DNA from: an uncultured Lentisphaeraceae bacterium
GTDB lineage: Bacteria; Verrucomicrobiota; Kiritimatiellia; RFP12; DVOR01
Assembly: GCA_949289005.1 (NCBI GenBank)
Contig: CASEMQ010000007.1
Coordinates: 1-64,000, forward strand
Direction of reading: 5' to 3'
DNA length: 64,000 nt
A program made the position numbers and the translations under genes. Every line of letters starts with the position of its first letter. Position 1 is the stretch's first letter. The notes under the pieces were generated by a model. It was not told where the DNA came from and ran no database searches. It was given only the letters and a program-made list of their open reading frames with translations. Shown one piece after another: positions 1 through 64,000 of the stretch.

Positions 1-380
1 GGGGGGCGGCGGGCCCAGTCGCGCCCGGGGGCGGCGTGGTCGGCGCGGGTGAGGGTGGCGCGGTCGGGGGGGGGGAGGTCGCGCCCGTGGGCGTGGCGCC
101 GGCCGACGGCGCGCGCGGCCTCGGCCTCGTCGTCGCCGACCCAGGGCTCGACGCGGGCGAGGGCGTCCATCGCCGCGCAGGTCATGGGCCAGAGGGTCTG
201 GTCGGCGCCGGGGCCGAGGCGGACGGGGCGGGTGAGGCCGGTGGGGAGGCCCTCGGAGGCGGCGGCGCGCTCGACCTCGAGGGCGCGCTCGTGGAGGGCG
301 GCCACCTCGTCGTAGGTCAGCGCCTCCACGCCGTGGGCGCGGAGTTTGTCAATCTCGGTCTGGGCGAGGGGGTGGAGCAT
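1..380 (-). CDS. Partial gene, unknown product (phage-like cluster), 3' end outside window
   Basis: An open frame runs from an ATG at 378-380 to the window edge without a stop (about 126 codons visible). It begins MLHPLAQTEIDKLRAHGVEA and is rich in Ala, Arg and Glu, helical in character, with no signal peptide or membrane segment. A good Shine-Dalgarno sequence (AAAGGAG, 391-397) lies upstream, separated from the ATG by 10 nt that include a run of eight C on the coding strand. The preceding gene stops at 397, so the two are probably cotranscribed. I do not recognise the family. The run of small closely packed minus-strand genes resembles a phage structural module, but that is inference. Confidence 0.55.
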   Translation of the reverse strand, partial: MLHPLAQTEIDKLRAHGVEALTYDEVAALHERALEVERAAASEGLPTGLTRPVRLGPGADQTLWPMTCAAMDALARVEPWVGDDEAEAARAVGRRHAHGRDLPPPDRATLTRADHAAPGRDWARRP

Positions 381-396
381 GGGGGGGGCGCTCCTT

Positions 397-762
397 TCAG
401 TCGCGCGGAAGTTTGGAGGTTTGGAGGCTTGGAGGCTTGGTCGCCGCCTGCGGCGGCGGGACGAGCTTCGACCTCAGGGGCTCCTCCAAACTTCCAACCA
501 TCCGAGCCTCCAAACTTCCGGCAAGGCCCTTGGCCTTGAGGGCGGCGAGGTCGGTCTGGAAGACGTCGCGGAGCTGGGCGTCGGTGAGGGCGTCGCCCTG
601 CGCCCCGAGCGTGGCGGGGAGGAGCAGGAGGGGGAGGAGGAGCCGCGCAAGCGCCGCGCGCGGTTCTACCTTTTTGTCTGCGGGCACGGCGCGGCGCCTC
701 GCGGGCAGACGATCCCGCCCGCCCCGCCGCGCCCTCGCGGCGCTTGCGCGGAAGGTGGTCAT
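397..762 (-). CDS. Small secreted or membrane-anchored protein, C-terminus encoded by an interspersed repeat
   Basis: 121 residues. A basic N-terminus is followed at about residues 37-55 by a hydrophobic stretch (ARLLLPLLLLPATLGAQG) resembling a signal peptide; an internal start nearer to it is possible. The segment after it (DALTDAQLRDVFQTDLAALKAKGLAG) is the likely original protein. Roughly the last 38 residues are translated from the repeat at 405-519, so the ancestral C-terminus was probably replaced or extended. The start overlaps the stop of the upstream gene by ATGA (759-762), which suggests translational coupling. No family recognised. Confidence 0.5.
   Translation of the reverse strand: MTTFRASAARARRGGRDRLPARRRAVPADKKVEPRAALARLLLPLLLLPATLGAQGDALTDAQLRDVFQTDLAALKAKGLAGSLEARMVGSLEEPLRSKLVPPPQAATKPPSLQTSKLPRD
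405..519. repeat. Interspersed repeat family A, copy 1
   Basis: Begins GCGGAAGTTTGGAGGTTTGG, continues with GGAGGCTTGG units, a central CGCCGCCTGCGGCGGCG palindrome, and ends with the inverse of the left end (CTCCTCCAAACTTCCAA, then CCTCCAAACTTCC). It forms the 3' end of the gene at 397-762. A clearly related, longer copy is at 16937-17145. Confidence 0.75.
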
Positions 763-1424
763 CGGAGCCCCTCCTCGGCGAGGATGGGGGAGAGGAAGAG
801 CAGGTCGCCCACGCGCCAGGCGGTGGCCTGGTAGGTGGTGGCGTCCTGAAGCCGGTCGTAGCCCACGAGGTGGACGTTGGCGGGGAGCGTGGCGTCGGCG
901 CCGAGGGTGAGGCGCACGAAGAGCTGGCGGCCCTCGGGCCAGCCGGTGGCGTCGGCGGTGAGGGCGCCGAGCGGGGTGACGGCCAGCAGGGAGCAGCAGT
1001 CGTGCCAGCGGAGCACGGTGTCGGCCTGGACGGAGGGCTTGCCGCAGGCGGAGGAGGCCGCGGAGGCGCGGAGCCCGGGCCGGAGGTCGAGGGCGACAGA
1101 GGCGGACTCCCCCTCGGCGGTGAGGATGCGCAGGGCGACGGACGCGCGGTAGGCCCAGGAGCGCCCCCAGACGGCGGCCCAGACGGGCTCGGCGTCGAGG
1201 TCGAGCGTCGGCTCGGCGTCCGGGTCGGCAGTCTCGGCGGACCAGGCGGCGAGGGGCTGGCCCTGCGCATCGAGGAGCGCGGCGGAGGCGAGCGCGGCGG
1301 CGGGCTGGATCTGGAGGCGGTAGCGGAGCCCCGCCTGGACCTCGCGCCGGGAGGCCGCGAGGGTGCCGTCTTGGAGGATGCGCAGGGCGATGGGCGCGCC
1401 GGGCGCGGTGGTGCTGTCAGTCAT
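759..1424 (-). CDS. Hypothetical protein, possible phage-type structural protein
   Basis: 221 residues, MTDSTTAPGAPIALRILQDG... The sequence alternates short beta-strand-like and polar stretches and has no signal peptide, consistent with a soluble beta-rich protein. It has a strong Shine-Dalgarno sequence (AAAGGAG) about 9 nt before the ATG and its end overlaps the next gene by 4 nt. Position among small same-strand genes and overall composition suggest a phage minor structural component, but no diagnostic motif is visible, so this is a weak guess. Confidence 0.55.
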   Translation of the reverse strand: MTDSTTAPGAPIALRILQDGTLAASRREVQAGLRYRLQIQPAAALASAALLDAQGQPLAAWSAETADPDAEPTLDLDAEPVWAAVWGRSWAYRASVALRILTAEGESASVALDLRPGLRASAASSACGKPSVQADTVLRWHDCCSLLAVTPLGALTADATGWPEGRQLFVRLTLGADATLPANVHLVGYDRLQDATTYQATAWRVGDLLFLSPILAEEGLR

Positions 1425-1443
1425 GGGGGCTCGCTCCTTTCTT

Positions 1444-1632
1444 CCAAATCACAAAGGGCATAAAGACACAAAGGGTTTCGCCCCTGAGGGGCGACGGGCA
1501 AGGCCGCGTCGGTTCGTCCGAACCATCCCAAAAGATTTGGGGTGCAGGGGCGCATGGCCCCTGCCGGGGCGTGGGGCGGCGCCCCACACCGTCGTGTGCT
1601 TTGTGCCCGTTGTGGTCTTTGTGATTTCCATC
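1444..1632. repeat. Imperfect inverted repeat pair, CACAAAG-type family (B)
   Basis: The gap between two minus-strand genes holds a left arm at 1444-1476 (CACAAAGGGCATAAAGACAC plus CAAAGG) and a right arm at 1590-1632 that reads in the opposite sense (CTTTGTGCCCGTTGTGGTC, then TTTGTGATTTCC). Between them are a CGCCCC/GGGGCG hairpin (1479-1498) and a second GC hairpin around 1545-1590. No coding potential beyond antisense shadows. Related motifs lie at 10948-10985 and, degenerate, at 2905-2942. Confidence 0.6.
1479..1498. repeat. REP-like hairpin CGCCCCnnnnGGGGCGACRGG (family D copy)
   Basis: Reads CGCCCCTGAGGGGCGACGGG, one of at least seven intergenic copies of a short GC palindrome followed by GACRGG or GATGG (others at 11033, 11348, 13620, 13721, 17007 and 30270). 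Confidence 0.6.
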
Positions 1633-1639
1633 TTGCGGG

Positions 1640-2032
1640 TCATCCTCTCAGCGCGACGTGGCCGCCCCAACCGGCGGCGCGGAGGGCGGCCTTGGCGAAG
1701 GGCCCGGCCATCTCGATGGGGGGCGTCTCCTGCCCCGTGTCCCCGGCGGCCTGCGCGGCGATGGTCAGCGCGTCATGCTCGCCGCCGCCCACGGCGCGCG
1801 CGTTGGCCACGCCGCTGAGCACGAGAAGGGCGAACGCCTGCTCGGCGGCGGCGCGCCGCCAACGCTCCGCCGTCCAGTCGACGGGCGTGGCCAGCGCGTC
1901 GGCGAACTGGCGGCGCGCGTGCGCGAGCGCGCCCCTGCGCGCGCCCTCGGAGTAGCCGGCCCAACGGTCGGCCTGCGGGTGGTTGCCAAAGGCGAAGTAG
2001 CCCTGCGCGAACTCGAAGAGGTCATTGTCCAT
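1640..2032 (-). CDS. Hypothetical protein, possibly phage head-tail connector type
   Basis: 130 residues from the ATG at 2030-2032 (MDNDLFEFAQGYFAFGNHPQ). This start is preferred over an upstream one at 2056 because an AAGGTG lies at a plausible distance before it. The protein is predicted helical, with Ala/Arg-rich helices, and ends with a Gly-rich tail. Size, helical content and the setting among small same-strand genes recall phage connector or completion proteins, but there is no specific motif. Function unassigned. Confidence 0.5.
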   Translation of the reverse strand: MDNDLFEFAQGYFAFGNHPQADRWAGYSEGARRGALAHARRQFADALATPVDWTAERWRRAAAEQAFALLVLSGVANARAVGGGEHDALTIAAQAAGDTGQETPPIEMAGPFAKAALRAAGWGGHVALRG

Positions 2033-2089
2033 GCCACCCGCGCACCTTGCTGACACGGCGAGGCGGAGGGAGGAAACGTGCGCGGTGCG

Positions 2090-2422
2090 TCAGTGGGCGC
2101 GGTCCTGCCCGGCGCGGAGGGCGCACCAAGCGCCGAGGTAGGCGGCGTCGCGGGGGGTGCCGTCGTGGACGGCGGCCTTGAAGTTGGGGTAGTCGATGGC
2201 CGCGGCCTCCTCGGCGGCGACGCGGGCCCAGTCGGCCCGGGGCAGCTCCATGCGGAAGCGGTAGTCGGCCTCGGGGGTCTCGGCGATGGTGGCCGGGTCG
2301 AGGCCGTGTGCGGCGCAGAGGCGCTCCAGGTCGCCGCGGAAGCGGGCGCGCAGGAGGATGGCGCCCGGCTTGTCGAGGTGGGCGACGGCGGAGAAGAAAC
2401 CGGATTTGCAGAAGAGCCACAT
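2090..2422 (-). CDS. Conserved hypothetical protein of the 'MWLF...GF(F/Y)S' type
   Basis: 110 residues starting MWLFCKSGFFSAVAHLDKPG, with later RARFRGDLERL, DYRFRMELP and DYPNFKAAV. From memory this matches a widespread family of about 120-residue proteins that start with MWLF(T)xxGF(F/Y)S and carry RAR and DY-x-NFK motifs; its function is unknown. The ATG at 2422 has a textbook Shine-Dalgarno sequence (GAAAGGA, about 8 nt upstream) and coincides with the family's conserved N-terminus. The frame stays open upstream to another well-spaced ATG at 2572 (GGGAGGGCGAAGG before it), which would add 50 residues with one transmembrane helix (DVIWTIVIGVFVAVYVTWRL). Both starts may be used. Confidence 0.65.
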   Translation of the reverse strand: MWLFCKSGFFSAVAHLDKPGAILLRARFRGDLERLCAAHGLDPATIAETPEADYRFRMELPRADWARVAAEEAAAIDYPNFKAAVHDGTPRDAAYLGAWCALRAGQDRAH

Positions 2423-2740
2423 GGCGGGAGTCCTTTCTTCGGTGGTGGGCGCGGGGTGCGGGAACGGGCAGGCGGCGCGCTCGGCCTCGACCATGCCGTG
2501 AAGGCGCCAGGTGACGTAGACCGCCACGAAAACGCCGATCACGATCGTCCAGATCACATCCTTCGCTGTCATCCTTCGCCCTCCCAGTGTCTGTTTCCCG
2601 CGCAAATCGCTGACGGCAAAGACGCCGCGCACCCCGCTGACACTTCCCCGTTGGCAAATCGTTGGCAAAAAACACGTCAAACCTAACCAAAGCCTGCCAA
2701 ACCTAACCAAATCTCGGAACCGGCCCCTCTCCACCCAAAA

Positions 2741-2778
2741 ACGTAAAAGCCCCGTAAATCTCGCGACTTATGGGGCTT
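2741..2778 (-). terminator. Rho-independent terminator after tRNA-Thr
   Basis: An 11-bp stem (2747-2757 with 2768-2778, one G-U pair) with a 10-nt loop, followed on the minus strand by TTTTACGTTTTT. It lies immediately 3' of the tRNA gene and before the start of the next minus-strand gene. Confidence 0.75.
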
Positions 2779-2783
2779 AGAAA

Positions 2784-2860
2784 TGGAGCCAACTGACGGA
2801 ATCGAACCGACGACCTGCGCATTACGAATGCGCTGCTCTACCTAGCTGAGCTAAGTTGGC
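2784..2860 (-). tRNA. tRNA-Thr (anticodon CGT)
   Basis: The minus strand reads GCCAACT for the 5' acceptor strand, a D arm with AGCTCAGCTAGGTAGAGC, an anticodon stem GCGCA/TGCGC closing the loop TTCGTAA (anticodon CGT at 2824-2826, reading ACG = Thr), a T arm GTCGG TTCGATT CCGTC, the matching AGTTGGC, then T and an encoded CCA. All four stems pair. The 3' side faces the phage-like cluster, a common arrangement for tRNA-integrating elements, although no second copy of the tRNA 3' end is visible here. Confidence 0.95.
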
Positions 2861-2871
2861 AAAACGCGCAC

Positions 2872-2880
2872 ATGATACCA
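2872..2880 (-). promoter_or_regulatory. Extended -10 promoter of tRNA-Thr
   Basis: The minus strand reads TGGTATCAT, with TTGTTT as a plausible -35 (2895-2900) at a 17-nt spacing. The expected start point falls 5-6 nt before the tRNA 5' end at 2860. Confidence 0.65.
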
Positions 2881-3007
2881 AAAGCCAAGCGCGAAAACAA
2901 TCCCCTTTTTTGCGTTTTCGTGTCTTTTGCGTCTTCGGGCCTCATCCGCGGTCCCGGAGGCGTGCTTTTCCCCCGGGCGGCATTGCGTGCGAAGGTGGCC
3001 ACGGTTA

Positions 3008-3016
3008 TGCTATACT
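3008..3016 (+). promoter_or_regulatory. Extended -10 promoter (TGCTATACT), probably leaderless transcript
   Basis: TGCTATACT ends 10 nt before the ATG at 3027. There is no Shine-Dalgarno sequence between, so the transcript would begin within about 3 nt of the start codon. Confidence 0.6.
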
Positions 3017-3026
3017 GCGCCCCGTT

Positions 3027-4322
3027 ATGGCACAAATCGGCATCGAGGCGCGGCAGGGCCGCGGCCGACGGGCGCACCGGGACACGGCGCGTCCCCGCTT
3101 GGCCGCGCCTGAGGCCTGCACCGGCTGCACGGCTTGCCGTGCGGCCTGCCCGCGTGATGCCATCGTCATGGTCGCCGACGCCGAGGGCTTTCTGCGCCCC
3201 GCCGTCGAGGCCGCCCGTTGCGTGGGGTGCGGCGCCTGCGAACGTGCCTGCCCCATGCTTGCGCCCGGCGCACCCGACCTCGCGCCCGATTGCTTCGCCG
3301 CCCGCACCGGAGACCATGCCTTGCGCCTGGCCAGCTCCTCCGGCGGCATCTTCACCGAACTTGCCCGCGACACGCTCGCCAAGGGCGGCCTTGTCTTCGG
3401 CGTCATTCTCGAGCCCCCCGCCCTTGTCGCCATCCATGTCGCGGCGGAGGACGAAGCCGGCCTCGCCGCCATGCGCGGTTCCAAATATGTCCAGAGCGAC
3501 CCGCGCGATACCTTCCGTGAGGCCCGCGCCGCGCTCCGCGCCGGCCGCCCCGTCCTCTACAGCGGCACCCCCTGCCAAATCGCCGGCCTCCGCCGGTTCC
3601 TCGGCCGTCCCGACCCCAATCTCCTCACCGTCGAGATCATCTGCCACGGCGTCCCCAGCCCCGCAGTCTTCGCCAAATACAAAGCCGAGCTGACCGCCGA
3701 GCGCGGGTGCCCACCAGTGAGCATTTCCGCCAGGAATAAGCATTATTCCTGGCGGAAATGCTCACTGGTGTCGACTTTCGCCGACACCAGTGAGAATTGC
3801 GAGGACCTCTACACCAATCGCTACATCCGCGCCTTTTTGGCCGACCTCTGCCTTCGCCCCTCCTGCCACCGTTGCGTCGCCCGCGAAGGGCGCTCCGGCG
3901 CCGATGTCACCATCGCCGACTTCTGGGGCATCGAGAAGGTTTGCCCCGCGCTGGACGACGATTGGGGCACCTCCGCCGTGCTGATCCACACCGAGGCCGG
4001 CCGCCGCGCCTGGGCCGCCTGCGCCGGGCGCGTCGAAGCCGCCCCCGTCGCGCTTGACCAAGTAACCCAAGGCAACCCCGCTTACCTCCACCCCGCCCGC
4101 GAACCCCGCGGCCGCGCGTGGTTCATGACCCATTTCCGCGACAACCCGTTGGAACACACCTTGCGCCGTGCACTCGCCGGCTCTTGGCCCGAACGCCTCG
4201 CGCGGCACTGCCGCACCGCCGCACGTCGCCTCGCCGTGGCGTGCCTTGGCATATTCATTACAAATCGGGGGGGGGCAAGTAGTTATTTGCACGCCTGCGT
4301 GACCCTCCCGGCATCTGCCTAA
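3027..4322 (+). CDS. Coenzyme F420 hydrogenase/dehydrogenase beta-subunit-like iron-sulfur protein (polysaccharide-cluster type)
   Basis: 431 residues. The N-terminus carries two 4Fe-4S ferredoxin motifs (C31-x2-C34-x2-C37-x3-C41 and C65-x2-C68-x2-C71-x3-C75). The FrhB-type N-terminal region follows (SSSGGIFTELA, then GSKYVQSD, YSGTPCQIAGL and EIICHGVPSP), then the C-terminal domain (SARNKHYSW, LRPSCHRC, DVTIADFWGIE). Such proteins occur in surface-polysaccharide loci beside pyruvyl transferases and flippases, with a presumed redox role whose exact substrate is unknown; true F420 use is not implied. The ATG at 3027 follows directly on an extended -10 box. A perfect 28-bp palindrome (3712-3770) lies inside the conserved region around residues 229-248 without breaking the frame. 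Downstream are a small ORF and a MenD-like/epimerase/flippase set. Confidence 0.85.
   Translation: MAQIGIEARQGRGRRAHRDTARPRLAAPEACTGCTACRAACPRDAIVMVADAEGFLRPAVEAARCVGCGACERACPMLAPGAPDLAPDCFAARTGDHALRLASSSGGIFTELARDTLAKGGLVFGVILEPPALVAIHVAAEDEAGLAAMRGSKYVQSDPRDTFREARAALRAGRPVLYSGTPCQIAGLRRFLGRPDPNLLTVEIICHGVPSPAVFAKYKAELTAERGCPPVSISARNKHYSWRKCSLVSTFADTSENCEDLYTNRYIRAFLADLCLRPSCHRCVAREGRSGADVTIADFWGIEKVCPALDDDWGTSAVLIHTEAGRRAWAACAGRVEAAPVALDQVTQGNPAYLHPAREPRGRAWFMTHFRDNPLEHTLRRALAGSWPERLARHCRTAARRLAVACLGIFITNRGGASSYLHACVTLPASA
3712..3770. repeat. Perfect 28-bp inverted repeat with 3-nt loop inside a CDS
   Basis: Arms 3712-3739 and 3743-3770 are exact reverse complements (left arm begins CACCAGTGAGCATTTCCGCC). 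A third direct copy of CACCAGTGAG lies at 3785-3794, and GGTGTCG (3767-3773) pairs with CGACACC (3782-3788) to give a second, overlapping hairpin. The reading frame continues through the whole structure. Confidence 0.95.
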
Positions 4323-4333
4323 AGGAGGCTCCC

Positions 4334-4513
4334 ATGCGTTGCCCCTCTGACCCCGCACCCCACACCCATCCCGCACCCAATGGCGCCACCCCGCCCGCCC
4401 GCCGCGCGGCGCGCGCACCCCTCCCCCTCGCCGGCGCCCTCTCTCCCTGCGCCACGTGCCCCACCGGCCCCGCCTGCCCTTTTTTTGGTTCGGCGTCCCC
4501 CGCTGCCCACTGA
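4334..4513 (+). CDS. Putative 59-residue Cys- and Pro-rich small protein
   Basis: The ATG at 4334 has one of the best Shine-Dalgarno sequences in the window (AAAGGAGG, overlapping the stop of the previous gene). The frame runs to TGA at 4511-4513, directly followed by the Shine-Dalgarno sequence of the next gene. The product starts MRCPSDPAPHTHPAPNGATP and contains Cys3 plus C39-x2-C42-x5-C48 near the end (CATCPTGPACPFFG). No family recognised. The spacing (11 nt to the upstream stop, 14 nt to the downstream start) and the ribosome site argue for a translated cistron. Strong Pro/Ala bias from GC-rich DNA argues for caution. Confidence 0.4.
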   Translation: MRCPSDPAPHTHPAPNGATPPARRAARAPLPLAGALSPCATCPTGPACPFFGSASPAAH

Positions 4514-4527
4514 CCGGAGGGACGAGA

Positions 4528-6285
4528 ATGGAACAGACCTATCACTATTCTTCCGAGCGTAACGTGCAAATCTTGGTGGCATTGTTGAAAGCCAAGGGTA
4601 TCAAATATGTCGTGGCTTCACCCGGGACAACGAACATCAACTTCGTCTGGAGTGTACAACAGGATTCATTCTTTACGGTCTTCTCGGCGGTTGACGAGCG
4701 GCACGCGGCTTATATGGCTTGTGGGATGGCGGCGGAGAGTGGGGAGCCTGTCGTCATTTCTTGTACGGGGGCGACCGCGAGCCGCAATTATTTCCCTGCA
4801 TTGACGGAAGCTTATTATCGCAAGTTGCCGATAGTGGCGGTTACCGCTTCGCAAACATTCGACCGTGTGGGCAATCTTTGCCCCCAAGTGCTTGACCGGA
4901 CGGTGCAACCGAAAGATGCCGTGCGTCTCTCCGTACAATGCGCGATTCCTCACGATGAGACCGGAGCGCGTGCGTGCGAGCTTGCCTTAAATCGTGCATT
5001 GAATGCGTTGGTGTGTCACGGTGGTGGCCCTGTTCACATCAATTTGGAGACGCGCTATTCTCGGGATTTTTCTGTGCGAGAACTTCCTCCGGTGCGGGTG
5101 ATTCGTCAGGTGATGCCAACAGATATGACGTGGCCGGAATTGCCGCGGGGGCGCATTGGAATCGGGATTGGTTCACATCGTCCATTCACGGAAACAGAGA
5201 CGGCAATCATTGAATCGTTTGCCCATGCCTATGATGCGGCCGTGTTTGTTGATCACACGAGCGGATACTTTGGCCCAAGTGCCGTACATGCGTCATTCTT
5301 GCTCTCCCAGGGCGGTTGGGTCAACACCCATCGTAATCTTTTTCCGGACACGCTTATCCATTTAGGGGAAGTATCCGGCGATTACACACTTTTTGCGCTT
5401 GGCCGTGCCAAAACCGTCTGGCGTGTCAGTGAGGATGGAGAAGCCAAGGATTTGCTCGGCAAACTTTGCGCAATCTTCGAGATGCCTGAGGCAGACTTCT
5501 TCCGCCGCTACGCGCCGGAACGTTCGCAAATGATAGAGGAGCCCACGCCCGCCGCGCGGGTATGGCATGAGGCGGACGCGGAATTGCGGGCGAAGATCCC
5601 GGAATTGCCTTTCTCGAACCCTTGGTTGGCGCAACGAATCGCGCCACTTCTGCCGGCTGGTTGCGTCCTGCATTTGGGTATTCTCAACAGTCTTCGTTCG
5701 TGGAATCTCTTTCCACTTCCTGCGGGTGTTGGGAGCGCTTGCAACGTTGGCGGCTTCGGGATTGACGGGATTGTCTCGACCGTGGCGGGCGCTTCGCTTG
5801 TGGCGCCGGAGAAGCGGTTCTTTGCGGTGGTGGGCGATTTGGCCTTTTTCTATGATTTGAACGCGTTGGGCAATCGACACATCGGGAAGAACCTGCGCAT
5901 TTTGTTGGTGAACAACGCCGCAGGCGCGGAGTTCCACCTCTATAATCATCCTGCGTATCAGTTTGGTGAGGCGTCTCATGCCTATATGGCGGCCGATGGG
6001 CATTTCGGCAATCAATCGCGGGATTTGGTGCGCCACTACGCCACGGATTTGGGCTTCGACTATCGGGCGGCCGATTCCAAGGAGTCCTTGGAGGAGGTCT
6101 TGCCGTGGTTTCTCGGCGATTCTGACCGTTCGTTGGTGTTGGAATGTTTCACGCGAACTGAAGATGAATCGGAGGCTCATCGCCTCATCAATACTATCGT
6201 GCCGCGCCCGACCTCGGCCAAGGATGTCGTCAAGGCCATGCTCCCGCAGGGCGTCAAGTCTACGTTGAAGAAGGTGCTCAAATGA
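4528..6285 (+). CDS. Thiamine-diphosphate-dependent enzyme, MenD/acetolactate-synthase-like
   Basis: 585 residues from the ATG at 4528 (GGAGGGACGAGA before it). Pyrimidine-binding domain at the N-terminus with the conserved cofactor-activating glutamate in AVDERHAAYMACGMA (E57). The C-terminal pyrophosphate-binding domain has VVGDLAFFYDLNALGN followed by LRILLVNNAAG, which is the MenD arrangement (GDL-x-FxxDLN...VNN). The usual 2-oxoacid decarboxylation/carboligation chemistry is expected, but with no other menaquinone genes nearby and an epimerase and flippase downstream, a role in making an unusual sugar or acyl modification of a surface glycan is more likely. Codon use is AT-richer than the neighbours. 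The stop overlaps the next start by ATGA. Confidence 0.85.
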   Translation: MEQTYHYSSERNVQILVALLKAKGIKYVVASPGTTNINFVWSVQQDSFFTVFSAVDERHAAYMACGMAAESGEPVVISCTGATASRNYFPALTEAYYRKLPIVAVTASQTFDRVGNLCPQVLDRTVQPKDAVRLSVQCAIPHDETGARACELALNRALNALVCHGGGPVHINLETRYSRDFSVRELPPVRVIRQVMPTDMTWPELPRGRIGIGIGSHRPFTETETAIIESFAHAYDAAVFVDHTSGYFGPSAVHASFLLSQGGWVNTHRNLFPDTLIHLGEVSGDYTLFALGRAKTVWRVSEDGEAKDLLGKLCAIFEMPEADFFRRYAPERSQMIEEPTPAARVWHEADAELRAKIPELPFSNPWLAQRIAPLLPAGCVLHLGILNSLRSWNLFPLPAGVGSACNVGGFGIDGIVSTVAGASLVAPEKRFFAVVGDLAFFYDLNALGNRHIGKNLRILLVNNAAGAEFHLYNHPAYQFGEASHAYMAADGHFGNQSRDLVRHYATDLGFDYRAADSKESLEEVLPWFLGDSDRSLVLECFTRTEDESEAHRLINTIVPRPTSAKDVVKAMLPQGVKSTLKKVLK

Positions 6286-7385
6286 AGAAGGTGCTCTTGC
6301 TTGGCGGCACCGGTGCGATGGGAGTCTATCTCACTGAGATTCTGTCTGCGTTGGGGCATTCGGTTGTCGTTACTTCGCGAAGGCCTCGAGAGGCGCATGG
6401 GACCGTTTCTTATCTTTGTGGCAACGCCCAAGACGACACCTTTTTGCGTGATTGTGTGAAACGCGTGTCGCCGGATGCGATTGTGGACTTCATGGTCTAT
6501 GGCACTGAAGTGTTTCAGAGGCGTGTCGGGTTCCTGACACAGGCGTCCGCTCACTACGTTTTTCTCTCGTCCTATCGCGTTTATGCAGGGGAGGTGCCGT
6601 TGCGTGAGACATCGCCGCGCTTGCTTGATGTGTGTACAAACACGGATTATCTGGGGACGGACGAGTATGCGTTGACCAAGGCGCGACAGGAAGATCTCTT
6701 GAGGGCGATGCATGGGGGCAACGCTTGGACGATTGTACGCCCGGCCATTACCTTCTCGAAGGAGCGTTTTCAGTTTGGCGTACTGGAGGCGAACACGGTC
6801 TGTTGGCGAGCATTGCATGGGTTGCCACTGGTTATGCCGGCCGAAATGCTTGACAAGCGCACGACGCTTACGTGGGGGCGCGATGTGGCGATGATGATTG
6901 CACGACTCGTGCTCAATCCCAAAGCCTATGGCGAGGCGTTCACCGCCGCGACGGCGGAAGCCCACACATGGCGGGAAGTCTTCGAGATTTATCGAAAGAC
7001 CATCGGTGCAACGTTGGTGGAATGTTCGATGGCGGATTATCTTACCATCACGCAGGTGCCGTGGCAGGTGCGTTACGATCGAATGTTTGATCGTGTCGTG
7101 GACAACTCCAAAGTGTTGGCGGCCACGGGGATGACTCAGGCTGATTTGACACCTTTGGATGAGGCTTTGTCGCGGGAACTGGCAGCTTTCCGTGAACACC
7201 CGCACTATGCTTGGCTGGACTGGGGGCGTACGGCGCGTATGGACAAAGTTTTGGGGTTGCCTATGCCCAGAGGGCTCTCGTGGCGCGAAAGAATGGACTA
7301 TCAAATGGCTCGACATCCCAATCTTGCCCGAAATCTTCCCATGCGTGGTGTGCGGTGGTTGGTGCGTAAGGTGCGTGGGCAATGA
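6282..7385 (+). CDS. NAD-dependent epimerase/dehydratase (extended SDR)
   Basis: 367 residues. Rossmann motif GGTGAMG near residues 8-14 and catalytic Y129-x3-K133 (EYALTKARQEDLL) mark an extended short-chain dehydrogenase of the nucleotide-sugar epimerase/reductase type. It overlaps the upstream ThDP enzyme (ATGA, 6282-6285) and the downstream flippase (ATGA, 7382-7385), so the three are translationally coupled and probably act on one product. The C-terminal basic stretch (RNLPMRGVRWLVRKVRGQ) is unusual for the family. Substrate not predictable. Lower GC than the surroundings suggests acquisition as a block. Confidence 0.85.
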   Translation: MKKVLLLGGTGAMGVYLTEILSALGHSVVVTSRRPREAHGTVSYLCGNAQDDTFLRDCVKRVSPDAIVDFMVYGTEVFQRRVGFLTQASAHYVFLSSYRVYAGEVPLRETSPRLLDVCTNTDYLGTDEYALTKARQEDLLRAMHGGNAWTIVRPAITFSKERFQFGVLEANTVCWRALHGLPLVMPAEMLDKRTTLTWGRDVAMMIARLVLNPKAYGEAFTAATAEAHTWREVFEIYRKTIGATLVECSMADYLTITQVPWQVRYDRMFDRVVDNSKVLAATGMTQADLTPLDEALSRELAAFREHPHYAWLDWGRTARMDKVLGLPMPRGLSWRERMDYQMARHPNLARNLPMRGVRWLVRKVRGQ

Positions 7386-8932
7386 CAGAAAACCGACGTA
7401 TCATTCTCAACGTGGTGGCCACGTATGGCCGCACGCTTTTCACGGTGGCGTGCGGTCTTTTTGCCGGGCGATGGGCGCTCATGGCCTTGGGGGAGACGGA
7501 TTTCGGTTTGCAGGCGGTGGTGGGAGCCTTGATGGTATTCATCGCGTTCTTCAACTCGGTTCTCGCGGGCGCGATCAGTCGATTCTACGCCGTCTCCGTG
7601 GGCCAGGCGAAGATTGCGGGTTCCGCCGGTTTGGAAGAGTGTCAAAGATGGTTCAACACCGCTCTCACCATTCACACCGTTGTCCCGCTTCTGCTGTTGT
7701 CAGTGGGTTATCCGCTTGGGATATGGGCGGTGGAGCATTGGCTGACGATTCCGCCAGATCGGGTGGAAGCGTGCCGTTGGGTCTTTCGTCTCACCTGCCT
7801 TTCAGGATTTGTCGGGATGGTGAACGTTCCCTTCACTGCAATGTATACGGCCAAGCAATACATTGCCGAATTGACGCTTTATTCCTTTGTTACCACCACG
7901 CTCAACGTTTGCTTCCTCTATTACATGGTTACGCATCCGGGCGACTGGTTGGCGCGCTACGCGTTGTGGACGTGCCTACTCTCTGTTGTGCCACAGATTG
8001 TCATTTGCCTTCGGGCAATGCTCGTTTTTCCCGAGTGCCGTTTGCGTTGGCGCTATTGGTATGACCTGCCCCGCCTTCGTCAGGTTGGTGCTTACGCGGG
8101 CTGGCAAATGCTGGGAAGTTTTTGTGGGCTTTTGCGAACGCAGGGCATCTCCGTTCTCATCAACAAGGCATTCGGCCCTGCCGTCAATGCCGCGATGGGC
8201 GTGGCGCAATCCGTCAATGGCAAGGCTTCCAGTTTGGCCGCGGCGATGTTGGGCGCTTTTTCGCCTGCGATTACGACGGCGTTTGGTGAAGGAAATCTCC
8301 CAAAGATGAAGCAGATGGCGTTGCGGTCTTGCCGTTTTGGACTATTGTTGTCATTGCCGTTCTTGTTGCCGTTGGCATTGGAGTTGCCGGAGATTATTCG
8401 GCTTTGGCTGAAAACGCCTCCGGCTTATGCCATTGGTCTCTGTTGGTGCATGATTGCGCTTTATTTAACGGATGTCTGCACGCAGGGGCATATGATTGTG
8501 GTCAACGCGAGTGGAAAGATTGCCGCTTATCATGTGGTGCTCAGTGCCATTAGCATTTTTACGTTGCCGACGGCGTGGCTATGTGTACGTTTAGGTTTGG
8601 GGGTCTACGTCGCCATTGGCGGTGTTTTGATTGGTGCCATCGCGCTCAATTCCTTGGGACGTGTTTGGTTCGCGCGGCGGTTGCTTGGGATGAGTGCGCG
8701 GGCGTGGTTGTTTGGCGTCATGGTGCCGGTGATGGCGCTGACGGTTGTGTGCGGGGCGATTGGCTTCCTTCCCCAGCTTTGGTTGGGGCCGTCGTTTGGG
8801 CGAATTTTGCTTACCACGGCGATTACGGAGGCGTGCTTTCTTCCGTTGGCGTGGCGTTTCGTGCTTGACGAGGATGAACGCGCTTACACCAAGCACGTCG
8901 TTGGGCGTATCGTTGGCAAGATTCGTGGTTAA
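7382..8932 (+). CDS. Polysaccharide export flippase (MATE/Wzx-like membrane protein)
   Basis: 516 residues with about 12-14 hydrophobic helices distributed along the length and short polar loops. The N-terminus TENRRIILNVVATYGRTLFTVACGLFAGRWALMALG and an INKAFGPAVNAAMGVAQSVN segment are typical of O-antigen/teichoic-acid flippases of the MVF superfamily. It would move a lipid-linked oligosaccharide or related lipid across the inner membrane. Coupled by ATGA to the epimerase. No polymerase or glycosyltransferase is present in the block, so only part of a pathway is seen. GC content matches the two preceding genes rather than the rest of the window. Confidence 0.85.
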   Translation: MTENRRIILNVVATYGRTLFTVACGLFAGRWALMALGETDFGLQAVVGALMVFIAFFNSVLAGAISRFYAVSVGQAKIAGSAGLEECQRWFNTALTIHTVVPLLLLSVGYPLGIWAVEHWLTIPPDRVEACRWVFRLTCLSGFVGMVNVPFTAMYTAKQYIAELTLYSFVTTTLNVCFLYYMVTHPGDWLARYALWTCLLSVVPQIVICLRAMLVFPECRLRWRYWYDLPRLRQVGAYAGWQMLGSFCGLLRTQGISVLINKAFGPAVNAAMGVAQSVNGKASSLAAAMLGAFSPAITTAFGEGNLPKMKQMALRSCRFGLLLSLPFLLPLALELPEIIRLWLKTPPAYAIGLCWCMIALYLTDVCTQGHMIVVNASGKIAAYHVVLSAISIFTLPTAWLCVRLGLGVYVAIGGVLIGAIALNSLGRVWFARRLLGMSARAWLFGVMVPVMALTVVCGAIGFLPQLWLGPSFGRILLTTAITEACFLPLAWRFVLDEDERAYTKHVVGRIVGKIRG

Positions 8933-9031
8933 AACGGTAAAATGTGGTGGCAAGGCGACTTTCTGACCTGCGTACTGTTGTTACGTGGGATTGGGAAGGG
9001 GCGGGAAAGTGCAGATTTGCGTGTGTGTTTG

Positions 9032-9040
9032 TGCTAGGAT
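9032..9040 (+). promoter_or_regulatory. Extended -10 promoter (TGCTAGGAT), probably leaderless
   Basis: TGCTAGGAT ends 6 nt before the ATG at 9047, leaving no room for a ribosome-binding site in the transcript. Confidence 0.5.
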
Positions 9041-9046
9041 GGGGGC

Positions 9047-10939
9047 ATGAAAGCGTTGTTGATTGCGATGGTGTTGGTGGCGGGGGTGGCGGTTGCCGGC
9101 CCGCTGGATGAGTTGTTGCCGCGGCCGAAGGTGGCGGAGGCGCGGGCGGGCGCCTGGGTGGAGGGCGTGGGGGCGGTGCGTGTGGGGGCGCTGACGGAGG
9201 CGGACCGGGCGGCCGTCCGGGAGCGGATGGGCGCGGCGGGGGATGCGGCCGGGGTGGGGGAAGGCGTGCCGGCGGGGGCGTATGTGCTGGAGGTGGGAGC
9301 CGGGGTGGCGGAGATCCGGGCGGATGGCGCGGAGGGGGCGCGTTATGCGCGGGCGACGTTGCGGCAGCTGGCGGGGCTGGGGCGGGGGGTGGCGCCGGGG
9401 TGCAAAATCGTGGATTGGCCGGCGTTGCGGTGGCGGGGGATGTTGCATGACACGGGGCGGAACTTTCAGCCGGTGGGGCAGCTGCGGGGGCAGCTGCCGG
9501 TTTTGGCGGATTACAAGTTCAATCTCTTCCAGTGGCATATCACGGACAATCATGGGTGGCGGCTGGAGTCGAGGAAGTATCCGCAGTTGCAGGCGCCGGA
9601 GAACCTGGACCGGTCGGACGGGTTTTATTCGCAGGAGGATTTCAAGGCGTTGATCGCGTATGCGCACAGTTTGGGGATCACGGTGTTGCCGGAGTTTGAT
9701 TTACCGGGGCACACGCGGTGTTTCCGGCGGGCGTTTGGGCTGAAGCGGATGGATGAGCCGCGGGTGCGGCAGATCGTGACGGATTTGCTGGAGGAGGCGG
9801 CGGGGCTGTTGGACCCGAAGGTGACGCCGTTTATCCATTTGGGCTCGGACGAGGTGCAGGGGCACGAGCGGGTGCCGGGGGAGTGGCTGACGGGCTGGGT
9901 GAATCTGTTGGAGGCGAAGGGCTTTCGCGTGGTGGCGTGGGGGCCCGGGCAGAACCCGCCGAACCTGTCGCGGCCGTTGGTGCGGCAGTATTGGCAGGGG
10001 CGTCAGGTGAAGCGCTCGGGGGCGGAGCCGTATTTCGATTCGCAGAGCGGCTATTACATCAATCACGTGGACCCGTTGGAGTTGTTGGCGCCGGCGACTT
10101 ATCAGCAGCCGTGCGCCACGGGGGCGGCGGCGAACCGTTTGGGGGCGATTTTCGCGGTGTGGCACGATGACTTCGCGGAGGATCCGCGGGAGGTGCTGAC
10201 GATGAACCCGGTCTTCCCGGCCATCGCGCTTTATTCGGATGCGTTCTGGAGCGGGCGCGCGGCGGATCGGATGGATCTTTATGGCAATCTTCCGGACCCG
10301 CGGGACCCGGCGTTCGCGCAGGCGGCGGAGTTGGAGCGTCGGGTGTTGGCGCACAGGCCGTTGCACGCCGCGCGGCCGTTCCCCTATTGGCGGCAGACGG
10401 ATCTGCGCTGGCGCTTGGCGGAGACGGCGGAGGATCTGCCGTTCGCGGAGTTGCCGTGGGGGGAACGGGTCGTGGCGCAGGGGACGGTTTTCCCGCAGCA
10501 TTTCTTTTACCCGCAGTCGAACCTGACGGACGGCAAGGCGGGGTGCGTCTGGCTGGGGATGGTGGTGACGAGCGACCGTGCGAAGACGGTGTCGCTCTAC
10601 GCGGACTTCATGAATTACTCGCGCTCGGAGGGGCGCAAGCGGGATTTGCCGCTGGTGCAGGGGCAGTGGAACGCGAAGGGCGCCAAACTTTTCCTCAATG
10701 GCCGGGAAATCCCGCCGCCGCGCTGGATGCAGCCGGGGCTTACGGGGCAGGCTTCCGTGGAAACGCCGCTGGTGGATGAGCCGTGGTGGGTGCGCCCGCC
10801 GCTGCGCGTGGCGCTCCGGCAGGGGCGCAACGAATTGCTCGTCAAGTTGCCCAAGAAGGGCTGGAAGTGGAGCGCCACCTGTTTCTTCCCCGAGCCCGAG
10901 GGGCTCACCTTTGCCCCGCCCGAGCGCCCCGCGCCCTGA
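9047..10939 (+). CDS. Secreted GH20 beta-N-acetylhexosaminidase
   Basis: 630 residues with a signal peptide (KALLIAMVLVAGVAVAG). After a GH20b-like N-terminal domain (to about residue 120) comes the TIM barrel: WRGMLHDTGRNFQPV, YKFNLFQWHITDNHGWR and the catalytic Asp-Glu pair D268-E269 in FIHLGSDEV. GH20 enzymes remove terminal GlcNAc or GalNAc by substrate-assisted catalysis. The C-terminal part (from about residue 470) looks like a beta-sandwich accessory domain. Followed by a repeat-rich gap and then a GH123-like enzyme, so amino-sugar-containing glycans are the probable target. The start lies directly behind an extended -10 box. Confidence 0.9.
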   Translation: MKALLIAMVLVAGVAVAGPLDELLPRPKVAEARAGAWVEGVGAVRVGALTEADRAAVRERMGAAGDAAGVGEGVPAGAYVLEVGAGVAEIRADGAEGARYARATLRQLAGLGRGVAPGCKIVDWPALRWRGMLHDTGRNFQPVGQLRGQLPVLADYKFNLFQWHITDNHGWRLESRKYPQLQAPENLDRSDGFYSQEDFKALIAYAHSLGITVLPEFDLPGHTRCFRRAFGLKRMDEPRVRQIVTDLLEEAAGLLDPKVTPFIHLGSDEVQGHERVPGEWLTGWVNLLEAKGFRVVAWGPGQNPPNLSRPLVRQYWQGRQVKRSGAEPYFDSQSGYYINHVDPLELLAPATYQQPCATGAAANRLGAIFAVWHDDFAEDPREVLTMNPVFPAIALYSDAFWSGRAADRMDLYGNLPDPRDPAFAQAAELERRVLAHRPLHAARPFPYWRQTDLRWRLAETAEDLPFAELPWGERVVAQGTVFPQHFFYPQSNLTDGKAGCVWLGMVVTSDRAKTVSLYADFMNYSRSEGRKRDLPLVQGQWNAKGAKLFLNGREIPPPRWMQPGLTGQASVETPLVDEPWWVRPPLRVALRQGRNELLVKLPKKGWKWSATCFFPEPEGLTFAPPERPAP

Positions 10940-10947
10940 TTGTCGGA

Positions 10948-10985
10948 AATCAACTGGCCACAAAGGGCAAAAAGGCCACAAAGGC
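10948..10985 (+). repeat. CACAAAGGGC-type repeat (family B copy)
   Basis: GGCCACAAAGGGCAAAAAGG followed by CCACAAAGGCAGGGG, matching the arms at 1444-1632. It lies just after the GH20 stop. Confidence 0.6.
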
Positions 10986-11032
10986 AGGGGGTGCGACTCC
11001 CGCATCGTGTGTTCCGGGATTTGCCCGTTCCG

Positions 11033-11053
11033 CCTGTCGCCCCGGATGGGGCG
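11033..11053. repeat. REP-like hairpin (family D copy)
   Basis: CCTGTCGCCCCGGATGGGGCG, inverse orientation, followed by an imperfect CTGTTCGCTACTCTCTGTTCGC tract that also accompanies other copies. Confidence 0.65.
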
Positions 11054-11100
11054 TTCCGTCTTCTGTTCGCTACTCTCTGTTCGCTTTGGGATACGGCGTG

Positions 11101-11252
11101 TCTCGCCTCGGGATGCGGCGTGTCTCGATGGGAGGTACGGCGCGTCTCGGAAAACGACCCCGCGTATAGATTGAAAATCCCGATTTGACAGACCTTGGGG
11201 CAGGTAAGCATTCAACAGGTTATCGACAGTTTTGCGAAAGTTATCAACAGGT
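11101..11252 (+). repeat. Interspersed ~150-bp repeat family C, copy 1
   Basis: Contains GGGAGGTACGGCGCGTCTCG, GGAAAACGACCCCGCGTATAG, ATTGAAAATC and then TTATCGACAG and TTATCAACAGG motifs. The reverse complement of 30549-30714 matches it over nearly the whole length with scattered substitutions. The 10940-11490 gap otherwise holds family B and D repeats and no convincing gene. Confidence 0.85.
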
Positions 11253-11347
11253 ATGAAAAGGGGTGGCGTGAGCGGGGCCGCCGGATAGAAGGTCGTGAGC
11301 GGACGCGCCTTTTCGAGGCGACAGGCATTCTTTTGTGCGAAAACTTG

Positions 11348-11368
11348 CCTGTCGCCCCGGAGAGGGCG
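11348..11368. repeat. REP-like hairpin (family D copy)
   Basis: CCTGTCGCCCCGGAGAGGGCG followed by a CTGCTCACTGTTCGC tract; same type as 11033-11053. Confidence 0.6.
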
Positions 11369-11475
11369 CCCTGTTTTCGGTGCACTGCTCACTGTTCGCT
11401 TGGCTCCCGGGTGCGTTTCGCCGTATGCGGCGGGGCGGGGCGGCGCGTGGCATGGGGTGGCTGTGGGGGGCGTTG

Positions 11476-11484
11476 TGGTATTAT
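11476..11484 (+). promoter_or_regulatory. Extended -10 promoter (TGGTATTAT), probably leaderless
   Basis: TGGTATTAT ends 6 nt before the ATG at 11491. No Shine-Dalgarno sequence fits between. Confidence 0.6.
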
Positions 11485-11490
11485 CGGCGT

Positions 11491-13596
11491 ATGAAGACGT
11501 TTGCATTGTTGTTGGCCGCCTGCGTGTTGGGCGGGGCCGTGATGGGGGCGCCGGTGCGCCACCCTTCGTATGAGCCTTCGGCGCCGGGAGCCGTGGGGCC
11601 GGAAAATCTGTTTCGCGGGGCGAAGGCTTCGGCGAAGGATCAGTGGAGCGACCGTGCGCCAGGGTTGGCGGTGAACGGGAAGCGCGATCGCAACGACCAT
11701 TGGGCGAGCGATTCGCTCCCCGCGTGGCACCAGATTGACCTGGGGACGGCGAAGACCTTCTCCACGGTACGAGTGGTGCCGTATTGGGGGGATGGGCGCG
11801 TCTATGGCTTCAAGGTGGAGGGGTCGCTGGACGGGAAGACGTGGGCGACGATCGGCGACCGGACGGCGAACTCGATCGAGGGCGGGGCGGAGGGTTTTGT
11901 GTTGGATCTGGACGAGCCGATGACGGCGCGTTACGTACGGACGACGTTCACGCGGAACACGGCGAACAACGCGGGGCATTTGGTGGAGATCGAGGGGTAC
12001 GCGGCGAGGTTGGGTGGCGAGCCGCGGTTGATCCCGGTGTCGATGCGGCAGCGGTTCGGGCGAGACGCGTTGAGCGGGCTGGCGGCGCCGGAGGCGCCGG
12101 AGGTGAATCTGCGCGGGTGGCGCGGGGAGCGGGTGGCGGCGCAGGTGTTGGTGGAGGCGCCGGCAGGTTTCAAGGAGTTGCGGGCGGAGCCGCTGGTGTT
12201 GCGCGCGGCGGATGGCCGGGAGATCGCGGCGCGGGTGGACGTGGTGCGTTATACGCTGGGCAACGGGAAGTTGGTGGCGGATATTTTGGACGGGACGTCG
12301 CAGACGCGTTTTGAGGGGGTGACGCGGCCGATGGTGCTGACGGTGGACATCCCGGCGGACGCGCCGGAGGCGGCGGAGGGGATCTTCGCGGTGCGGGTGA
12401 ACGGCAAGCGGCTGACCTGCGCGGTGCGGTTGCGGGCGGATGCATTGGTGTTGCCCTCGCCTTCGGAATGGTCGGCGCACGTGGATTTGTGGCAGCATCC
12501 GGACGCGGTGGCGCGTTGGCATGACGTGCCGGCGTGGTCGGAGGAGCATTTCCGGTTGATGAAGCCCTACATGGAGCGTTTGGCCGCGATGGGGCAGAAG
12601 ACGATCACGGCCACGCTTATCGACGAGGCATGGAACGAGCAGACGTATGACCGCTTCCGCGCGATGGTGGCCATCACGAAGAAGGCGGACGGCACGTGGG
12701 TCTACGATTATTCGGTCTTCGACCGTTGGGTGACTTTCATGCGCGAGGAGATCGGGATGCGCAACGCGACAATCTCGTGCTACAGCATGTTGCCGTGGTC
12801 GCTGACTTTCCCGTATTACGATGAGGCGTTGGGGCGGACGGTGGCGCCGAGGCTGAACCCGGGCACGCCGGAGTACGAGGCGTTCTGGGGGCGGCTGTTG
12901 GAGGATTTCGTGCGGCATGTGCGCGCGAAGGGCTGGGAGAACATCACGCGGATCGCGATGGACGAGCGGCCGGATCACCTCTTCAAGCCGGCGCTGGCGG
13001 TGGTGCGCAAGCACGCGCCCTCGCTGAAGATCGTGGCGGCGTGCAACGCGCCTTCCAACATCACGGCGGACTTCGACGATTGCTCCTATGGCCTGGGCAT
13101 CTGCGAGCGGCTGGTGAAGCTGGCGGGCGAGCGGCGGGCGCAGGGCAAGCTGACGACGTTTTACGTGTGTTGCAGCCCGGCGCGGCCGAACACGTTCATG
13201 GCCTCGGGGCTGGCGGAGAGCGAGTGGCTCTTCCCGATGGCCGCGCACTATGGGCTGGACGGCATGTTGCGCTGGACCTTCCAATCGTGGGTCGAGAACC
13301 CGCTCGTCTGCCAGGACTATGTCACGTGGCCCAGCGGCGACACCTCGCTGATTTACCCCGGCAACCGCCCGAGCCTCCGTTGGGAGGGGCTGCGCAATGG
13401 CATCGAGACCTTTGAGAAGGTGCGCATCCTGCGCGAGACCGCCAAGGCCAAGGGCAAGCCCGGGGCCATCGCCCCCGTGGAGGAGGCGCTCAAGGCCTTC
13501 ACCGTCGCGCGCGGCATGAAGGCCGGCAACCCTTACGAGGCCGATCTGCAGGCGTTGGACGCGGCGCTTGAACAGGCGACGGAGGCGTTGCGCTGA
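11491..13596 (+). CDS. Secreted GH123-like glycosidase (DUF4091) with F5/8 type C domain
   Basis: 701 residues. Signal peptide (KTFALLLAACVLGGAVMG). Residues about 35-175 form a discoidin/CBM32 domain (ASAKDQWSDRAPGLAVNGKR, WHQIDLGTAKTFSTVRV, RYVRTTFTRN). A linker beta domain follows, then a C-terminal TIM-barrel-like region with RIAMDERPDH (D491-E492) and DGMLRWTFQSWVENP, typical of the GH123/DUF4091 group. GH123 members act on beta-GalNAc by substrate-assisted catalysis with an adjacent Asp-Glu pair, which fits what is seen. Activity on GalNAc is inference from the family. Together with the preceding GH20 it points to hexosamine-containing host or algal glycans. Confidence 0.8.
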   Translation: MKTFALLLAACVLGGAVMGAPVRHPSYEPSAPGAVGPENLFRGAKASAKDQWSDRAPGLAVNGKRDRNDHWASDSLPAWHQIDLGTAKTFSTVRVVPYWGDGRVYGFKVEGSLDGKTWATIGDRTANSIEGGAEGFVLDLDEPMTARYVRTTFTRNTANNAGHLVEIEGYAARLGGEPRLIPVSMRQRFGRDALSGLAAPEAPEVNLRGWRGERVAAQVLVEAPAGFKELRAEPLVLRAADGREIAARVDVVRYTLGNGKLVADILDGTSQTRFEGVTRPMVLTVDIPADAPEAAEGIFAVRVNGKRLTCAVRLRADALVLPSPSEWSAHVDLWQHPDAVARWHDVPAWSEEHFRLMKPYMERLAAMGQKTITATLIDEAWNEQTYDRFRAMVAITKKADGTWVYDYSVFDRWVTFMREEIGMRNATISCYSMLPWSLTFPYYDEALGRTVAPRLNPGTPEYEAFWGRLLEDFVRHVRAKGWENITRIAMDERPDHLFKPALAVVRKHAPSLKIVAACNAPSNITADFDDCSYGLGICERLVKLAGERRAQGKLTTFYVCCSPARPNTFMASGLAESEWLFPMAAHYGLDGMLRWTFQSWVENPLVCQDYVTWPSGDTSLIYPGNRPSLRWEGLRNGIETFEKVRILRETAKAKGKPGAIAPVEEALKAFTVARGMKAGNPYEADLQALDAALEQATEALR

Positions 13597-13619
13597 GGCC
13601 CGGTGACCGGTGAACCGGA

Positions 13620-13639
13620 CGCCCCCGCGGGGCGACGGG
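13620..13639. repeat. REP-like hairpin (family D copy)
   Basis: CGCCCCCGCGGGGCGACGGG just after the GH123-like stop, followed by an AAGCGAAAGTGAAAAGAAGA tract that mirrors the flanks of other copies. Confidence 0.6.
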
Positions 13640-13720
13640 TGGACAAGCGAAAGTGAAAAGAAGACAGCGAACGGTGCGTGCCATGAGGGTGTGACGGCGT
13701 AGCCTTGCGCATGGGCGACG

Positions 13721-13740
13721 CCATCGCCCCGGATGGGGCG
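13721..13740. repeat. REP-like hairpin (family D copy, opposite orientation)
   Basis: CCATCGCCCCGGATGGGGCG. With 13620-13639 it forms an inverted pair across the 214-nt gap before kdgK. Confidence 0.6.
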
Positions 13741-13762
13741 CACTGTTTTCCGTTTGTTTGTT

Positions 13763-13771
13763 TGCTATACT
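13763..13771 (+). promoter_or_regulatory. Extended -10 promoter of the hexuronate operon
   Basis: TGCTATACT, 39 nt before the ATG at 13811, preceded by a T-rich CGTTTGTTTGTT tract. This is the only promoter I can see for the genes up to 19083. Confidence 0.6.
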
Positions 13772-13810
13772 AAAGGTGAATGGTTTCCTTGTTGGAAAGG
13801 ATGTTACGAC

Positions 13811-14911
13811 ATGGCGATTCTTGATGTGAAGTCCGCGGATGCTTGCCGTTGGGACATTGTTTCGTTGGGCGAGGTGATGCTTCGCCTGGATCCCGGCGAG
13901 GGGCGTATCCATACCACGCGTCACTTCACGGCGTGGGAGGGCGGCGGCGAGTACAACGTCGCGCGCGGTCTGCGGCGGTGTTTTGGCAAGCGCGCCACGG
14001 TGGTGACGGCGTTGGCCGACAACCCGGTGGGGCGGCTGGTGGAGGACTTCATCCTGCAGGGCGGGGTGGACGTCTCGCATATCCGTTGGCTGCCCTATGA
14101 CGGCGTGGGGCGGAATGTCCGCAACGGTCTGAACTTCACGGAGCGCGGTTTTGGCGTGCGTGGCGCGCGCGGCTGCTCCGACCGCGGGCACACCGCCATC
14201 GCGGCGATGCGCGCGGGCGACGTGGACTGGGACGCGCTGTTCGGCGGCGAGGGGGCGCGTTGGCTGCACACCGGCGGCATCTTCGCCGGGCTCTCGGCCA
14301 CCACGCCCGAGGTGGCCATCGAGGCGCTCAAGGCCGCCAAGCGCCACGGCGTCGTCACCTCCTATGACCTGAATTATCGCCCGTCGCTCTGGAAGGACAA
14401 TGGCGGCCAGGCGCACGCGCGTGAGGTGAACCGCGAGATCGCGCGTTATGTGGACGTGATGATCGGCAACGAGGAGGATTTCACCGCGGCGTTGGGGCTG
14501 GAGGTGCCGGGCGTGGACAAGAACCTGACGTCGCTCCCGGTCGATGGCTTCAAGCGCATGATCGGTGAGGCCGTCAAGGCCTATCCCAACTTCAAGGTCG
14601 TGGCCACCACGTTGCGCGCCGTCAAGACGGCGACCGTGAACGACTGGGGGGCCATCTGCTGGGCCGCCGGCCAATTCCATGAGGCCACCCAACGCCCCGG
14701 GCTGGAGATTCTTGACCGCGTGGGCGGCGGCGACAGCTTTGCCTCGGGCCTCATCTATGGCCTGATGGAGAAGGGCGACCCCGCGGCGGCGGTGAACTAT
14801 GGCGCCGCGCATGGCGCGTTGGCCATGACCACGCCCGGCGACACCTCGATGGCCACCTTGGCCGAGGTCGAGAAACTGGTGGGCGGCGGCTCCGCCCGCG
14901 TGGATCGCTAA
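13811..14911 (+). CDS. kdgK: 2-keto-3-deoxygluconate kinase (PfkB family)
   Basis: 366 residues from the ATG at 13811 (AAAGGA upstream; an earlier in-frame ATG at 13733 lies upstream of the promoter box and is unlikely). PfkB signatures: N-terminal GEVMLRLDPGEG, the Gly-rich GGGEYNVARGLRR, and the C-terminal motif RVGGGDSFASGL with catalytic D308. KdgK phosphorylates 2-keto-3-deoxygluconate to KDPG in hexuronate catabolism. The assignment is strengthened by the next genes: mannonate dehydratase, SDR mannonate oxidoreductase, uronate isomerase and KDPG aldolase. Cytoplasmic. Confidence 0.9.
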   Translation: MAILDVKSADACRWDIVSLGEVMLRLDPGEGRIHTTRHFTAWEGGGEYNVARGLRRCFGKRATVVTALADNPVGRLVEDFILQGGVDVSHIRWLPYDGVGRNVRNGLNFTERGFGVRGARGCSDRGHTAIAAMRAGDVDWDALFGGEGARWLHTGGIFAGLSATTPEVAIEALKAAKRHGVVTSYDLNYRPSLWKDNGGQAHAREVNREIARYVDVMIGNEEDFTAALGLEVPGVDKNLTSLPVDGFKRMIGEAVKAYPNFKVVATTLRAVKTATVNDWGAICWAAGQFHEATQRPGLEILDRVGGGDSFASGLIYGLMEKGDPAAAVNYGAAHGALAMTTPGDTSMATLAEVEKLVGGGSARVDR

Positions 14912-14933
14912 GCGACGGAAGGAGCAGGGCATC

Positions 14934-16913
14934 ATGAAGCAAGGCTGGCGTTGGTTCGGCACGCAAGACCCCATCTCGCTCAAGGAAATCCGCCAGGCGG
15001 GCGTCACCGACGTGGTGGCCGCCCTCTACGAGCGCAAATGCGGCGAGGTGTGGCCCATCGAGGAAATCCGCGCGCGGCAGGAGGCCGTCCGTGCCGCGGG
15101 CATGGAATGGACGGTTGTCGAGAGCGTGCCTGTGCACGAGAGCATCAAGACGCGCACCGGCGACTTCCGGACTTACATCGAGCACTACAAGCAGACGCTT
15201 CGCAACCTGGCCGCCTGCGGCATCAAGGTGGTTTGCTACAACTTCATGCCCATCCTGGACTGGACGCGCAGCCAACTGGACTACGCGCTCCCCGACGGCT
15301 CCAGCGTGCTGAACTTCGACGAGGTGGCCGTCGCCGCCTTTGACCTCCATGTGCTCAAGCGCCCCGGCGCCGAGAAGGATTACGACGACGCGCTCCGCGC
15401 CAAGGCCGAGGCGTGGTTCAAGGCCGCCGACCCCGCGCTCATCGAGAAGACTTCCCGTGGCATCCTCCTCGGCCTCCCCGGCACGGTCGACGACCTCACC
15501 GTCGAAGGCTTTCGCGACCTGCTCAAGACATATGAGGGCGTGGACGATGCCGCGCTCCGCGCCAATCTCTACGCCTTCCTGAACGAACTCGCGCCGCTGT
15601 GCGAGGAGCTTGGCGTGCGCATGGCCATTCACCCCGACGACCCGCCGCGCCCGCTCTTCGGCCTGCCCCGTATCCTCTCCGACGCCGACGACATCCGCGA
15701 GATGTGCGCCAAGGTTCCCAGCGAGAACATGGGGCTGACCCTCTGCACCGGGTCGCTCGGCGGCGGCCGCGCCAACGACGAGGTGGCCATTTTCCGCGCG
15801 TTCGCCCGGCGTGTCCACTTCGTGCACTTCCGCAACGTCGTCTACGCCGAGGGTGGCACCTTCCACGAGTCCGGTTGCCATCTTTGCGGCAAGGTCGATA
15901 TGCCCCGCCTCATGCGTATTCTGCTGGATGAGGAGGCACGCCGCGGCGAGCAGATCGTCGTCCGCCCCGACCATGGCCGCCTCATGGAGATCGACAAGGG
16001 CCGCACCTGCTACAGCGGCTATTCCTACGGCGGGCGGCTCGTCGGCCTCGCCGAACTCCGTGGGCTTGAGTATGGCCTCATCCACGGCAGCGACCTCGAT
16101 GGCAAGGTCGTCGTCGTCACCGGCGCCGCGGGCGTCCTCTGCTCCGTGATGACCGAGGATTTTCTCCGCCACGGCGCCAAGGTCGCCCTTCTGGATCTGC
16201 ACGGCGACAAGGCCGAGGCCTTCGCCGCAACCCTCGCCGCCAAGGGGCTCACCGAGACTTTGCCCCTCGGCGCCAACGTGCTCGACCGCGCCTCCCTCGA
16301 GGCCGCGCGCGACGCCGTCCTTGCCAAGTGGGGGCGCGTGGACATTCTCATCAACGGCGCCGGAGGCAATCACCCCAAGGGTACCTGCGCCGCCGAGCAG
16401 ATGACCCCCGACGCGAAACTCGAGGAGACCTTCTTCGGCCTCGACATCGAGGGTTTCGAGTTCGTCAACCGCCTCAACTTCATCGGCACCCTGCTCCCCT
16501 CGCAGGTCTTCGCCAAGGAGATGCTCGCCGCAGGCGGCGCCATCGTGAACATTTCCTCGATGGCCGCCACCCAGCCCCTCACCAAGGTTGCCGCCTATGC
16601 CGCGGCCAAGGCCTCCATCGAGAACTTCACCCGTTGGCTCGCCACCCATCTCGCGCCCATGGGCATTCGCGTCAATGCCATCGCCCCGGGCTTCTTCATC
16701 ACCAACCAAAACCGCTTCCTCATGCTGGAACAGGATGGCAAGACCCTCACCGCGCGCGGCCACAAGGTCATTGCCAAGACGCCCATGCGCAAGTTCGGCC
16801 AGCCGAGCGACCTCTGTGGCGCCGTGCGCTACCTCGTCTCCGACGACGCCTCCTTCGTCACCGGCGTCGTCATCCCCATCGACGGCGGCTTCCTGGCCTA
16901 TTCCGGCGTGTGA
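14934..16913 (+). CDS. Fused mannonate dehydratase (UxuA) / SDR mannonate oxidoreductase
   Basis: 659 residues in one frame (GGAAGGAGC before the ATG). Residues 1 to about 383 are a full UxuA: MKQGWRWFGTQDPISLKEIR, metal-site motifs HPDDPP, LTLCTGSLG, VHFRNV and RPDHGR. A linker of only a few residues leads to an SDR from about residue 387 (LDGKVVVVTGAAG), with INGAGGNHP, VNISSMAA and catalytic Y555-x3-K559 (AYAAAKASIENF). SDRs of this type replace UxuB as fructuronate reductase beside uxuA in many Bacteroidetes. The fusion would hold fructuronate to mannonate and mannonate to KDG conversion in one polypeptide. Both halves appear complete, so this is a fusion rather than a pseudogene. Confidence 0.9.
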   Translation: MKQGWRWFGTQDPISLKEIRQAGVTDVVAALYERKCGEVWPIEEIRARQEAVRAAGMEWTVVESVPVHESIKTRTGDFRTYIEHYKQTLRNLAACGIKVVCYNFMPILDWTRSQLDYALPDGSSVLNFDEVAVAAFDLHVLKRPGAEKDYDDALRAKAEAWFKAADPALIEKTSRGILLGLPGTVDDLTVEGFRDLLKTYEGVDDAALRANLYAFLNELAPLCEELGVRMAIHPDDPPRPLFGLPRILSDADDIREMCAKVPSENMGLTLCTGSLGGGRANDEVAIFRAFARRVHFVHFRNVVYAEGGTFHESGCHLCGKVDMPRLMRILLDEEARRGEQIVVRPDHGRLMEIDKGRTCYSGYSYGGRLVGLAELRGLEYGLIHGSDLDGKVVVVTGAAGVLCSVMTEDFLRHGAKVALLDLHGDKAEAFAATLAAKGLTETLPLGANVLDRASLEAARDAVLAKWGRVDILINGAGGNHPKGTCAAEQMTPDAKLEETFFGLDIEGFEFVNRLNFIGTLLPSQVFAKEMLAAGGAIVNISSMAATQPLTKVAAYAAAKASIENFTRWLATHLAPMGIRVNAIAPGFFITNQNRFLMLEQDGKTLTARGHKVIAKTPMRKFGQPSDLCGAVRYLVSDDASFVTGVVIPIDGGFLAYSGV

Positions 16914-16936
16914 CGTGCGCACCGCGCACGCCAGAC

Positions 16937-17145
16937 GCGGAAGTTTGGAGGCTTGGAGGCTTGGCTTCTTTTGGTGGGGCGCCGCCCCACACCCCGCCTC
17001 GCAAAACGCCCTGACGGGGCGACTCTCCGAGCCCCAACCTCCAAGCCTCCGACATTCTACCACATCGTCGCCGCAGGCGACAGCCCGGGCCCAAACCTCC
17101 GGCGCTCCTCCAAACGTCCAAGCCTCCAAACTTCCAAACTTCCCC
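16937..17145. repeat. Interspersed repeat family A, copy 2
   Basis: Starts GCGGAAGTTTGGAGGCTTGG, contains a GGGGCGCCGCCCC palindrome and a family D-like hairpin (17007-17023), a GTCGCCGCAGGCGAC palindrome, and ends with inverse units (CCTCCAAACTTCC). It fills the gap before uxaC and abuts its ATG, leaving no ribosome-binding site. It is longer than the copy at 405-519. Confidence 0.75.
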
Positions 17146-18492
17146 ATGCGACCCTTCATCCATCCCGATTTCCTGCTCGATACGCCGCAGGCCCGCACGC
17201 TCTACCATGAGTACGCCGAGCCCTGCCCCATCATCGACTACCACTGTCACCTCTCCCCCAAGGAGATCGTCGAGAACCGCCCCTTCGCCAACATCACCCG
17301 CGCCTGGCTCGGCGGCGACCACTACAAATGGCGCGCCATGCGCACCGTCGGCGTGCCCGAGCGCCTCATCACCGGTGACGCGGACGATCACGCCAAGTTC
17401 CTCGCCTGGTGCGAAACCGTCCCCAAACTCCTCCGCAACCCGCTCTACCACTGGACGCACCTCGAACTTGCCCGCGTCTTCGGCATCGACGACGTCCTCC
17501 TCTCCCCCGAGACCGCCGAGGACGTCTGGGCCCGCGCCAACGCCCGCCTCGCCGAGCCCGGCAACGGCCCGCGCGACATCCTCATTCGCCTCGGCGTCCG
17601 ACTCGTCTGCACCACCGACGACCCCGACGACGACCTCGCCGAGCACCGCGCCCAGAACGCCCGCGGCGACGGCCTCGCCATGCGCCCCGCCTGGCGCCCC
17701 GGCCGTCACCTCGCCCTCCAAGCAACCGACCGCCCCTTCGCGGACATGCTCGCCCATCTCCGCGAGCGCCACGCCTTCTTCCACGCCAACGGCTGCCGCC
17801 TCTCCGACTACTCCGTCGAATCCTTCGCCGCGCCCTGCGCCGAGGCCGAGGCCGCCGCGATTTACGGGCGCGCCCGCGCCGGCGCGGATGTTTCCCCCGC
17901 CGAACGCGCCGCCTACGCCGCCTGGATGCTCGCCTGGTTCGCCCGCCTCGACGCCGAGGCCGGCTGGGTCCGCCAGTTCCACATCGGCGCCCTCCGCAAT
18001 CCCAACGCCGCCATGTTCGCCAAACTCGGCCCCGACACCGGCTTCGACGCCATTGCCGACTTCCCCTACGCCGAGCCCCTCGCCGCCCACCTCTCCGCGC
18101 TCGCCGCCGACGGCGCCCTTCCCCGTACCATCCTCTACAATCTCAACCCCAAAGACACCGTCATGCTTGCCGTTCTCTGCGGCTCCTTCCAGGATGGCAC
18201 CCCCGGCGGCCGCGTCAATCTCGGCCCCGCTTGGTGGTTCCTCGACCAGATGGACGGTATCGAGGAGAACCTCTGCGCCGTCTCCGCACTCGGCTGCCTC
18301 GCCCAATTCCCCGGGATGCTCACCGACAGCCGCTCCGTACTCTCCGTCCCCCGCCACGAATACTTCCGCCGCATCCTCTGTCGGATGCTTGGCCGCGACC
18401 TCGCGGGCGGCATCCTCCCCGACGACCTCCCCGCCGTCGGCGCGATGGTCCGCGCCATCGCCTTCGGCAACCCCAACGCCCTCTTCGCATAA
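17146..18492 (+). CDS. uxaC: Uronate isomerase
   Basis: 448 residues. The N-terminus MRPFIHPDFLLDTPQARTLY and the metal-binding DYHCHLSPKEI (His-x-His) are diagnostic of the glucuronate/galacturonate isomerase branch of the amidohydrolase superfamily; LTDSRSVLSVPRHEYFRRIL near the C-terminus carries the conserved active-site Asp/Arg region. It converts glucuronate to fructuronate, the substrate of the SDR half of the upstream fusion. The ATG at 17146 follows directly on repeat A without a Shine-Dalgarno sequence, so translation may rely on readthrough of the operon message or an atypical start. Stops 12 nt before the aldolase. Confidence 0.93.
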   Translation: MRPFIHPDFLLDTPQARTLYHEYAEPCPIIDYHCHLSPKEIVENRPFANITRAWLGGDHYKWRAMRTVGVPERLITGDADDHAKFLAWCETVPKLLRNPLYHWTHLELARVFGIDDVLLSPETAEDVWARANARLAEPGNGPRDILIRLGVRLVCTTDDPDDDLAEHRAQNARGDGLAMRPAWRPGRHLALQATDRPFADMLAHLRERHAFFHANGCRLSDYSVESFAAPCAEAEAAAIYGRARAGADVSPAERAAYAAWMLAWFARLDAEAGWVRQFHIGALRNPNAAMFAKLGPDTGFDAIADFPYAEPLAAHLSALAADGALPRTILYNLNPKDTVMLAVLCGSFQDGTPGGRVNLGPAWWFLDQMDGIEENLCAVSALGCLAQFPGMLTDSRSVLSVPRHEYFRRILCRMLGRDLAGGILPDDLPAVGAMVRAIAFGNPNALFA

Positions 18493-18504
18493 AGGAACAG
18501 TATC

Positions 18505-19083
18505 ATGCAAGACTTCATCGAACGCTTCCGCGCCGCGCGCGTCGTCCCCGTCATCGTCCTCGACGACCCCGCCCGCGCCGTCCCCCTCGCCAAGGCTCTC
18601 CTCGCCCAAGGCATCACCGCCGCCGAGGTCACCTTCCGCACCCCCGCCGCCGAGGAAGCCATCCGCCGCATCGCCGCCGAGGTGCCCGATATCTTTGTCG
18701 GTGCCGGCACTGTCCTCACCGAGGACGAGCTCGCCCGCGCCCACGCCGCCGGCGCCCAATTCGCCGTCGCCCCCGGTCTCGACCCCGCCATCCTCGACGC
18801 GGCCGCCGACATCGGCCTCCCCTTCGTTCCCGGTGTCGCCACCGCCAGCGAGTTCATGGCAGCCATCCGCCTCGGTTGCCGGATGGTCAAGTTCTTCCCC
18901 GCCCGCGACGCCGGTGGCATCCCCCTCCTCAAGAGCATCCTCGCCGCCATCGGCCACACCGGCGTCCAGGTCATGCCTACCGGCGGCATCTCCCAGGCCA
19001 CCGCCGAGGAATGGCTCGCCATCCCGCAGGTCGTCTGCGTCGGCGGCTCTTGGATGGTCAAGCCCATCCTCGCCTCCCTTTGA
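18505..19083 (+). CDS. eda: KDPG/KHG aldolase
   Basis: 192 residues, short TIM barrel. VGAGTVLTEDE, MVKFFPARDAGG with the Schiff-base Lys (K129) and MPTGGISQATAEEWL are the class I KDPG aldolase signatures. It cleaves KDPG to pyruvate and glyceraldehyde-3-phosphate, the last step of the hexuronate route encoded by this operon. AAAGGAACA precedes the ATG. A strong terminator follows. Confidence 0.93.
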   Translation: MQDFIERFRAARVVPVIVLDDPARAVPLAKALLAQGITAAEVTFRTPAAEEAIRRIAAEVPDIFVGAGTVLTEDELARAHAAGAQFAVAPGLDPAILDAAADIGLPFVPGVATASEFMAAIRLGCRMVKFFPARDAGGIPLLKSILAAIGHTGVQVMPTGGISQATAEEWLAIPQVVCVGGSWMVKPILASL

Positions 19084-19095
19084 GCCAACCCACAC

Positions 19096-19135
19096 AAAAA
19101 ACTCCCCCGAGCCATCCGGATCGGGGGAGTTTTTT
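19096..19135. terminator. Bidirectional Rho-independent terminator
   Basis: Perfect 15-bp stem AAAAAACTCCCCCGA/TCGGGGGAGTTTTTT with a 10-nt loop and a T-run extending to 19139. It separates the plus-strand hexuronate operon from the convergent minus-strand glycosidase operon. Confidence 0.95.
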
Positions 19136-19237
19136 TTTTCGCTGTGACACATTTGCGCGGCGCGTTTGCCGTTTCGGGTGGGATACGAAAAGCGCCCCGG
19201 CGAGGGGCCGGGGCGCGTGGGGTGGGTGAGCGTGTGG

Positions 19238-22200
19238 TCAGGGAGTGGTGGGGGCGAGGCGGGCGAGGCCGGTGGTGCCTTTGGCGAAGGCGGGGCGGCG
19301 GCCGCAGTAGTTGCCCCAGGCGAGGTTGGGATACCACCAGCCGTCGTTGACGAGGAGGGTGGCGGAGATGCGTGGGCCTTGGCCATCGAGGATCTCGAAG
19401 GCGTCGATGACGACGCAGTCTTTGTGGCCGCCGGCGGTTTCGACGCGGATGGTGTGCTTGCCGGGGGCGAGGTTTTCGGCGGTGTGGATGACGGATTGCT
19501 TGAGGTCGTTGCCGAGGTCGCTGTGGGTGTCGACGGTGGCGACTTCCTTGCCGTCGATGAGGATGCGCATGGTGCCGACGTTGGCTTGCTTGGAGCCGAT
19601 GAGGCGGATGCCGGTGCCCTCGAAGTCGAGTTCGGCCCAGGCGCCGCGCGCGGTGGAGAACATCTCGGTGCCGGCGTGGTCGGCGCCGGTCTCGTAGTGG
19701 CCCCAGTTGCCGGCGGAGTAGCGGACGCGGGGGTCGCGGTCGTCGACGATGTTGCGGTCGGCGAGGACGGCGACGCGGGCGGCCTGGGATTGGCCGTCGG
19801 AGCGGACGCGGAGGGCGGCGTTGCCGGGGAGGACGACGTCGTAGGTGCGGATGGCTTCGCGCATGGCCTTGAAGTCGTTGGTGGCGAGGCCGTCGTTGGG
19901 GTCGTTGGCGGAGAAGACGAAGTAGTTGCGCATATCGTCCTTCCAGGGCCAGGCGGGCTTGCTGCCGTAGGCGTCGGGGGTCTTGTCGCTGCCGGGGCGG
20001 ACGCGGGGGGCGGTGCCGGCGGCGCGGCCGATGTGGTCGGCGGGGTAGGCGCTGTGGAAGCCGACGCGCTCCCAGCGGACGGCCTCGGCGCCGGGGAGGG
20101 TGAAGGCGAGACCGACCTCGGAGGGGCGGGCGTTCTTGGGCGGGTCGCTCAGGAGGGTGTAGCGGGCGTCGAGGCGGCCGTCGTCGAGGAAGGCGAGGTC
20201 GTAGCGGACTTGGAGGCCGCAGGCGTAGGCGCCCTCGAGGGTGACGGTGGCGCGGGAGCCTTCGACCTTGGCGGTGGCGGAGGTGCCCTTCCAGGCGCCG
20301 AGGTTGACGCCGGTGGCGACGAGGTCGGGGCCGCCGACGAGGAGGGGCTTGCCGGCCCAGGCGAAGGTCTTGAGGCGGGCGTTGGCGCGGTCGAAGGTGG
20401 CTTCGCCTTGGGCCATGCGGACGGTGAGGGTGTCCGGGGTCTCGGCGAGGGTGGGGGCCTTGGCGGGGGCGGCGGGCTCGGGCTCGGCGGCCTTGGGGGC
20501 GAGGGCGAGGTTCACTTCCTCGACGACGACGCCATCGGGGGTGCGGAAGCGGAGATTGACGTTCTTGGCGCCGGCGAGGCCGTCCAGGGCGAGGGTGCCC
20601 TTGGCGCGGGGGGCGACGGCGGGCGCGGGGACGGTGCGGGGCTGGGCGCCGTCGGCGGAGACGTCGATCTTCACCTCGGAGAGGTTGGCGTGGTCGAAGC
20701 GGTTCTCGACGGGGACGGTGAGGGTGCCGTCCTTGAGGGCGGCGGCCTTTTCGTCGAGGCGGATGGGGGAGTAGGCTTTTTTGGTGAGCCAGGCTTCGGG
20801 CTTGAGGCGGAGGTAGGCGTCGAGGACGGAGCCCCACTCGCCATAGCCGGCGACGGGGCCGTCGGAGTGGCGGAGGTGGCGCTCGGGGACGTTGGGGGGG
20901 AGGTAGAAGACGTCGTCGATGCCGCCCCAAAGGGCGCCGCCGAGGCCGCCGTCGTCGCGGACGATGTGGTTCCAGGCATGGTAGACGCTTTCGCCCCAGA
21001 AGTTGCGGACGTTGGTGTCGCGGCGGAGTTCGTTGAGGTTGTAGCAGGGGATGTGGGCGTATTCGTCGTGGATGATGGGCATGTCCTTGCGGCCCATGTT
21101 GCCCATGATGTTGGCGTAGTGCTGGGAATAGATGTCCGTGAAGGCGTCGGGTTGGCCGGTGCGGGGCCAGCTGAAGATGCAGGGGCGGGAGGGCTCGCGG
21201 TCGCGGAGGTATTCGCGGGAGTCCACGAAGGGGTTGCGGCCGAGTTTCTTGGCGACGTTGCCGTAGTGGCTTTCGTTGGCGATGGACCAGAGGACGATGG
21301 AGGGGCGGTTGCGGTCGCGCTCGACCATCTCGACGAATTGCGCGGCGTAGTCGTCGTAGACGCTGTCGACGGGGGCCCAGGGGCCTTGGAAGCAGACGGC
21401 GGCCTCTTGCTCGACGTAGATGCCCAGTTCGTCGCAGGCGTCGAGGAGGTGCTCGGAGGCGGGGTAGTGGGAGGTGCGGATGAAGTTGATGTTGGCTTCC
21501 TTGTAGGCGCGGGCCTCGGCGTAGGATTCGGCGCGGGTCATGGAGCGGCCCATCGTGGGGGAGACGTCGTGCCGGCAGGTGCCGCGGAGGCGGACGGGGC
21601 GGCCATTGACGTAGAGTTTGTTCACGTCGGTGTTGTCGCGGCCGGCGAAGTGGAGTTCGCGGAAGCCGATGCGCTGCTCATTGACCTGGAGGGTCTTGCC
21701 GTTTTGGGCGAGGGTGGCGCGCAGGGTGTAGAGATTGGGGTGCTCGGCGTCCCAGAGGCGCGGGGCCTTGACGGGGATGGCGAGGGTGGCGGGGGCGTCG
21801 CCCTTGAGGTCGGCCTTGCCGGAGGCGACGACGGTGTCGCCGTCGCGCACCTCGAGGGTGAGGGTGGCGCCGTCGGCGGCGGGGTTCAGGCGCGCGGTGG
21901 CCTTGAGGGTGGCGTCGCGGAAGGCGGCGTCGAGGTCGGTCTCGATCTCTAGGTCGGCGAGGTAGGTTTGGGGGAGGGCGACGAGGGAGACGTCGCGGAG
22001 GATGCCGCCGATGTTGTGGTGGGCGTATTCGGAGGCGTTGGAGGGGTTTTTGACGGGCTGGCCGTCGGGGTTCCAGATGCCGACGTCCTTGGCCTGGATG
22101 TCGGCGACGCCGACGGTGAGGGTGAAGGGGCGGCCGGGGCGGACGAGGTCGGTGAGGTCGCAATCCCAGGAGGTGAAGCCGCCGACGTGGGTGCGGACAT

Positions 22201-22633
22201 AGCGGGAGCCGACCCAGACGCGGGCGTTGGAGTAGACGCCGTCGAAGCGGAGGAGGATGCGCTTGCCGGACCAGTCGGCGGGGACGGTCACGGTGCGGCG
22301 GTAGTAATATTCGGTGTTGTTCTTGATGTCGAAGCCCTGCATGGCGAGTTCGCCGGGGACCTTGACGGGTTTCCAGTCGCGGTCGTCCCACTGGGTGAAG
22401 TCATAATCCTGCCAGCCGGCGCCGGGGCGGGGGATGGCGGCGGCGCGGAAGTCGGGCACGTCGAGGAGGAACTGCCAGGTGCCGTCGCCGGATGTCTCGT
22501 TGAGGGAGATCTCCGGGGTGGCGACGCCGGGGAGCGCGGTGGGGGCGCGGGGGATGTCAATCTCCGGCCAGAGGGCGGTGGCCGAGAGGGTCGAGCCGAC
22601 GGCCAGGGAGGCGATCAGAAACGAAGTTTTCAT
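19238..22633 (-). CDS. Secreted GH2 beta-galactosidase-type glycosidase, large
   Basis: 1131 residues. Signal peptide (KTSFLIASLAVGSTLSATA). GH2 sugar-binding, Ig-like and TIM-barrel domains are recognisable: RTVTVPADWSGKRILLRFDG, the acid/base glutamate E454 in SIANESHYG and the nucleophile E524 in IIHDEYAHIP. After the barrel comes about 400 residues with further beta domains; a C-terminal module (TMRILIDGKEVATVDTHSD) resembles a carbohydrate-binding beta-sandwich. The family includes beta-galactosidase, glucuronidase and mannosidase; the exact sugar cannot be read from sequence. Last gene of a three-gene run (31- and 36-nt gaps) with GH35 and an alpha-galactosidase-like enzyme. Confidence 0.88.
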   Translation of the reverse strand: MKTSFLIASLAVGSTLSATALWPEIDIPRAPTALPGVATPEISLNETSGDGTWQFLLDVPDFRAAAIPRPGAGWQDYDFTQWDDRDWKPVKVPGELAMQGFDIKNNTEYYYRRTVTVPADWSGKRILLRFDGVYSNARVWVGSRYVRTHVGGFTSWDCDLTDLVRPGRPFTLTVGVADIQAKDVGIWNPDGQPVKNPSNASEYAHHNIGGILRDVSLVALPQTYLADLEIETDLDAAFRDATLKATARLNPAADGATLTLEVRDGDTVVASGKADLKGDAPATLAIPVKAPRLWDAEHPNLYTLRATLAQNGKTLQVNEQRIGFRELHFAGRDNTDVNKLYVNGRPVRLRGTCRHDVSPTMGRSMTRAESYAEARAYKEANINFIRTSHYPASEHLLDACDELGIYVEQEAAVCFQGPWAPVDSVYDDYAAQFVEMVERDRNRPSIVLWSIANESHYGNVAKKLGRNPFVDSREYLRDREPSRPCIFSWPRTGQPDAFTDIYSQHYANIMGNMGRKDMPIIHDEYAHIPCYNLNELRRDTNVRNFWGESVYHAWNHIVRDDGGLGGALWGGIDDVFYLPPNVPERHLRHSDGPVAGYGEWGSVLDAYLRLKPEAWLTKKAYSPIRLDEKAAALKDGTLTVPVENRFDHANLSEVKIDVSADGAQPRTVPAPAVAPRAKGTLALDGLAGAKNVNLRFRTPDGVVVEEVNLALAPKAAEPEPAAPAKAPTLAETPDTLTVRMAQGEATFDRANARLKTFAWAGKPLLVGGPDLVATGVNLGAWKGTSATAKVEGSRATVTLEGAYACGLQVRYDLAFLDDGRLDARYTLLSDPPKNARPSEVGLAFTLPGAEAVRWERVGFHSAYPADHIGRAAGTAPRVRPGSDKTPDAYGSKPAWPWKDDMRNYFVFSANDPNDGLATNDFKAMREAIRTYDVVLPGNAALRVRSDGQSQAARVAVLADRNIVDDRDPRVRYSAGNWGHYETGADHAGTEMFSTARGAWAELDFEGTGIRLIGSKQANVGTMRILIDGKEVATVDTHSDLGNDLKQSVIHTAENLAPGKHTIRVETAGGHKDCVVIDAFEILDGQGPRISATLLVNDGWWYPNLAWGNYCGRRPAFAKGTTGLARLAPTTP

Positions 22634-22669
22634 GTGTATACCTGCGTAAGTCGAGGGATTTGGGTGAGA

Positions 22670-24967
22670 TTACAGTTTGAAAGGCGTGGTCTTGAGGAAG
22701 ATGCGGACGTCCTTGGGCTGGCCGGGGGCGCCCTTTTCCGCGCGGGGAAGGATGCGGATGCCGGTGGCCTGGGTCTCCGTGCCGAGGTCGAGGACGATGG
22801 CGTGGGGGGCCTTGGCGTCGGGCGTGGTCTGCCAGAAGGTGGATTCCTGGAGGTCGTAGACCTTGTCGGCGGTGGCGTTGCCGGAGCGGGTCTCCTCGGA
22901 GTCGGCGTAGGTGGCGCGCCAATCCTCGCGGGGGAGGGGCTTGCCGTCGGGGCCGAGGAGTTCGATCTCGGCGATGGCGACGGGGCCGGGCCGTTGGGTG
23001 GAGCGGACTTCGATGCAGAGATGGCGGCCTTTGGCGGGGGCGGCGAAGGCGAGGTTCTGCCAGCCGCCGGCGGCCTTGAGGGCGGTTTCGAGGGCGGGCG
23101 TCTCGCCGGCGAGGTCGAGGGCTTGGCCTGGCTTGCGGTGGGTGTCGGAGAGGTTGCCGCGGAGCTGGTCGAGGATGGGCTTGTCGAGGCCGCGGAGCGT
23201 GGTGGCGCGGGGACCCTTGAGGTCGAGGACGATCACCTCGTTGCGGCCCTTCTTGAGCCAGCAACCGGGCAGGAAGAGGGTCTGCTGCGGGCCGATTTCC
23301 CAGAAGCGGCCGAGGGCGATGCCGTTGACCCAGACCATGCCCTTGCCCCAGTCGCGCATGTCCAGGAAGGTGTCGCCCACCTTGTCCAGGTCGAAGGCGC
23401 CGACCCAGTAGGCCGGGCCGGAGGGGTGGGCGCCGGGCTTGGCGGCCTTGGCGGCGACGAAGGCGTGCTCGGGCGGGAGATTGAAGACTTGCCAGCCGGT
23501 GAGGACGTCGTTGCCGAGTTTGACCTGGTTGGTGATGCCCTTGCGGTCGTGGATGGAGCCGCCGAAGTTCACGCGCCCCATGGCCTCGACGAGGATGTCG
23601 AGTTTCGTGCCGGCGGGCAGGTCGGCGGGCAGGGTGAAGGCGAATTCCTTTTTGCGGCGGTCGAGGCGGGCGAGCAGGTTGCCGTCGGCGAAGACTTGGG
23701 CCCAGTCGTGCACCTCGTCGATGGCGAGGGTTTCGCCTTTCTTGGCGGCGCGGGGGAGTTCGGTGGTGTAGAGGATGGCGCCCCAGCCTTGGTCGAAGGC
23801 TTCCATCGGGCGGATGGCCTCGGTGGATTTGGGCGCGGGGAGCGTGTCGAAAAGGGAGACGGCGCGGTCGAGCGCGAAGGTGGGCACGGTGACGACGGGC
23901 GGCGGGGCGGGGGGCTCGGGGAGCGGGGCCTTGGCGTGCTTTTGGAGGAGGGCGCGGAGTTTCTCGTACTTGGGGGTGACGTGGCCGGCCTCGTTGATGG
24001 GCGCGTCATAGTCATAGGAGGAGCACATGGCGGAGTAGGCGGGGTTGTTCGCGCCGCCCCACCAGCCGAAGGTGGTGCCGCCGTGGGTCATGTAGAGGGA
24101 GAAGGAGATGTTGCGGTCGAGCATGTCGCCGATGCCCTTGACCATGACGTCGGCGCTGCGGGTCTCGTGCTTGCGGCCCCAATGGTCGAACCAGCCGCTC
24201 CAGTATTCGCTGCACATCAGCGGGGTGTCGGGGCGGGCTTCCTTGAGCGCGCGGAACTGGCCGTCGATGTCCGCGCCGGTGCCGAAGTTGAGCGTCCAGA
24301 GCAGGTCGTCCAGGCCGTTGCGCTTGAAGGTGCTCGTCCAGTCGCATTGGAAGAGGGGCACATCGGTGAAGCCGGCGGCGCGAACCAGGTCGCGGATGTT
24401 GGAGACGTGGGATTTGTCAGCGGCGTAGGCGCCGTACTCGTTCTCCACCTGCACCATGATGATGTTGCCGCCGCGGGCGAGTTGGAGCGGGGCGAGTTCC
24501 CGACCCAGGCGCTTGAGGAAGAGGCCCACGCGCTCCAGATAGTAGGGGTCGTTCGTGCGCAGGCGGATGTCCTCCTTCTTGAGCAGCCACCAAGGCAGCC
24601 CGCCCATCTCCCACTCCGCGCAGACGTAGGGACCCGGGCGGACGATGACGTACATCCCGTGCTTCTGCGCCAGGCGGCAGAACTTGGCCACGTCGGCGTT
24701 GCCCGAGAAGTCGAAGTCGCCCGGCGCGCGCTCGTGGAAGTTCCAGAAGACGTAGATGCAGATCGTGTTCATGCCCAGCGCCTTGCACATCTGGATGCGG
24801 TGCTCCCAGTAAGGCTCCGGGATGCGCGGGTAGTGGACCTCGGCGGCCTTGACGATGAAGGGCTCGCCGTTGAGCAGGAAGGTGCCCTTGCCAACGGTGA
24901 AGGCCTCCGGCTTGGCGCAGAGTGAGGCCGCGACGGCGGCGCAGAACAGGGTGGTGAACAATCGCAT
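22670..24967 (-). CDS. Secreted GH35 beta-galactosidase with C-terminal F5/8 type C-like domain
   Basis: 765 residues. Signal peptide (RLFTTLFCAAVAASLCA). GH35 barrel: FLLNGEPFIVKAAEVHYPRI, the acid/base glutamate E177 in QVENEYGAY and the nucleophile E254 in MCSEYWSGWFDHWG. Jelly-roll domains follow (GKGMVWVNGIALGRFWEIGP), and the last ~130 residues look like a discoidin/CBM32 module ending RIFLKTTPFKL. Hydrolyses terminal beta-galactose, usually from outer-membrane- or periplasm-accessible oligosaccharides. Shares a transcript with the flanking glycosidases. Confidence 0.92.
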   Translation of the reverse strand: MRLFTTLFCAAVAASLCAKPEAFTVGKGTFLLNGEPFIVKAAEVHYPRIPEPYWEHRIQMCKALGMNTICIYVFWNFHERAPGDFDFSGNADVAKFCRLAQKHGMYVIVRPGPYVCAEWEMGGLPWWLLKKEDIRLRTNDPYYLERVGLFLKRLGRELAPLQLARGGNIIMVQVENEYGAYAADKSHVSNIRDLVRAAGFTDVPLFQCDWTSTFKRNGLDDLLWTLNFGTGADIDGQFRALKEARPDTPLMCSEYWSGWFDHWGRKHETRSADVMVKGIGDMLDRNISFSLYMTHGGTTFGWWGGANNPAYSAMCSSYDYDAPINEAGHVTPKYEKLRALLQKHAKAPLPEPPAPPPVVTVPTFALDRAVSLFDTLPAPKSTEAIRPMEAFDQGWGAILYTTELPRAAKKGETLAIDEVHDWAQVFADGNLLARLDRRKKEFAFTLPADLPAGTKLDILVEAMGRVNFGGSIHDRKGITNQVKLGNDVLTGWQVFNLPPEHAFVAAKAAKPGAHPSGPAYWVGAFDLDKVGDTFLDMRDWGKGMVWVNGIALGRFWEIGPQQTLFLPGCWLKKGRNEVIVLDLKGPRATTLRGLDKPILDQLRGNLSDTHRKPGQALDLAGETPALETALKAAGGWQNLAFAAPAKGRHLCIEVRSTQRPGPVAIAEIELLGPDGKPLPREDWRATYADSEETRSGNATADKVYDLQESTFWQTTPDAKAPHAIVLDLGTETQATGIRILPRAEKGAPGQPKDVRIFLKTTPFKL

Positions 24968-24998
24968 GGTGGCTTTATCCTGGTTTTGTCTTAAAGGT

Positions 24999-26609
24999 TC
25001 AACGGAATTGGAGTACGAGCGCGGGCTCGGAATAGGGCTCGGTGGCGCCTTCCTTGCCGATGGCCTTCAGCAGGTCGCCCGGCAAAGTGAGCGTCTTGCC
25101 CTCAATCTTGACGGACTTGGTGATGTCCTTGGCGGGCGTGGTGCCCATGAGGCTTTGCGCCCAGAGGGTCTTGCCCGCGAGGTCGCCCTCGAAGGTGAGG
25201 GTGAGCGTGTCGTAGACACCGAAGACGCCGACGGGCGCCTCGGGCTTGCCGGCGAGGGCGGCGATGCGCGCCTTGGCGGGGCGGTAGCCGCCCTCGGGGG
25301 TGGTGCGGCCATAGGTGCCCACGGCGGTGGCGCCGTTGGGGAAGCGGCAGACGGAGACGTAGGGGAGGGGCTCGGCGGAGTTGGCTTGGGTGACGGTGGG
25401 CAGAGCCGTGCCGCGGGCGATGGCGGAGGTTGCACGCTGGGTAAGAACGGTGCCGTTCATCCAGCTTTCCCAGTTGTCGCCTTGGGAGAACTTCCAACTG
25501 TCGTCCAGGATGGTGTCGGAGAGGAGGGTCTTGGAGGCGTCCACGCGGAAGGGCGGGGCGATGCGGGCCCACATCACGGCATGGCGCACCTCGTCCATCA
25601 TCTTGCGCAGGGGGCGCGAATGGGTGTAGGCGTGCTCGCCGCCGCCGAAGAAGATGTTGGGCTGGCTCCAGGCCGGTTCGTCGCCGATGGGATAGCGCAT
25701 GACGCCGAAGCAGGCACCCACGGCGGCGCAGAGGTGCACCTCGTCCTCGCCGTTGACAAGCCCGAGTTCTTTGCCGTCGGTGTAGCCGTTGGCGAGCTGG
25801 GTGGCCACGCGGTCGAAGGTGGTGGGCATGGAGAGGGGGCTGGTCACGTCGTAGGTTCGGTAGACATCGGCGAAGGAGCCGCGGCGGACGTTTCGAGCCA
25901 CTTGGTCGGGGGTGAGGCGGCCGGAGCGTGAGGGGTCGCGCGCGTCGCTCGTCGGCCCCAGGCCGGTGATGTGCTCGATGACGAGCGCGGGGTAAATCTC
26001 ATCGGCCAGGCGGGTGATCATCTTGCGCCAGGCCTCGTCGCCGGAGTGGTTGCCCCAGTCGATCTTCCAGTAGGCGATGCCCGCGTCGCGACTCCATTCC
26101 AGGCGTTGGCGCCAGTAGGGTTCGTTGTGGCCCTTGTCGTCCTCACCCTTTTTCTCGTTGGCGCAAATCCAGACGCCGCACCCCTTCCAGCCGGCGGCCT
26201 TGACGTTGCGCACCAAGGTCTTCAGTCGCTCGGTTGGCGTGTCGCCGTAGTTCGGGAACTTGCTTGGGTGCACCTCCAGGCTGCCGAAGGTGTCGAAGCC
26301 GGCCTTGGGCAAATCCCAACCGTCGTCAAGCAGGTAAATCAGGTCGCCGCGCAACCCGGGATAGAAGGTCTTGGCCCAGCCCTGCTCGCCGAAGAGTTGC
26401 TCGTGGTTGAGCGTGTCGCGCGGGGAAATCCCCTCGCCCTTGTGGCGGTTGTGGGCGTACCAGTCTTGGCAGGCCCAAGTGCAGACGTAGTTGGGCGAGG
26501 CCGTGTTGGGCGCGTCGGGGATGAGATTGGGCGTACCGGAAGCCGGCGTGCCCGCGGCAAACGCGGTCAAGGCAGGGGCGCACACAAGCGCCGAGATTGT
26601 CAGTCGCAT
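24999..26609 (-). CDS. Secreted alpha-galactosidase-like glycosidase (clan GH-D type)
   Basis: 536 residues from the ATG at 26609 (AAAGGA, 11 nt upstream; an in-frame ATG at 26639 with GAGGAGGGCG is the alternative). Signal peptide RLTISALVCAPALTAFAAG. Barrel motifs LIYLLDDGWDLP and AYWKIDWGNHSG, the latter with the probable nucleophile D184, match the GH27/GH36 pattern (LDDGW ... KxD). A C-terminal beta domain is present. Substrate is probably alpha-galactoside, but related clan members use other sugars. First gene of the three-gene glycosidase run. Confidence 0.7.
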   Translation of the reverse strand: MRLTISALVCAPALTAFAAGTPASGTPNLIPDAPNTASPNYVCTWACQDWYAHNRHKGEGISPRDTLNHEQLFGEQGWAKTFYPGLRGDLIYLLDDGWDLPKAGFDTFGSLEVHPSKFPNYGDTPTERLKTLVRNVKAAGWKGCGVWICANEKKGEDDKGHNEPYWRQRLEWSRDAGIAYWKIDWGNHSGDEAWRKMITRLADEIYPALVIEHITGLGPTSDARDPSRSGRLTPDQVARNVRRGSFADVYRTYDVTSPLSMPTTFDRVATQLANGYTDGKELGLVNGEDEVHLCAAVGACFGVMRYPIGDEPAWSQPNIFFGGGEHAYTHSRPLRKMMDEVRHAVMWARIAPPFRVDASKTLLSDTILDDSWKFSQGDNWESWMNGTVLTQRATSAIARGTALPTVTQANSAEPLPYVSVCRFPNGATAVGTYGRTTPEGGYRPAKARIAALAGKPEAPVGVFGVYDTLTLTFEGDLAGKTLWAQSLMGTTPAKDITKSVKIEGKTLTLPGDLLKAIGKEGATEPYSEPALVLQFR

Positions 26610-26963
26610 GGCAAAGGCGATCCTTTCTGTCTCAAACATCGCCCTCCTCGGGCGAACTCCACCGATTACGTTATCGCGTTCCGTCGCCGTACGCACATTT
26701 TTTCGCACCACAAAACGGGGTGCAACCTGCCGTGTGCATCGGGAAGGGGGCGCGCCGGGACGCTTTTGACCACGTGGCCTGCGCAAGTGGGACATGTGGG
26801 TTTTTCGCCAAAAGGGTTGGGACAATTCTGCACAGGCGCCGGTTCTAGCCCTTCGGGGAGGGGCGGTCGTCAAAAACTTTCTTCGCCCACTCCTCCCTTG
26901 CGAACACGCCGTCTCCCGCCTCGGGGCGAGGCGGGGGGCGTGTGGGTGTTGCCTGCGCGCGTT
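26610..26963. other. 354-nt intergenic region, no gene seen
   Basis: Holds the leader of the alpha-galactosidase-like gene and a GC hairpin (CCCGCCTCGGGGCGAGGCGGG, 26915-26935) downstream of the next GH2 gene, without a T-run. No clear promoter or ORF. Confidence 0.4.
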
Positions 26964-29900
26964 TCAGCGGAGGCCGAGGGTGAAACGATAAGCATAATCG
27001 CGGCCGGATTTGGGCTTGGCGTGGTCGAAAGGACGGGCGCCCCAGCAGTTCACGCCGCCGGCGCCATATTGCGTCAGGTCGATGTTCACGGTGTTGTAGG
27101 GGGCCTCGGGGAGATGCTCGTACTGTGGGCGCTTGTCGTCGCCGAGGGCCTCGACGGTCCAGGGCCAGACGTTGAAGCAGAAGAGCGGGGCGCCGGCGAC
27201 GTCGAGGCGCGCGCCCGCGCCGGTGAGGGCAAGGCGGCGGACGTCGGTGCGGTAGCCGCGCTCGCCGTTCTGGATGTAGTGGGAGGCGTTGAGCGCGGCG
27301 ACGTCCATCGCGTAGCGGCCGACGTGGGCGCTTTCCTTGCGGTCGGGCATGTTCTCGTGGGGGCCGCGGCCGAACCATTCCACGCAATCCATCGCCTTGG
27401 GCACGCCGAAGGTGACGCCGATGCGCGGGATGTCGGGCAGGTCCTTGGCGGCGGTGAAGGCGAAGTCGACGGTGACGCGGCCGCCCACGTCGAAGGCATA
27501 GGTCAGGCGCACGGTCGAGGGGGTGCCGTCCTTGGCCTTGGCGGGGAGGTCGAAGGCGGTGGCGACGGTGACGCCGCCCTTGCCGTCGGCCTTGGCCTCG
27601 AAGGCGGTGAGTTTGGCCTGGGCGCCGGCCTCGCGCCAAACGCCCATGTCGCGCGCCATGCCGAAGCCACGGTCGTTGCCGGTGGGCGGGCGCCAGAAGT
27701 TCGGGCGCAGGGGACGGACGATGACGGGCTTGCCGGCGCAGTCGAGCGCGGTGAGCAGGCCGGTGGCCTTGTCGAAGACGGCCTTGAGGCCGTAGGCGAC
27801 GAGAGTGACCTTGCCGTCGGCCTCGGCGATCGTCCAGGCTCGGGGCATTTCCGTGGCCGGGAGAGGCTCTGCCTGGGGCTCGGCCCGGCGGGCGAACTGC
27901 GCGTCGGCCACCTGCACGAGGCGTTCGAGCGGCGCGGGCGCGTCGAAGACGCGGAGGGTGACGAAGCGCTCGCCGGGGCCCTTGGCCTTGGCGGCGTCCC
28001 AGCCCGTGAGGGTGACGGTGGCGGAGGCGCCGGGGGCGATGGCGTCGAGCGCGGTGTCGAGCGCGCCTTGGGCGAGGACGCCGGCGGGGCCGACGAGTTC
28101 CCAGGTGCCGCTCATGCCGGCGGTGTCGCGGAAGGCGAACTCGCTGGTGGCGGTGACGGTGCCCTTGGCCCAGTCAAAGGCCGTGAAGTGGATGTTTTGG
28201 AGGACGGTGCGCGTCTCGATGGCGCTGGGGTGCCAGCGGAGGTCGGCGGAGAGGAGACCGTCGTCGCCGGTGTAGTGGTCGTTGGGGGCGTCGCCGCTTT
28301 CGCCGCCGGAGGAGAGGTAGCGCCCCTTGCCGTCGGGGCAGGTTTTCCATTGCGACTGGTCGCGCCAGTCCCAGATGAAGCCGCCTTGGAGGCAGGGATA
28401 TTTGCGGAAGAGGTCCCAGTAGGCCTTGAAGTCGCCCATCGTGTTGCCGAGCGCGTGGGCGTATTCGCATTGGATGTAAGGTTTTGGGGGGTTGCTTTTG
28501 GCGTAGCGCTCCATGCCGTCGGGCCAGACGTAGAAGGGGACGGCGATGTCGGTGCAAGGGCCGGTGCCGGCGCGCTGGTATTGCGTGGGGCGGGTGGGGT
28601 CGAGGGTTTTGTTGGCTTTGTAGACGGCCTCGAAGTTGGCACCGAAGCCCGATTCGTTGCCCATCGACCAGATGATGACGGAGGGGTGGTTGCGGTCGCG
28701 CAGGATCATGCGCTCGCTGCGCTCCAGATGGTGCTGGAGGAAGTCTTTGGCCTTGGCGATGGATTCGCGGCCGTGGGCCTCGATGTTCGCCTCGTCCACC
28801 AGATAAAGGCCATACTTGTCGCAGAGGTCATACCAATCGGTCGCGTCGGGATAGTGGCAGGTGCGTACGGCGTTGAGGTTCATCGCCTTCATCTCGCGAA
28901 TCTCCGCCACCATCTCCTCGCGCGTGACGGTGTAGCCCAGGTTCGGGTCGATCTCGTGGCGGTTCACGCCTTTGACGAGGATGCGCTTGCCGTTCACCTT
29001 CAGCACGTTGCCGTCGATGGTCACCTCGCGGAAGCCGACGGGGCGGGCGATGTAGTCCGTCTTGCCGCCCGCCTCCACCGCGAAGAGCAACGCGTAGAGG
29101 TGGGGCGTCTCGGCGGTCCACGGCTTCACGTTCTTGACGGTGATTTTGCCGTCGGCCAGGTTGCCCACCTTCTCGTCGCCGTCGTAGAGGCTCATGGTCA
29201 CCTTGGCCTCGCCCGCGATTTCGGGTTTGACGGTCAGCGTGCCGTCCGCCCCCGCGAGCGTCGTCGTGGCCACGTAGTCGCGCAGGCCGGCGGGTTGCTC
29301 GGCCACGAGCCAGACGGAGCGGTGGATGCCGCTCATGCGCCAGAAGTCCTGGTCCTCCAGATACGAACCGTCGCACCAGCGGTAGACCTCCACCGCCAAG
29401 GTGTTCGTGCCGGGCTTGACGGCCTGGGTGACGTCGAACTCCGCGGGCACCTTGGAGTCTTCCGTGTAGCCGATCTTTTGGCCGTTGACCCAGACGTAGG
29501 CGGCCGCGCCCACGCCGTCGAAGTGCAGCACGATGCGTCGTCCCTGCCACGCCGCGGGCAACTCGAAGTCGCGCCGATAGCTGCCCACCGGGTTGCGCAT
29601 GGCGAAGGCCGTGAAGCCTTTGGGCGGGTCCGCCATGATGTAGGGCGGGTTGTTCGCGTGCGGATATTTGGTGTTCGTCAGGATGGGCGGGTCATAGGCG
29701 CCCTGCTTCTGCCAGCACCCCGGCACCAGGATATCCGCCCAGCCCGAGACGTCGAACCCCGGCTTCCAGAAGTCCTTGGCGCGCTCCTCCGGGCGCTTGG
29801 CCCAGCCGAACTTCCACGTGCCGTCGAGCATAAGGATGTGTGGCGAGGCCTCGCGGCCGGTTTCCAACGCCGCGTTGCGCAACGCCTCGCCTGCCGTGTC

Positions 29901-30062
29901 GAAGGGCGTCATTACCGTGCGCGAAGGCAGGCGGTTGATTTGCGTGACGTAGGGGTTCTCCCAGTCCGGGCAATTCTTGTAGGCCTCCGGCCCGCGATCC
30001 TGCGCCAACAGGCCGCCGGCCGCGCTCAACGCAGCCATCGCCAAAAGGAGGGTTCGCTTCAT
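26964..30062 (-). CDS. Secreted GH2 beta-galactosidase, LacZ type
   Basis: 1032 residues from the ATG at 30062 (AAGGAA upstream). Signal peptide KRTLLLAMAALSAAGGLLA. All five LacZ domains are present: sugar-binding (VPGCWQKQGAYDPPILTNTK), two Ig-like domains, the barrel with acid/base E470 (IIWSMGNESGFG) and nucleophile E533 (YIQCEYAHALGN), and the C-terminal Bgal_small_N supersandwich (FWRPPTGNDRGFG, CVEWFGRGPHENMPDRK). Length matches E. coli LacZ (1024) plus the signal peptide. Exported LacZ-type enzymes are usual in glycan degraders. It has its own promoter at 30159-30167. Confidence 0.95.
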   Translation of the reverse strand: MKRTLLLAMAALSAAGGLLAQDRGPEAYKNCPDWENPYVTQINRLPSRTVMTPFDTAGEALRNAALETGREASPHILMLDGTWKFGWAKRPEERAKDFWKPGFDVSGWADILVPGCWQKQGAYDPPILTNTKYPHANNPPYIMADPPKGFTAFAMRNPVGSYRRDFELPAAWQGRRIVLHFDGVGAAAYVWVNGQKIGYTEDSKVPAEFDVTQAVKPGTNTLAVEVYRWCDGSYLEDQDFWRMSGIHRSVWLVAEQPAGLRDYVATTTLAGADGTLTVKPEIAGEAKVTMSLYDGDEKVGNLADGKITVKNVKPWTAETPHLYALLFAVEAGGKTDYIARPVGFREVTIDGNVLKVNGKRILVKGVNRHEIDPNLGYTVTREEMVAEIREMKAMNLNAVRTCHYPDATDWYDLCDKYGLYLVDEANIEAHGRESIAKAKDFLQHHLERSERMILRDRNHPSVIIWSMGNESGFGANFEAVYKANKTLDPTRPTQYQRAGTGPCTDIAVPFYVWPDGMERYAKSNPPKPYIQCEYAHALGNTMGDFKAYWDLFRKYPCLQGGFIWDWRDQSQWKTCPDGKGRYLSSGGESGDAPNDHYTGDDGLLSADLRWHPSAIETRTVLQNIHFTAFDWAKGTVTATSEFAFRDTAGMSGTWELVGPAGVLAQGALDTALDAIAPGASATVTLTGWDAAKAKGPGERFVTLRVFDAPAPLERLVQVADAQFARRAEPQAEPLPATEMPRAWTIAEADGKVTLVAYGLKAVFDKATGLLTALDCAGKPVIVRPLRPNFWRPPTGNDRGFGMARDMGVWREAGAQAKLTAFEAKADGKGGVTVATAFDLPAKAKDGTPSTVRLTYAFDVGGRVTVDFAFTAAKDLPDIPRIGVTFGVPKAMDCVEWFGRGPHENMPDRKESAHVGRYAMDVAALNASHYIQNGERGYRTDVRRLALTGAGARLDVAGAPLFCFNVWPWTVEALGDDKRPQYEHLPEAPYNTVNIDLTQYGAGGVNCWGARPFDHAKPKSGRDYAYRFTLGLR

Positions 30063-30158
30063 CGTTTGGTTCCTTCGGTGTCGCTTTGTCTTCCTCGAAA
30101 TAGGCGCTCGCCCCCTGTCGCGTCGTCGCGCATCGGGCAAACCGCACTTGACGCCCCC

Positions 30159-30167
30159 ACTGTAGCA
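30159..30167 (-). promoter_or_regulatory. Extended -10 promoter (TGCTACAGT) of the LacZ-type gene
   Basis: Minus strand TGCTACAGT, about 96 nt before the start codon at 30062. Confidence 0.5.
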
Positions 30168-30269
30168 CGCACTCGCCTCCTCTTGCCTCCCTTTTTCGCG
30201 AAAATCACGCCTGCCCACAACTGTGCGCAGGGCCTGCCGCCGGCGTTGGGAAGCGAACAGTAAACAGAA

Positions 30270-30290
30270 CGCCCCGAATGGGGCGACAGG
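30270..30290. repeat. REP-like hairpin (family D copy)
   Basis: CGCCCCGAATGGGGCGACAGG preceded by AAGCGAACAGTAAACAGAA. The surrounding gap 30063-31015 contains this, repeat C and no supported gene. Confidence 0.65.
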
Positions 30291-30548
30291 TGTGTCCTGC
30301 GTAACGATTGACCCGTCGCGCCGAAAGGCGCGCCTTGTTCGCCGTTTTCCGTTTCTGTTTTCTTGCTTTGGCTGCGCCCCCTGCCACGTCGCCGCCTGCG
30401 CATCGATATTCGCGTATGCCAAAGTGGTGTCGTTGAGATTTCCTCCCTCTGGCAGTCTCGTCGGTGGTTGTCGACCTCGAATCGGCTTCACTCGGCGCAA
30501 TCGGCGGTTCCCCACGTTTCCGCCTTTTTGCGCACCGCTGCCCTTTGC

Positions 30549-30714
30549 CAAAAGTCTGTCGATAACTTTCGCGAACCTGTTGAAAACCTGTCGAAAGTTT
30601 ACCGACCGCGAGGTCTCTCAAATCGCGATTTTCAATCTATACAAGGGGTCGTTTTCCGGGATGCGCCGTACCTCCCCTCGAGACGCGCCGTATTCCGGGG
30701 TGAGAGACGCCGCG
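30549..30714 (-). repeat. Interspersed repeat family C, copy 2 (inverted relative to copy 1)
   Basis: Reverse complement matches 11101-11252, including GGGAGGTACGGCGC, GGAAAACGACCCC, TATAGATTGAAAATC and TTATCGACAG-like motifs. It contains a perfect AAATCGCGATTT palindrome. Confidence 0.85.
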
Positions 30715-31015
30715 ATCCAAAAAGGGGCTCGTGGGCGAGTTATCGACAACCGCGTCTTTCTCGACCTCTCTTCCCCATGCCATCGCGGAACGGGCGAAGC
30801 GGGAAATCGGTTGCGGAAGACCCATGTGTATCGCCCCGGCGGGGCATGGAAAGCGTCTGCACATTGGCGCCCTACGTGGGGCTGTCCGCGCATCGCCGCG
30901 GCGGGCAGGGACACGGGACGGGTGGTTGGCGCGGCGGTTGGTGTCTGGGCGGCGCGTTGGACAGGGTCGCGGGGGATGGGGTAGACTGTGGGTATCGTTG
31001 GGTTGGAAAACTGTC

Positions 31016-32790
31016 ATGGCGATGAATAGGTTTGGGTTGATGGCTTCGCTTGCGGCGTCGGTGGCGGCGGTTTGGGTGGGGGTGGATTTGCGGGAGGAGC
31101 CGCCGGGGATCGTGGCAGAGGGGGATTGGGTGGGGGTGTGCGGGCGTGTGCCGGGGGGCGTGGCGGTGGCGGGGGAGGCGCGACGACGGCCTATGGCTAC
31201 GACGGCGCGGGGCGCGTCTGCGCCGTCACGAACGCCTTGGGGAATGTTACGGTTTATGCCTACGACGTGCGCGGCAACGTGACGCGCGAGGCGGGCGCGG
31301 TGTATCCCACGCGGTATGAATACGATGTCTACGGGAACCGGACGGCCATGACAACCTTCCGCGACGAGGACGGCGCGGGCGACCGGACGGAATGGGCTTA
31401 CGACGCGGCCACGGGCGCAGTCGTCGCGAAGACCTACGCCGACGGCCACGGCGTGGCCTACGCGCTGACGGACTTGGGCCAACCGGCGACGCGCACGGAC
31501 GCGCGGGGCATCGTCACGGCCTATGCCTATAACGTTTACGGTGACCTCGTCTCGCAGACGTATTCGGACGCCACGCCGGCGGTGACGTATGCGTATGATG
31601 TCTTTGGCCGTCAGACCCAGGCGACGGACGCGGCGGGCACGACGACCTTTGGTTACAACCAATATGGCGAGTTGGAGACGGAGGCCATCGTGGGCGAATA
31701 CACCAAGACGCTCACGCACCACTTCGATACGTACGGTCGCGACGCGGGCTATTCGGTGAACGGCAGCCGTCGCCAAACCATCGGTTACGACCCCGCCACG
31801 GGACGCCTCGCCACGATGAACGAGGGCGGGAACTTCGCGTGGACGTACCTCCCGGGCACGAACCTCAAGGCCTCGCTCACCTATCCCAACGACCTCGTGG
31901 CCACGTGGGACTACGAGCCCACGCGCGACCTGCTCGCGACGGTGGAGAACGTTCTGCCCGATGGCACGCTCCTCTCGCGCTACGCCTACGCGAACGACGC
32001 CCTCGGCCGCCGCACGGAAATCGCCAAGTCCGGCGCGGCGATGGACGCCAAGACGGAGACCTATGCCTACGACTTCCGCGACCAGCTCGTCGCCGGCCAA
32101 GGTTTCACGTATTCGTACGACGCCATCGGCAATCGTACCGCCGCCGAGGGGCGCGACTACACCGCCAACAATCTCAACCAATACACCGCCATCGACGCCT
32201 TCGCGCCGACCTATGACCTTGACGGCAACCAGACCACCGTCCTCACGGAGACCGGTGTCTGGCAGGTGGAATACAACGCCGAGAACCGCCCCGTCCGCTG
32301 GACGCAGGGCACTGTCGTCGTCACGATGGGTTACGACCGCCTCGGCCGCCGTGTCTTCTACAAGGAGATGAACGGCAACCGCCAGGTGACCTACACCAAG
32401 TTCCTTTACGACGGCTACCTTTGCATCCAGCAACTCTTCTCCAACAGCCCATGGAACGTCTACAAGGAGTTCATCTGGGATCCCACCGAGCCCGTCGCCA
32501 CGCGCCCGCTCTGCTTCCGTCAATACGGCCAGCGCTCCGCCTTCCTCATGCACGACGGCAACAAGAACGTGACCGACGTCGTCACCGTCGGCCCCTTCAA
32601 CGAGCCCGTCGCCCACTACGACTACGCCCCCTTCGGCGCCGTCTCCGCCACCGGCCCCCGCGCCACCGACAACCCCTTCCGCTTCTCCTCCGAGTTCCAC
32701 GACCCCACCCTCGCCCTCGTCTACTACAACTACCGCCACTACAACCCCAAAGACGCCCGCCGGCTCGGTAGGGATGTTGTCCGGGGAAAA
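31016..32790 (+). pseudogene. RHS/YD-repeat protein remnant, frameshifted and C-terminally truncated
   Basis: A signal-peptide-like start (MAMNRFGLMASLAASVAAVW, 31016) runs in one frame to about 31160. YD-repeat sequence then begins in the -1 frame (ATTAYGYDGAGRV, NALGNVTVYAYDVRGN) and continues for about 530 residues to the conserved RHS core end (PFRFSSEFHDP, YYNYRHYNPKDARRLGRD, near 32775). After GRD the sequence stops resembling RHS and runs into a terminator. The frame change falls at G-rich DNA (six G at 31153-31158, five at 31171-31175); one extra G would join the two parts. The toxin/effector C-terminus is missing and the N-terminal part is far shorter than usual. Intact RHS proteins form a secreted or surface shell around a polymorphic toxin. 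Confidence 0.75.
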
Positions 32791-32921
32791 ACTTTGTCCG
32801 GGATCCGTGGATTGTGTGGATTTCGGCGAGGGGCGTTTTCACGCACCGGGGCAACACCGTTGCCCGCAAACGCTTGTATGGTTCAACAGCGGCAGACGGG
32901 GCGCCCCGAATGGGACGGACA

Positions 32922-32964
32922 CGCAAAACGGCTCGCGGCAGGGGGTGCCGCGAGCCGTTTTGCG
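32922..32964. terminator. Bidirectional terminator-like hairpin
   Basis: Perfect 19-bp stem (32922-32940 with 32946-32964) around a GGGGG loop, with the A4/T4 runs inside the stem. It lies between the convergent RHS remnant and the CBM9-like gene. Confidence 0.8.
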
Positions 32965-32984
32965 TATCGATGCTGCGTGTATGG

Positions 32985-33659
32985 TTACGCGCCGAAGTGG
33001 ATGGGTGAGAAGTATTTGGGCACGTGGAAGTTGAGCTCGGGGCTTTGCGGGAGGAGGGTGCCCCAGTGCGGGCGGCTGGAGCAGTCGGCGCACTTGCAGA
33101 AGTTGCCCTGCCAAGTTTGCCCGGAGAGGTCGCCGAGGGGGCCGAAGATGCCCTCGAGGTAGGCGCGGGGGATGCGCAGGATCATCCACCACTGGATGGG
33201 GTTGACGTCCTCGGGGTCGATAATCTGGGGCAGGTTGCCTTTGGCGGTGAGCTTGCGGATGGCGTCCTTGGCGATGTACTCGAAGTCGGCGAAGCCGCCG
33301 GGTGCGCGGGTCCAGTTGCGGATGTGGGAGGAGTGGATGCAGCCGCCGGCGTTGACCTCGATGTTGATGTAGCCCTTCTCGATTTTGAGGGGCTGGAGGA
33401 AGGCCTCGACGCAGGCGTCTTCGCAGACCATGGAGTTGGTGGCGGTGTGGACGATGCGGACGTAGCGGTCGTCGATCTGCCAGCAGAGCATGATGTCGTT
33501 GCCGTCGTGGAGGGCGCGCAGGACGGTCTTGGGGTGGTGTTCGGAGGACTTTTCGTGCCAATAGGCATATTCGCCCGCCTGGGCTTTCTGCCAGATGGGG
33601 TCTTCGGGGTCGAAGTCCGGGAGGCGGTCGACTTTGTTGATGGTGTATTCCGTGAGCAT
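32985..33659 (-). CDS. Carbohydrate-binding family 9-like protein
   Basis: 224 residues, no signal peptide. The pattern DPIWQKAQAGEYAYWHE, DIMLCWQIDDRYVRI, CEDACVEAFLQPLKIEKGYINIEVNAGG and WMILRIPRAYLEGIFG corresponds to the CBM9-like beta-sandwich found in many Bacteroidetes and Verrucomicrobia as a free-standing protein. AAAGGAGAATCCC precedes the ATG. It follows the sulfatase gene by 28 nt in the same direction, so it probably shares the transcript. Absence of an export signal suggests an intracellular or unconventional role, which is unclear. Confidence 0.75.
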   Translation of the reverse strand: MLTEYTINKVDRLPDFDPEDPIWQKAQAGEYAYWHEKSSEHHPKTVLRALHDGNDIMLCWQIDDRYVRIVHTATNSMVCEDACVEAFLQPLKIEKGYINIEVNAGGCIHSSHIRNWTRAPGGFADFEYIAKDAIRKLTAKGNLPQIIDPEDVNPIQWWMILRIPRAYLEGIFGPLGDLSGQTWQGNFCKCADCSSRPHWGTLLPQSPELNFHVPKYFSPIHFGA

Positions 33660-33687
33660 GGGATTCTCCTTTCGTCAGCGTGCGAAA

Positions 33688-35355
33688 TCAGAAGATGTCG
33701 GCCTTGACGGGCTGGGCGGGGGCGTATTCGCCGGAGTGGTAGAATTGGTCGCAATCGCCGACGGCGGCCTTGAGGCGGAAGAGTTCGATTTTGAGGGCCT
33801 CGGTCACGTTGGCGTAGGCGGGGTTGCCGTAGAGGTTGTGGAGCTCTTCGGGGTCTTTGCGCAGGTCGAAGAGTTCCCACTCGTCTTGCTTGTAGTAGCG
33901 GATGAGTTTGTAGCGGTGGGTGCGGACGCCGTAGTGCGCGGGGGTGTTGTGCTCGCCGCCTTCGATGTAGTAGCGGTAGTAGAAGGATTGGCGCCAGTCC
34001 TTCGGGGTGCCGGCGGTGATGTTGGGCCGGAAGGATCGGCCTTGGTAGTTTTCGGGGCGCGGGGCACCGGCGACGTCGCAGAAGAAGGAGGCGAAGTCGA
34101 CGTTGGTGATGATGTCGGTGTTCACGGTGCCGGCCTTGACGGCCGCCGGCCAACGGAGGAGGAAGGGCATCTTTAGCGTTTCCTCCATCATGAAGCGTTT
34201 GTCGTAGAGGCCGTGGTCGCCCAGGAAGAAGCCTTGGTCGGAGGTGTAGATCACGATGGTGTCGCGGTCGATGCCCTTGGCCTTGAGATAGTCCAGCATG
34301 GCGGCCACGGAGTCGTCCACGCTTTGCACGCAGCCCAGATAGTCCTGCATATAGCGCAGGTAGGCGAGTTTGATACGCTCGCGGCGGCGGCGCTCGCGTT
34401 CGGCGGCGTCCAACCCCGGCGCATCGCGCAGTTCCTTGGGCCAACGGTTTTTCGATTCGCCCGTTTTGTACTGCTCGGGGTCGATGCCGGGGAACTGCCC
34501 GCCCTCGGAGAAATACTCCGTGAGTTTGAGATCGGCCTCGATGCGCATATGGTGCTCCAACGTCATCGCCGTGTGCTTGATGGGATTGGCGCGCCCCTTG
34601 TAGTCATCGAAGAGCGTGTCCGGGATCGGGATGTCCTCCAGAGTTTTTTTGCGGAAGATTTCGCGGTATTTCGGCTCGGGCAGCCAATTGCGGTGCGGTG
34701 CCTTGTGGAGCATGGCCACGAAGAAAGGTTTGTCTTGGGCGAGCGCCTCGTCGATGACGCCTTGCGTCACGCGCGTCAGGTTGTCCGTGGCATACTCGCC
34801 AGGGAAGGCAATCCGCCCGTTGGCGAACTTGTCTTTGGCCGTGGGGGGGCATTTCGCCTCGTTCGTGAAGAAGAAGGGGTCGAAATACTGCCCTTGGTTC
34901 TGGTAGATGGCCCAGCGGTCCCAATCGCTGTCGCGCACCGTCTTGGGGCCGCCCATGTGCCATTTGCCCAGCAATGCCGTGTAGTAGCCGTGCTCGCGCA
35001 ATGTGCCGCCCACCGTCTTGATTTTCGGCGAGATGTCGTTGAAGACCGGGACGCCGTTCTTGCAGCTGTACATCCCCGTGAGGATGCACGCGCGCGACGG
35101 CGTGCAAATCGAGTTCGTCACAAAGACATCCTGGAAGAGTGCCCCTTCCTGCGCCAAGCGGTCAATCCCCGGCGTTTTGTTCACCCGCGAGCCATAGGCC
35201 GAGATTGCGTGCGCCGCGTGGTCGTCCGTCATGATAAAAAGGATGTTTGGCCGCCTGGGCGCCGAGCTCGTTCCCGCCGCCAACGTCCATCCCGGCGCCG
35301 CCGCGATGGTCAACCCACATCCGGCCGCCTTCAGAAAAGCCCTGCGATTTGTCAT
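33688..35355 (-). CDS. Tat-exported sulfatase, cysteine type
   Basis: 555 residues. The N-terminus MTNRRAFLKAAGCGLTIAAA has a twin-arginine RRxFLK motif before a hydrophobic stretch. Sulfatase fold: metal-site D44-D45 (FIMTDDHAAH), the activation motif C84-T-P-S-R88 (CTPSRACILTG), a GKWHMGG block and YTSDQGFFLGDHG. Cys84 must be converted to formylglycine; the Cys-type motif and the anSME gene upstream in the same direction fit. Expected to remove sulfate esters from sulfated glycans in the periplasm. Promoter at 35405-35413; AAGGAAGGA precedes the ATG. Confidence 0.95.
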   Translation of the reverse strand: MTNRRAFLKAAGCGLTIAAAPGWTLAAGTSSAPRRPNILFIMTDDHAAHAISAYGSRVNKTPGIDRLAQEGALFQDVFVTNSICTPSRACILTGMYSCKNGVPVFNDISPKIKTVGGTLREHGYYTALLGKWHMGGPKTVRDSDWDRWAIYQNQGQYFDPFFFTNEAKCPPTAKDKFANGRIAFPGEYATDNLTRVTQGVIDEALAQDKPFFVAMLHKAPHRNWLPEPKYREIFRKKTLEDIPIPDTLFDDYKGRANPIKHTAMTLEHHMRIEADLKLTEYFSEGGQFPGIDPEQYKTGESKNRWPKELRDAPGLDAAERERRRRERIKLAYLRYMQDYLGCVQSVDDSVAAMLDYLKAKGIDRDTIVIYTSDQGFFLGDHGLYDKRFMMEETLKMPFLLRWPAAVKAGTVNTDIITNVDFASFFCDVAGAPRPENYQGRSFRPNITAGTPKDWRQSFYYRYYIEGGEHNTPAHYGVRTHRYKLIRYYKQDEWELFDLRKDPEELHNLYGNPAYANVTEALKIELFRLKAAVGDCDQFYHSGEYAPAQPVKADIF

Positions 35356-35404
35356 ACTCGTCCTTCCTTATTCCTCACCCGCCTCATTGCGACTGAATGG
35401 GAGT

Positions 35405-35413
35405 AGTCTACCA
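35405..35413 (-). promoter_or_regulatory. Extended -10 promoter (TGGTAGACT) of the sulfatase
   Basis: Minus strand GGAATTGTGGTAGACTA, nearly identical to the pheT promoter sequence at 59608-59616. About 50 nt before the start codon. Confidence 0.65.
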
Positions 35414-35517
35414 CAATTCCACGCGCACGGCACGCAACCCCAAGCGTATCCGGCAGCGTCCCGAAAAGTTCGCGCAAGCGACCGCGGAATGCGCGGTCAT
35501 TTGGGTTGGCGTGGCGT

Positions 35518-36639
35518 TCATCCGTTTGCCTTGAGGCGCTTGGCTTCTTTGCGGAGGGGCGGAAGGATGTGTGCGTAGATGCGTTTCCAGGCGGGGCAGA
35601 GGTGGGAGAGGGTGCGCGGGTCGGCGGAGGCGTCGTGGCCGGTGCGGTTTTTGGGGCAGTCGCCTTGGCAGAAGGCACGGCAGCCGCAGCGCTCGCAGGC
35701 GGGGTTCACGGTGCGTTTGCGGGCGCCGAAGGCGGTGTGCAGGGGGTTGTCCCAGATTTCGTCCCAGTCGTTTTCCAGGATGTTGCCGAGGCGCAGTTCG
35801 GGGCGGACGAAAAAGTCGCAGGGGTAGACGTCGCCATTGTGCTCCACCACCACGTATTCGCGGCAGTCGCAGCCCATCGCGCAGCTGTTGGCGTTGCCGG
35901 TGAGGATCTTGGCGACCACGCTGTCGAAGAGGCGCACGGAGACGGTGCGCACGTCGTGGGCGTGCCATTCGTCAAAGACGGCGATGACGAAGTCGGCCCA
36001 TTCCTCCGGCGAGATCGCGTAGGGCAGGGGGAGACCGTCGGGGGCGAATTCGACGCATTCGATGAATTGCATGAAGCGGCAACCCAGTTCATCGCGCAGG
36101 TAGCGGTAGGTGCCGAGGGGGTCGTGGACGTTGCTTTGGGAGACGAGGGTGAGGAGGTTGTGCTCCACGTGGGCCTCACGCAGGCGGGCGAGGCCGGCCA
36201 TCACGGCGGCATGGCTCCCGGCGCCGGCGGCGTTGGGGCGGCGCAGGTCGTGCACCGCCGCGGGGCCATCGACGCTGACGCCGAGAAGGAAGTTGTTTTC
36301 GGCGAAGAAGCGGGCGAGCGAGGGGGTGATGAGCGTGCCGTTGGTTTGCACGCAGTTGGTGATTTGCGCGCCGGGGCGGGCGTAACGGCGTTGCAGGCGG
36401 ACGAGCGTGCGGTAGAAGTCCTCGCCCATGAGGAGGGGCTCGCCGCCTTGGAAGGCGAAGGTGTGGGCGGGGAAGGGGAGGGCCAGGAAGCCGCGCACCA
36501 GGCGCGTCAGCGTGGGCTCGTCCATGCGGTGCGTGGGCGTGCCTGGGTAGAGCGCGGACTTGCCGAGGTAGAAGCAATAGTGGCAACGCAGGTTGCAATC
36601 CGCGCCCGCGGGCTTGATGAGCAGGGAGAAGGGTTTCAT
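35518..36639 (-). CDS. Anaerobic sulfatase-maturating enzyme (radical SAM, SPASM)
   Basis: 373 residues from the ATG at 36639. Radical-SAM cluster motif C15-x3-C19-x2-C22 (DCNLRCHYCFY), FQGGEPLLMG, VQTNGTLI and SVDGPAAVHD, and a C-terminal SPASM region with many cysteines (SCAMGCDCREY, CERCGCRAFCQGDCPKNR) that binds two auxiliary 4Fe-4S clusters. anSME oxidises the active-site Cys or Ser of sulfatases to formylglycine without oxygen, which indicates an anaerobic lifestyle. The natural client is the Cys-type sulfatase encoded just downstream. Preceded by a beta-propeller gene at 31 nt. Confidence 0.95.
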   Translation of the reverse strand: MKPFSLLIKPAGADCNLRCHYCFYLGKSALYPGTPTHRMDEPTLTRLVRGFLALPFPAHTFAFQGGEPLLMGEDFYRTLVRLQRRYARPGAQITNCVQTNGTLITPSLARFFAENNFLLGVSVDGPAAVHDLRRPNAAGAGSHAAVMAGLARLREAHVEHNLLTLVSQSNVHDPLGTYRYLRDELGCRFMQFIECVEFAPDGLPLPYAISPEEWADFVIAVFDEWHAHDVRTVSVRLFDSVVAKILTGNANSCAMGCDCREYVVVEHNGDVYPCDFFVRPELRLGNILENDWDEIWDNPLHTAFGARKRTVNPACERCGCRAFCQGDCPKNRTGHDASADPRTLSHLCPAWKRIYAHILPPLRKEAKRLKANG

Positions 36640-36670
36640 GTCGCGGCGGGGTGCGCGCGGGGCGCGGGTC

Positions 36671-37546
36671 TCAACGGTTGGGCGTGGCGATGGCCGGGTC
36701 GAGGAGCTGCACGCCCATGTGGCTGTCGCGCGCGCGTTTGTCGGCGGCGTAACGCCAGAGGATGGTTTTGGCGGGGGTGATTTCGAAGGCGCCAACCTCG
36801 CCTTTGGCGTAGGCATAGCAGCCCACCACGAGGTTGCCGTTGGGCAGGAGGTGCAGGCCCGTCATGTTCTTGATGGGCAGGCCGGACTTCGCGGCCTCGA
36901 ATTCCCAGAGCAGGCGATGGTCGGGCGACCAGAGCTGGATGCGGTCGAGGCAGGAGACGTAGACGTTGCCCTTGGGGTCGGGCACGGCGGCGAAGGCGAG
37001 CCCCGGCACTTTTTGGCGCCACTTCAGCTTCAGGTCCGGCCCATAGATTTCCACGATTTGGTCGCCGGAGCGGCAGACGAGCGTGTCGCCGTTGGGGAGG
37101 CGCCGCGCCATGCGGAGCGTCTGGTGGCGGTTTTTCGCGTTGAGCGGCACTTGGATGATATTGAGTTTCTCGCCCTGTGGCGTCAGCTCGAAGATGCGGC
37201 CGGTGCTGTTTTCGCTGATGAGGGTGTTGCCGTTGGCGAGGCGCTGGGCGGCGTAGACGCCGCCGCCCGTCTTCTCCTCGGCCACGTAATGCCAGACGCG
37301 TTTGCCCGAGGCATCGGCCTCCCAGGCGGTGCCGTCGGAGACGAGGATGTGGCCGTTGGGGAGCATCCAACAATCGTTGTCGTTGCCGCCGCGCCAGGTG
37401 TTCACGACTTGCCCCTCGGGCGTGACGCGCATCAGGTAACCGGAGCCGGCCAGAAGCAGGTCGTGGGTCGGTTTGCCGCCCGTGAATTGCGCCCAGGCGG
37501 CGAGCGTCGGCAACGTGAGCAGGGCGAGGGTGAGGAGCGACTTCAT
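36671..37546 (-). CDS. Secreted beta-propeller (PQQ/NHL-like repeat) protein
   Basis: 291 residues. Signal peptide KSLLTLALLTLPTLAAWA. Six or so repeats with the pattern LPNGHILVSD, LANGNTLISE, LPNGDTLVCR, DPKGNVYVSC and LPNGNLVVGC, each followed by a W or F and a polar strand, indicate a beta-propeller. Such proteins are sometimes labelled arylsulfotransferase-like, but no catalytic residue can be claimed. The ATG overlaps the stop of the upstream DNA glycosylase by ATGA (37543-37546), which is unexpected for a secreted protein. The next gene is the sulfatase maturase, so a role in sulfated-glycan handling is possible. Confidence 0.75.
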   Translation of the reverse strand: MKSLLTLALLTLPTLAAWAQFTGGKPTHDLLLAGSGYLMRVTPEGQVVNTWRGGNDNDCWMLPNGHILVSDGTAWEADASGKRVWHYVAEEKTGGGVYAAQRLANGNTLISENSTGRIFELTPQGEKLNIIQVPLNAKNRHQTLRMARRLPNGDTLVCRSGDQIVEIYGPDLKLKWRQKVPGLAFAAVPDPKGNVYVSCLDRIQLWSPDHRLLWEFEAAKSGLPIKNMTGLHLLPNGNLVVGCYAYAKGEVGAFEITPAKTILWRYAADKRARDSHMGVQLLDPAIATPNR

Positions 37547-38184
37547 GGCGTATCCTTCCGTTGGTGGGGGAGCGGCGCCTCGCCCCCCGCGATTTTCCAG
37601 AGATAGAGGCTCGCGACGCTGCCGAAGGGGCTGTAGCGCCGGCGATAGCGCGCGAAAAGGGTGGGGGTCAGCCGCCGATGGCGGTGCAGCAGGCAGAGCC
37701 CGCGTTGAATGCCCAAGTCCTTGCGGCTGAGGATGTCAGGCCGCCCCAAGGTGAAGAGCAACGTCATCTCGGCAGTCCATTCGCCGATGCCGCGGAGCGC
37801 GGTGAGCGCGGCGATGGCCTCGGCGTCCGGCAGGCGCGCGATGGCCGCCAGGTCGGCCGCGCCATCCGCCACGCGTTGCGCGAAGTTGCGCAGATAGTCC
37901 ACCTTGCGCCCACTGAGGCCAAAGCCGCGCAAGGTTTCCGCGTCGCAGGCCAGGACGTGCGGTGCGTCGACGGTCCCGAGCCCCGCGCGGAGCCGCGCCC
38001 AGATGGCTGCCTGCGCCCGCCCGGAAATCTGTTGGCCGACGATGTGGTGCGCGATGGCCGTGAAGAGGTCGCGCTCGACCTCCCAGTGGATGCGCCCCAC
38101 CGCGTCGATGACCGCGCCCAACGCCGGGTCGCGCGCCCGGAGCCAATCCAGCGCCTCCTCGCCGTATTCCACGCAAGCGCTCAC
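37543..38184 (-). CDS. DNA-3-methyladenine glycosylase II-type (HhH-GPD)
   Basis: 213 residues from a GTG at 38184 that overlaps the TGA of ogt (GTGA). An upstream ATG in this frame exists but would run through all of ogt, so it is rejected. Helix-hairpin-helix LTALRGIGEWTAEMTLLFTL followed by the catalytic Asp in LSRKDLGIQRG, with HHIVGQQISGRAQAAIW upstream, marks the AlkA/MAG group, which excises alkylated purines. Shorter than E. coli AlkA because it lacks the N-terminal TBP-like domain. Coupled to ogt, giving a two-gene alkylation-repair unit. Confidence 0.88.
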   Translation of the reverse strand: MSACVEYGEEALDWLRARDPALGAVIDAVGRIHWEVERDLFTAIAHHIVGQQISGRAQAAIWARLRAGLGTVDAPHVLACDAETLRGFGLSGRKVDYLRNFAQRVADGAADLAAIARLPDAEAIAALTALRGIGEWTAEMTLLFTLGRPDILSRKDLGIQRGLCLLHRHRRLTPTLFARYRRRYSPFGSVASLYLWKIAGGEAPLPHQRKDTP

Positions 38185-38666
38185 GGCAGGCACCCCTCCA
38201 GGCGCAAGAGCGCGGTTTTGCGGTCGAGGCCGCCCGCGTAACCCGTGAGGTTTGCGTGCGCCCCGACGACGCGGTGACAGGGGATGAGGATGGAGATGGG
38301 GTTGCGCCCCACGGCCCCGCCGATGGCCCGGGGCGCGGTGCCGAGCCGCCGCGCGAGCGCGCCGTAGGTTTCCGTCACGCCATAGGGGATGTCGAGCAAT
38401 GCCTTCCACACGCGCAGTTGGAAGGGCGTGCCGCGCGGCGCGAGGGAGAGGCTCGGCAGGGTGGGGCGACTTCCCGCGAAATAGGCGTTCAGCCAGGCGC
38501 GCGCCTTCGCCAACGTGGGGGTGTCCCCCGCCGGCGCGTCTTTGGGAATCCCCGGGGCGAAATGGCGTTGCCCCACGAACCACACGCCAATCAATGCCCC
38601 GCACTCGGCGACGAGCAAGAGGTCGCCCAAGGGGGAGGGAAGCGTTTGTGTGAGGATGTCGTGCAT
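38181..38666 (-). CDS. ogt: Methylated-DNA-[protein]-cysteine S-methyltransferase
   Basis: 161 residues. The C-terminal active site ILIPCHRVVG contains the acceptor Cys130; GTPFQLRVWKALLDIPYGVTETYGALA and the winged-helix RAIGGAVGRNP are the DNA-binding part. It transfers O6-methyl groups from guanine to itself and is consumed in the process. No Ada-type regulatory domain. Translationally coupled to the 3-methyladenine glycosylase gene that follows. Confidence 0.95.
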   Translation of the reverse strand: MHDILTQTLPSPLGDLLLVAECGALIGVWFVGQRHFAPGIPKDAPAGDTPTLAKARAWLNAYFAGSRPTLPSLSLAPRGTPFQLRVWKALLDIPYGVTETYGALARRLGTAPRAIGGAVGRNPISILIPCHRVVGAHANLTGYAGGLDRKTALLRLEGCLP

Positions 38667-38681
38667 GGCGGCCTCGCAAGG

Positions 38682-40508
38682 TCAGGGGATGAAGGAGGCG
38701 TAGAACCAATAGGTGCGCCGGAAGCGCTTCAGGAAGGCTTCGTCCTTCGGGTCGACCGTCGGCGCGATTTGGATGAAGTCCCGGAACGTCTGCGGCATCC
38801 CGGGCGAGAAGAGGTCCGCGGTCAGGCGCGGTTGCTTTTCGGGGGGAAGGGTCGATGCGGCGGAGAGGAGCGCTTGCTGGAAGGCGGGCGGCAGGGGGCG
38901 TTGCGGCCATACCCGGCAAATCACCGCAAAGTTATCCACGAAGGGCACGACGTCCTTGCGCAACAGCGACGCGCAGAGATAGAGCGCGATCATCGCGCGG
39001 TTGCCGTTTTGCACCATGGCATAACGGTTGTAAATCCCCGGCTCCAGGCGCTTGTCCCCCTCGAAGGTCGGTCCGCCCGGGTCGAGACAGAGGCGTGCGT
39101 GCAGATCCGCCACGCGGCGCAACTCCGCGTCCGGCTTTGCGCGGCCGTCGGCCAATGCCAGGAGCGTCTCGGCCTCGCCCCGCCAAAAAGGCACGCGCGC
39201 CAACTGCCGTGCGTAGCGCCGGGCCAAGGCATTCTCGCCCGCGATCAGCGCCACGCGCGCCATCAGCCGCAATTTCTCCGGCGACCAGCCGCGGTTGATG
39301 ACGCTCTCATAGCACCACCGGCGCGCCATCTGCGCGATGCCATACCCATAGAGCAGGTTGTAGCCATCCATCTCCATCGTGTCGATGGTCGAAGCCTCGT
39401 GCGACACCTTCCATGGATAATCGAAGAGCCGCCATTCCAGGCGATCCGTGCGCCACAACGCGTAAATCGTGTACGCCGCCAACATCCGGTGGCTCGCCGC
39501 ACGCTCGGGCGGCAGGTCCAGGATGCGCGCCGGCTCGCCGCGCGCCAACGCCCGTTCGCACCGCAACAGATCGTAGAGCGGATGGATGGGGTCCATCCCC
39601 ACGCACGCCGACACGGCAAAGACCGCCGCCGGCACCCAGCACGCCGGGCGCGCCCGCGCCGCCCACCGCGGCAGGCGCAACGGCCATTGCGCCACGCCCA
39701 CCGCCACCCACGCCAAGGCCAAGACAGTGTTCCAGACGCCCGCGCCCTTCTCGTTCAGGAACGGCGCGTTCGCCAAGAGCAGCGGCGCCCACGCGGGATC
39801 CGCCTCCGCCGCGAACCTCCACGCCACCGGACACGCCACCGCCACCGCCACCAAGGCCGCGCGCGACATGATGCGCAACCCGGGCCCCGCCGCGCCCAAT
39901 GCCGCGCCCATCAACGCCGGCGTGCCGCACAGCGGGTAGAGCGCCGCCGCGCCGAGCGCCGCCCAGCCCCCCCAACGCCGCGCCGCGCCCATTACCGCCA
40001 GCCCCGCCAACCACCCCGTCAGCTGCACCCACGGGAACGCCGCGTCCACGAAAATCCACACGCTCACCCCGCAATAAAGCACCGCCCACACCGTCGCCGC
40101 CCACGGAATCGCCGCCGCCCACACCGGCAATCGCCCCCACCGCCACGCCAGCGCCGTCGCCGCCGCCCCCAACAGCGCAAAGACGCACCACCCCGCCCAC
40201 GGCACCGCCCACACCGTCCCCGGCCACGCCGCGCACCAATGCAACGCACCGCCCGGCAGCGCGCCGAAGGCCGCCTCCGCGAAGCCCGCCCAATCCGCGT
40301 AGACAATCGTCCGCATGCCCAGTTTGAACAGCAGCGGCCACGCCACCGCCGCGCCAAGCGTCGCCACCGCCGCCAGCCCCCACGGCGCCATGCGCCCCGC
40401 TGCCGCGCCAAGCCATGCGGCCCCCCGGGCCCCCGCGCGGGCCGTCGGGGCGGGCGGCTGGGCGGCGGCCGCCGCCGGACGTTTGGGCTTGCCGCGCGCC
40501 TTGCTCAT
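38682..40508 (-). CDS. Polytopic membrane protein, DUF6057-like
   Basis: 608 residues. After a basic, Ala/Pro-rich N-terminus come about ten hydrophobic helices (roughly residues 45-310), then a soluble C-terminal half of about 290 residues with helical, tetratricopeptide-like character (RMLAAYTIYALWRTDRLEWR, LMARVALIAGENALARRYAR). The order of membrane domain, helical domain and a C-terminal YWFYASFIP resembles the DUF6057 family known mainly from Bacteroidetes, recalled from memory; function unknown. The ATG overlaps the upstream HAD stop (ATGA), and ogt follows by 15 nt. Confidence 0.65.
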   Translation of the reverse strand: MSKARGKPKRPAAAAAQPPAPTARAGARGAAWLGAAAGRMAPWGLAAVATLGAAVAWPLLFKLGMRTIVYADWAGFAEAAFGALPGGALHWCAAWPGTVWAVPWAGWCVFALLGAAATALAWRWGRLPVWAAAIPWAATVWAVLYCGVSVWIFVDAAFPWVQLTGWLAGLAVMGAARRWGGWAALGAAALYPLCGTPALMGAALGAAGPGLRIMSRAALVAVAVACPVAWRFAAEADPAWAPLLLANAPFLNEKGAGVWNTVLALAWVAVGVAQWPLRLPRWAARARPACWVPAAVFAVSACVGMDPIHPLYDLLRCERALARGEPARILDLPPERAASHRMLAAYTIYALWRTDRLEWRLFDYPWKVSHEASTIDTMEMDGYNLLYGYGIAQMARRWCYESVINRGWSPEKLRLMARVALIAGENALARRYARQLARVPFWRGEAETLLALADGRAKPDAELRRVADLHARLCLDPGGPTFEGDKRLEPGIYNRYAMVQNGNRAMIALYLCASLLRKDVVPFVDNFAVICRVWPQRPLPPAFQQALLSAASTLPPEKQPRLTADLFSPGMPQTFRDFIQIAPTVDPKDEAFLKRFRRTYWFYASFIP

Positions 40509-41116
40509 CGCACCGCTTCCAACGCGTCCTTTGCCGCGGCCACGGACGTGAAGCGCGCCGCTTGCCAACCGCAGGCCCGCGCCGCGTCCACGTTTGCCTG
40601 CGTGTCGTCCAAGAAAAAGAGCGACTCCGGCGCAAGCCCCATTCGCCTGGCCATCAACGCGTAAATCTCCGGGTTGGGCTTGACCATCCGCTCCGGGCCG
40701 GAGACCACCTCCGCATCCGCCAATGCCCGAAACGCGCCCGCGCACCGGTCGAACCACGGCAGAAAGGCGCTCGGCATATTCGTCAGAATACCCACCTTGA
40801 AGCCGGCGGCCTTTAGTTCCCGCGCCCACGCGAGCGTCTCCGGGTTGGGGATCGACCACGAGTCGAAGTCAATCCGCCCCAACCGCTTGGCCAACGCCGC
40901 GTCGATCGGCCGCCCCAGCTCCTCGCCAATGCGCCGATACAACGCCTCGACGGAAATGGCGTCCGCGTCCATCAGGCGGCGATGGCGCGCCCATCCCGCC
41001 AACACCTCCTCACGCGTCCACCCCGTCAGCCGCGTCACTTCAGGGAAAAACCGCGCATCCTGCGTCTGCGAGATTACCCCGCCAAAGTCGAAGACAATGC
41101 CATCAATCCGTTTCAT
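40505..41116 (-). CDS. HAD-superfamily hydrolase (subfamily IA)
   Basis: 203 residues. Motif I FDFGGVIS (nucleophile Asp9; the usual second acidic position is Gly, as in the YihX-like group), motif II LTNMPS, motif III Lys in MVKPNPEIY and motif IV FLDDTQANVDAA. Probably a small-molecule phosphatase of uncertain substrate. The start codon lies 7 nt behind an extended -10 box, so the message is probably leaderless. Overlaps the DUF6057-like gene. Confidence 0.85.
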   Translation of the reverse strand: MKRIDGIVFDFGGVISQTQDARFFPEVTRLTGWTREEVLAGWARHRRLMDADAISVEALYRRIGEELGRPIDAALAKRLGRIDFDSWSIPNPETLAWARELKAAGFKVGILTNMPSAFLPWFDRCAGAFRALADAEVVSGPERMVKPNPEIYALMARRMGLAPESLFFLDDTQANVDAARACGWQAARFTSVAAAKDALEAVR

Positions 41117-41123
41117 GCCCTGT

Positions 41124-41132
41124 AGTCTACCA
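41124..41132 (-). promoter_or_regulatory. Extended -10 promoter (TGGTAGACT), probably leaderless
   Basis: Minus strand ATATGGTAGACTACAGGGC followed by the ATG of the HAD gene; 7 nt separate box and start. Confidence 0.65.
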
Positions 41133-41214
41133 TATTTCCCGCGTCTTTCTTGTCGAAAAGTCCCCCGGGCGGCATGGCCGGCATTGCCTGAGGTGGGCGC
41201 GGCGCGAGGGGATT

Positions 41215-41223
41215 TGGTATACT
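41215..41223 (+). promoter_or_regulatory. Extended -10 promoter (TGGTATACT) of the GT2-ftsH-purN operon
   Basis: TGGTATACT, 31 nt before the ATG at 41255, which has its own GGGAGG ribosome-binding site. Confidence 0.65.
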
Positions 41224-41254
41224 GACGCGCATTCTTACGCAGACGGGAGGGTTT

Positions 41255-42190
41255 ATGCCGAAGGTTGCCGTTCTTTTGCCGTGTTACAACGAATCGCTCA
41301 CCATCGAGAAGGTGGTGAGGGATTTCCGTGCGCAATTGCCCGACGCGGAGATTTGGGTCTACGACAACAACAGCTCGGACGGCTCGGGCGCGCTGGCCGC
41401 GGCCGCCGGCGCGAAGGTGCGCCATGTGCGCCAGCAGGGCAAGGGGCACGTGGTGCGCCGGATGTTCCAGGAGATCGAGGCGGATGTCTACGTGATGGTG
41501 GACGCGGACGACACTTACCCCGCCGACGAGGTGCGCAAGCTCATCGGCCCCATCCTGAACGGCGAGGCCGACATGGTGAACGGCGACCGCCTCTCCTCCA
41601 CCTACATGACGGAGAACAAGCGCCCGGGCCATAACTTCGGCAACACGCTGATGTGCACGCTCATCCGCCTCCTGTGGGGGCAACGCGTGCATGACGTGCT
41701 GACCGGCTACCGCGCCTTCTCGCGCATCTTCGTGAAGACGTGCCCGGTGTTGGCGCAGGGCTTCGAGATCGAGACGGAGATGACGTTGCACACCCTTGAC
41801 AAGCGCATGAGCCTGATGGAGGTGCCGGTGCAGTATCGCGACCGCCCGGCCGGCTCCTTCTCCAAACTCAACACGGTGCGCGATGGCATTCGCGTGCTCT
41901 TCACCCTCTTCAATCTCTTCCGCTTCTACCGTCCCGAGCTCTTCTTCGGCACGGTGGGCGGCGTGCTGCTGTTGCTCGCGGCGGGGCTCTTCGTGCCCGT
42001 GCTGGCGGAGTATTTCCAGACCGGCTTGGTGCCGCGCATCCCCACGCAGATCTTCTCCGGCTTCCTGGCCATCGCCGGCCTGCTCTCCTTCGGCGTGGGT
42101 CTGATCCTGGGCGCGTGCAAAAAGCAGTCCGACCAATTGTTCGAGATCCTCACGGCACAGGAAAAGGGCCGCGAGGTGCAGAGGAGCTGA
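41255..42190 (+). CDS. Membrane-anchored glycosyltransferase family 2
   Basis: 311 residues. GT-A fold: VAVLLPCYNESLTIEKVVRD, VYDNNSSDGS, the metal-binding DADDTYP, and DVLTGYRAFSR. Two C-terminal transmembrane helices (LFFGTVGGVLLLLAAGLFVPVL and FLAIAGLLSFGVGLILGA) give the DPM1/GtrB-like layout of transferases that load sugars on polyprenyl phosphate. The first gene of a tight set with ftsH-cmk (1-nt gap). Confidence 0.88.
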   Translation: MPKVAVLLPCYNESLTIEKVVRDFRAQLPDAEIWVYDNNSSDGSGALAAAAGAKVRHVRQQGKGHVVRRMFQEIEADVYVMVDADDTYPADEVRKLIGPILNGEADMVNGDRLSSTYMTENKRPGHNFGNTLMCTLIRLLWGQRVHDVLTGYRAFSRIFVKTCPVLAQGFEIETEMTLHTLDKRMSLMEVPVQYRDRPAGSFSKLNTVRDGIRVLFTLFNLFRFYRPELFFGTVGGVLLLLAAGLFVPVLAEYFQTGLVPRIPTQIFSGFLAIAGLLSFGVGLILGACKKQSDQLFEILTAQEKGREVQRS

Positions 42191-42191
42191 C

Positions 42192-44963
42192 ATGGCCGAG
42201 GAACAACCCAAGCAAGACGCCCCCAAACAAGACGCCCCCACGTCTCCCAAGCCGCCCAAGACGAAGCAGCCGCCCCGACCCGAGGAGGATGGCCCCAAGT
42301 GGCGCCGCCCCCTCATCGTCTGGATCCTGCTGGCGGTTTTCGTCGCCTCGCTCATCGGGGTCTTCAGAGGCGGCAACGAAGGGTTGGCGACGCCGTTGGG
42401 CGGTGTGCCGCAGGCGCCGCTCACGCAGCTGGACTTCTGGGGGCGCGTCGAGGCCAACCGCGTGGACACGCCCGCGGGCCAGCCCGCCGGCAACGCAGCC
42501 TTGCCCGAGGTGCGCCTGGTGCGCGAGAACAATGGCGCCACCTTCATCGAGGGGCGCTGGGTGGAGCCCGCCAAGGACGGGGCACCCGCCGCGCGGGGCG
42601 CGCCGTTCCGCCTGAACGTGCTGGACGTGGGCGGGCTCGAGAACCGCCTGGCCGCCGCGGGCGTCAAGGTGATCCAAGAGAACCGCAGCAACTGGCTTGC
42701 CACCATCCTGGTCTCCATCCTGCCGCTGTTGCTCATCTGCTTCCTCTTCTATTTTCTCATCGCGCGGCAGATGCGCGGCATGGGCGGCGGCGAGGGCGGC
42801 CCTTTCGCCTTCGGAAAATCCCGTGCGCGCCGCCTGACGAAGGACGAGGCCAAGGTGCGCTTCAAGGATGTGGCCGGCGTGGACGAGGCGAAGGAGGAGG
42901 TGGCGGAGGTCGTCGAGTTCCTGCGCGACCCCAAGCGCTTCGAGACCCTCGGCGGGCGCGTCCCCAAAGGCATCCTTCTCATGGGCCCTCCCGGCACGGG
43001 CAAGACTCTCCTGGCCAAGGCCATCGCCGGCGAGGCCAACGTGCCCTTCTTCAGCATCAGCGGCTCGGACTTCGTGGAGATGTTCGTGGGCGTCGGCGCC
43101 AGCCGCGTGCGCGATATGTTCGCCCAGGCCAAGAAGAACGCACCGTGCATCCTTTTTATCGATGAGATCGACGCCATCGGCCGCACGCGCTTCACCGGCA
43201 TCGGCGGCGGCCACGACGAGCGCGAGCAGACCCTCAACGCCATGCTCGTGGAGATGGATGGCTTCGAGGGCAACACCGGCGTCATCGTCATGGCCGCCAC
43301 CAACCGCGTGGACGTGCTTGACCCTGCGCTCACCCGCCCCGGCCGCTTCGACCGCCAGATCGTCGTCGACCTGCCCACCGTCGAGGGCCGTCTCGCCATC
43401 CTCAAGGTCCACGCCGCCAAGGTCAAACTCGGCCCCGACGTCGACCTCCAGCGCATCGCCCGCGGCACCCCCGGCTTCTCCGGCGCCGACTTGGCCAACC
43501 TCCTCAACGAGGCCGCCCTCCTCGCCGCCCGCGAACGCCGCCACGACGTCTGCCATGCCGACCTCGAGGAAGCCCGCGACAAGATTCTCTGGGGGCGCGA
43601 GCGCCGCTCCCACACCATGGCCGACCGCGACCGCCGCATCACCGCTTGGCACGAGGCCGGCCACGCGCTCGCGCAGGTGCTCCTCGAGCACACCGAGCCT
43701 CTTCACAAGGTCACCATCATCCCCCGCGGGCGCGCCCTTGGCGCCACCATGACCCTCCCCGAACGCGACGTGCTCAACCGCACCGAGTCCGAGATGAAGG
43801 ATATGCTCGTGGTCCTCACCGCAGGCCGCATCGCCGAGAAACGCTTCACCGGCGACCTCTCCACCGGCGCCTCGCAGGACATCAAGATGGCCACCCGCAT
43901 CGCTCGCCAGATGGTCTGTGCCTATGGTATGAGCGATGCCTTCGGCTTCCAAGCCTTCGGCGACAACGAGGAACAGGTCTACCTCGGTCGCGAACTCGGC
44001 CGCAAGCAAGACCACTCCGAGGCCACCGCCCAGACCATTGACGCCGAAGTCTCCCGCCTCCTCCGCGAGGCCTACATCCGCGGCGAACGCCTCATCGCCG
44101 ACAACCAGGCGCGCCTCGCCCAGCTCGTCGACTACCTCCTCGAGGTCGAGACCGCCGACGGCCGCGACGTCGAGCGCCTCGTCAAGACCGGCGAGCGCCC
44201 CGCCCCCAAAACCAAGGCTCTCCCCATGAAAACACCCCGCGTCATCGCCATCGACGGCCCCAGCGGCGCCGGCAAATCCTCCGTTTCCCGCGCCGTCGGC
44301 GAGCGCCTCGGCTTCCTCCACGTCGATAGCGGCGCGCTCTACCGTATCGTCACCTGGCAATGCCTCGAACAGGGCGTGAACACCGGCGACCCCGCCGCCG
44401 TCGCCGCGCTCGTCGACAAACTCCAGATCGACTGTGCCGCCGAGGATGGCCGCATCGTCTACGCCGTCGCCGGCGTCCGCCCCGACAAGGAACTCCGCGA
44501 GCCGCGCATCAACGCCCACGCCTCCCCCGTCGCCACCGTCCCCGAGGTCCGCACCGTGATTACCGACCTCCTGCGCTCACTCACCCGGTTCGGCGACCTG
44601 ATTGTCGAAGGGCGCGACATCACCACCGCAGTCTTCCCCGACACCCCCGCGCGTTTCTACCTCGAGGCCGACCCCGCCGTCCGCGCTCAACGCCGCCAGG
44701 CCGAGGAAGTCCAGAAAGGCGTCGCCAACCAATCCGTCGAGGCCGTCCAAGCCTCCCTCCTCGCCCGCGACAAGATCGATTCCTCCCGTGCCTGCGCGCC
44801 CCTTCGCAAGGCCGATGGCGTCACCGTCATCGACTCCACCCACCTCACCCTCGAACAGGTCATCCAAACCGTCATCGACGCCCTCCCCGCTGATTGGCGC
44901 CCCGCGCCCGATGCCGCGCCCGCTCCGGAAGCCTCCCAAACCGAGGAAGAACCCCATGCCTAA
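42192..44963 (+). CDS. FtsH membrane protease fused to cytidylate kinase
   Basis: 923 residues in one frame. FtsH part (1 to about 678): two N-terminal transmembrane helices (around residues 40-57 and 175-195), Walker A GPPGTGKT from residue 265, Walker [15 protein letters not shown] region ([20 protein letters not shown]), zinc site H487-E-A-G-H491 with D563 as third ligand. Then at residue 679 [19 protein letters not shown] begins a complete CMP kinase (P-loop from 689, [39 protein letters not shown]). No stop separates them. Met679 has only a weak AAGG upstream and may act as an internal start. FtsH degrades membrane and regulatory proteins; Cmk makes CDP/dCDP. Shares 8 nt with purN. Confidence 0.9.
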
Positions 44964-45570
44964 ACTCCGCCTCGCCGTGCTCGGCTCCGGTGCCGGCACC
45001 AATATGCAATCCATCCTCGACGCCATCGCCGCCGGCACCCTCGACGCCGAAATCGTCCTCGTCCTCGCCGACGTCGAAGGCGCCCCCATCCTCGACCGCG
45101 CCCACCGCCACAACATCCCCGCACGCTTCCTCTCCGCCGCCCCCTACAAAACCAAACTCGAGGGCCCCGCCGAGGAAGCCTACATCCAAGCCATCCGCGA
45201 CGCCGGCGCCGATACCGTCGTCCTCGCCGGCTTCATGCGCATCGTCAAGCCCGCCCTCCTCGCCGCCTTTCCCGGGCGCGTCCTCAACATCCATCCCGCC
45301 CTCCTCCCCGCCTTCCCCGGCCTCCACTCCTGGAAACAAGCCCTCGACTACGGCTGCAAAGTCGCCGGCTGCACCGTCCACTTCGTCGACGCCGGCACCG
45401 ACAGCGGCCCCATCATCGTCCAACGCACCGTCCCCATCCTCGAGGACGACACCCCCGAAACCCTCCACGCCCGCATCCAAGTCCAGGAACACCTCGCCTA
45501 TCCCGAGGCCCTTCGCCTCCTCGCCGCCGACCGCCTCTCCATCCAAGGCCGCCGCGTCGTCATCAAGTGA
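44956..45570 (+). CDS. purN: Phosphoribosylglycinamide formyltransferase
   Basis: 204 residues. LAVLGSGAGTNMQSI (phosphate loop), VVLAGFMRIVKPALL, the catalytic NIHPALLPAFPG and VHFVDAGTDSGPIIVQ are the PurN signatures. It transfers a formyl group from 10-formyl-tetrahydrofolate to GAR in purine synthesis. Starts inside the end of the ftsH-cmk gene (ATGCCTAA overlap), so a nucleotide-metabolism pair (cmk, purN) ends this operon. Confidence 0.95.
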   Translation: MPKLRLAVLGSGAGTNMQSILDAIAAGTLDAEIVLVLADVEGAPILDRAHRHNIPARFLSAAPYKTKLEGPAEEAYIQAIRDAGADTVVLAGFMRIVKPALLAAFPGRVLNIHPALLPAFPGLHSWKQALDYGCKVAGCTVHFVDAGTDSGPIIVQRTVPILEDDTPETLHARIQVQEHLAYPEALRLLAADRLSIQGRRVVIK

Positions 45571-45881
45571 AGTCAGGAATGTAAGAAGGGCGGTCGCCAC
45601 TGCCGTAAAAGCCTATGCCAACGCCTTTCCCGAGCGTCACCGTTTGGCGTCAAATGCCTCGGACGGCGCCATAGGCGGATTGGGGATTGCTGCAAGACCG
45701 GTGGGCGTTGGATGGGTGTGTGGTCGGGGCAGAACGCCGGGGTGCGATGGCGTTCCGGGGGCGGGTTGTGCCCATGTGGTCAGGCATGGTGTTCCCATGA
45801 AGGCCGGGGCGAAGGGGATTTCGGGACGGAGGGATTGGATGAAACGTCATTTCTGCTGAAAAATCAATAAGATAGTTTTAC
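45571..45881. other. Intergenic region, no gene seen
   Basis: About 310 nt between purN and the promoter of the giant gene. No ORF with a credible start, no clear terminator, no copies of the repeat families. The last 30 nt are conspicuously AT-rich (AAAAATCAATAAGATAGTTT) and may act as an UP-type promoter element. Confidence 0.5.
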
Positions 45882-45911
45882 TTGATGGGGGGGGGGGTGA
45901 TATGCTATAGT
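45882..45911 (+). promoter_or_regulatory. Candidate phase-variable promoter with an 11-G tract in the spacer
   Basis: -35 TTGATG (45882-45887), extended -10 TGC-TATAGT (45903-45911), spacer of 18 nt of which positions 45888-45897 are all G (G-run 45887-45897, eleven G in total). Loss of one G gives the optimal 17-nt spacer. It precedes the gene for a 2088-residue secreted protein. Confidence 0.7.
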
Positions 45912-45985
45912 TGCGTGCCGTGTTTGCCTGGGGTATATCGTCGAAACCGGACATTCCTAGGCGGACAGGAATGAAGGAAACAGCG

Positions 45986-48900
45986 ATGATGAGATTGCGA
46001 ATAGGCGTTTTGCTGGGTGGCTTGGTCTGGGCGTCCCAAGTGATGGCGACTGCGACCACGGGCACGTACACGTTCACTTATTCCACCTTCGCGCGCGCGG
46101 GGTTGGGAACGCCGGTGCAGATTGTGGACAACCTTGCGACGTTTTCGTTCCGGCTTGGGGAGGAGAACTTCGACAAGGCCATCGTTCTGTCGGGAGAGGA
46201 GCGGGCGATTGCCTTTGTGCCGCCGGAGGTGACGGTGAGCGGCGTGACGCTGGCCATCCCCGGCAACGTCCGGCCTAAGACGGTGACGCTCGTGACGGCG
46301 CAGGGGCGCCTCCGCTTGGCGAACCCGAGCGCGGGGGAGGTGTTGGAGTTGCGCACGGTGGAGGGCACCACCCTCAACGTCCCCGCCGTGACCTATTCCT
46401 CTGAGAATGGCGAGATCCTGACGCTCGAGGCGGGCGACGCGGTGACGCTGGACTTCACGGAGGCCGCGGCGGAGGGCGTGGATGTCGGCCGCCTCTGCGT
46501 GGTGGCCGAGGGCGCGCCGCACCTGCGGGTGGAGGGCGAGGCGGCCGTTACCCGCCACATCCTGACCATCGATGATGGCACGGAGGCCAGCCTGGATGCG
46601 CTCCTCAAGGCGGAGACGGGTTACGCGGACGCGGGCGACCACATCATCGTGGCGGAGTTCGCGGGCGCGGGCGGCTCGCTGGCGATCGACCGCTCCATCT
46701 CCGCCTCCCCGCTCGTTTTGGGTTCCGCCGTCCCCGCCGATCAGGCGCGGGTTCACTTTCCCGGCAAGAACGGTGACGGCGAGGTCGTTACTTTCTCGGC
46801 CCCGCTGACCCTCCGCGACGGCGCGGGCGATTCGGGGGAGCTGACGGGGGCGCAGGGCGGCGTCTCGCTCTTCGGGCCCTCGGAGGTGGTCGTGCCGCTG
46901 AGCGTCTTCAATCCCTCCGCCTTCCTCTTGCAGTGCGACGCCACGCTCCGCACGCCGCTCCCCTACGACGAGGCCGGTGTCACCGGCTGGTTTCGCACGC
47001 ACAACGTCGTCATCCCCGCAGGGCGCACCCTCCGCATCCAGTTCGACACTACCGTCACGGACCAGGAGGGGCAGCTCCCCAACGTCGCCTTCGAGGCGCC
47101 CACCTCCTGCCTGGAGCTTGCCTCCAACGTCGGCGGCGCGGCCATCCCGACGAAGTTCCTGACGGCGTTGGGCACGCAGTCCGGCACGTTGGCGATCGAC
47201 CGCGACGTGACCGTGGCGGGGCAGGTGTCGCTCCAGGCCAAGGCGGCGGGTTTGGAGACCACGCTCATCCTCAAGGGCGGCACCTTCTCGGCGCGGGGCA
47301 TTAGCTTTACGGACGAGGCGGATGGTGAGGTCACGGGCTCCTTCGCCGCCGCCAACGTCCTGTTGGAGGGTGGGACGCTGTCGCTCTCTGGCGACTTGGC
47401 GCTTTGCGCCGCCGAGGCGGCCATCGTCGTCGGCGAGGGTTCCGCGCTGACGACCACCGCCATCGGGCCCTTCGCGACCGGCACCAGCACCGATGTCACC
47501 ATCGAGCAGGGCGGCACGCTGACGCTCACGGACTCGCTGGGCGGCGGAAGCGTCCTCGATGGGCTGGGCGGCCTGGACCTGCGCGTCCGCGGCACGCTGG
47601 TGTTGCAGGACGTCTCCTACTTCCAGTTGCTCCCCGCCACGCGGCGCACGCTTTACCTTGAGGGCGGCACGATTGCCGCGCAGGGGGATGTCCGGACCGA
47701 CATCGTGTGCGGCCTCGACGAGGGCGGCACGGAGGCCATCGACGTGATGAGCGTCTCCGGGGGCGGCACGCTCTCCGGGAACCTGACCGTGGACGGCGTC
47801 TCCGGCGCGGGCACGCTCACCTTGGGCGCGGGCGTCACCGTCGAGCACCTGCGCGACTACGACGGCACCATCGAGGGCACCGGCGCCATCGGCGTCATCG
47901 AGGGCTCGCGCGGCGAGGTCATCCTCGGCGGCGATTGGCTGACGGGCGGCAAGACCCTCGCGCACCTCGCCGAGATCGCCCCCGCTTACCGCGGCACCAT
48001 CGGCTTCACCGCGGGCACTGAGACGGCGCGGAAGGAGGTCAACTTCTCCGACGTGGCCGCCTTTTCCACCCTCGGCATGGCCTTCCGTGTGGCGGACAAC
48101 CAGCACATCGTCATGCGCCTGGACCAGTACGCCGACGCCACCATCCGCTGGCCCGTCGACCCGACGAACGTCACCCTCACCCTCATCGAGTCCGGCGCCT
48201 ACGGCGGCGAGGTGGAGATCCCCCACATCCCCGCCGGCGTCACGTTCGATTTCCGCGCCTTCCCCGAGGCGGGCGGCAACGCGACCGTGGAGAAGGGGGA
48301 CTTCACGCTCACCGCCAACGAGGACGGCGTCAAGGACACCCTCACCTGGGAGAACCCCACCTTCTCCGGCGCCGGCGCGTGGTTCGACGTGGAGTTCAAC
48401 GGCACCTCCGCCAACATCGGCTGGTTCACCCTGCGCAACCAGAGCGGCACGGCCGTGGCCAACGGCATGCTTCGCGGCGACACCGACGACTCCGGGCAGG
48501 TCGTGATGACCAACCGCGACCTCTTCGTGCCCGTGGCGCACCCCGCGGATGACCACGGCGGCCTGCCGTTGCGTTACTGCCCCTACGTCTCCACCGACTC
48601 GCTCGCCTATCCGGACGTCTGGAGCGTTGCCGTGCGCTTGACAGCCCCCGCCGCCGCCAAGACCTGCATCCTGGCCCTCGGCGGCAACTACCAGGAGGGC
48701 GACGCAACGGATGAGACCTTTGCCCTCGTTTTCGCCACCGGTGACACGGCCAACGAAATCGTCCTCTGGAAGTTCGATGGCGTGGGCGCCGCCGCCGTCC
48801 CCGCGGCGGACGAGGAGCCGCTCTTCCGCGTGACCCTTGCCGAGGCGCAGGAGGCCCTCCACCTCTTCTCCGTCGTCTGCGACGGGCAGGCCCTGACGCT

Positions 48901-51900
48901 CTACATGGACGGCGCCTACCTCAACCAGATCAACCTGCCCGAGGGCACGCGCCTCGCCCCCGGCCTGCAGGTGGGCCGCCAGCTCGGCGGCACCTCGCGC
49001 CCCGCCGGCATCACCGCCGTTGCGCAGGACGTGGACACGCGTGGGCTCGCGGCGGGGCAGGAGGGCGTCATCGACTACATCCGCTTCTACAAGGGCGCGC
49101 TCACCGACGCGGCCATGCAGGAGATGGCCGACCGTACGCCCTACGTCCGCGAGAACCTTCGCTACGTCCGCAACGTCCCCGCCGAGGGGGCTGACGGCGG
49201 CGAGACCTGGGTGCAGGCGGGCGCGTGGGTGGAAGAGATCTATGCGAATGGCACGTGGCAAGGCACCGGAAACACGGCCGCCCAGCCCGCCGAGGGCTCC
49301 ATCGCGCGGCTGTTGGTGGCGGGCGGCACGCACACCATCCAAGTGAACGTCGCGCGCGATCCGGACAACCACTTCTATTCCCCCAACCGCAACTATGCCG
49401 CGCTTGTGGTGGAGAAGGCCTCCGACACGAGCGCTGCCGGCACCCTCCATCTCACCCCGCTCGGCGTCACCGCCGATGAGGACAAGGATTCCATGGAGAC
49501 GCAACCGTGGGAGGATGAGGTCAAGGCGAGCTTGTGGTACACCACCAAGGCCGATTCCACCGCCGCCAACCGCACCGGCTTCCAATACGGCCGCCTTCGC
49601 TTCACCGGTGGCGCCGAGGATGCCTTCACCGACGCCGCGTCCGACGCCGATTTCCATGGCTCATGCTATCTGCTCCACAGTGCGAGTGGACAGAGGGTCA
49701 ACGCCCGCATCGACGCCGGCGCGTGCTACTTCTCCAAGTACGCCAATGTGGTCTTGCGGGCGCACGATGGCGGGCAGAACAACGCTCTGCGCGTGGTGGC
49801 GGGGATGTCGCTGACGCGCGAGGTGGTGGACGAGGTGGCGCGTTGGCAGCTCACCGGCCCCGTGGTCGTCGAGGGCACTTCCTCGTCTGACCACGTGCAG
49901 GGGCATGAGGGCGTAGAGGCGTCCCAGGCCTCCGAGGATGTCTGGGTGCCTTACTTCACCGCCAACTCCACGTGGAAGTTCTACGACGACACCCGCATCG
50001 AGGCCAATGGCGGCGCGGACAACCAGAACGGTCAGCTCAACGGCCTCTTCGCCCGCGGGGTGCAGACCCCCGGCCGCCTCTACCTCGACTTCACCGTTGG
50101 CCAGGGAGACGCGGACGACACCCCCAAGGCCGCCGAGGGCCTCTTCTCCGAGCAGAAGTGGTTCCGCTACGGCTACGAGGGCGACGCGGGTAGCACGGAC
50201 ACGCTCTCGGGCATGGCGCCGGCACGGGCCGAGGACACGGACTTCGACCAGGCCGTCGCCTTCCAGATCCGCCTCTCGCAGAAGACCGGCGACGTGGCGC
50301 TGACCATCGACAAGCACCCCACCGCCCAGGTGCAGACCTTCTACGTGGAGGAGGAGCCCAACCCGCCCGAGCACCCCCTCACCCTCAGCCTGACGACCGC
50401 CGAGGGCGTCGACCCGCTCCCCATCCACCGCACGGTCATCGCCGCCGCCCGCCTCGACGTCTCCAACGGCCAGAGCGCCGACAAGGTCCCCGGCGAGGCG
50501 AGCCACGAGGGCAACGCCCTCAACCTCCGCCCCGGCGCGGGCCGCCACACCCCCGTGCACCGCGGCCCCGACACCGCGGGGCGCGGCGCCTACATCGTCG
50601 GACACATGGTGGTGGATTGGGACTTCGGCGCGGAGAGCTCCGTCGCCGCCCTGGAGGTCGCCCCCAGGTGCGAGCTCACCTTCATGACGGGGCAGGACTT
50701 CCGCGGCTACGGCACCACCCTCGTCGCCCACGAGGGCGCGTGGATCCACCACACCAGCGCCGCGCCCTTCCTGGGGCGGGACGTCGCGCTCCACGCGGGC
50801 GCCGTCTTCGCCTTCCACGCCGAGGCCGCCTCCACGGGCGCGAACCTCGCCAGCGAGGGCGTCGTCCTCGAGGGCGACCTCACCCTGCACGGCTCGGCCA
50901 CGCTCCGCGCCGACCAAGCCGCCTCCGACGGCCACCTGCCGCACTTCACCGCCTCCGCCATCGTCGCCGAGCCCCTCGATGCGCCCTCGGGCGCGCTCAC
51001 GCTCACCGTCCACGCGCCCGAGGGCGTCACTTGGCACAGCCACACCGGCACGCTGACGGGCGCACCCCTCGGCCTGGCCAAGACCGGCCCCGGCACCGTC
51101 GACTTCTACCTCCAGACCCCGCCCACCGTCACCGGCTTCGTCTCCGTGGACGCGGGCGAGCTGCGCGTGGCGATGGCCAACGACACCCCCATCGGCCAAT
51201 ACGGCCTCCACGTCGCCGAGGGCGCCGTCCTCGCCGACAACGGCCTCATGCAGGGCAACGTCTCCACCCTCGCGCGCATCCCCAACGGCCAGACCCTCTC
51301 CGGCACCGGCACCCTCCGCGGCGGCCGCCTCCGCCTGGAGCAGGACGCCGCCTACATTGTGGATGACAAGGGCGGCGCCCTTACCGCCGAGGGCGGCATC
51401 GAGACCGACAACGTCGAGGGCGCCAACATCCTCGCGCGCCTCCCCGAGGGTTACGCGAAGGACACGCCCTTCCTCGTCTCCGGCCGCGACGAGCGCACCG
51501 TCCGCCGCCGCCTCCGCTCCCTCCAAGGCGAGACCCGCTGGGACACCGTGGCCTACATCGAAGGCGGTCAGACCTTCTACGCCGCCCGCCCCGCCGGCAT
51601 TCCCGCCCCCACCGACTACGCGGGCTACACGCCCGACGACCCGCGCAACGCCTACGACACCACCCTCCACGGCAGCCTCGTCGACCACTACCAAGGCAAC
51701 GGCGTCGCCTACGTCGGCGCCACCCAGGGCCGCACCCAGGCCGCGACCAAGCGCCTCACCGCCGCCGAGGTCAGCGACGTGCTCTACGCCTTCTCCGGCG
51801 TCTACGCCCTCCTCCCCGCCTCCGCCCAGACCGAGGAGGGCCGCGAGTGGATCGACGCGAGCAACCTCTACGTCGCCTACGAGTTCGGCATCGACGCCAT

Positions 51901-52252
51901 GGCCTTCGCCCGGATTGACGGAAAGGAACACGCTATCGTCCGCCTCCGCGTGCGGAACGCCCTCAAGGAGGCTTTCGATGGACAAATCGACCTTTCGGCC
52001 GAGGCCGTGAACGCCGAGGCCGACTTCCGCGCCACCGCCGTGTTGGGGCTCACCGATGCGCAGGGGAAGTCGCTGGACGGTACCTTCGAGGTCGCCGACC
52101 TCGCCGGCACGCCGCTCCCCGCCTCCGAGGAGGTCGCCCTCCATGCCGCGCGCACGCCCGGTGTCCGTTACCTGGCACTCCCTGTCGAGGCGGTGCCCGA
52201 GGACGGCCTCATCAAGGCGCAGGCTCTCCCTAGCGAGCCGCGGGCGCGTTGA
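45986..52252 (+). CDS. Giant secreted beta-rich protein with LamG-like domain
   Basis: 2088 residues from ATG 45986 (AAGGAA 7 nt upstream; in-frame ATGs at 45971 and 45989 also possible). Signal peptide MMRLRIGVLLGGLVWASQVMA. Residues to about 780 carry loosely repeated beta-helix-like segments (GGTLSGNLTVDGVSGAGTLT, GTIEGTGAIGVIEG) as in autotransporter passengers. A concanavalin/LamG-type domain follows (about 800-1050; TCILALGGNYQEGD, HLFSVVCDGQALTLYMDGAY, VIDYIRFYKGALTDAAMQEM), then more repeats. There is no beta-barrel, LPXTG or PEP-CTERM end; the C-terminus is a small beta domain ending LPSEPRAR, so its export route and surface anchor are unknown. Probably an adhesin or glycan-binding surface protein. 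Expression appears switchable through the G-tract promoter upstream. Confidence 0.85.
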   Translation: MMRLRIGVLLGGLVWASQVMATATTGTYTFTYSTFARAGLGTPVQIVDNLATFSFRLGEENFDKAIVLSGEERAIAFVPPEVTVSGVTLAIPGNVRPKTVTLVTAQGRLRLANPSAGEVLELRTVEGTTLNVPAVTYSSENGEILTLEAGDAVTLDFTEAAAEGVDVGRLCVVAEGAPHLRVEGEAAVTRHILTIDDGTEASLDALLKAETGYADAGDHIIVAEFAGAGGSLAIDRSISASPLVLGSAVPADQARVHFPGKNGDGEVVTFSAPLTLRDGAGDSGELTGAQGGVSLFGPSEVVVPLSVFNPSAFLLQCDATLRTPLPYDEAGVTGWFRTHNVVIPAGRTLRIQFDTTVTDQEGQLPNVAFEAPTSCLELASNVGGAAIPTKFLTALGTQSGTLAIDRDVTVAGQVSLQAKAAGLETTLILKGGTFSARGISFTDEADGEVTGSFAAANVLLEGGTLSLSGDLALCAAEAAIVVGEGSALTTTAIGPFATGTSTDVTIEQGGTLTLTDSLGGGSVLDGLGGLDLRVRGTLVLQDVSYFQLLPATRRTLYLEGGTIAAQGDVRTDIVCGLDEGGTEAIDVMSVSGGGTLSGNLTVDGVSGAGTLTLGAGVTVEHLRDYDGTIEGTGAIGVIEGSRGEVILGGDWLTGGKTLAHLAEIAPAYRGTIGFTAGTETARKEVNFSDVAAFSTLGMAFRVADNQHIVMRLDQYADATIRWPVDPTNVTLTLIESGAYGGEVEIPHIPAGVTFDFRAFPEAGGNATVEKGDFTLTANEDGVKDTLTWENPTFSGAGAWFDVEFNGTSANIGWFTLRNQSGTAVANGMLRGDTDDSGQVVMTNRDLFVPVAHPADDHGGLPLRYCPYVSTDSLAYPDVWSVAVRLTAPAAAKTCILALGGNYQEGDATDETFALVFATGDTANEIVLWKFDGVGAAAVPAADEEPLFRVTLAEAQEALHLFSVVCDGQALTLYMDGAYLNQINLPEGTRLAPGLQVGRQLGGTSRPAGITAVAQDVDTRGLAAGQEGVIDYIRFYKGALTDAAMQEMADRTPYVRENLRYVRNVPAEGADGGETWVQAGAWVEEIYANGTWQGTGNTAAQPAEGSIARLLVAGGTHTIQVNVARDPDNHFYSPNRNYAALVVEKASDTSAAGTLHLTPLGVTADEDKDSMETQPWEDEVKASLWYTTKADSTAANRTGFQYGRLRFTGGAEDAFTDAASDADFHGSCYLLHSASGQRVNARIDAGACYFSKYANVVLRAHDGGQNNALRVVAGMSLTREVVDEVARWQLTGPVVVEGTSSSDHVQGHEGVEASQASEDVWVPYFTANSTWKFYDDTRIEANGGADNQNGQLNGLFARGVQTPGRLYLDFTVGQGDADDTPKAAEGLFSEQKWFRYGYEGDAGSTDTLSGMAPARAEDTDFDQAVAFQIRLSQKTGDVALTIDKHPTAQVQTFYVEEEPNPPEHPLTLSLTTAEGVDPLPIHRTVIAAARLDVSNGQSADKVPGEASHEGNALNLRPGAGRHTPVHRGPDTAGRGAYIVGHMVVDWDFGAESSVAALEVAPRCELTFMTGQDFRGYGTTLVAHEGAWIHHTSAAPFLGRDVALHAGAVFAFHAEAASTGANLASEGVVLEGDLTLHGSATLRADQAASDGHLPHFTASAIVAEPLDAPSGALTLTVHAPEGVTWHSHTGTLTGAPLGLAKTGPGTVDFYLQTPPTVTGFVSVDAGELRVAMANDTPIGQYGLHVAEGAVLADNGLMQGNVSTLARIPNGQTLSGTGTLRGGRLRLEQDAAYIVDDKGGALTAEGGIETDNVEGANILARLPEGYAKDTPFLVSGRDERTVRRRLRSLQGETRWDTVAYIEGGQTFYAARPAGIPAPTDYAGYTPDDPRNAYDTTLHGSLVDHYQGNGVAYVGATQGRTQAATKRLTAAEVSDVLYAFSGVYALLPASAQTEEGREWIDASNLYVAYEFGIDAMAFARIDGKEHAIVRLRVRNALKEAFDGQIDLSAEAVNAEADFRATAVLGLTDAQGKSLDGTFEVADLAGTPLPASEEVALHAARTPGVRYLALPVEAVPEDGLIKAQALPSEPRAR

Positions 52253-52294
52253 TCGCGTGTGGCGGCCGCCCGTCCCCGCGCCGGGGAAGGGCAC

Positions 52295-52335
52295 AAAAAA
52301 GCCCCCGGCCTTCGACGGTCGGGGGCCTTTTTTGC
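52295..52335. terminator. Bidirectional Rho-independent terminator
   Basis: AAAAAAGCCCCCGG ... TCGGGGGCCTTTTTT with one bulged C, between the convergent giant gene and the Mla operon. Confidence 0.9.
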
Positions 52336-52350
52336 CGTTTGGCGCGCGGG

Positions 52351-52917
52351 TCAGTCGGCCTTTGCGGCGGCGAGGGCTGCGGTGCGGAGGCAACGCGCGA
52401 GGGCGTCGCGGATTTGGGTGGGGGTGGCGCCCGGGGGAAGGGGCTCGGTGGCGGTGTGCAGGCGGGTGGGGGTGGCGTTTGCCGGGGTCTGGGCGGCGCG
52501 GACGCGGCGGGAGAGGGTGACGCGGGCGACGGGGGTGTGGTCGGCGGTGCGTTCGTCGACGCAGAAGTCGTGGATGAAGAGCTCGGCGGTGGCGTCGGCG
52601 GCGGGGAGGCCGTAGGTCTCGGGGGCGGCCTCGGTGAGGGCACGGCGGATGGCGAGTTCCAGGGAGGCGTCGTAGACGAGGGTGCGGAGGGTGGTGACGG
52701 TGCCGTCGGCGCGGTAGAGGGTGGGGGAGACGGCGGCGCGGCGGTCGGGCGCCAGGCGGACGGTGACGCGGGGGAGGGGACGCGCGGGGGCGAGGAGGAT
52801 GGCGGGGTCAGGGTCGGCAAGGGTGTGGCGGGGGGTGGCCGCGGGCGTGCCGCCGAGGCAACCGGCGAGGAGGGGCAGGGCGGCGAGGGTTGGGGCGAGG
52901 CGCAGGGAAGGCTTCAT
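52351..52917 (-). CDS. ABC-type transport auxiliary lipoprotein (PqiC/Mla-associated)
   Basis: 188 residues. Signal peptide with lipobox LLAGC (Cys20), so an outer- or inner-membrane lipoprotein. The body (RHTLADPDP, RVTVRLAPDRRAAVSPTLYR, ELAIRRALTEA, ELFIHDFCVDERTADHTPVARVTLSRRV) follows the ABC_trans_aux pattern of PqiC-like lipoproteins that accompany MCE transporters. Last gene of the mlaE-mlaF-mlaD operon (2-nt gap), which supports the assignment. Confidence 0.8.
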   Translation of the reverse strand: MKPSLRLAPTLAALPLLAGCLGGTPAATPRHTLADPDPAILLAPARPLPRVTVRLAPDRRAAVSPTLYRADGTVTTLRTLVYDASLELAIRRALTEAAPETYGLPAADATAELFIHDFCVDERTADHTPVARVTLSRRVRAAQTPANATPTRLHTATEPLPPGATPTQIRDALARCLRTAALAAAKAD

Positions 52918-52919
52918 GG

Positions 52920-53948
52920 TCAATCCTCCAAGGGAGCGTCGAAGATGAGGCGGGAGGGCTTTAGGCGGAGTTCCTGGACGAGGGCCTCGGTGGCGGCGGC
53001 GGTGCGGGCGAGGGCGTCGAGGGTCTCGGCGGCGTCGCGGCCGATGGCGTGGGTGTCGATGTCGGTGCGTAGGCGGTCGAGGGTTTGGGAGGCTTGCGCG
53101 AGGGTTTGGTCGAGTTGGCGGAGGGTTTGGGTGAGTTCGGCGGAGAGGGTGGGGAGGGCGGCGCGGAGGTCGGTGGAGGTTTGGGCGAGGTTGTCGGAGA
53201 TTGTGGCGAGGTTGTGGCCGAGTTGGGCGGTGTCGAGGCGGTCGAGGAGGCGGCCGAGGCGTTCGGATTGGGCGGTGAGGGATTTGCCGAGGGCGGTGAA
53301 GGTGGTGGTGAGGGTGGGGATGTCGGCCTTCAGGGCGATGGCGTTGATGTTGTCGGTGAGGGTTCTGAGGGAGTCGGTGACTTGGGTGAAGTCGATGGCG
53401 CCGAGGTTGGCGGCGATGTCCTGGGCGATGTTGAGGAAGTTTTGCAGCGTGGTTGGCGTGGAGGGGATGGCGGGGTGGACGGGACGCCAGGGGAAGGTGA
53501 GATCGTTTTTGCTCGCGGCGAGGCTGCCGTTGCGGGGGAAGTCGAGGTTGACGAAGAGTTGGCCGGAGATGCCTTGGAGGGCGAGGTTTGCGCGCACGCC
53601 GCGTGCGATGAGGCGGGGGATGGCGTCGCCCGCGAGTTGCGGGTGGCTGTCGAGGTCGATGGCGCAGACCACGCGGATGTAGGTGAGGGGGCGGGCGTCG
53701 GCGTCTTCGGGGATGGCGTAGGTGTTGCCGGCGAAGGCGATGGATTCCACCGCGCCCAGGCGCACGCCGCGGAACTTGACGGGGCTGCCGACGTCGAGTC
53801 CCTGCACGGAGGAGTCGAAGTAGGTCTCGAAGTGGGCCTTGTTCGCGAAGAGGTCTGCCCCGCCGAAGAGGACGCAACCGGTGGCCAGGAGGATGAAACC
53901 GAGGATCGTGAAGAGGCCGATGGCAAAGTAGTGCTTGGAGGATTTCAT
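52920..53948 (-). CDS. mlaD: MCE-family lipid transport protein (MlaD-like)
   Basis: 342 residues. N-terminal membrane anchor (HYFAIGLFTILGFILLATGCVLFGG), then the MCE domain (FETYFDSSVQGLDVGSPVKFRGVRLGAVESI ... GVRANLALQGISGQLFVNLDF split across residues 40-150), then a long helical, coiled-coil tail with heptad-like Leu/Thr spacing to the C-terminus. MlaD-type proteins form the hexameric periplasmic ring that passes phospholipids between membranes. Overlaps the ATPase gene by 4 nt. Confidence 0.92.
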   Translation of the reverse strand: MKSSKHYFAIGLFTILGFILLATGCVLFGGADLFANKAHFETYFDSSVQGLDVGSPVKFRGVRLGAVESIAFAGNTYAIPEDADARPLTYIRVVCAIDLDSHPQLAGDAIPRLIARGVRANLALQGISGQLFVNLDFPRNGSLAASKNDLTFPWRPVHPAIPSTPTTLQNFLNIAQDIAANLGAIDFTQVTDSLRTLTDNINAIALKADIPTLTTTFTALGKSLTAQSERLGRLLDRLDTAQLGHNLATISDNLAQTSTDLRAALPTLSAELTQTLRQLDQTLAQASQTLDRLRTDIDTHAIGRDAAETLDALARTAAATEALVQELRLKPSRLIFDAPLED

Positions 53949-54703
53949 GGCGTGGGTGCGGGCGAGCGGTTGAAGAAGGCGCGGATGGCCGCGTGGGGGC
54001 TGTGCGCGCGGAGTTGGGCGGGGGTGCCTTGATCGAGGACACCCCCCGCGGCGCGATCCAGGTAGATCACGCGGTCGGCGATGGCGTTGATGCTGGCCAA
54101 CTCGTGGGAGATGATGACGATGGTGATGCCCAGGTCGCGGGAAAGGGAGCGGATGAGGGTGTCGATCGAGGCGGAGGTGACGGGGTCGAGCCCGGCGCTT
54201 GGCTCGTCGAGGAAGAGGAGGCGTGGGTCGAGCGCCATGGCGCGGGCGATGGCCGCGCGCTTGATCTGGCCGCCGGAGAGTTCGGCCGGAAGGGCGTCCG
54301 CGCGGTCGAGCAGGCCGACTTGCGCGAGTTTGAGGCGCGCGATGGCCTCGCGCAACGCGGGGGGATAGGGGCTGAACTCCTCCAAGGGCAACAGCACGTT
54401 GTCGAGCACCGAGAGGTTGCCGAAGAGCGCGCCGCTCTGGTACATCATGCCGAAGGTGCGCAGGAGCGCGTCGCGCGCGGGGCCGTCGGCCTCGGCGACC
54501 TCGCGCCCGAAGAGGCGGATGTGCCCGCCCAAGGGCGGCAACTGGCCGATGATGTGCTTGAGGAGGGTCGTCTTGCCGCAGCCGGAGCCGCCGAGGATGA
54601 AGACGATCTCGCCCTCCTCGACGGTGAAGGAGACGTCGCGCATGAGAGGATTGCCGGGATAGCCCGAGGCGACGTGCTCACATTCGATGATTGGCCGGCC
54701 CAT
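53945..54703 (-). CDS. mlaF: Lipid ABC transporter ATP-binding protein (MlaF-like)
   Basis: 252 residues from ATG 54703; an in-frame ATG at 54715 overlaps the permease stop and is the alternative. Walker A LGGSGCGKTTLLKH, Q-loop MMYQSGALFGNLSVLDNV (with the MlaF-type SGALF), signature LSGGQIKRAAIARA, Walker B LLFLDEPSAGLD, H-loop IISHEL. Drives retrograde or anterograde lipid movement with MlaE and MlaD. Operon: unknown secreted protein, mlaE, mlaF, mlaD, lipoprotein. Confidence 0.93.
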   Translation of the reverse strand: MGRPIIECEHVASGYPGNPLMRDVSFTVEEGEIVFILGGSGCGKTTLLKHIIGQLPPLGGHIRLFGREVAEADGPARDALLRTFGMMYQSGALFGNLSVLDNVLLPLEEFSPYPPALREAIARLKLAQVGLLDRADALPAELSGGQIKRAAIARAMALDPRLLFLDEPSAGLDPVTSASIDTLIRSLSRDLGITIVIISHELASINAIADRVIYLDRAAGGVLDQGTPAQLRAHSPHAAIRAFFNRSPAPTP

Positions 54704-54708
54704 GCGCG

Positions 54709-55761
54709 TCACCATCCCATTGCGTAGAAGACCACGGAGAAGACGCCTTCGAGCACGGCGATGGTGACGATGCCTGTGACGACCGCGGCGGTGGTGGCGG
54801 TGCCCACGGCTCCCGCGTCCCGACCCGCCCGGAGGCCGAACCAACAGCCCACCTCCGAAACGGCGAAGCCGAAGACGAAGGCCTTGGCGAAACTGCCCAG
54901 GATGTCGTTCAGCCCCACGAACGTCTGCAACTGGTGCAGGTAGTAATTCCCAGAGAAGCCCAACACGTTCATCACCACGCCGCCCCCGACGAGACCCGCG
55001 AAGGAGACGAACAACGCGAGTAACGGCAGCGCCAACGTCCCCGCCACCACGCGCGGCAACACCAGGAAGCGCACAGGGCGCACGCCCATCGTCTCCAACG
55101 CGTCGATTTCCTCGTTCACTTTCATGGCGCCGAGTTCCGCGGCGAAGGCCGACCCACTCCTGCCCGCCATCAGGATGGCGCCCACCAACACCCCCAATTC
55201 ACGGATCAGGGCGATGCCGACCAACCCGCCGACGAAACCTTGCCCGCCGAACAGTTTCAGCGGGATGGCCGATTGAAAGGCCAAGATCAACCCCAGCAGA
55301 AAGCCAATCAGCACCATCACCGGCACCGCTTGCACCCCGCACCGCACAAAGGCCTGCCGACAATCCCCCCAGCGGAAGCGCCCCGAGAAGAGATGCGTCA
55401 GCGACCATAGCGTCTCGCCCAGAAAGCGCACCGCGTCGCCCCAACGCGCGAGCGACGCGCACACCGTCTGCCCCAAGCGCGTCAGCGCCCCCGCGTTTGG
55501 CTCGGCACGCGGCGCGGGCACGGTCGCCTGCGCCGCCTCGAAGGCGCGCACCGCCCCCGCGACCGCCGCGGCCGGCTCGCCCACCAACGCCCCGCGGCGC
55601 CGCAACAGCCAGAGCAACGCCACGCCCGCGCCATCGGCTCGCGTCACAGCCGAGGCATCGACCCGCGCGGGGAAGGCACCATGTGCGCAAAAGGCCTCGA
55701 CCGCCTCCCGCTCCAAGGTGGGGGGAAGCGCGACGAGGCTTTCGCTTGGGGGCGTGGCCAT
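54709..55761 (-). CDS. mlaE: Lipid ABC transporter permease (MlaE-like) with N-terminal STAS-like domain
   Basis: 350 residues from ATG 55761 (a TTG at 55767 would overlap the upstream stop). Residues about 1-90 resemble an MlaB-type STAS domain (RVDASAVTRADGAGVALLWLL). The permease follows, with five to six helices and the typical IALIRELGVLVGAILMAGRSGSAFAAELG and MKVNEEIDALETMGVRPV motifs. The STAS fusion explains why no separate mlaB is seen. Adjacent to the ATPase gene. Confidence 0.92.
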   Translation of the reverse strand: MATPPSESLVALPPTLEREAVEAFCAHGAFPARVDASAVTRADGAGVALLWLLRRRGALVGEPAAAVAGAVRAFEAAQATVPAPRAEPNAGALTRLGQTVCASLARWGDAVRFLGETLWSLTHLFSGRFRWGDCRQAFVRCGVQAVPVMVLIGFLLGLILAFQSAIPLKLFGGQGFVGGLVGIALIRELGVLVGAILMAGRSGSAFAAELGAMKVNEEIDALETMGVRPVRFLVLPRVVAGTLALPLLALFVSFAGLVGGGVVMNVLGFSGNYYLHQLQTFVGLNDILGSFAKAFVFGFAVSEVGCWFGLRAGRDAGAVGTATTAAVVTGIVTIAVLEGVFSVVFYAMGW

Positions 55762-55763
55762 GC

Positions 55764-56888
55764 TCAAATGCGGTTGCGCGACCGCTCCTGAAGTGCCCGG
55801 GCTTCGCGTTGGACGCGCAGGATCAGGGTCTGCATTTCCTTGGCGTTGGCGGCGCGGTTGTCAAAGATGCGCTGCAGGTAACCGGCGGGCAGGGTCGTGC
55901 GCCACGTGGCGATCAGGCGCGAGGCGGTGGGCGCTTGGCAGAGTTCGTTCAGCTGGGTCACGAAGCGCCACATCACCGAACGGTTCTTGTATTGCGCGCC
56001 GGAGGTTTGCGAGGAGAGCAGGAGCAGGCAGTCGTTCTCCAAAATCTTTTCCAAGTCCGCACGGCGCTTGGCGAAACGCTTGGTGTAGGCGACGATTTCC
56101 TCTTCCGTCAAATCGTCGAAGGTCTCCGTGGCGATTTCGTCGCCGTCGTCGGCGGGGGCGGCCTCGGCCGCGGCGGTGCGTTTCGCCGCCTGCGCGGTCT
56201 CCTTGGCTTTGGCATCCGCCAACTGTTGCGTCATGGACTTTTTGGCGCCGGGCCGGACGTAGGGGACGGCTTTGGGTTCGGGGCGCGAGGGGGGCGTGTA
56301 GGTGTAGTCGGCCTCCTCGAAAAGCGCCTCCGGGTTGCCGGTCGGGTCGGTGTTGAAGGTGCCCTTCGCGGATTGGTCTTTCAGGTTTTTGGCGCGTTGC
56401 TGGGCGGAGAGGCGCCCGGCGATGCCGCCGCCTTTGCCGCTTTTGGCGAGGCGCTCCTCGATGGCGGAGGGGGTCCGGCCGCCGGAGGCGGCGTCGGCCT
56501 TGGGCGCGGCGCCCAAGGTTGGCGTGGGGTCGCTGCCGATGGTGGCGCCGCCCTCGTCGGAGACAACGTCGTCGCCGCCGATCGCGGCGGGATCCTCCGC
56601 CGCGGCCGCGGCATCGGTGGCGGCCTTCTCCGCCTTTGCGGCGGCCGCCTTGGATTCCACCTTGAAGCGGCTGGCGATGCGCCCGTTGACGAGGATGACG
56701 TTCCCCTCGCGCGAGATGGCGTAGGGGCCCTTCACGTAGAGCCCGTCGATGAAGACGGCCCCCGTGGCGACGCGCTTGGCGGCGCGTTCTTGGCCGAAGA
56801 GTTGCGTGGCCATCGCGGAGACGCCCTCCGTGGCGGAGGCCAGGCCGGCGCAGAGCAGCGCCACACACAGTATTGGCATTCTCGGCAT
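55764..56888 (-). CDS. Secreted protein of unknown function at the head of the Mla operon
   Basis: 374 residues. Signal peptide PRMPILCVALLCAGLASA. Residues about 30-75 form a small beta-rich region (TGAVFIDGLYVKGPYAISRE). A long low-complexity Ala/Lys/Asp-rich, probably disordered stretch (about 80-250) is followed by an acidic-to-helical C-terminal domain (FDDLTEEEIVAYTKRFAKRR ... LEKILENDCLLLL) of about 120 residues. No family recognised. Its stop lies 2 nt from the mlaE start, so a function linked to envelope lipid transport is possible. Confidence 0.65.
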   Translation of the reverse strand: MPRMPILCVALLCAGLASATEGVSAMATQLFGQERAAKRVATGAVFIDGLYVKGPYAISREGNVILVNGRIASRFKVESKAAAAKAEKAATDAAAAAEDPAAIGGDDVVSDEGGATIGSDPTPTLGAAPKADAASGGRTPSAIEERLAKSGKGGGIAGRLSAQQRAKNLKDQSAKGTFNTDPTGNPEALFEEADYTYTPPSRPEPKAVPYVRPGAKKSMTQQLADAKAKETAQAAKRTAAAEAAPADDGDEIATETFDDLTEEEIVAYTKRFAKRRADLEKILENDCLLLLSSQTSGAQYKNRSVMWRFVTQLNELCQAPTASRLIATWRTTLPAGYLQRIFDNRAANAKEMQTLILRVQREARALQERSRNRI

Positions 56889-57152
56889 CGCCGTTCCTCT
56901 GTTGGCGGGGGCCGCCGCGCCCCGCGTTCCAAATCAAAAGCCCCGTCCAGACGTAGCGCTTCCTTCTCTGAAAGCCCGGCATTCCAAGTGACGGTTCATT
57001 CCCCCGGTTTCCGGTGCGCGAGGGGTCGCGCGCCATTCCGCCGGAGGTTCCGATCCATCCTAAAAACGTGTAGGTCAGAAAAACTCCGCCAATTCGCGTT
57101 TAGGACAGGGCCCACTTCCGTGAGCCGCCGCAGCGGCAAATCCGTTCTCGCC

Positions 57153-59573
57153 TCAGCCTTCGCGGATTTCGACGCCCAACTCCTTACGGAGCGCGTCGGC
57201 AATCTTGGCGAAGGCGGCGTTGACCTCGGCGTCGCGGAGCGTCCGCTCGGCGGAGCGGAACTCCAGGGAATAGCCCATGGAACGCTTCCCGGCACCGATT
57301 GCCTTCGACGTGAATATATCAAAGAGCCGCACATCGGTCAATTCCGGCGGCGCGGCCTTGCGGATGGCCCGCACCACGGCCTCGTGGGTGAGGCTGTCGG
57401 GGGCGATGAAAGCGATGTCCTTGCGGCTGGCCGGGAACTGCGGCACGGGTTTCAGGCGCGGTAGCGCGCCAAGTCCCTTGGTCAGCTGCCCCAAGTCCAG
57501 CTCCGCCACCACGAGCGGGGTGTTCAGGCGGTAGCGGTGGCGCTGCGCGGCGCTCGCCGCGCCCATGAGCCCCACGCGTTTGCGTCCCAGGCAAATCTCC
57601 ACGGCGCACCCGGGCGCGAAGGCGGGATGGTTGCAGGGGAAGAAGCCGAAATGCGGGGCGTGGAGCCGTTCGCAAAGCGCCTCGACGACACCCTTCAGCC
57701 AGAGGAGCGCCTCGTCGTCGCGCACCGGTGCCCGGGTGTTCAGGGCATCGCGCCCGAAGGGGCCCATCATGCCCAGGGCCACGCGCTCGGCTTCCGTGGG
57801 CGCACCGCCTTTGGGATCCACGGCGAAGACGCGCCCCACCTCGAAGAGTCCGCAACTTTCCACCTGCCGCGCCGCGTTGCGCCCGAGCGAGCCGATGAGC
57901 TGGGGCAGGAGCGAGTCGCGCATCATGCCGTAGTCCGCCGAGACGGGGTTGGGCAGGGACAGGCGATTTTCGGCCGCGGGGTCGAAGGCATCGAGTTCGG
58001 CCTTGGAGAGAAAGGAGTAGTGCATGGCCTCGGTGAGACCCAGCGCCAAAAGCGCGTGGCGCACGGCTTGCTTGGCCTTGAAACTCGTCTCGGGCAACTG
58101 GGAGACCGCCGCGAGCGTGGGCAGGCGCTCGGGCACGGCGTCCAGGCCGTTCATGCGCGTGACCTCCTCGATGAGGTCCGCCTCGCGCGTGAGGTCGTAG
58201 CGCCAGCTGGGGCTGCGGAAGACACCGCCCTCGGTGTCACCGGAGACCTTGGCGATGCCGAGCCCCGTAAGGATGGCGTCCACCTTCTCGGGCGGCACGT
58301 CCGCGCCGATCACGGCGTTGCAACGGGCGTAACGCAGGGGCACGTCGATGGGCGAGAGGTCGCGCGCGTCCGCGTCGATCACGCCTTTGCAGGCCGTTGC
58401 CCCGCCATACTTCACCAAGAGGTGGATGGCGCGGCGGCTCGCCCAATCCGCCAAGTCCCGGTCCACGCCGCGGGCGTAGCGATAGGTGGCCTCGGAGGTC
58501 ATGTTCAGCTTGGTGGCCGTGAACTTGACGCTGGCCGCGTCGAAGAGGGCCGATTCCAGGAGCACGGTGCCTGTGGCGTTCTCGACCTCGCTTTCCTCGC
58601 CGCCCATCACGCCGGCCACGGCGGTGGGCTTGTCGGCATCGGCGATGACGAGCATGGTCTCGTCGAGCGTGCGGTCGGTGCCGTCGAGCGTGCGGATGGT
58701 TTCGCCTGGCTTGGCGCGACGCACCACGATGGCGCGGTCGCGCAGGGAGGTGTGGTCAAAGGCGTGGAGCGGCTGCCCCACCTCCAACATCACATAGTTC
58801 GTCACGTCCACCGCCAGCCCCAGGCTTCGCTGGCCACACTGCTCCAGACGGCGTGCCATCCAGTCCGGCGTCGGCGCCATCGGATCCAGCCCCGTGACGA
58901 CGCGCGCGGTGTAGCGCGGGCAGAGATCCGGCGCCTCCACCGTCACCTTGGCCATCGTGTGCACGTCCGGCCCCGCCTCGGGGAAGTCGATTTCCGGGTT
59001 GCGCACGGGACGCCCCAGGAGCGCGCCCAGCTCGCGGGCGATGCCGCGCACCGAGAGGCAGTCCGGGCGGTTCCACGTCACCTCCAGATCATAGACCGTG
59101 TCCGCCTGCGGCATGAACGGCTGCACCGGCGCGCCCGCCACCGCCTCCGCCGGAAGCTCCCAGATGCCGTCGTGCGCGCCGCCCAGCCCCAGCTCGTCCT
59201 TCGAGCACAACATGCCGAAACTCTCCACCCCGCGCAACTTGCCCTTTTTGATGACGAACCCCTCCGGGCCGGGCATCGTCGCGCCGATCTTCGCGAGCGG
59301 TGCCTTCACGCCCGCGCGCACGTTCGGCGCCCCGCAGACAATCTGCAGCGTCTCCGTCCCGTCAAAGACCTTGCACACGTGCAGGTGATCCGAGTTCGGG
59401 TGCGCCTCGCATGCCACCACCTCGCCCACCACGAAATGCCCGTCCAACGCGATGCCTTCGTGCTCGATCGCCTCGACCTCGACGCCCGAGAAGGTCAGCA
59501 AATCCGCCACCCCCTGCGCCGTCTGGTCGCCCAGGTCCACAAATTCGTTCAGCCAACTCAACGGTACGCGCAT
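57153..59573 (-). CDS. pheT: Phenylalanine-tRNA ligase beta subunit
   Basis: 806 residues, usual length. N-terminal MRVPLSWLNEFVDL, tRNA-binding (EMAP-like) domain with HPNSDHLHVCKVFDG, B3/B4 editing domain, B5 domain, core domain (FEVGRVFAVDP) and the C-terminal ferredoxin-fold anticodon-binding domain (FPASRKDIAFIAPDS, FRSAERTLRDAEV). AAGGAG before the ATG, own extended -10 promoter at 59608. The alpha subunit gene pheS, often adjacent upstream, is not here; mreB lies divergently instead. Confidence 0.96.
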   Translation of the reverse strand: MRVPLSWLNEFVDLGDQTAQGVADLLTFSGVEVEAIEHEGIALDGHFVVGEVVACEAHPNSDHLHVCKVFDGTETLQIVCGAPNVRAGVKAPLAKIGATMPGPEGFVIKKGKLRGVESFGMLCSKDELGLGGAHDGIWELPAEAVAGAPVQPFMPQADTVYDLEVTWNRPDCLSVRGIARELGALLGRPVRNPEIDFPEAGPDVHTMAKVTVEAPDLCPRYTARVVTGLDPMAPTPDWMARRLEQCGQRSLGLAVDVTNYVMLEVGQPLHAFDHTSLRDRAIVVRRAKPGETIRTLDGTDRTLDETMLVIADADKPTAVAGVMGGEESEVENATGTVLLESALFDAASVKFTATKLNMTSEATYRYARGVDRDLADWASRRAIHLLVKYGGATACKGVIDADARDLSPIDVPLRYARCNAVIGADVPPEKVDAILTGLGIAKVSGDTEGGVFRSPSWRYDLTREADLIEEVTRMNGLDAVPERLPTLAAVSQLPETSFKAKQAVRHALLALGLTEAMHYSFLSKAELDAFDPAAENRLSLPNPVSADYGMMRDSLLPQLIGSLGRNAARQVESCGLFEVGRVFAVDPKGGAPTEAERVALGMMGPFGRDALNTRAPVRDDEALLWLKGVVEALCERLHAPHFGFFPCNHPAFAPGCAVEICLGRKRVGLMGAASAAQRHRYRLNTPLVVAELDLGQLTKGLGALPRLKPVPQFPASRKDIAFIAPDSLTHEAVVRAIRKAAPPELTDVRLFDIFTSKAIGAGKRSMGYSLEFRSAERTLRDAEVNAAFAKIADALRKELGVEIREG

Positions 59574-59607
59574 TCCGCTCGCTCCTTAGAAAACCAAAAA
59601 CGCGCCT

Positions 59608-59616
59608 AGTCTACCA
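59608..59616 (-). promoter_or_regulatory. Extended -10 promoter (TGGTAGACT) of pheT
   Basis: Minus strand GGAATTGTGGTAGACTA, shared with the sulfatase promoter; 35 nt before the start codon. Confidence 0.65.
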
Positions 59617-59782
59617 CAATTCCCCGCACACGACACGCCCGAAGCCGTTTCGCGGGCTCTTTGGCGTTTTTGTCGGGCAAGCCAGGATTGGGCCACTGCC
59701 CCGCACCGCAGTCTTTCATAGGCCAGCGATGGGTTACGACGCACGAAGGGGCGTTGGCAATTTGCCAGTGGCGGGGTGGGTG

Positions 59783-59791
59783 TGGTATTGT
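59783..59791 (+). promoter_or_regulatory. Extended -10 promoter (TGGTATTGT) of the mre operon
   Basis: TGGTATTGT ends 26 nt before the mreB ATG at 59818 and 9 nt before an earlier out-of-frame ATG at 59801. Confidence 0.6.
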
Positions 59792-59817
59792 TAGCACGTT
59801 ATGGCTAAGGAGTCTTT

Positions 59818-60852
59818 ATGCTGGGAATCTTCAAGAAACTGATGGGCGCGTTGTCGTGCGACATTGGCATTGACTTGGGCACGGCGAATACGCTGGTCTT
59901 CATCAAGGGCCAGGGGGTGGTGATTCGTGAGCCATCGGTGGTGGCGATGCAACAGGGGACGCGCAAGATATTGGCGGTGGGCGCGGAGGCGAAACGGATG
60001 TTGGGGCGCACGCCGGGGAACATCGTGGCGGTGCGGCCGATGAAGTCGGGCGTGATCGCGGACTTTGACATCACGGAGGCGATGATCCGCTATTTCATCG
60101 CGAAGGCGCGCGGGCACAAGTTGGTGCGGCCGCGCGTGGTGGTGGCCGTGCCATCGGAAATCACGGAGGTGGAGTGGCGCGCGGTGGAGGAGGCCTCGAA
60201 GCACGCGGGCGCGCGCGACGTGACGCTCATCGAGGAGCCGATGGCCGCGGCGATCGGCGTGGGGTTGCCGGTGGAGGAGCCGGCGGGCAACCTGATCGTG
60301 GATATTGGCGGCGGCACGTGCGAGGTGGCGCTGATTTCGCTGGCGGGCATCGTGCAGGCCAAGAGCGTGCGCGTGGGCGGCGACACGATGGACGATTGCA
60401 TTGTGCAGTATATGCGCCGCGTCTATAACCTGTTGATCGGCGAGCGCATGGCCGAGGACATCAAAGTCTCCATCGGCTCGGCCTATCCGTTGGATGAGGA
60501 GATGAGCATGGAGGTGCGCGGGCGCGACTTGGTGGCGGGCCTGCCGAAGACGCTCCGGGTAACCTCCGAGGAGATCCGCGAGGCGCTCAAGGATCCGGTG
60601 ACGAGTATCGTGGATGCCATCCGCATCATTCTCAACGAGGCGAAGCCCGAATTGGCGAGCGATTTGGTGGATCGCGGCATTGTGCTTTCGGGCGGTTCGT
60701 CGCTGTTGCGCGGGCTTGACAGGCTCATCGCGGCCCAGACGGGGCTGCCGGTGATTGTGGCCGACGACCCGCTTTCGGGCGTGGCCAACGGCACGGGGCG
60801 CGTGCTCGACGAGCTGGACTTCTACAAAGAACATATCGTCCACCGCCATTGA
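59818..60852 (+). CDS. mreB: Rod-shape-determining actin-like protein MreB
   Basis: 344 residues. Actin-fold nucleotide motifs: DIGIDLGTANTLVF (phosphate 1), VAVPSEITEVEWRAV, LIEEPMAAAIGVG, DIGGGTCEVALIS (phosphate 2) and GIVLSGGSSLLRGLD (adenosine). N-terminal amphipathic LGIFKKLMG for membrane attachment. AAGGAG lies 6 nt before the ATG. A 13-codon reading frame starting at 59801 overlaps the start and contains this ribosome site. Assembles the cytoskeletal filaments that direct lateral wall synthesis with MreC, MreD and PBP2, encoded directly downstream. Confidence 0.97.
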   Translation: MLGIFKKLMGALSCDIGIDLGTANTLVFIKGQGVVIREPSVVAMQQGTRKILAVGAEAKRMLGRTPGNIVAVRPMKSGVIADFDITEAMIRYFIAKARGHKLVRPRVVVAVPSEITEVEWRAVEEASKHAGARDVTLIEEPMAAAIGVGLPVEEPAGNLIVDIGGGTCEVALISLAGIVQAKSVRVGGDTMDDCIVQYMRRVYNLLIGERMAEDIKVSIGSAYPLDEEMSMEVRGRDLVAGLPKTLRVTSEEIREALKDPVTSIVDAIRIILNEAKPELASDLVDRGIVLSGGSSLLRGLDRLIAAQTGLPVIVADDPLSGVANGTGRVLDELDFYKEHIVHRH

Positions 60853-60863
60853 TGTGAGGGCCC

Positions 60864-61709
60864 ATGCGCCGTGCCCTGCGTTGGCTCCTCCCGGTTTTGG
60901 CCGTGTTGCTTTTCCTTTTGGGGGGTGGCACGGTGCGGCGCGTTTGCGCGGAAGCGCAGTATCCCTTTCAGCGGGCTTCCGGCTGGGCGCGGGGGCAGGT
61001 GACCCAACGGCTTGCCGCGGCTTGGCGCGGCCTTTGCGACGGGCCGGCGCGGCTGGACGCGGAGGCGGAGGCCGACCGTTTGCGCACGATGTTGCGCGAG
61101 GCCGACCGTTTGGCCGCCGAGAACGCCGAGCTGCGCCGTGCGTTGGGGTGGGCCCGCGGGCAGGAGGCGCGCTTGGTGGCCGCGCCGATTCTGAGCCACG
61201 GCGGCGGGTTGGGCGTGTGGCCGCGGCTGACGTTGGGGGTCGGCGCGGCGCATGGGGTGGGGCCGGGCGACGTGGTGGTGGCGCCCGAGGGGCTGGTGGG
61301 GCGGGTGGCGGAGGTGACGGCGCATACGAGCACGGTCATGCTGTTGTCGGACCCGGCCAGCCGTGTGGCGGCGGTCATCCCGGGGGTGGCCACGGGCATC
61401 GTGGAGGGAGACGCGGGGGAGGACTTTTGCGCGGATGCCGGCGAGTCGCTGCTCTACGCGCCGCGGCCGCTGGCGATGCGGTTTGTGGACAAGGACGCGG
61501 CGCTCAAGCCACGCCGGCAGACGGTGCTGACGGAGGGGAGCGGCGGGCGTTATCCCAGAGGGTTGGTCATCGGCACGTTGGTCGCGCGTAAGCGGGAAAC
61601 CTCGGATTTGTTGGCGGAGGCGTGGGTGGAGCCGGCTGTGGACCCGACGCTGCTGCGAGTGGTCTTCGTGCGGGTTCGCGGGGCGGTGGGGGGCGACGAT
61701 GCGCGCTGA
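60864..61709 (+). CDS. mreC: Rod-shape-determining protein MreC
   Basis: 281 residues. One N-terminal transmembrane helix (WLLPVLAVLLFLLGGGTV), a coiled-coil (ADRLRTMLREADRLAAENAELRR, interrupted in the middle by Ala) and two beta-barrel domains (GVGPGDVVVAPEGLVGRVAEV, TVMLLSDPASRVAAVIPG, RYPRGLVIGTLV). Periplasmic scaffold that links MreB to PBP2. Gap of 11 nt after mreB; overlaps mreD by 11 nt. Confidence 0.93.
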   Translation: MRRALRWLLPVLAVLLFLLGGGTVRRVCAEAQYPFQRASGWARGQVTQRLAAAWRGLCDGPARLDAEAEADRLRTMLREADRLAAENAELRRALGWARGQEARLVAAPILSHGGGLGVWPRLTLGVGAAHGVGPGDVVVAPEGLVGRVAEVTAHTSTVMLLSDPASRVAAVIPGVATGIVEGDAGEDFCADAGESLLYAPRPLAMRFVDKDAALKPRRQTVLTEGSGGRYPRGLVIGTLVARKRETSDLLAEAWVEPAVDPTLLRVVFVRVRGAVGGDDAR

Positions 61710-62235
61710 GCGGTTTTGGGCGGCCGTGTGGGTGACGGTGTTTTTGTCGGCGTTGGTGGGGGTGTGCTCGGCGGTGATGCCTCGGGTGCCGGCCGTGCAG
61801 TTGGCCGTGGCGCCGGCGTGGGTGGCCTGGTGGGCGCTGACGCAGAGCGCGCGGCTTGGGGCTTGGGCGGCGCTGTGGGGCGGGGCGTTGTTGGAGGCGG
61901 CGTGGGGGGTGCCGACGGGTGGGTGCGTGAGCTTTTTCCTGACGCTTTGGTTGGTAGGGCGGGTGTGGCGCGAGGCGTTGCCCGAGGAGTTGCGGCCGTT
62001 GCACGGGTTGGTCGGCGGGATGGTGTGCGCGCCGGCGTTGCGGGTGTGGCTGTGGCTGTGGGCATTGCCGTGGCTGGGGGGCGAGGGGGCCGCGCCGCTT
62101 CGGCCGGGGCTGACTGGGCTGGTGGCGGCGCCGGCGTTGGGGGCGTTGGGCGGGGGGGCCGTCTTTGCCTTGGCGCGGGCGTGCGATTTCCGGGTTTTTG
62201 CCCCGCCGAAGGAGGAGACGCGCCATGCAGGTTGA
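61699..62235 (+). CDS. mreD: Rod-shape-determining protein MreD
   Basis: 178 residues, five to six hydrophobic helices (WAAVWVTVFLSALVGVCSAV, LTQSARLGAWAALWGGALLE, GCVSFFLTLWLVG). Sequence conservation in MreD is low; size, topology and position between mreC and the PBP2 gene carry the assignment. Ends by overlapping the next start by 11 nt. Confidence 0.85.
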   Translation: MRAERFWAAVWVTVFLSALVGVCSAVMPRVPAVQLAVAPAWVAWWALTQSARLGAWAALWGGALLEAAWGVPTGGCVSFFLTLWLVGRVWREALPEELRPLHGLVGGMVCAPALRVWLWLWALPWLGGEGAAPLRPGLTGLVAAPALGALGGGAVFALARACDFRVFAPPKEETRHAG

Positions 62236-64000
62236 GGAAGGGGCGCCGCCGGAGGGCGGGGGCGTGCGGGCGTGGCGGCTGTGGGTGTTGCTGGGGCTTT
62301 TCGTCGCCGGCTTTGCCACGTTGGCGTGGCGATTGTGGCAGGTGCAGGTGTTGGACAGCCCGCGTTACGGCGCGGCGCAGTCGTTGCAAAGTTTCCGTCG
62401 CGTGGAGCATCCGGGGTTGCGTGGGCGCATCCTGGATCGCAACGGCGTGGTGTTGGCCGACAATCGCCCCGCTTATGCCGTGGCCATCTACTGCGAGGAA
62501 TTGCGTCAGCCCGGCTCGTGGGACAACACCATCCTGGCGGTGGATTCGTTGATCGATCAGTTGGCGGCACGCCTGGGGTTGCCGCGTCAGGTGACGCGCA
62601 CCGAGGTGGCCGCGCATATCCACCGTTCGCTGCCTATGCCGCTTTTGGCGTGGGAGGATGTGGACTTTCGTGCGGTGGCCTACCTTTCCGAATGGGCGGA
62701 TTTGTTGCCGGGGGTGGCCGTGTTGCCCATGCCGCGGCGTGTCTATCCGCAGGGCGCACTTGCCGCGCATGTGCTGGGCTACGTGGGCGCCACGGAGCCG
62801 GAGGACGACGGTCGCCGTTGGCACTATCGTTTGCCCGACCCGCATGGCCGCGCCGGCTTGGAGGCGCGCTACGACGACCTGCTCTCCGGATCCAGCGGCG
62901 AGGTGCTCCTGCGCGTCGATTCCCGCGGCTACACCCACGAGCGTTGGGTGAACAGCCAGGCGCGCGCCGGCAACGACCTGACGCTTACGCTTGACGCCAC
63001 GCTCCAACGTGTTGCCGAGGATGCCTTGGCCGGGCGCCCGGGAGCCGTGGTGGCGCTCGATCCTCGAAACGGTGACGTGCTGGCGTTGGCCTCAGCCCCG
63101 GCCTATGACCTCAACGCCTTCATCCCCGGCATTTCGTCCGCTGCCTGGCGCACGCTTTTGGGCGACGCCGACAAGCCGCTCATCAACCGCGCCATCCAGG
63201 CGCAGTATGCGCCCGGCTCGGTCTTCAAGCCTTTCGTGGCCATTGCCGCGCAGGCCTGTGGCTTCGACCCCGACACGCTCTACGCCTGCACCGGCATCTA
63301 CACCGAGCACCGCCAGCGCCTCCGTTGCGCCAACCGTTATGGCCACGGCGAACTCGACCTGCGCCAGGCGCTCATGCGCTCCTGCAATCCCTATTTCTGT
63401 CACATCGGCGAGCAAATTGGCTACGCGGCCATCGCCCAGGTCGCCGAGCAGGCCGGCTTTGGCGTGCGCACGGGCATCGACCTGCCCGGCGAGGCGGCCG
63501 CCCATCTGCCCTCGCCCGCATGGAAACTCCGTCGCTTCGGCCAGCCGTGGACCGTGGCCGACACCGTGCAATGCTCCATCGGCCAGGGCTTTCTCACCGC
63601 CACGCCCGTCCAAGTGGCCCATGCCGTCGGCGCCATCGCCGCGGGCGGCGCGCTCTATCGCCCCCGCCTCGTCGCCTTCGGCAAGACGCGCGGCGACCTT
63701 CAGCGCAGCCTCCCTTGGTCCCGCGACGCGCTCGATGTCGTCATCGAAGGCATGCGCATGGCCGTCCGCGCCGGTACCGGCCAGACGATGCAGGTGGAGG
63801 GCGTGGACGTGGCCGGCAAGACGGGCACGGCGGAATACATCGATCGCGGCCGCCGCCGCAAACATGCTTGGTCCGTCGCCTTCGCTCCCGCCGCCCGCCC
63901 GACCATCGTGGTCTGTGCCATGCTCGACAACGGTATCGGCGGCGGCCGCGATGCCGGCCCCGTCGTCCAAAAGGTCCTGGCAGCCCATCTCCGCGCCAAG
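62225..64000 (+). CDS. mrdA: Penicillin-binding protein 2 (transpeptidase), 3' end beyond the window
   Basis: 592 codons visible, no stop reached. N-terminal transmembrane anchor (RLWVLLGLFVAGFATLAWRL), dimerisation domain (LRGRILDRNGVVLADNRPAYAVA; GRAGLEARYDDLLSG), then the transpeptidase with S332-x2-K335 (PGSVFKPF), S386-x-N388 (RSCNPYF) and K532-T-G (VAGKTGTAEY). Typical total length is about 600-650, so little is missing. The class B PBP of the elongasome, here the last visible gene of the mreBCD-mrdA operon. Confidence 0.95.
   Translation, partial: MQVEEGAPPEGGGVRAWRLWVLLGLFVAGFATLAWRLWQVQVLDSPRYGAAQSLQSFRRVEHPGLRGRILDRNGVVLADNRPAYAVAIYCEELRQPGSWDNTILAVDSLIDQLAARLGLPRQVTRTEVAAHIHRSLPMPLLAWEDVDFRAVAYLSEWADLLPGVAVLPMPRRVYPQGALAAHVLGYVGATEPEDDGRRWHYRLPDPHGRAGLEARYDDLLSGSSGEVLLRVDSRGYTHERWVNSQARAGNDLTLTLDATLQRVAEDALAGRPGAVVALDPRNGDVLALASAPAYDLNAFIPGISSAAWRTLLGDADKPLINRAIQAQYAPGSVFKPFVAIAAQACGFDPDTLYACTGIYTEHRQRLRCANRYGHGELDLRQALMRSCNPYFCHIGEQIGYAAIAQVAEQAGFGVRTGIDLPGEAAAHLPSPAWKLRRFGQPWTVADTVQCSIGQGFLTATPVQVAHAVGAIAAGGALYRPRLVAFGKTRGDLQRSLPWSRDALDVVIEGMRMAVRAGTGQTMQVEGVDVAGKTGTAEYIDRGRRRKHAWSVAFAPAARPTIVVCAMLDNGIGGGRDAGPVVQKVLAAHLRAK

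Follow-up and report, generated by a model that had tools for sequence, protein, structure and literature searches.

In Neisseria meningitidis, a homopolymer separates the -35 and -10 elements of porA, and a spacer of 17 nt has been described as optimal (PMC7864442). Several genes for outer membrane proteins of Treponema pallidum, namely tp0126 and tprE/G/J/L, likewise have poly-G tracts in their promoters, and the tract in the tp0126 spacer works best at 17 nt (PMC7864442). The Vlp system of Mycoplasma hyorhinis, cited in a 2025 review, represents surface lipoproteins that vary in combination. Most known cases of multi-locus homopolymer phase variation come from well-studied pathogens, which, as the same review points out, may be due to a bias of the databases (PMC11868660). 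Akkermansia muciniphila has invertible promoters near PEP-CTERM genes (PMC11892184), and mononucleotide repeats have been proposed to mediate phase variation of Akkermansia genes (PMC3048395). Our literature search found no paper that links any name beginning with Kiritimatiell to either phase variation or PEP-CTERM. The mechanism considered here is already known from meningococcal porA and Treponema tp0126; what seems to be new is the organism, the family targeted and the scale.

Within the window, i.e. the whole 64,000-nt stretch of DNA analyzed here, a homopolymer of 11 G (45887..45897, + strand) lies in the spacer of a promoter formed by the -35-like hexamer TTGATG (45882..45887, +) and the extended -10 TGCTATAGT (45903..45911, +), which comprises TG at 45903-45904 and TATAGT at 45906-45911. 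Both elements were read from the sequence and recovered by a promoter scan, and the run was identified from the sequence and by G-run count and has counterparts across the genus. The first G of the run is also the last base of the hexamer, and the spacer spans 18 nt (45888-45905), exactly to the base as given in the first-pass annotation. The transcription start at this promoter is a predicted one. Upstream, a gene with a formyl-transferase domain detected by domain search (44602..45570, +) stops approximately 310 nt before the -35 element, which places the promoter in an intergenic region. Downstream, a probable ribosome-binding site, GAAGGAA (45973..45979, +), was recognized in the sequence, and the ATG of the gene for a giant exported protein (45986) follows 74 nt after the promoter. 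The run is the longest homopolymer in the window, where the number of G-runs drops from 127 to 24 and 3 for lengths of 5, 6 and 7 G, leaving the 11-mer far off the trend. In the window scan this was the only promoter of its kind, and a promoter scan over 1.6 kb returned this one site versus 0.2 expected. Two further features of the window were observed. A G9 run at 4267-4275 is coding and located at the 3' end of frame 2856-4322, so that a change in its length would alter only the C-terminal tail. In a single 923-aa frame (42192-44963, +), residues 160-659 form an FtsH-type AAA/M41 protease and residues 684-896 a cytidylate kinase; such a fusion of FtsH to CMP kinase is unusual.

The giant gene (45986..52252, +), characterized by translation and by domain and homology searches, encodes 2088 aa and starts with a probable signal peptide, MMRLRIGVLLGGLVWASQVMA (45986..46048, +), assigned in the translation from its composition. 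No Pfam or NCBIfam domain matched the protein, and a profile search against PDB sequences gave no match. No PEP-CTERM signal was matched by NCBIfam at its C-terminus, which ends LPSEPRAR, and no translocator beta-barrel family of Pfam indicative of a type V autotransporter was found. A structure model of the N-terminal part is beta-rich with weak similarity to beta-helix passengers, and in a fold search the similarity to autotransporter passengers was also weak, with query-normalised TM values of 0.2 or below. The adhesin-like character postulated initially for the product is unproven, as there is neither a Pfam match nor an autotransporter barrel. Matches at E<=0.001 were obtained in 14 of 59 related genomes, 13 of these 14 belonging to the same genus.

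To the 2.36-Mb draft genome from which the window derives (71 contigs, window included) we applied a survey of every run of at least 9 G on both strands, followed by reading of the surroundings. About 12 of the 43 runs are situated between TTGnnn and TAnnnT at promoter distance, where they read as G or C in the spacer, and are followed by an ORF. Of the remaining runs, some lie in coding sequence and a few located at contig ends resemble artefacts; a G16 at C14:42 and another at the end of C69 are of this appearance. In the genus, a search for CTTGnnn-N(0-6)-G(8 or more)-N(1-9)-TAnnnT detected about 75 distinct tracts, distributed over 13 of 17 genomes. The reversed pattern, which served as control, gave 1, and the poly-C version of the pattern 4 tracts, one of them a weak match. 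Searching 115 genomes of the order gave about 75 sites among the matches listed, again versus 1 for the reversed control, and among 289 genomes of the phylum the sites are found chiefly in the genus and in a handful of further genomes of its order, G018 and G034 in particular. All of these genomes are draft assemblies, one per species, so that heterogeneity is masked by the consensus and homopolymers may have been assembled at a wrong length. The view of a single site has to be replaced by that of a multi-locus system, and the statement that nothing comparable exists at other promoters is correct for the window but not beyond it, where counterparts occur in both genome and genus.

Relatives of the giant gene carry comparable promoters. 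A gene of G007 that is 69% identical to it is preceded by TTGACA-G10-TGGGTGTGG-TATAGT, and its paralogue on contig C67 of the same genome by TTGACA-C9-TTGGGAGAT-TATAAT. Further relatives in G005, G006, G007 and G015 have G9-G10 at the same place of the promoter. One relative possesses an interrupted run (GGGAGGGGGGG) in a 17-nt spacer equal to that of its uninterrupted counterpart, and several have ordinary tract-free promoters with spacers of 16-17 nt, which implies that the tract is not required. Another paralogue in the own genome (L064:3001, G000:C70, ~60193) has an ordinary promoter, but its signal peptide is immediately followed by a C9. At the assembled C9 length this paralogue is out of frame, and its relative in G001 (L096:1325) carries C10 and is in frame. 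The intragenic C9 was checked by hand; the genome is G+C-rich. Taken together, promoter tracts in relatives and the C9/C10 after the signal peptide indicate that the giant family has slippage-prone runs at the promoter or at the start of the reading frame.

Ten aligned pairs of homologous promoters with conserved flanks, most of them between species, were compared for tract length. The length differs in 7 of the 10 pairs. Tracts of the closest pairs, L144/L173, L162/L185 and L176/L186, are G9/G8, G10/G12 and G8/G9, respectively, with 0, 1 and 0 indels in approximately 100 flanking nt each (1 in 299 nt in total). The other three of the ten pairs are unchanged, all with G10 and a spacer of 17. 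Since the differences are mostly between species, they document fast length change, not within-strain switching. These data bear on the possibility that the G-run is a fixed promoter element, be it a DNA shape determinant or a binding site, either for a regulator or for an atypical sigma factor, and that its length does not switch. Retention of the tract at orthologous loci, the TGG flank before the -10 element common to many sites and the three pairs staying at G10 would be compatible with such an element. However, near-identical promoters differ in tract length, several loci, the giant paralogue among them, have a C-run in place of the G-run, the tract start ranges from the position next to TTGAC to one several nt further on, and downstream of the tract the flank can be TGG, TGATATGC or AAGGTGT. 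This freedom of base, position, flank and length argues against a fixed binding element, and we regard this explanation as unlikely.

When the tract was left free from 3 G upward, its lengths were bimodal with a main peak at 9-10 (27 of 56 sites), and all but one of the CTTGAC sites had a tract of 6 or more. This peak centers the spacers on 16-17 nt, a length found at 43 of 73 sites within a range of 14-21, which favors control by spacing as at porA and tp0126. Alternatively, the tract may switch, but act through a shifted regulator site or altered DNA melting, as discussed for opc and tprL. Tolerance of poor -35 spacing by extended -10 sites and spacers far from 17 nt (14 or 20-21) at some sites would agree with this route. 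Nevertheless, the prevalent 16-17 nt are what spacing control predicts, and relatives devoid of a tract have spacers of this very length; we accordingly give the regulator or melting route little credence.

Among 86 sites with a readable downstream gene, 76 encode a hydrophobic, signal-like N-terminus, as judged by a crude test of hydrophobicity only, and 39 a PEP-CTERM end. These ends are of the form PEPTALALLALG...RRR, and four of four tested exceed the TIGR02595 cut-off. The own genome contains 25 PEP-CTERM genes and one exosortase; a PF09721 exosortase is present in 14 of 17 genus genomes. Tract promoters of at least 9 precede 8 of the 25 PEP-CTERM genes, with two more carrying 6-7, compared to about 4 of approximately 1900 other genes (p ~1e-13 for the eight, the gene number being assumed). 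Small PEP-CTERM proteins are one main class of downstream products, and giant exported proteins including the relatives of the window protein are the second. The giant surface protein initially proposed as the target is thus one target, while the main ones are PEP-CTERM proteins. A run arising from assembly or sequencing error or as a neutral mutational by-product of a G-rich genome, as the draft state of the assemblies and artefact-like contig-end runs such as G16 might suggest, is highly improbable in view of dozens of independent cases in separate genomes at the same promoter position, almost none for the reversed pattern, and the strong enrichment ahead of one protein family.

A few sites precede genes of other kinds, which encode a HerA-like ATPase with conservation across three species as well as double-GTPase-like, lipoprotein-like and zinc-ribbon proteins. 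The tract promoters ahead of the HerA/FtsK-like ATPase belong to L045, L176 and L186, and those noted alongside the double-GTPase-like protein to L136 and L203; both products are reminiscent of conflict-system proteins. On the minus strand of L168 (G003:C1, ~35.8-38.6 kb) three consecutive PEP-CTERM genes were observed, whose spacer promoters contain one G9 and two C8/C9 runs.

We consider it very likely that slipped-strand promoter phase variation operates here by control of spacer spacing, the window promoter being one site of a multi-locus set. The spacer-homopolymer reading put forward in the first-pass annotation gains support from the roughly 75 such promoters of the genus, the differing lengths of homologous tracts and the exported, surface-type products. 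The G-run would act as a contingency tract, prone to slippage, within a promoter of the sigma-70 type, and gains or losses of single Gs at such tracts would randomly turn many surface proteins on or off. With dozens of exported surface-type genes carrying such runs in the genus, random switching is probable. With 11 G and a spacer of 18, the assembled state would give a weaker promoter than spacers of 16 or 17 nt; owing to its extended -10, the window promoter is predicted to be sub-optimal at 18 nt rather than dead. Many exported proteins of the genus would each be under their own G- or C-run promoter, in particular PEP-CTERM proteins, for which a single exosortase presumably does the sorting; consequently, cells would differ in their combinations of surface proteins.

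Furthermore, the pairs L144/L173 and L162/L185 each represent one locus in two species: promoter, signal peptide and PEP-CTERM end are nearly identical, but the mature parts have diverged strongly. Instead, the protein of L162 shares 75% identity with the product of L183, which is a different locus of the other species. These sequence relationships suggest that recombination may act on top of switching in the PEP-CTERM genes. A combinatorial coat, in which at least a dozen PEP-CTERM and giant exported proteins would have their own G/C-run promoters and exchange mature parts behind conserved promoter/signal-peptide and PEP-CTERM ends, seems to us an evenly balanced proposition. Altogether, an uncultured Kiritimatiellota lineage harbors a large candidate phase-variable set aimed at PEP-CTERM proteins of poorly known function, which, if true, would suggest that their cell surface is under pressure from phages, hosts or competitors.

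Among the described systems, the locus resembles N. meningitidis porA in placing a homopolymer in the sigma-70-type spacer of a gene for an outer-surface protein. At these promoters, too, -35 and -10 elements flank a long homopolymer, spacers lie at and around 17 nt and, between species, the tract varies faster than its flanks. The analogy to Neisseria drawn at the outset applies to the promoter-spacer mechanism but not to the host, a member of the Kiritimatiellota that is not Neisseria-like; unlike the single porA gene, about 12 loci per genome in an unrelated phylum are concerned, with PEP-CTERM and giant exported products. Treponema tp0126 shares the poly-G between -35 and -10, whereas the Treponema tracts comprise fewer loci of outer membrane porin-like families and their length variation has been measured, while here it is deduced between species only. 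Promoters of the M. hyorhinis Vlp genes carry poly-A tracts. As in Vlp, each member of a surface-protein family would have its own homopolymer promoter, with poly-G/C and PEP-CTERM proteins in place of poly-A and lipoproteins. In A. muciniphila, of the related phylum Verrucomicrobiota, PEP-CTERM genes also lie near phase-variable switches, which work by site-specific inversion and not by homopolymer slippage as proposed here. Together with the repeats proposed for Akkermansia genes, these invertible promoters imply that switching of PEP-CTERM proteins may be a shared theme achieved by different means.
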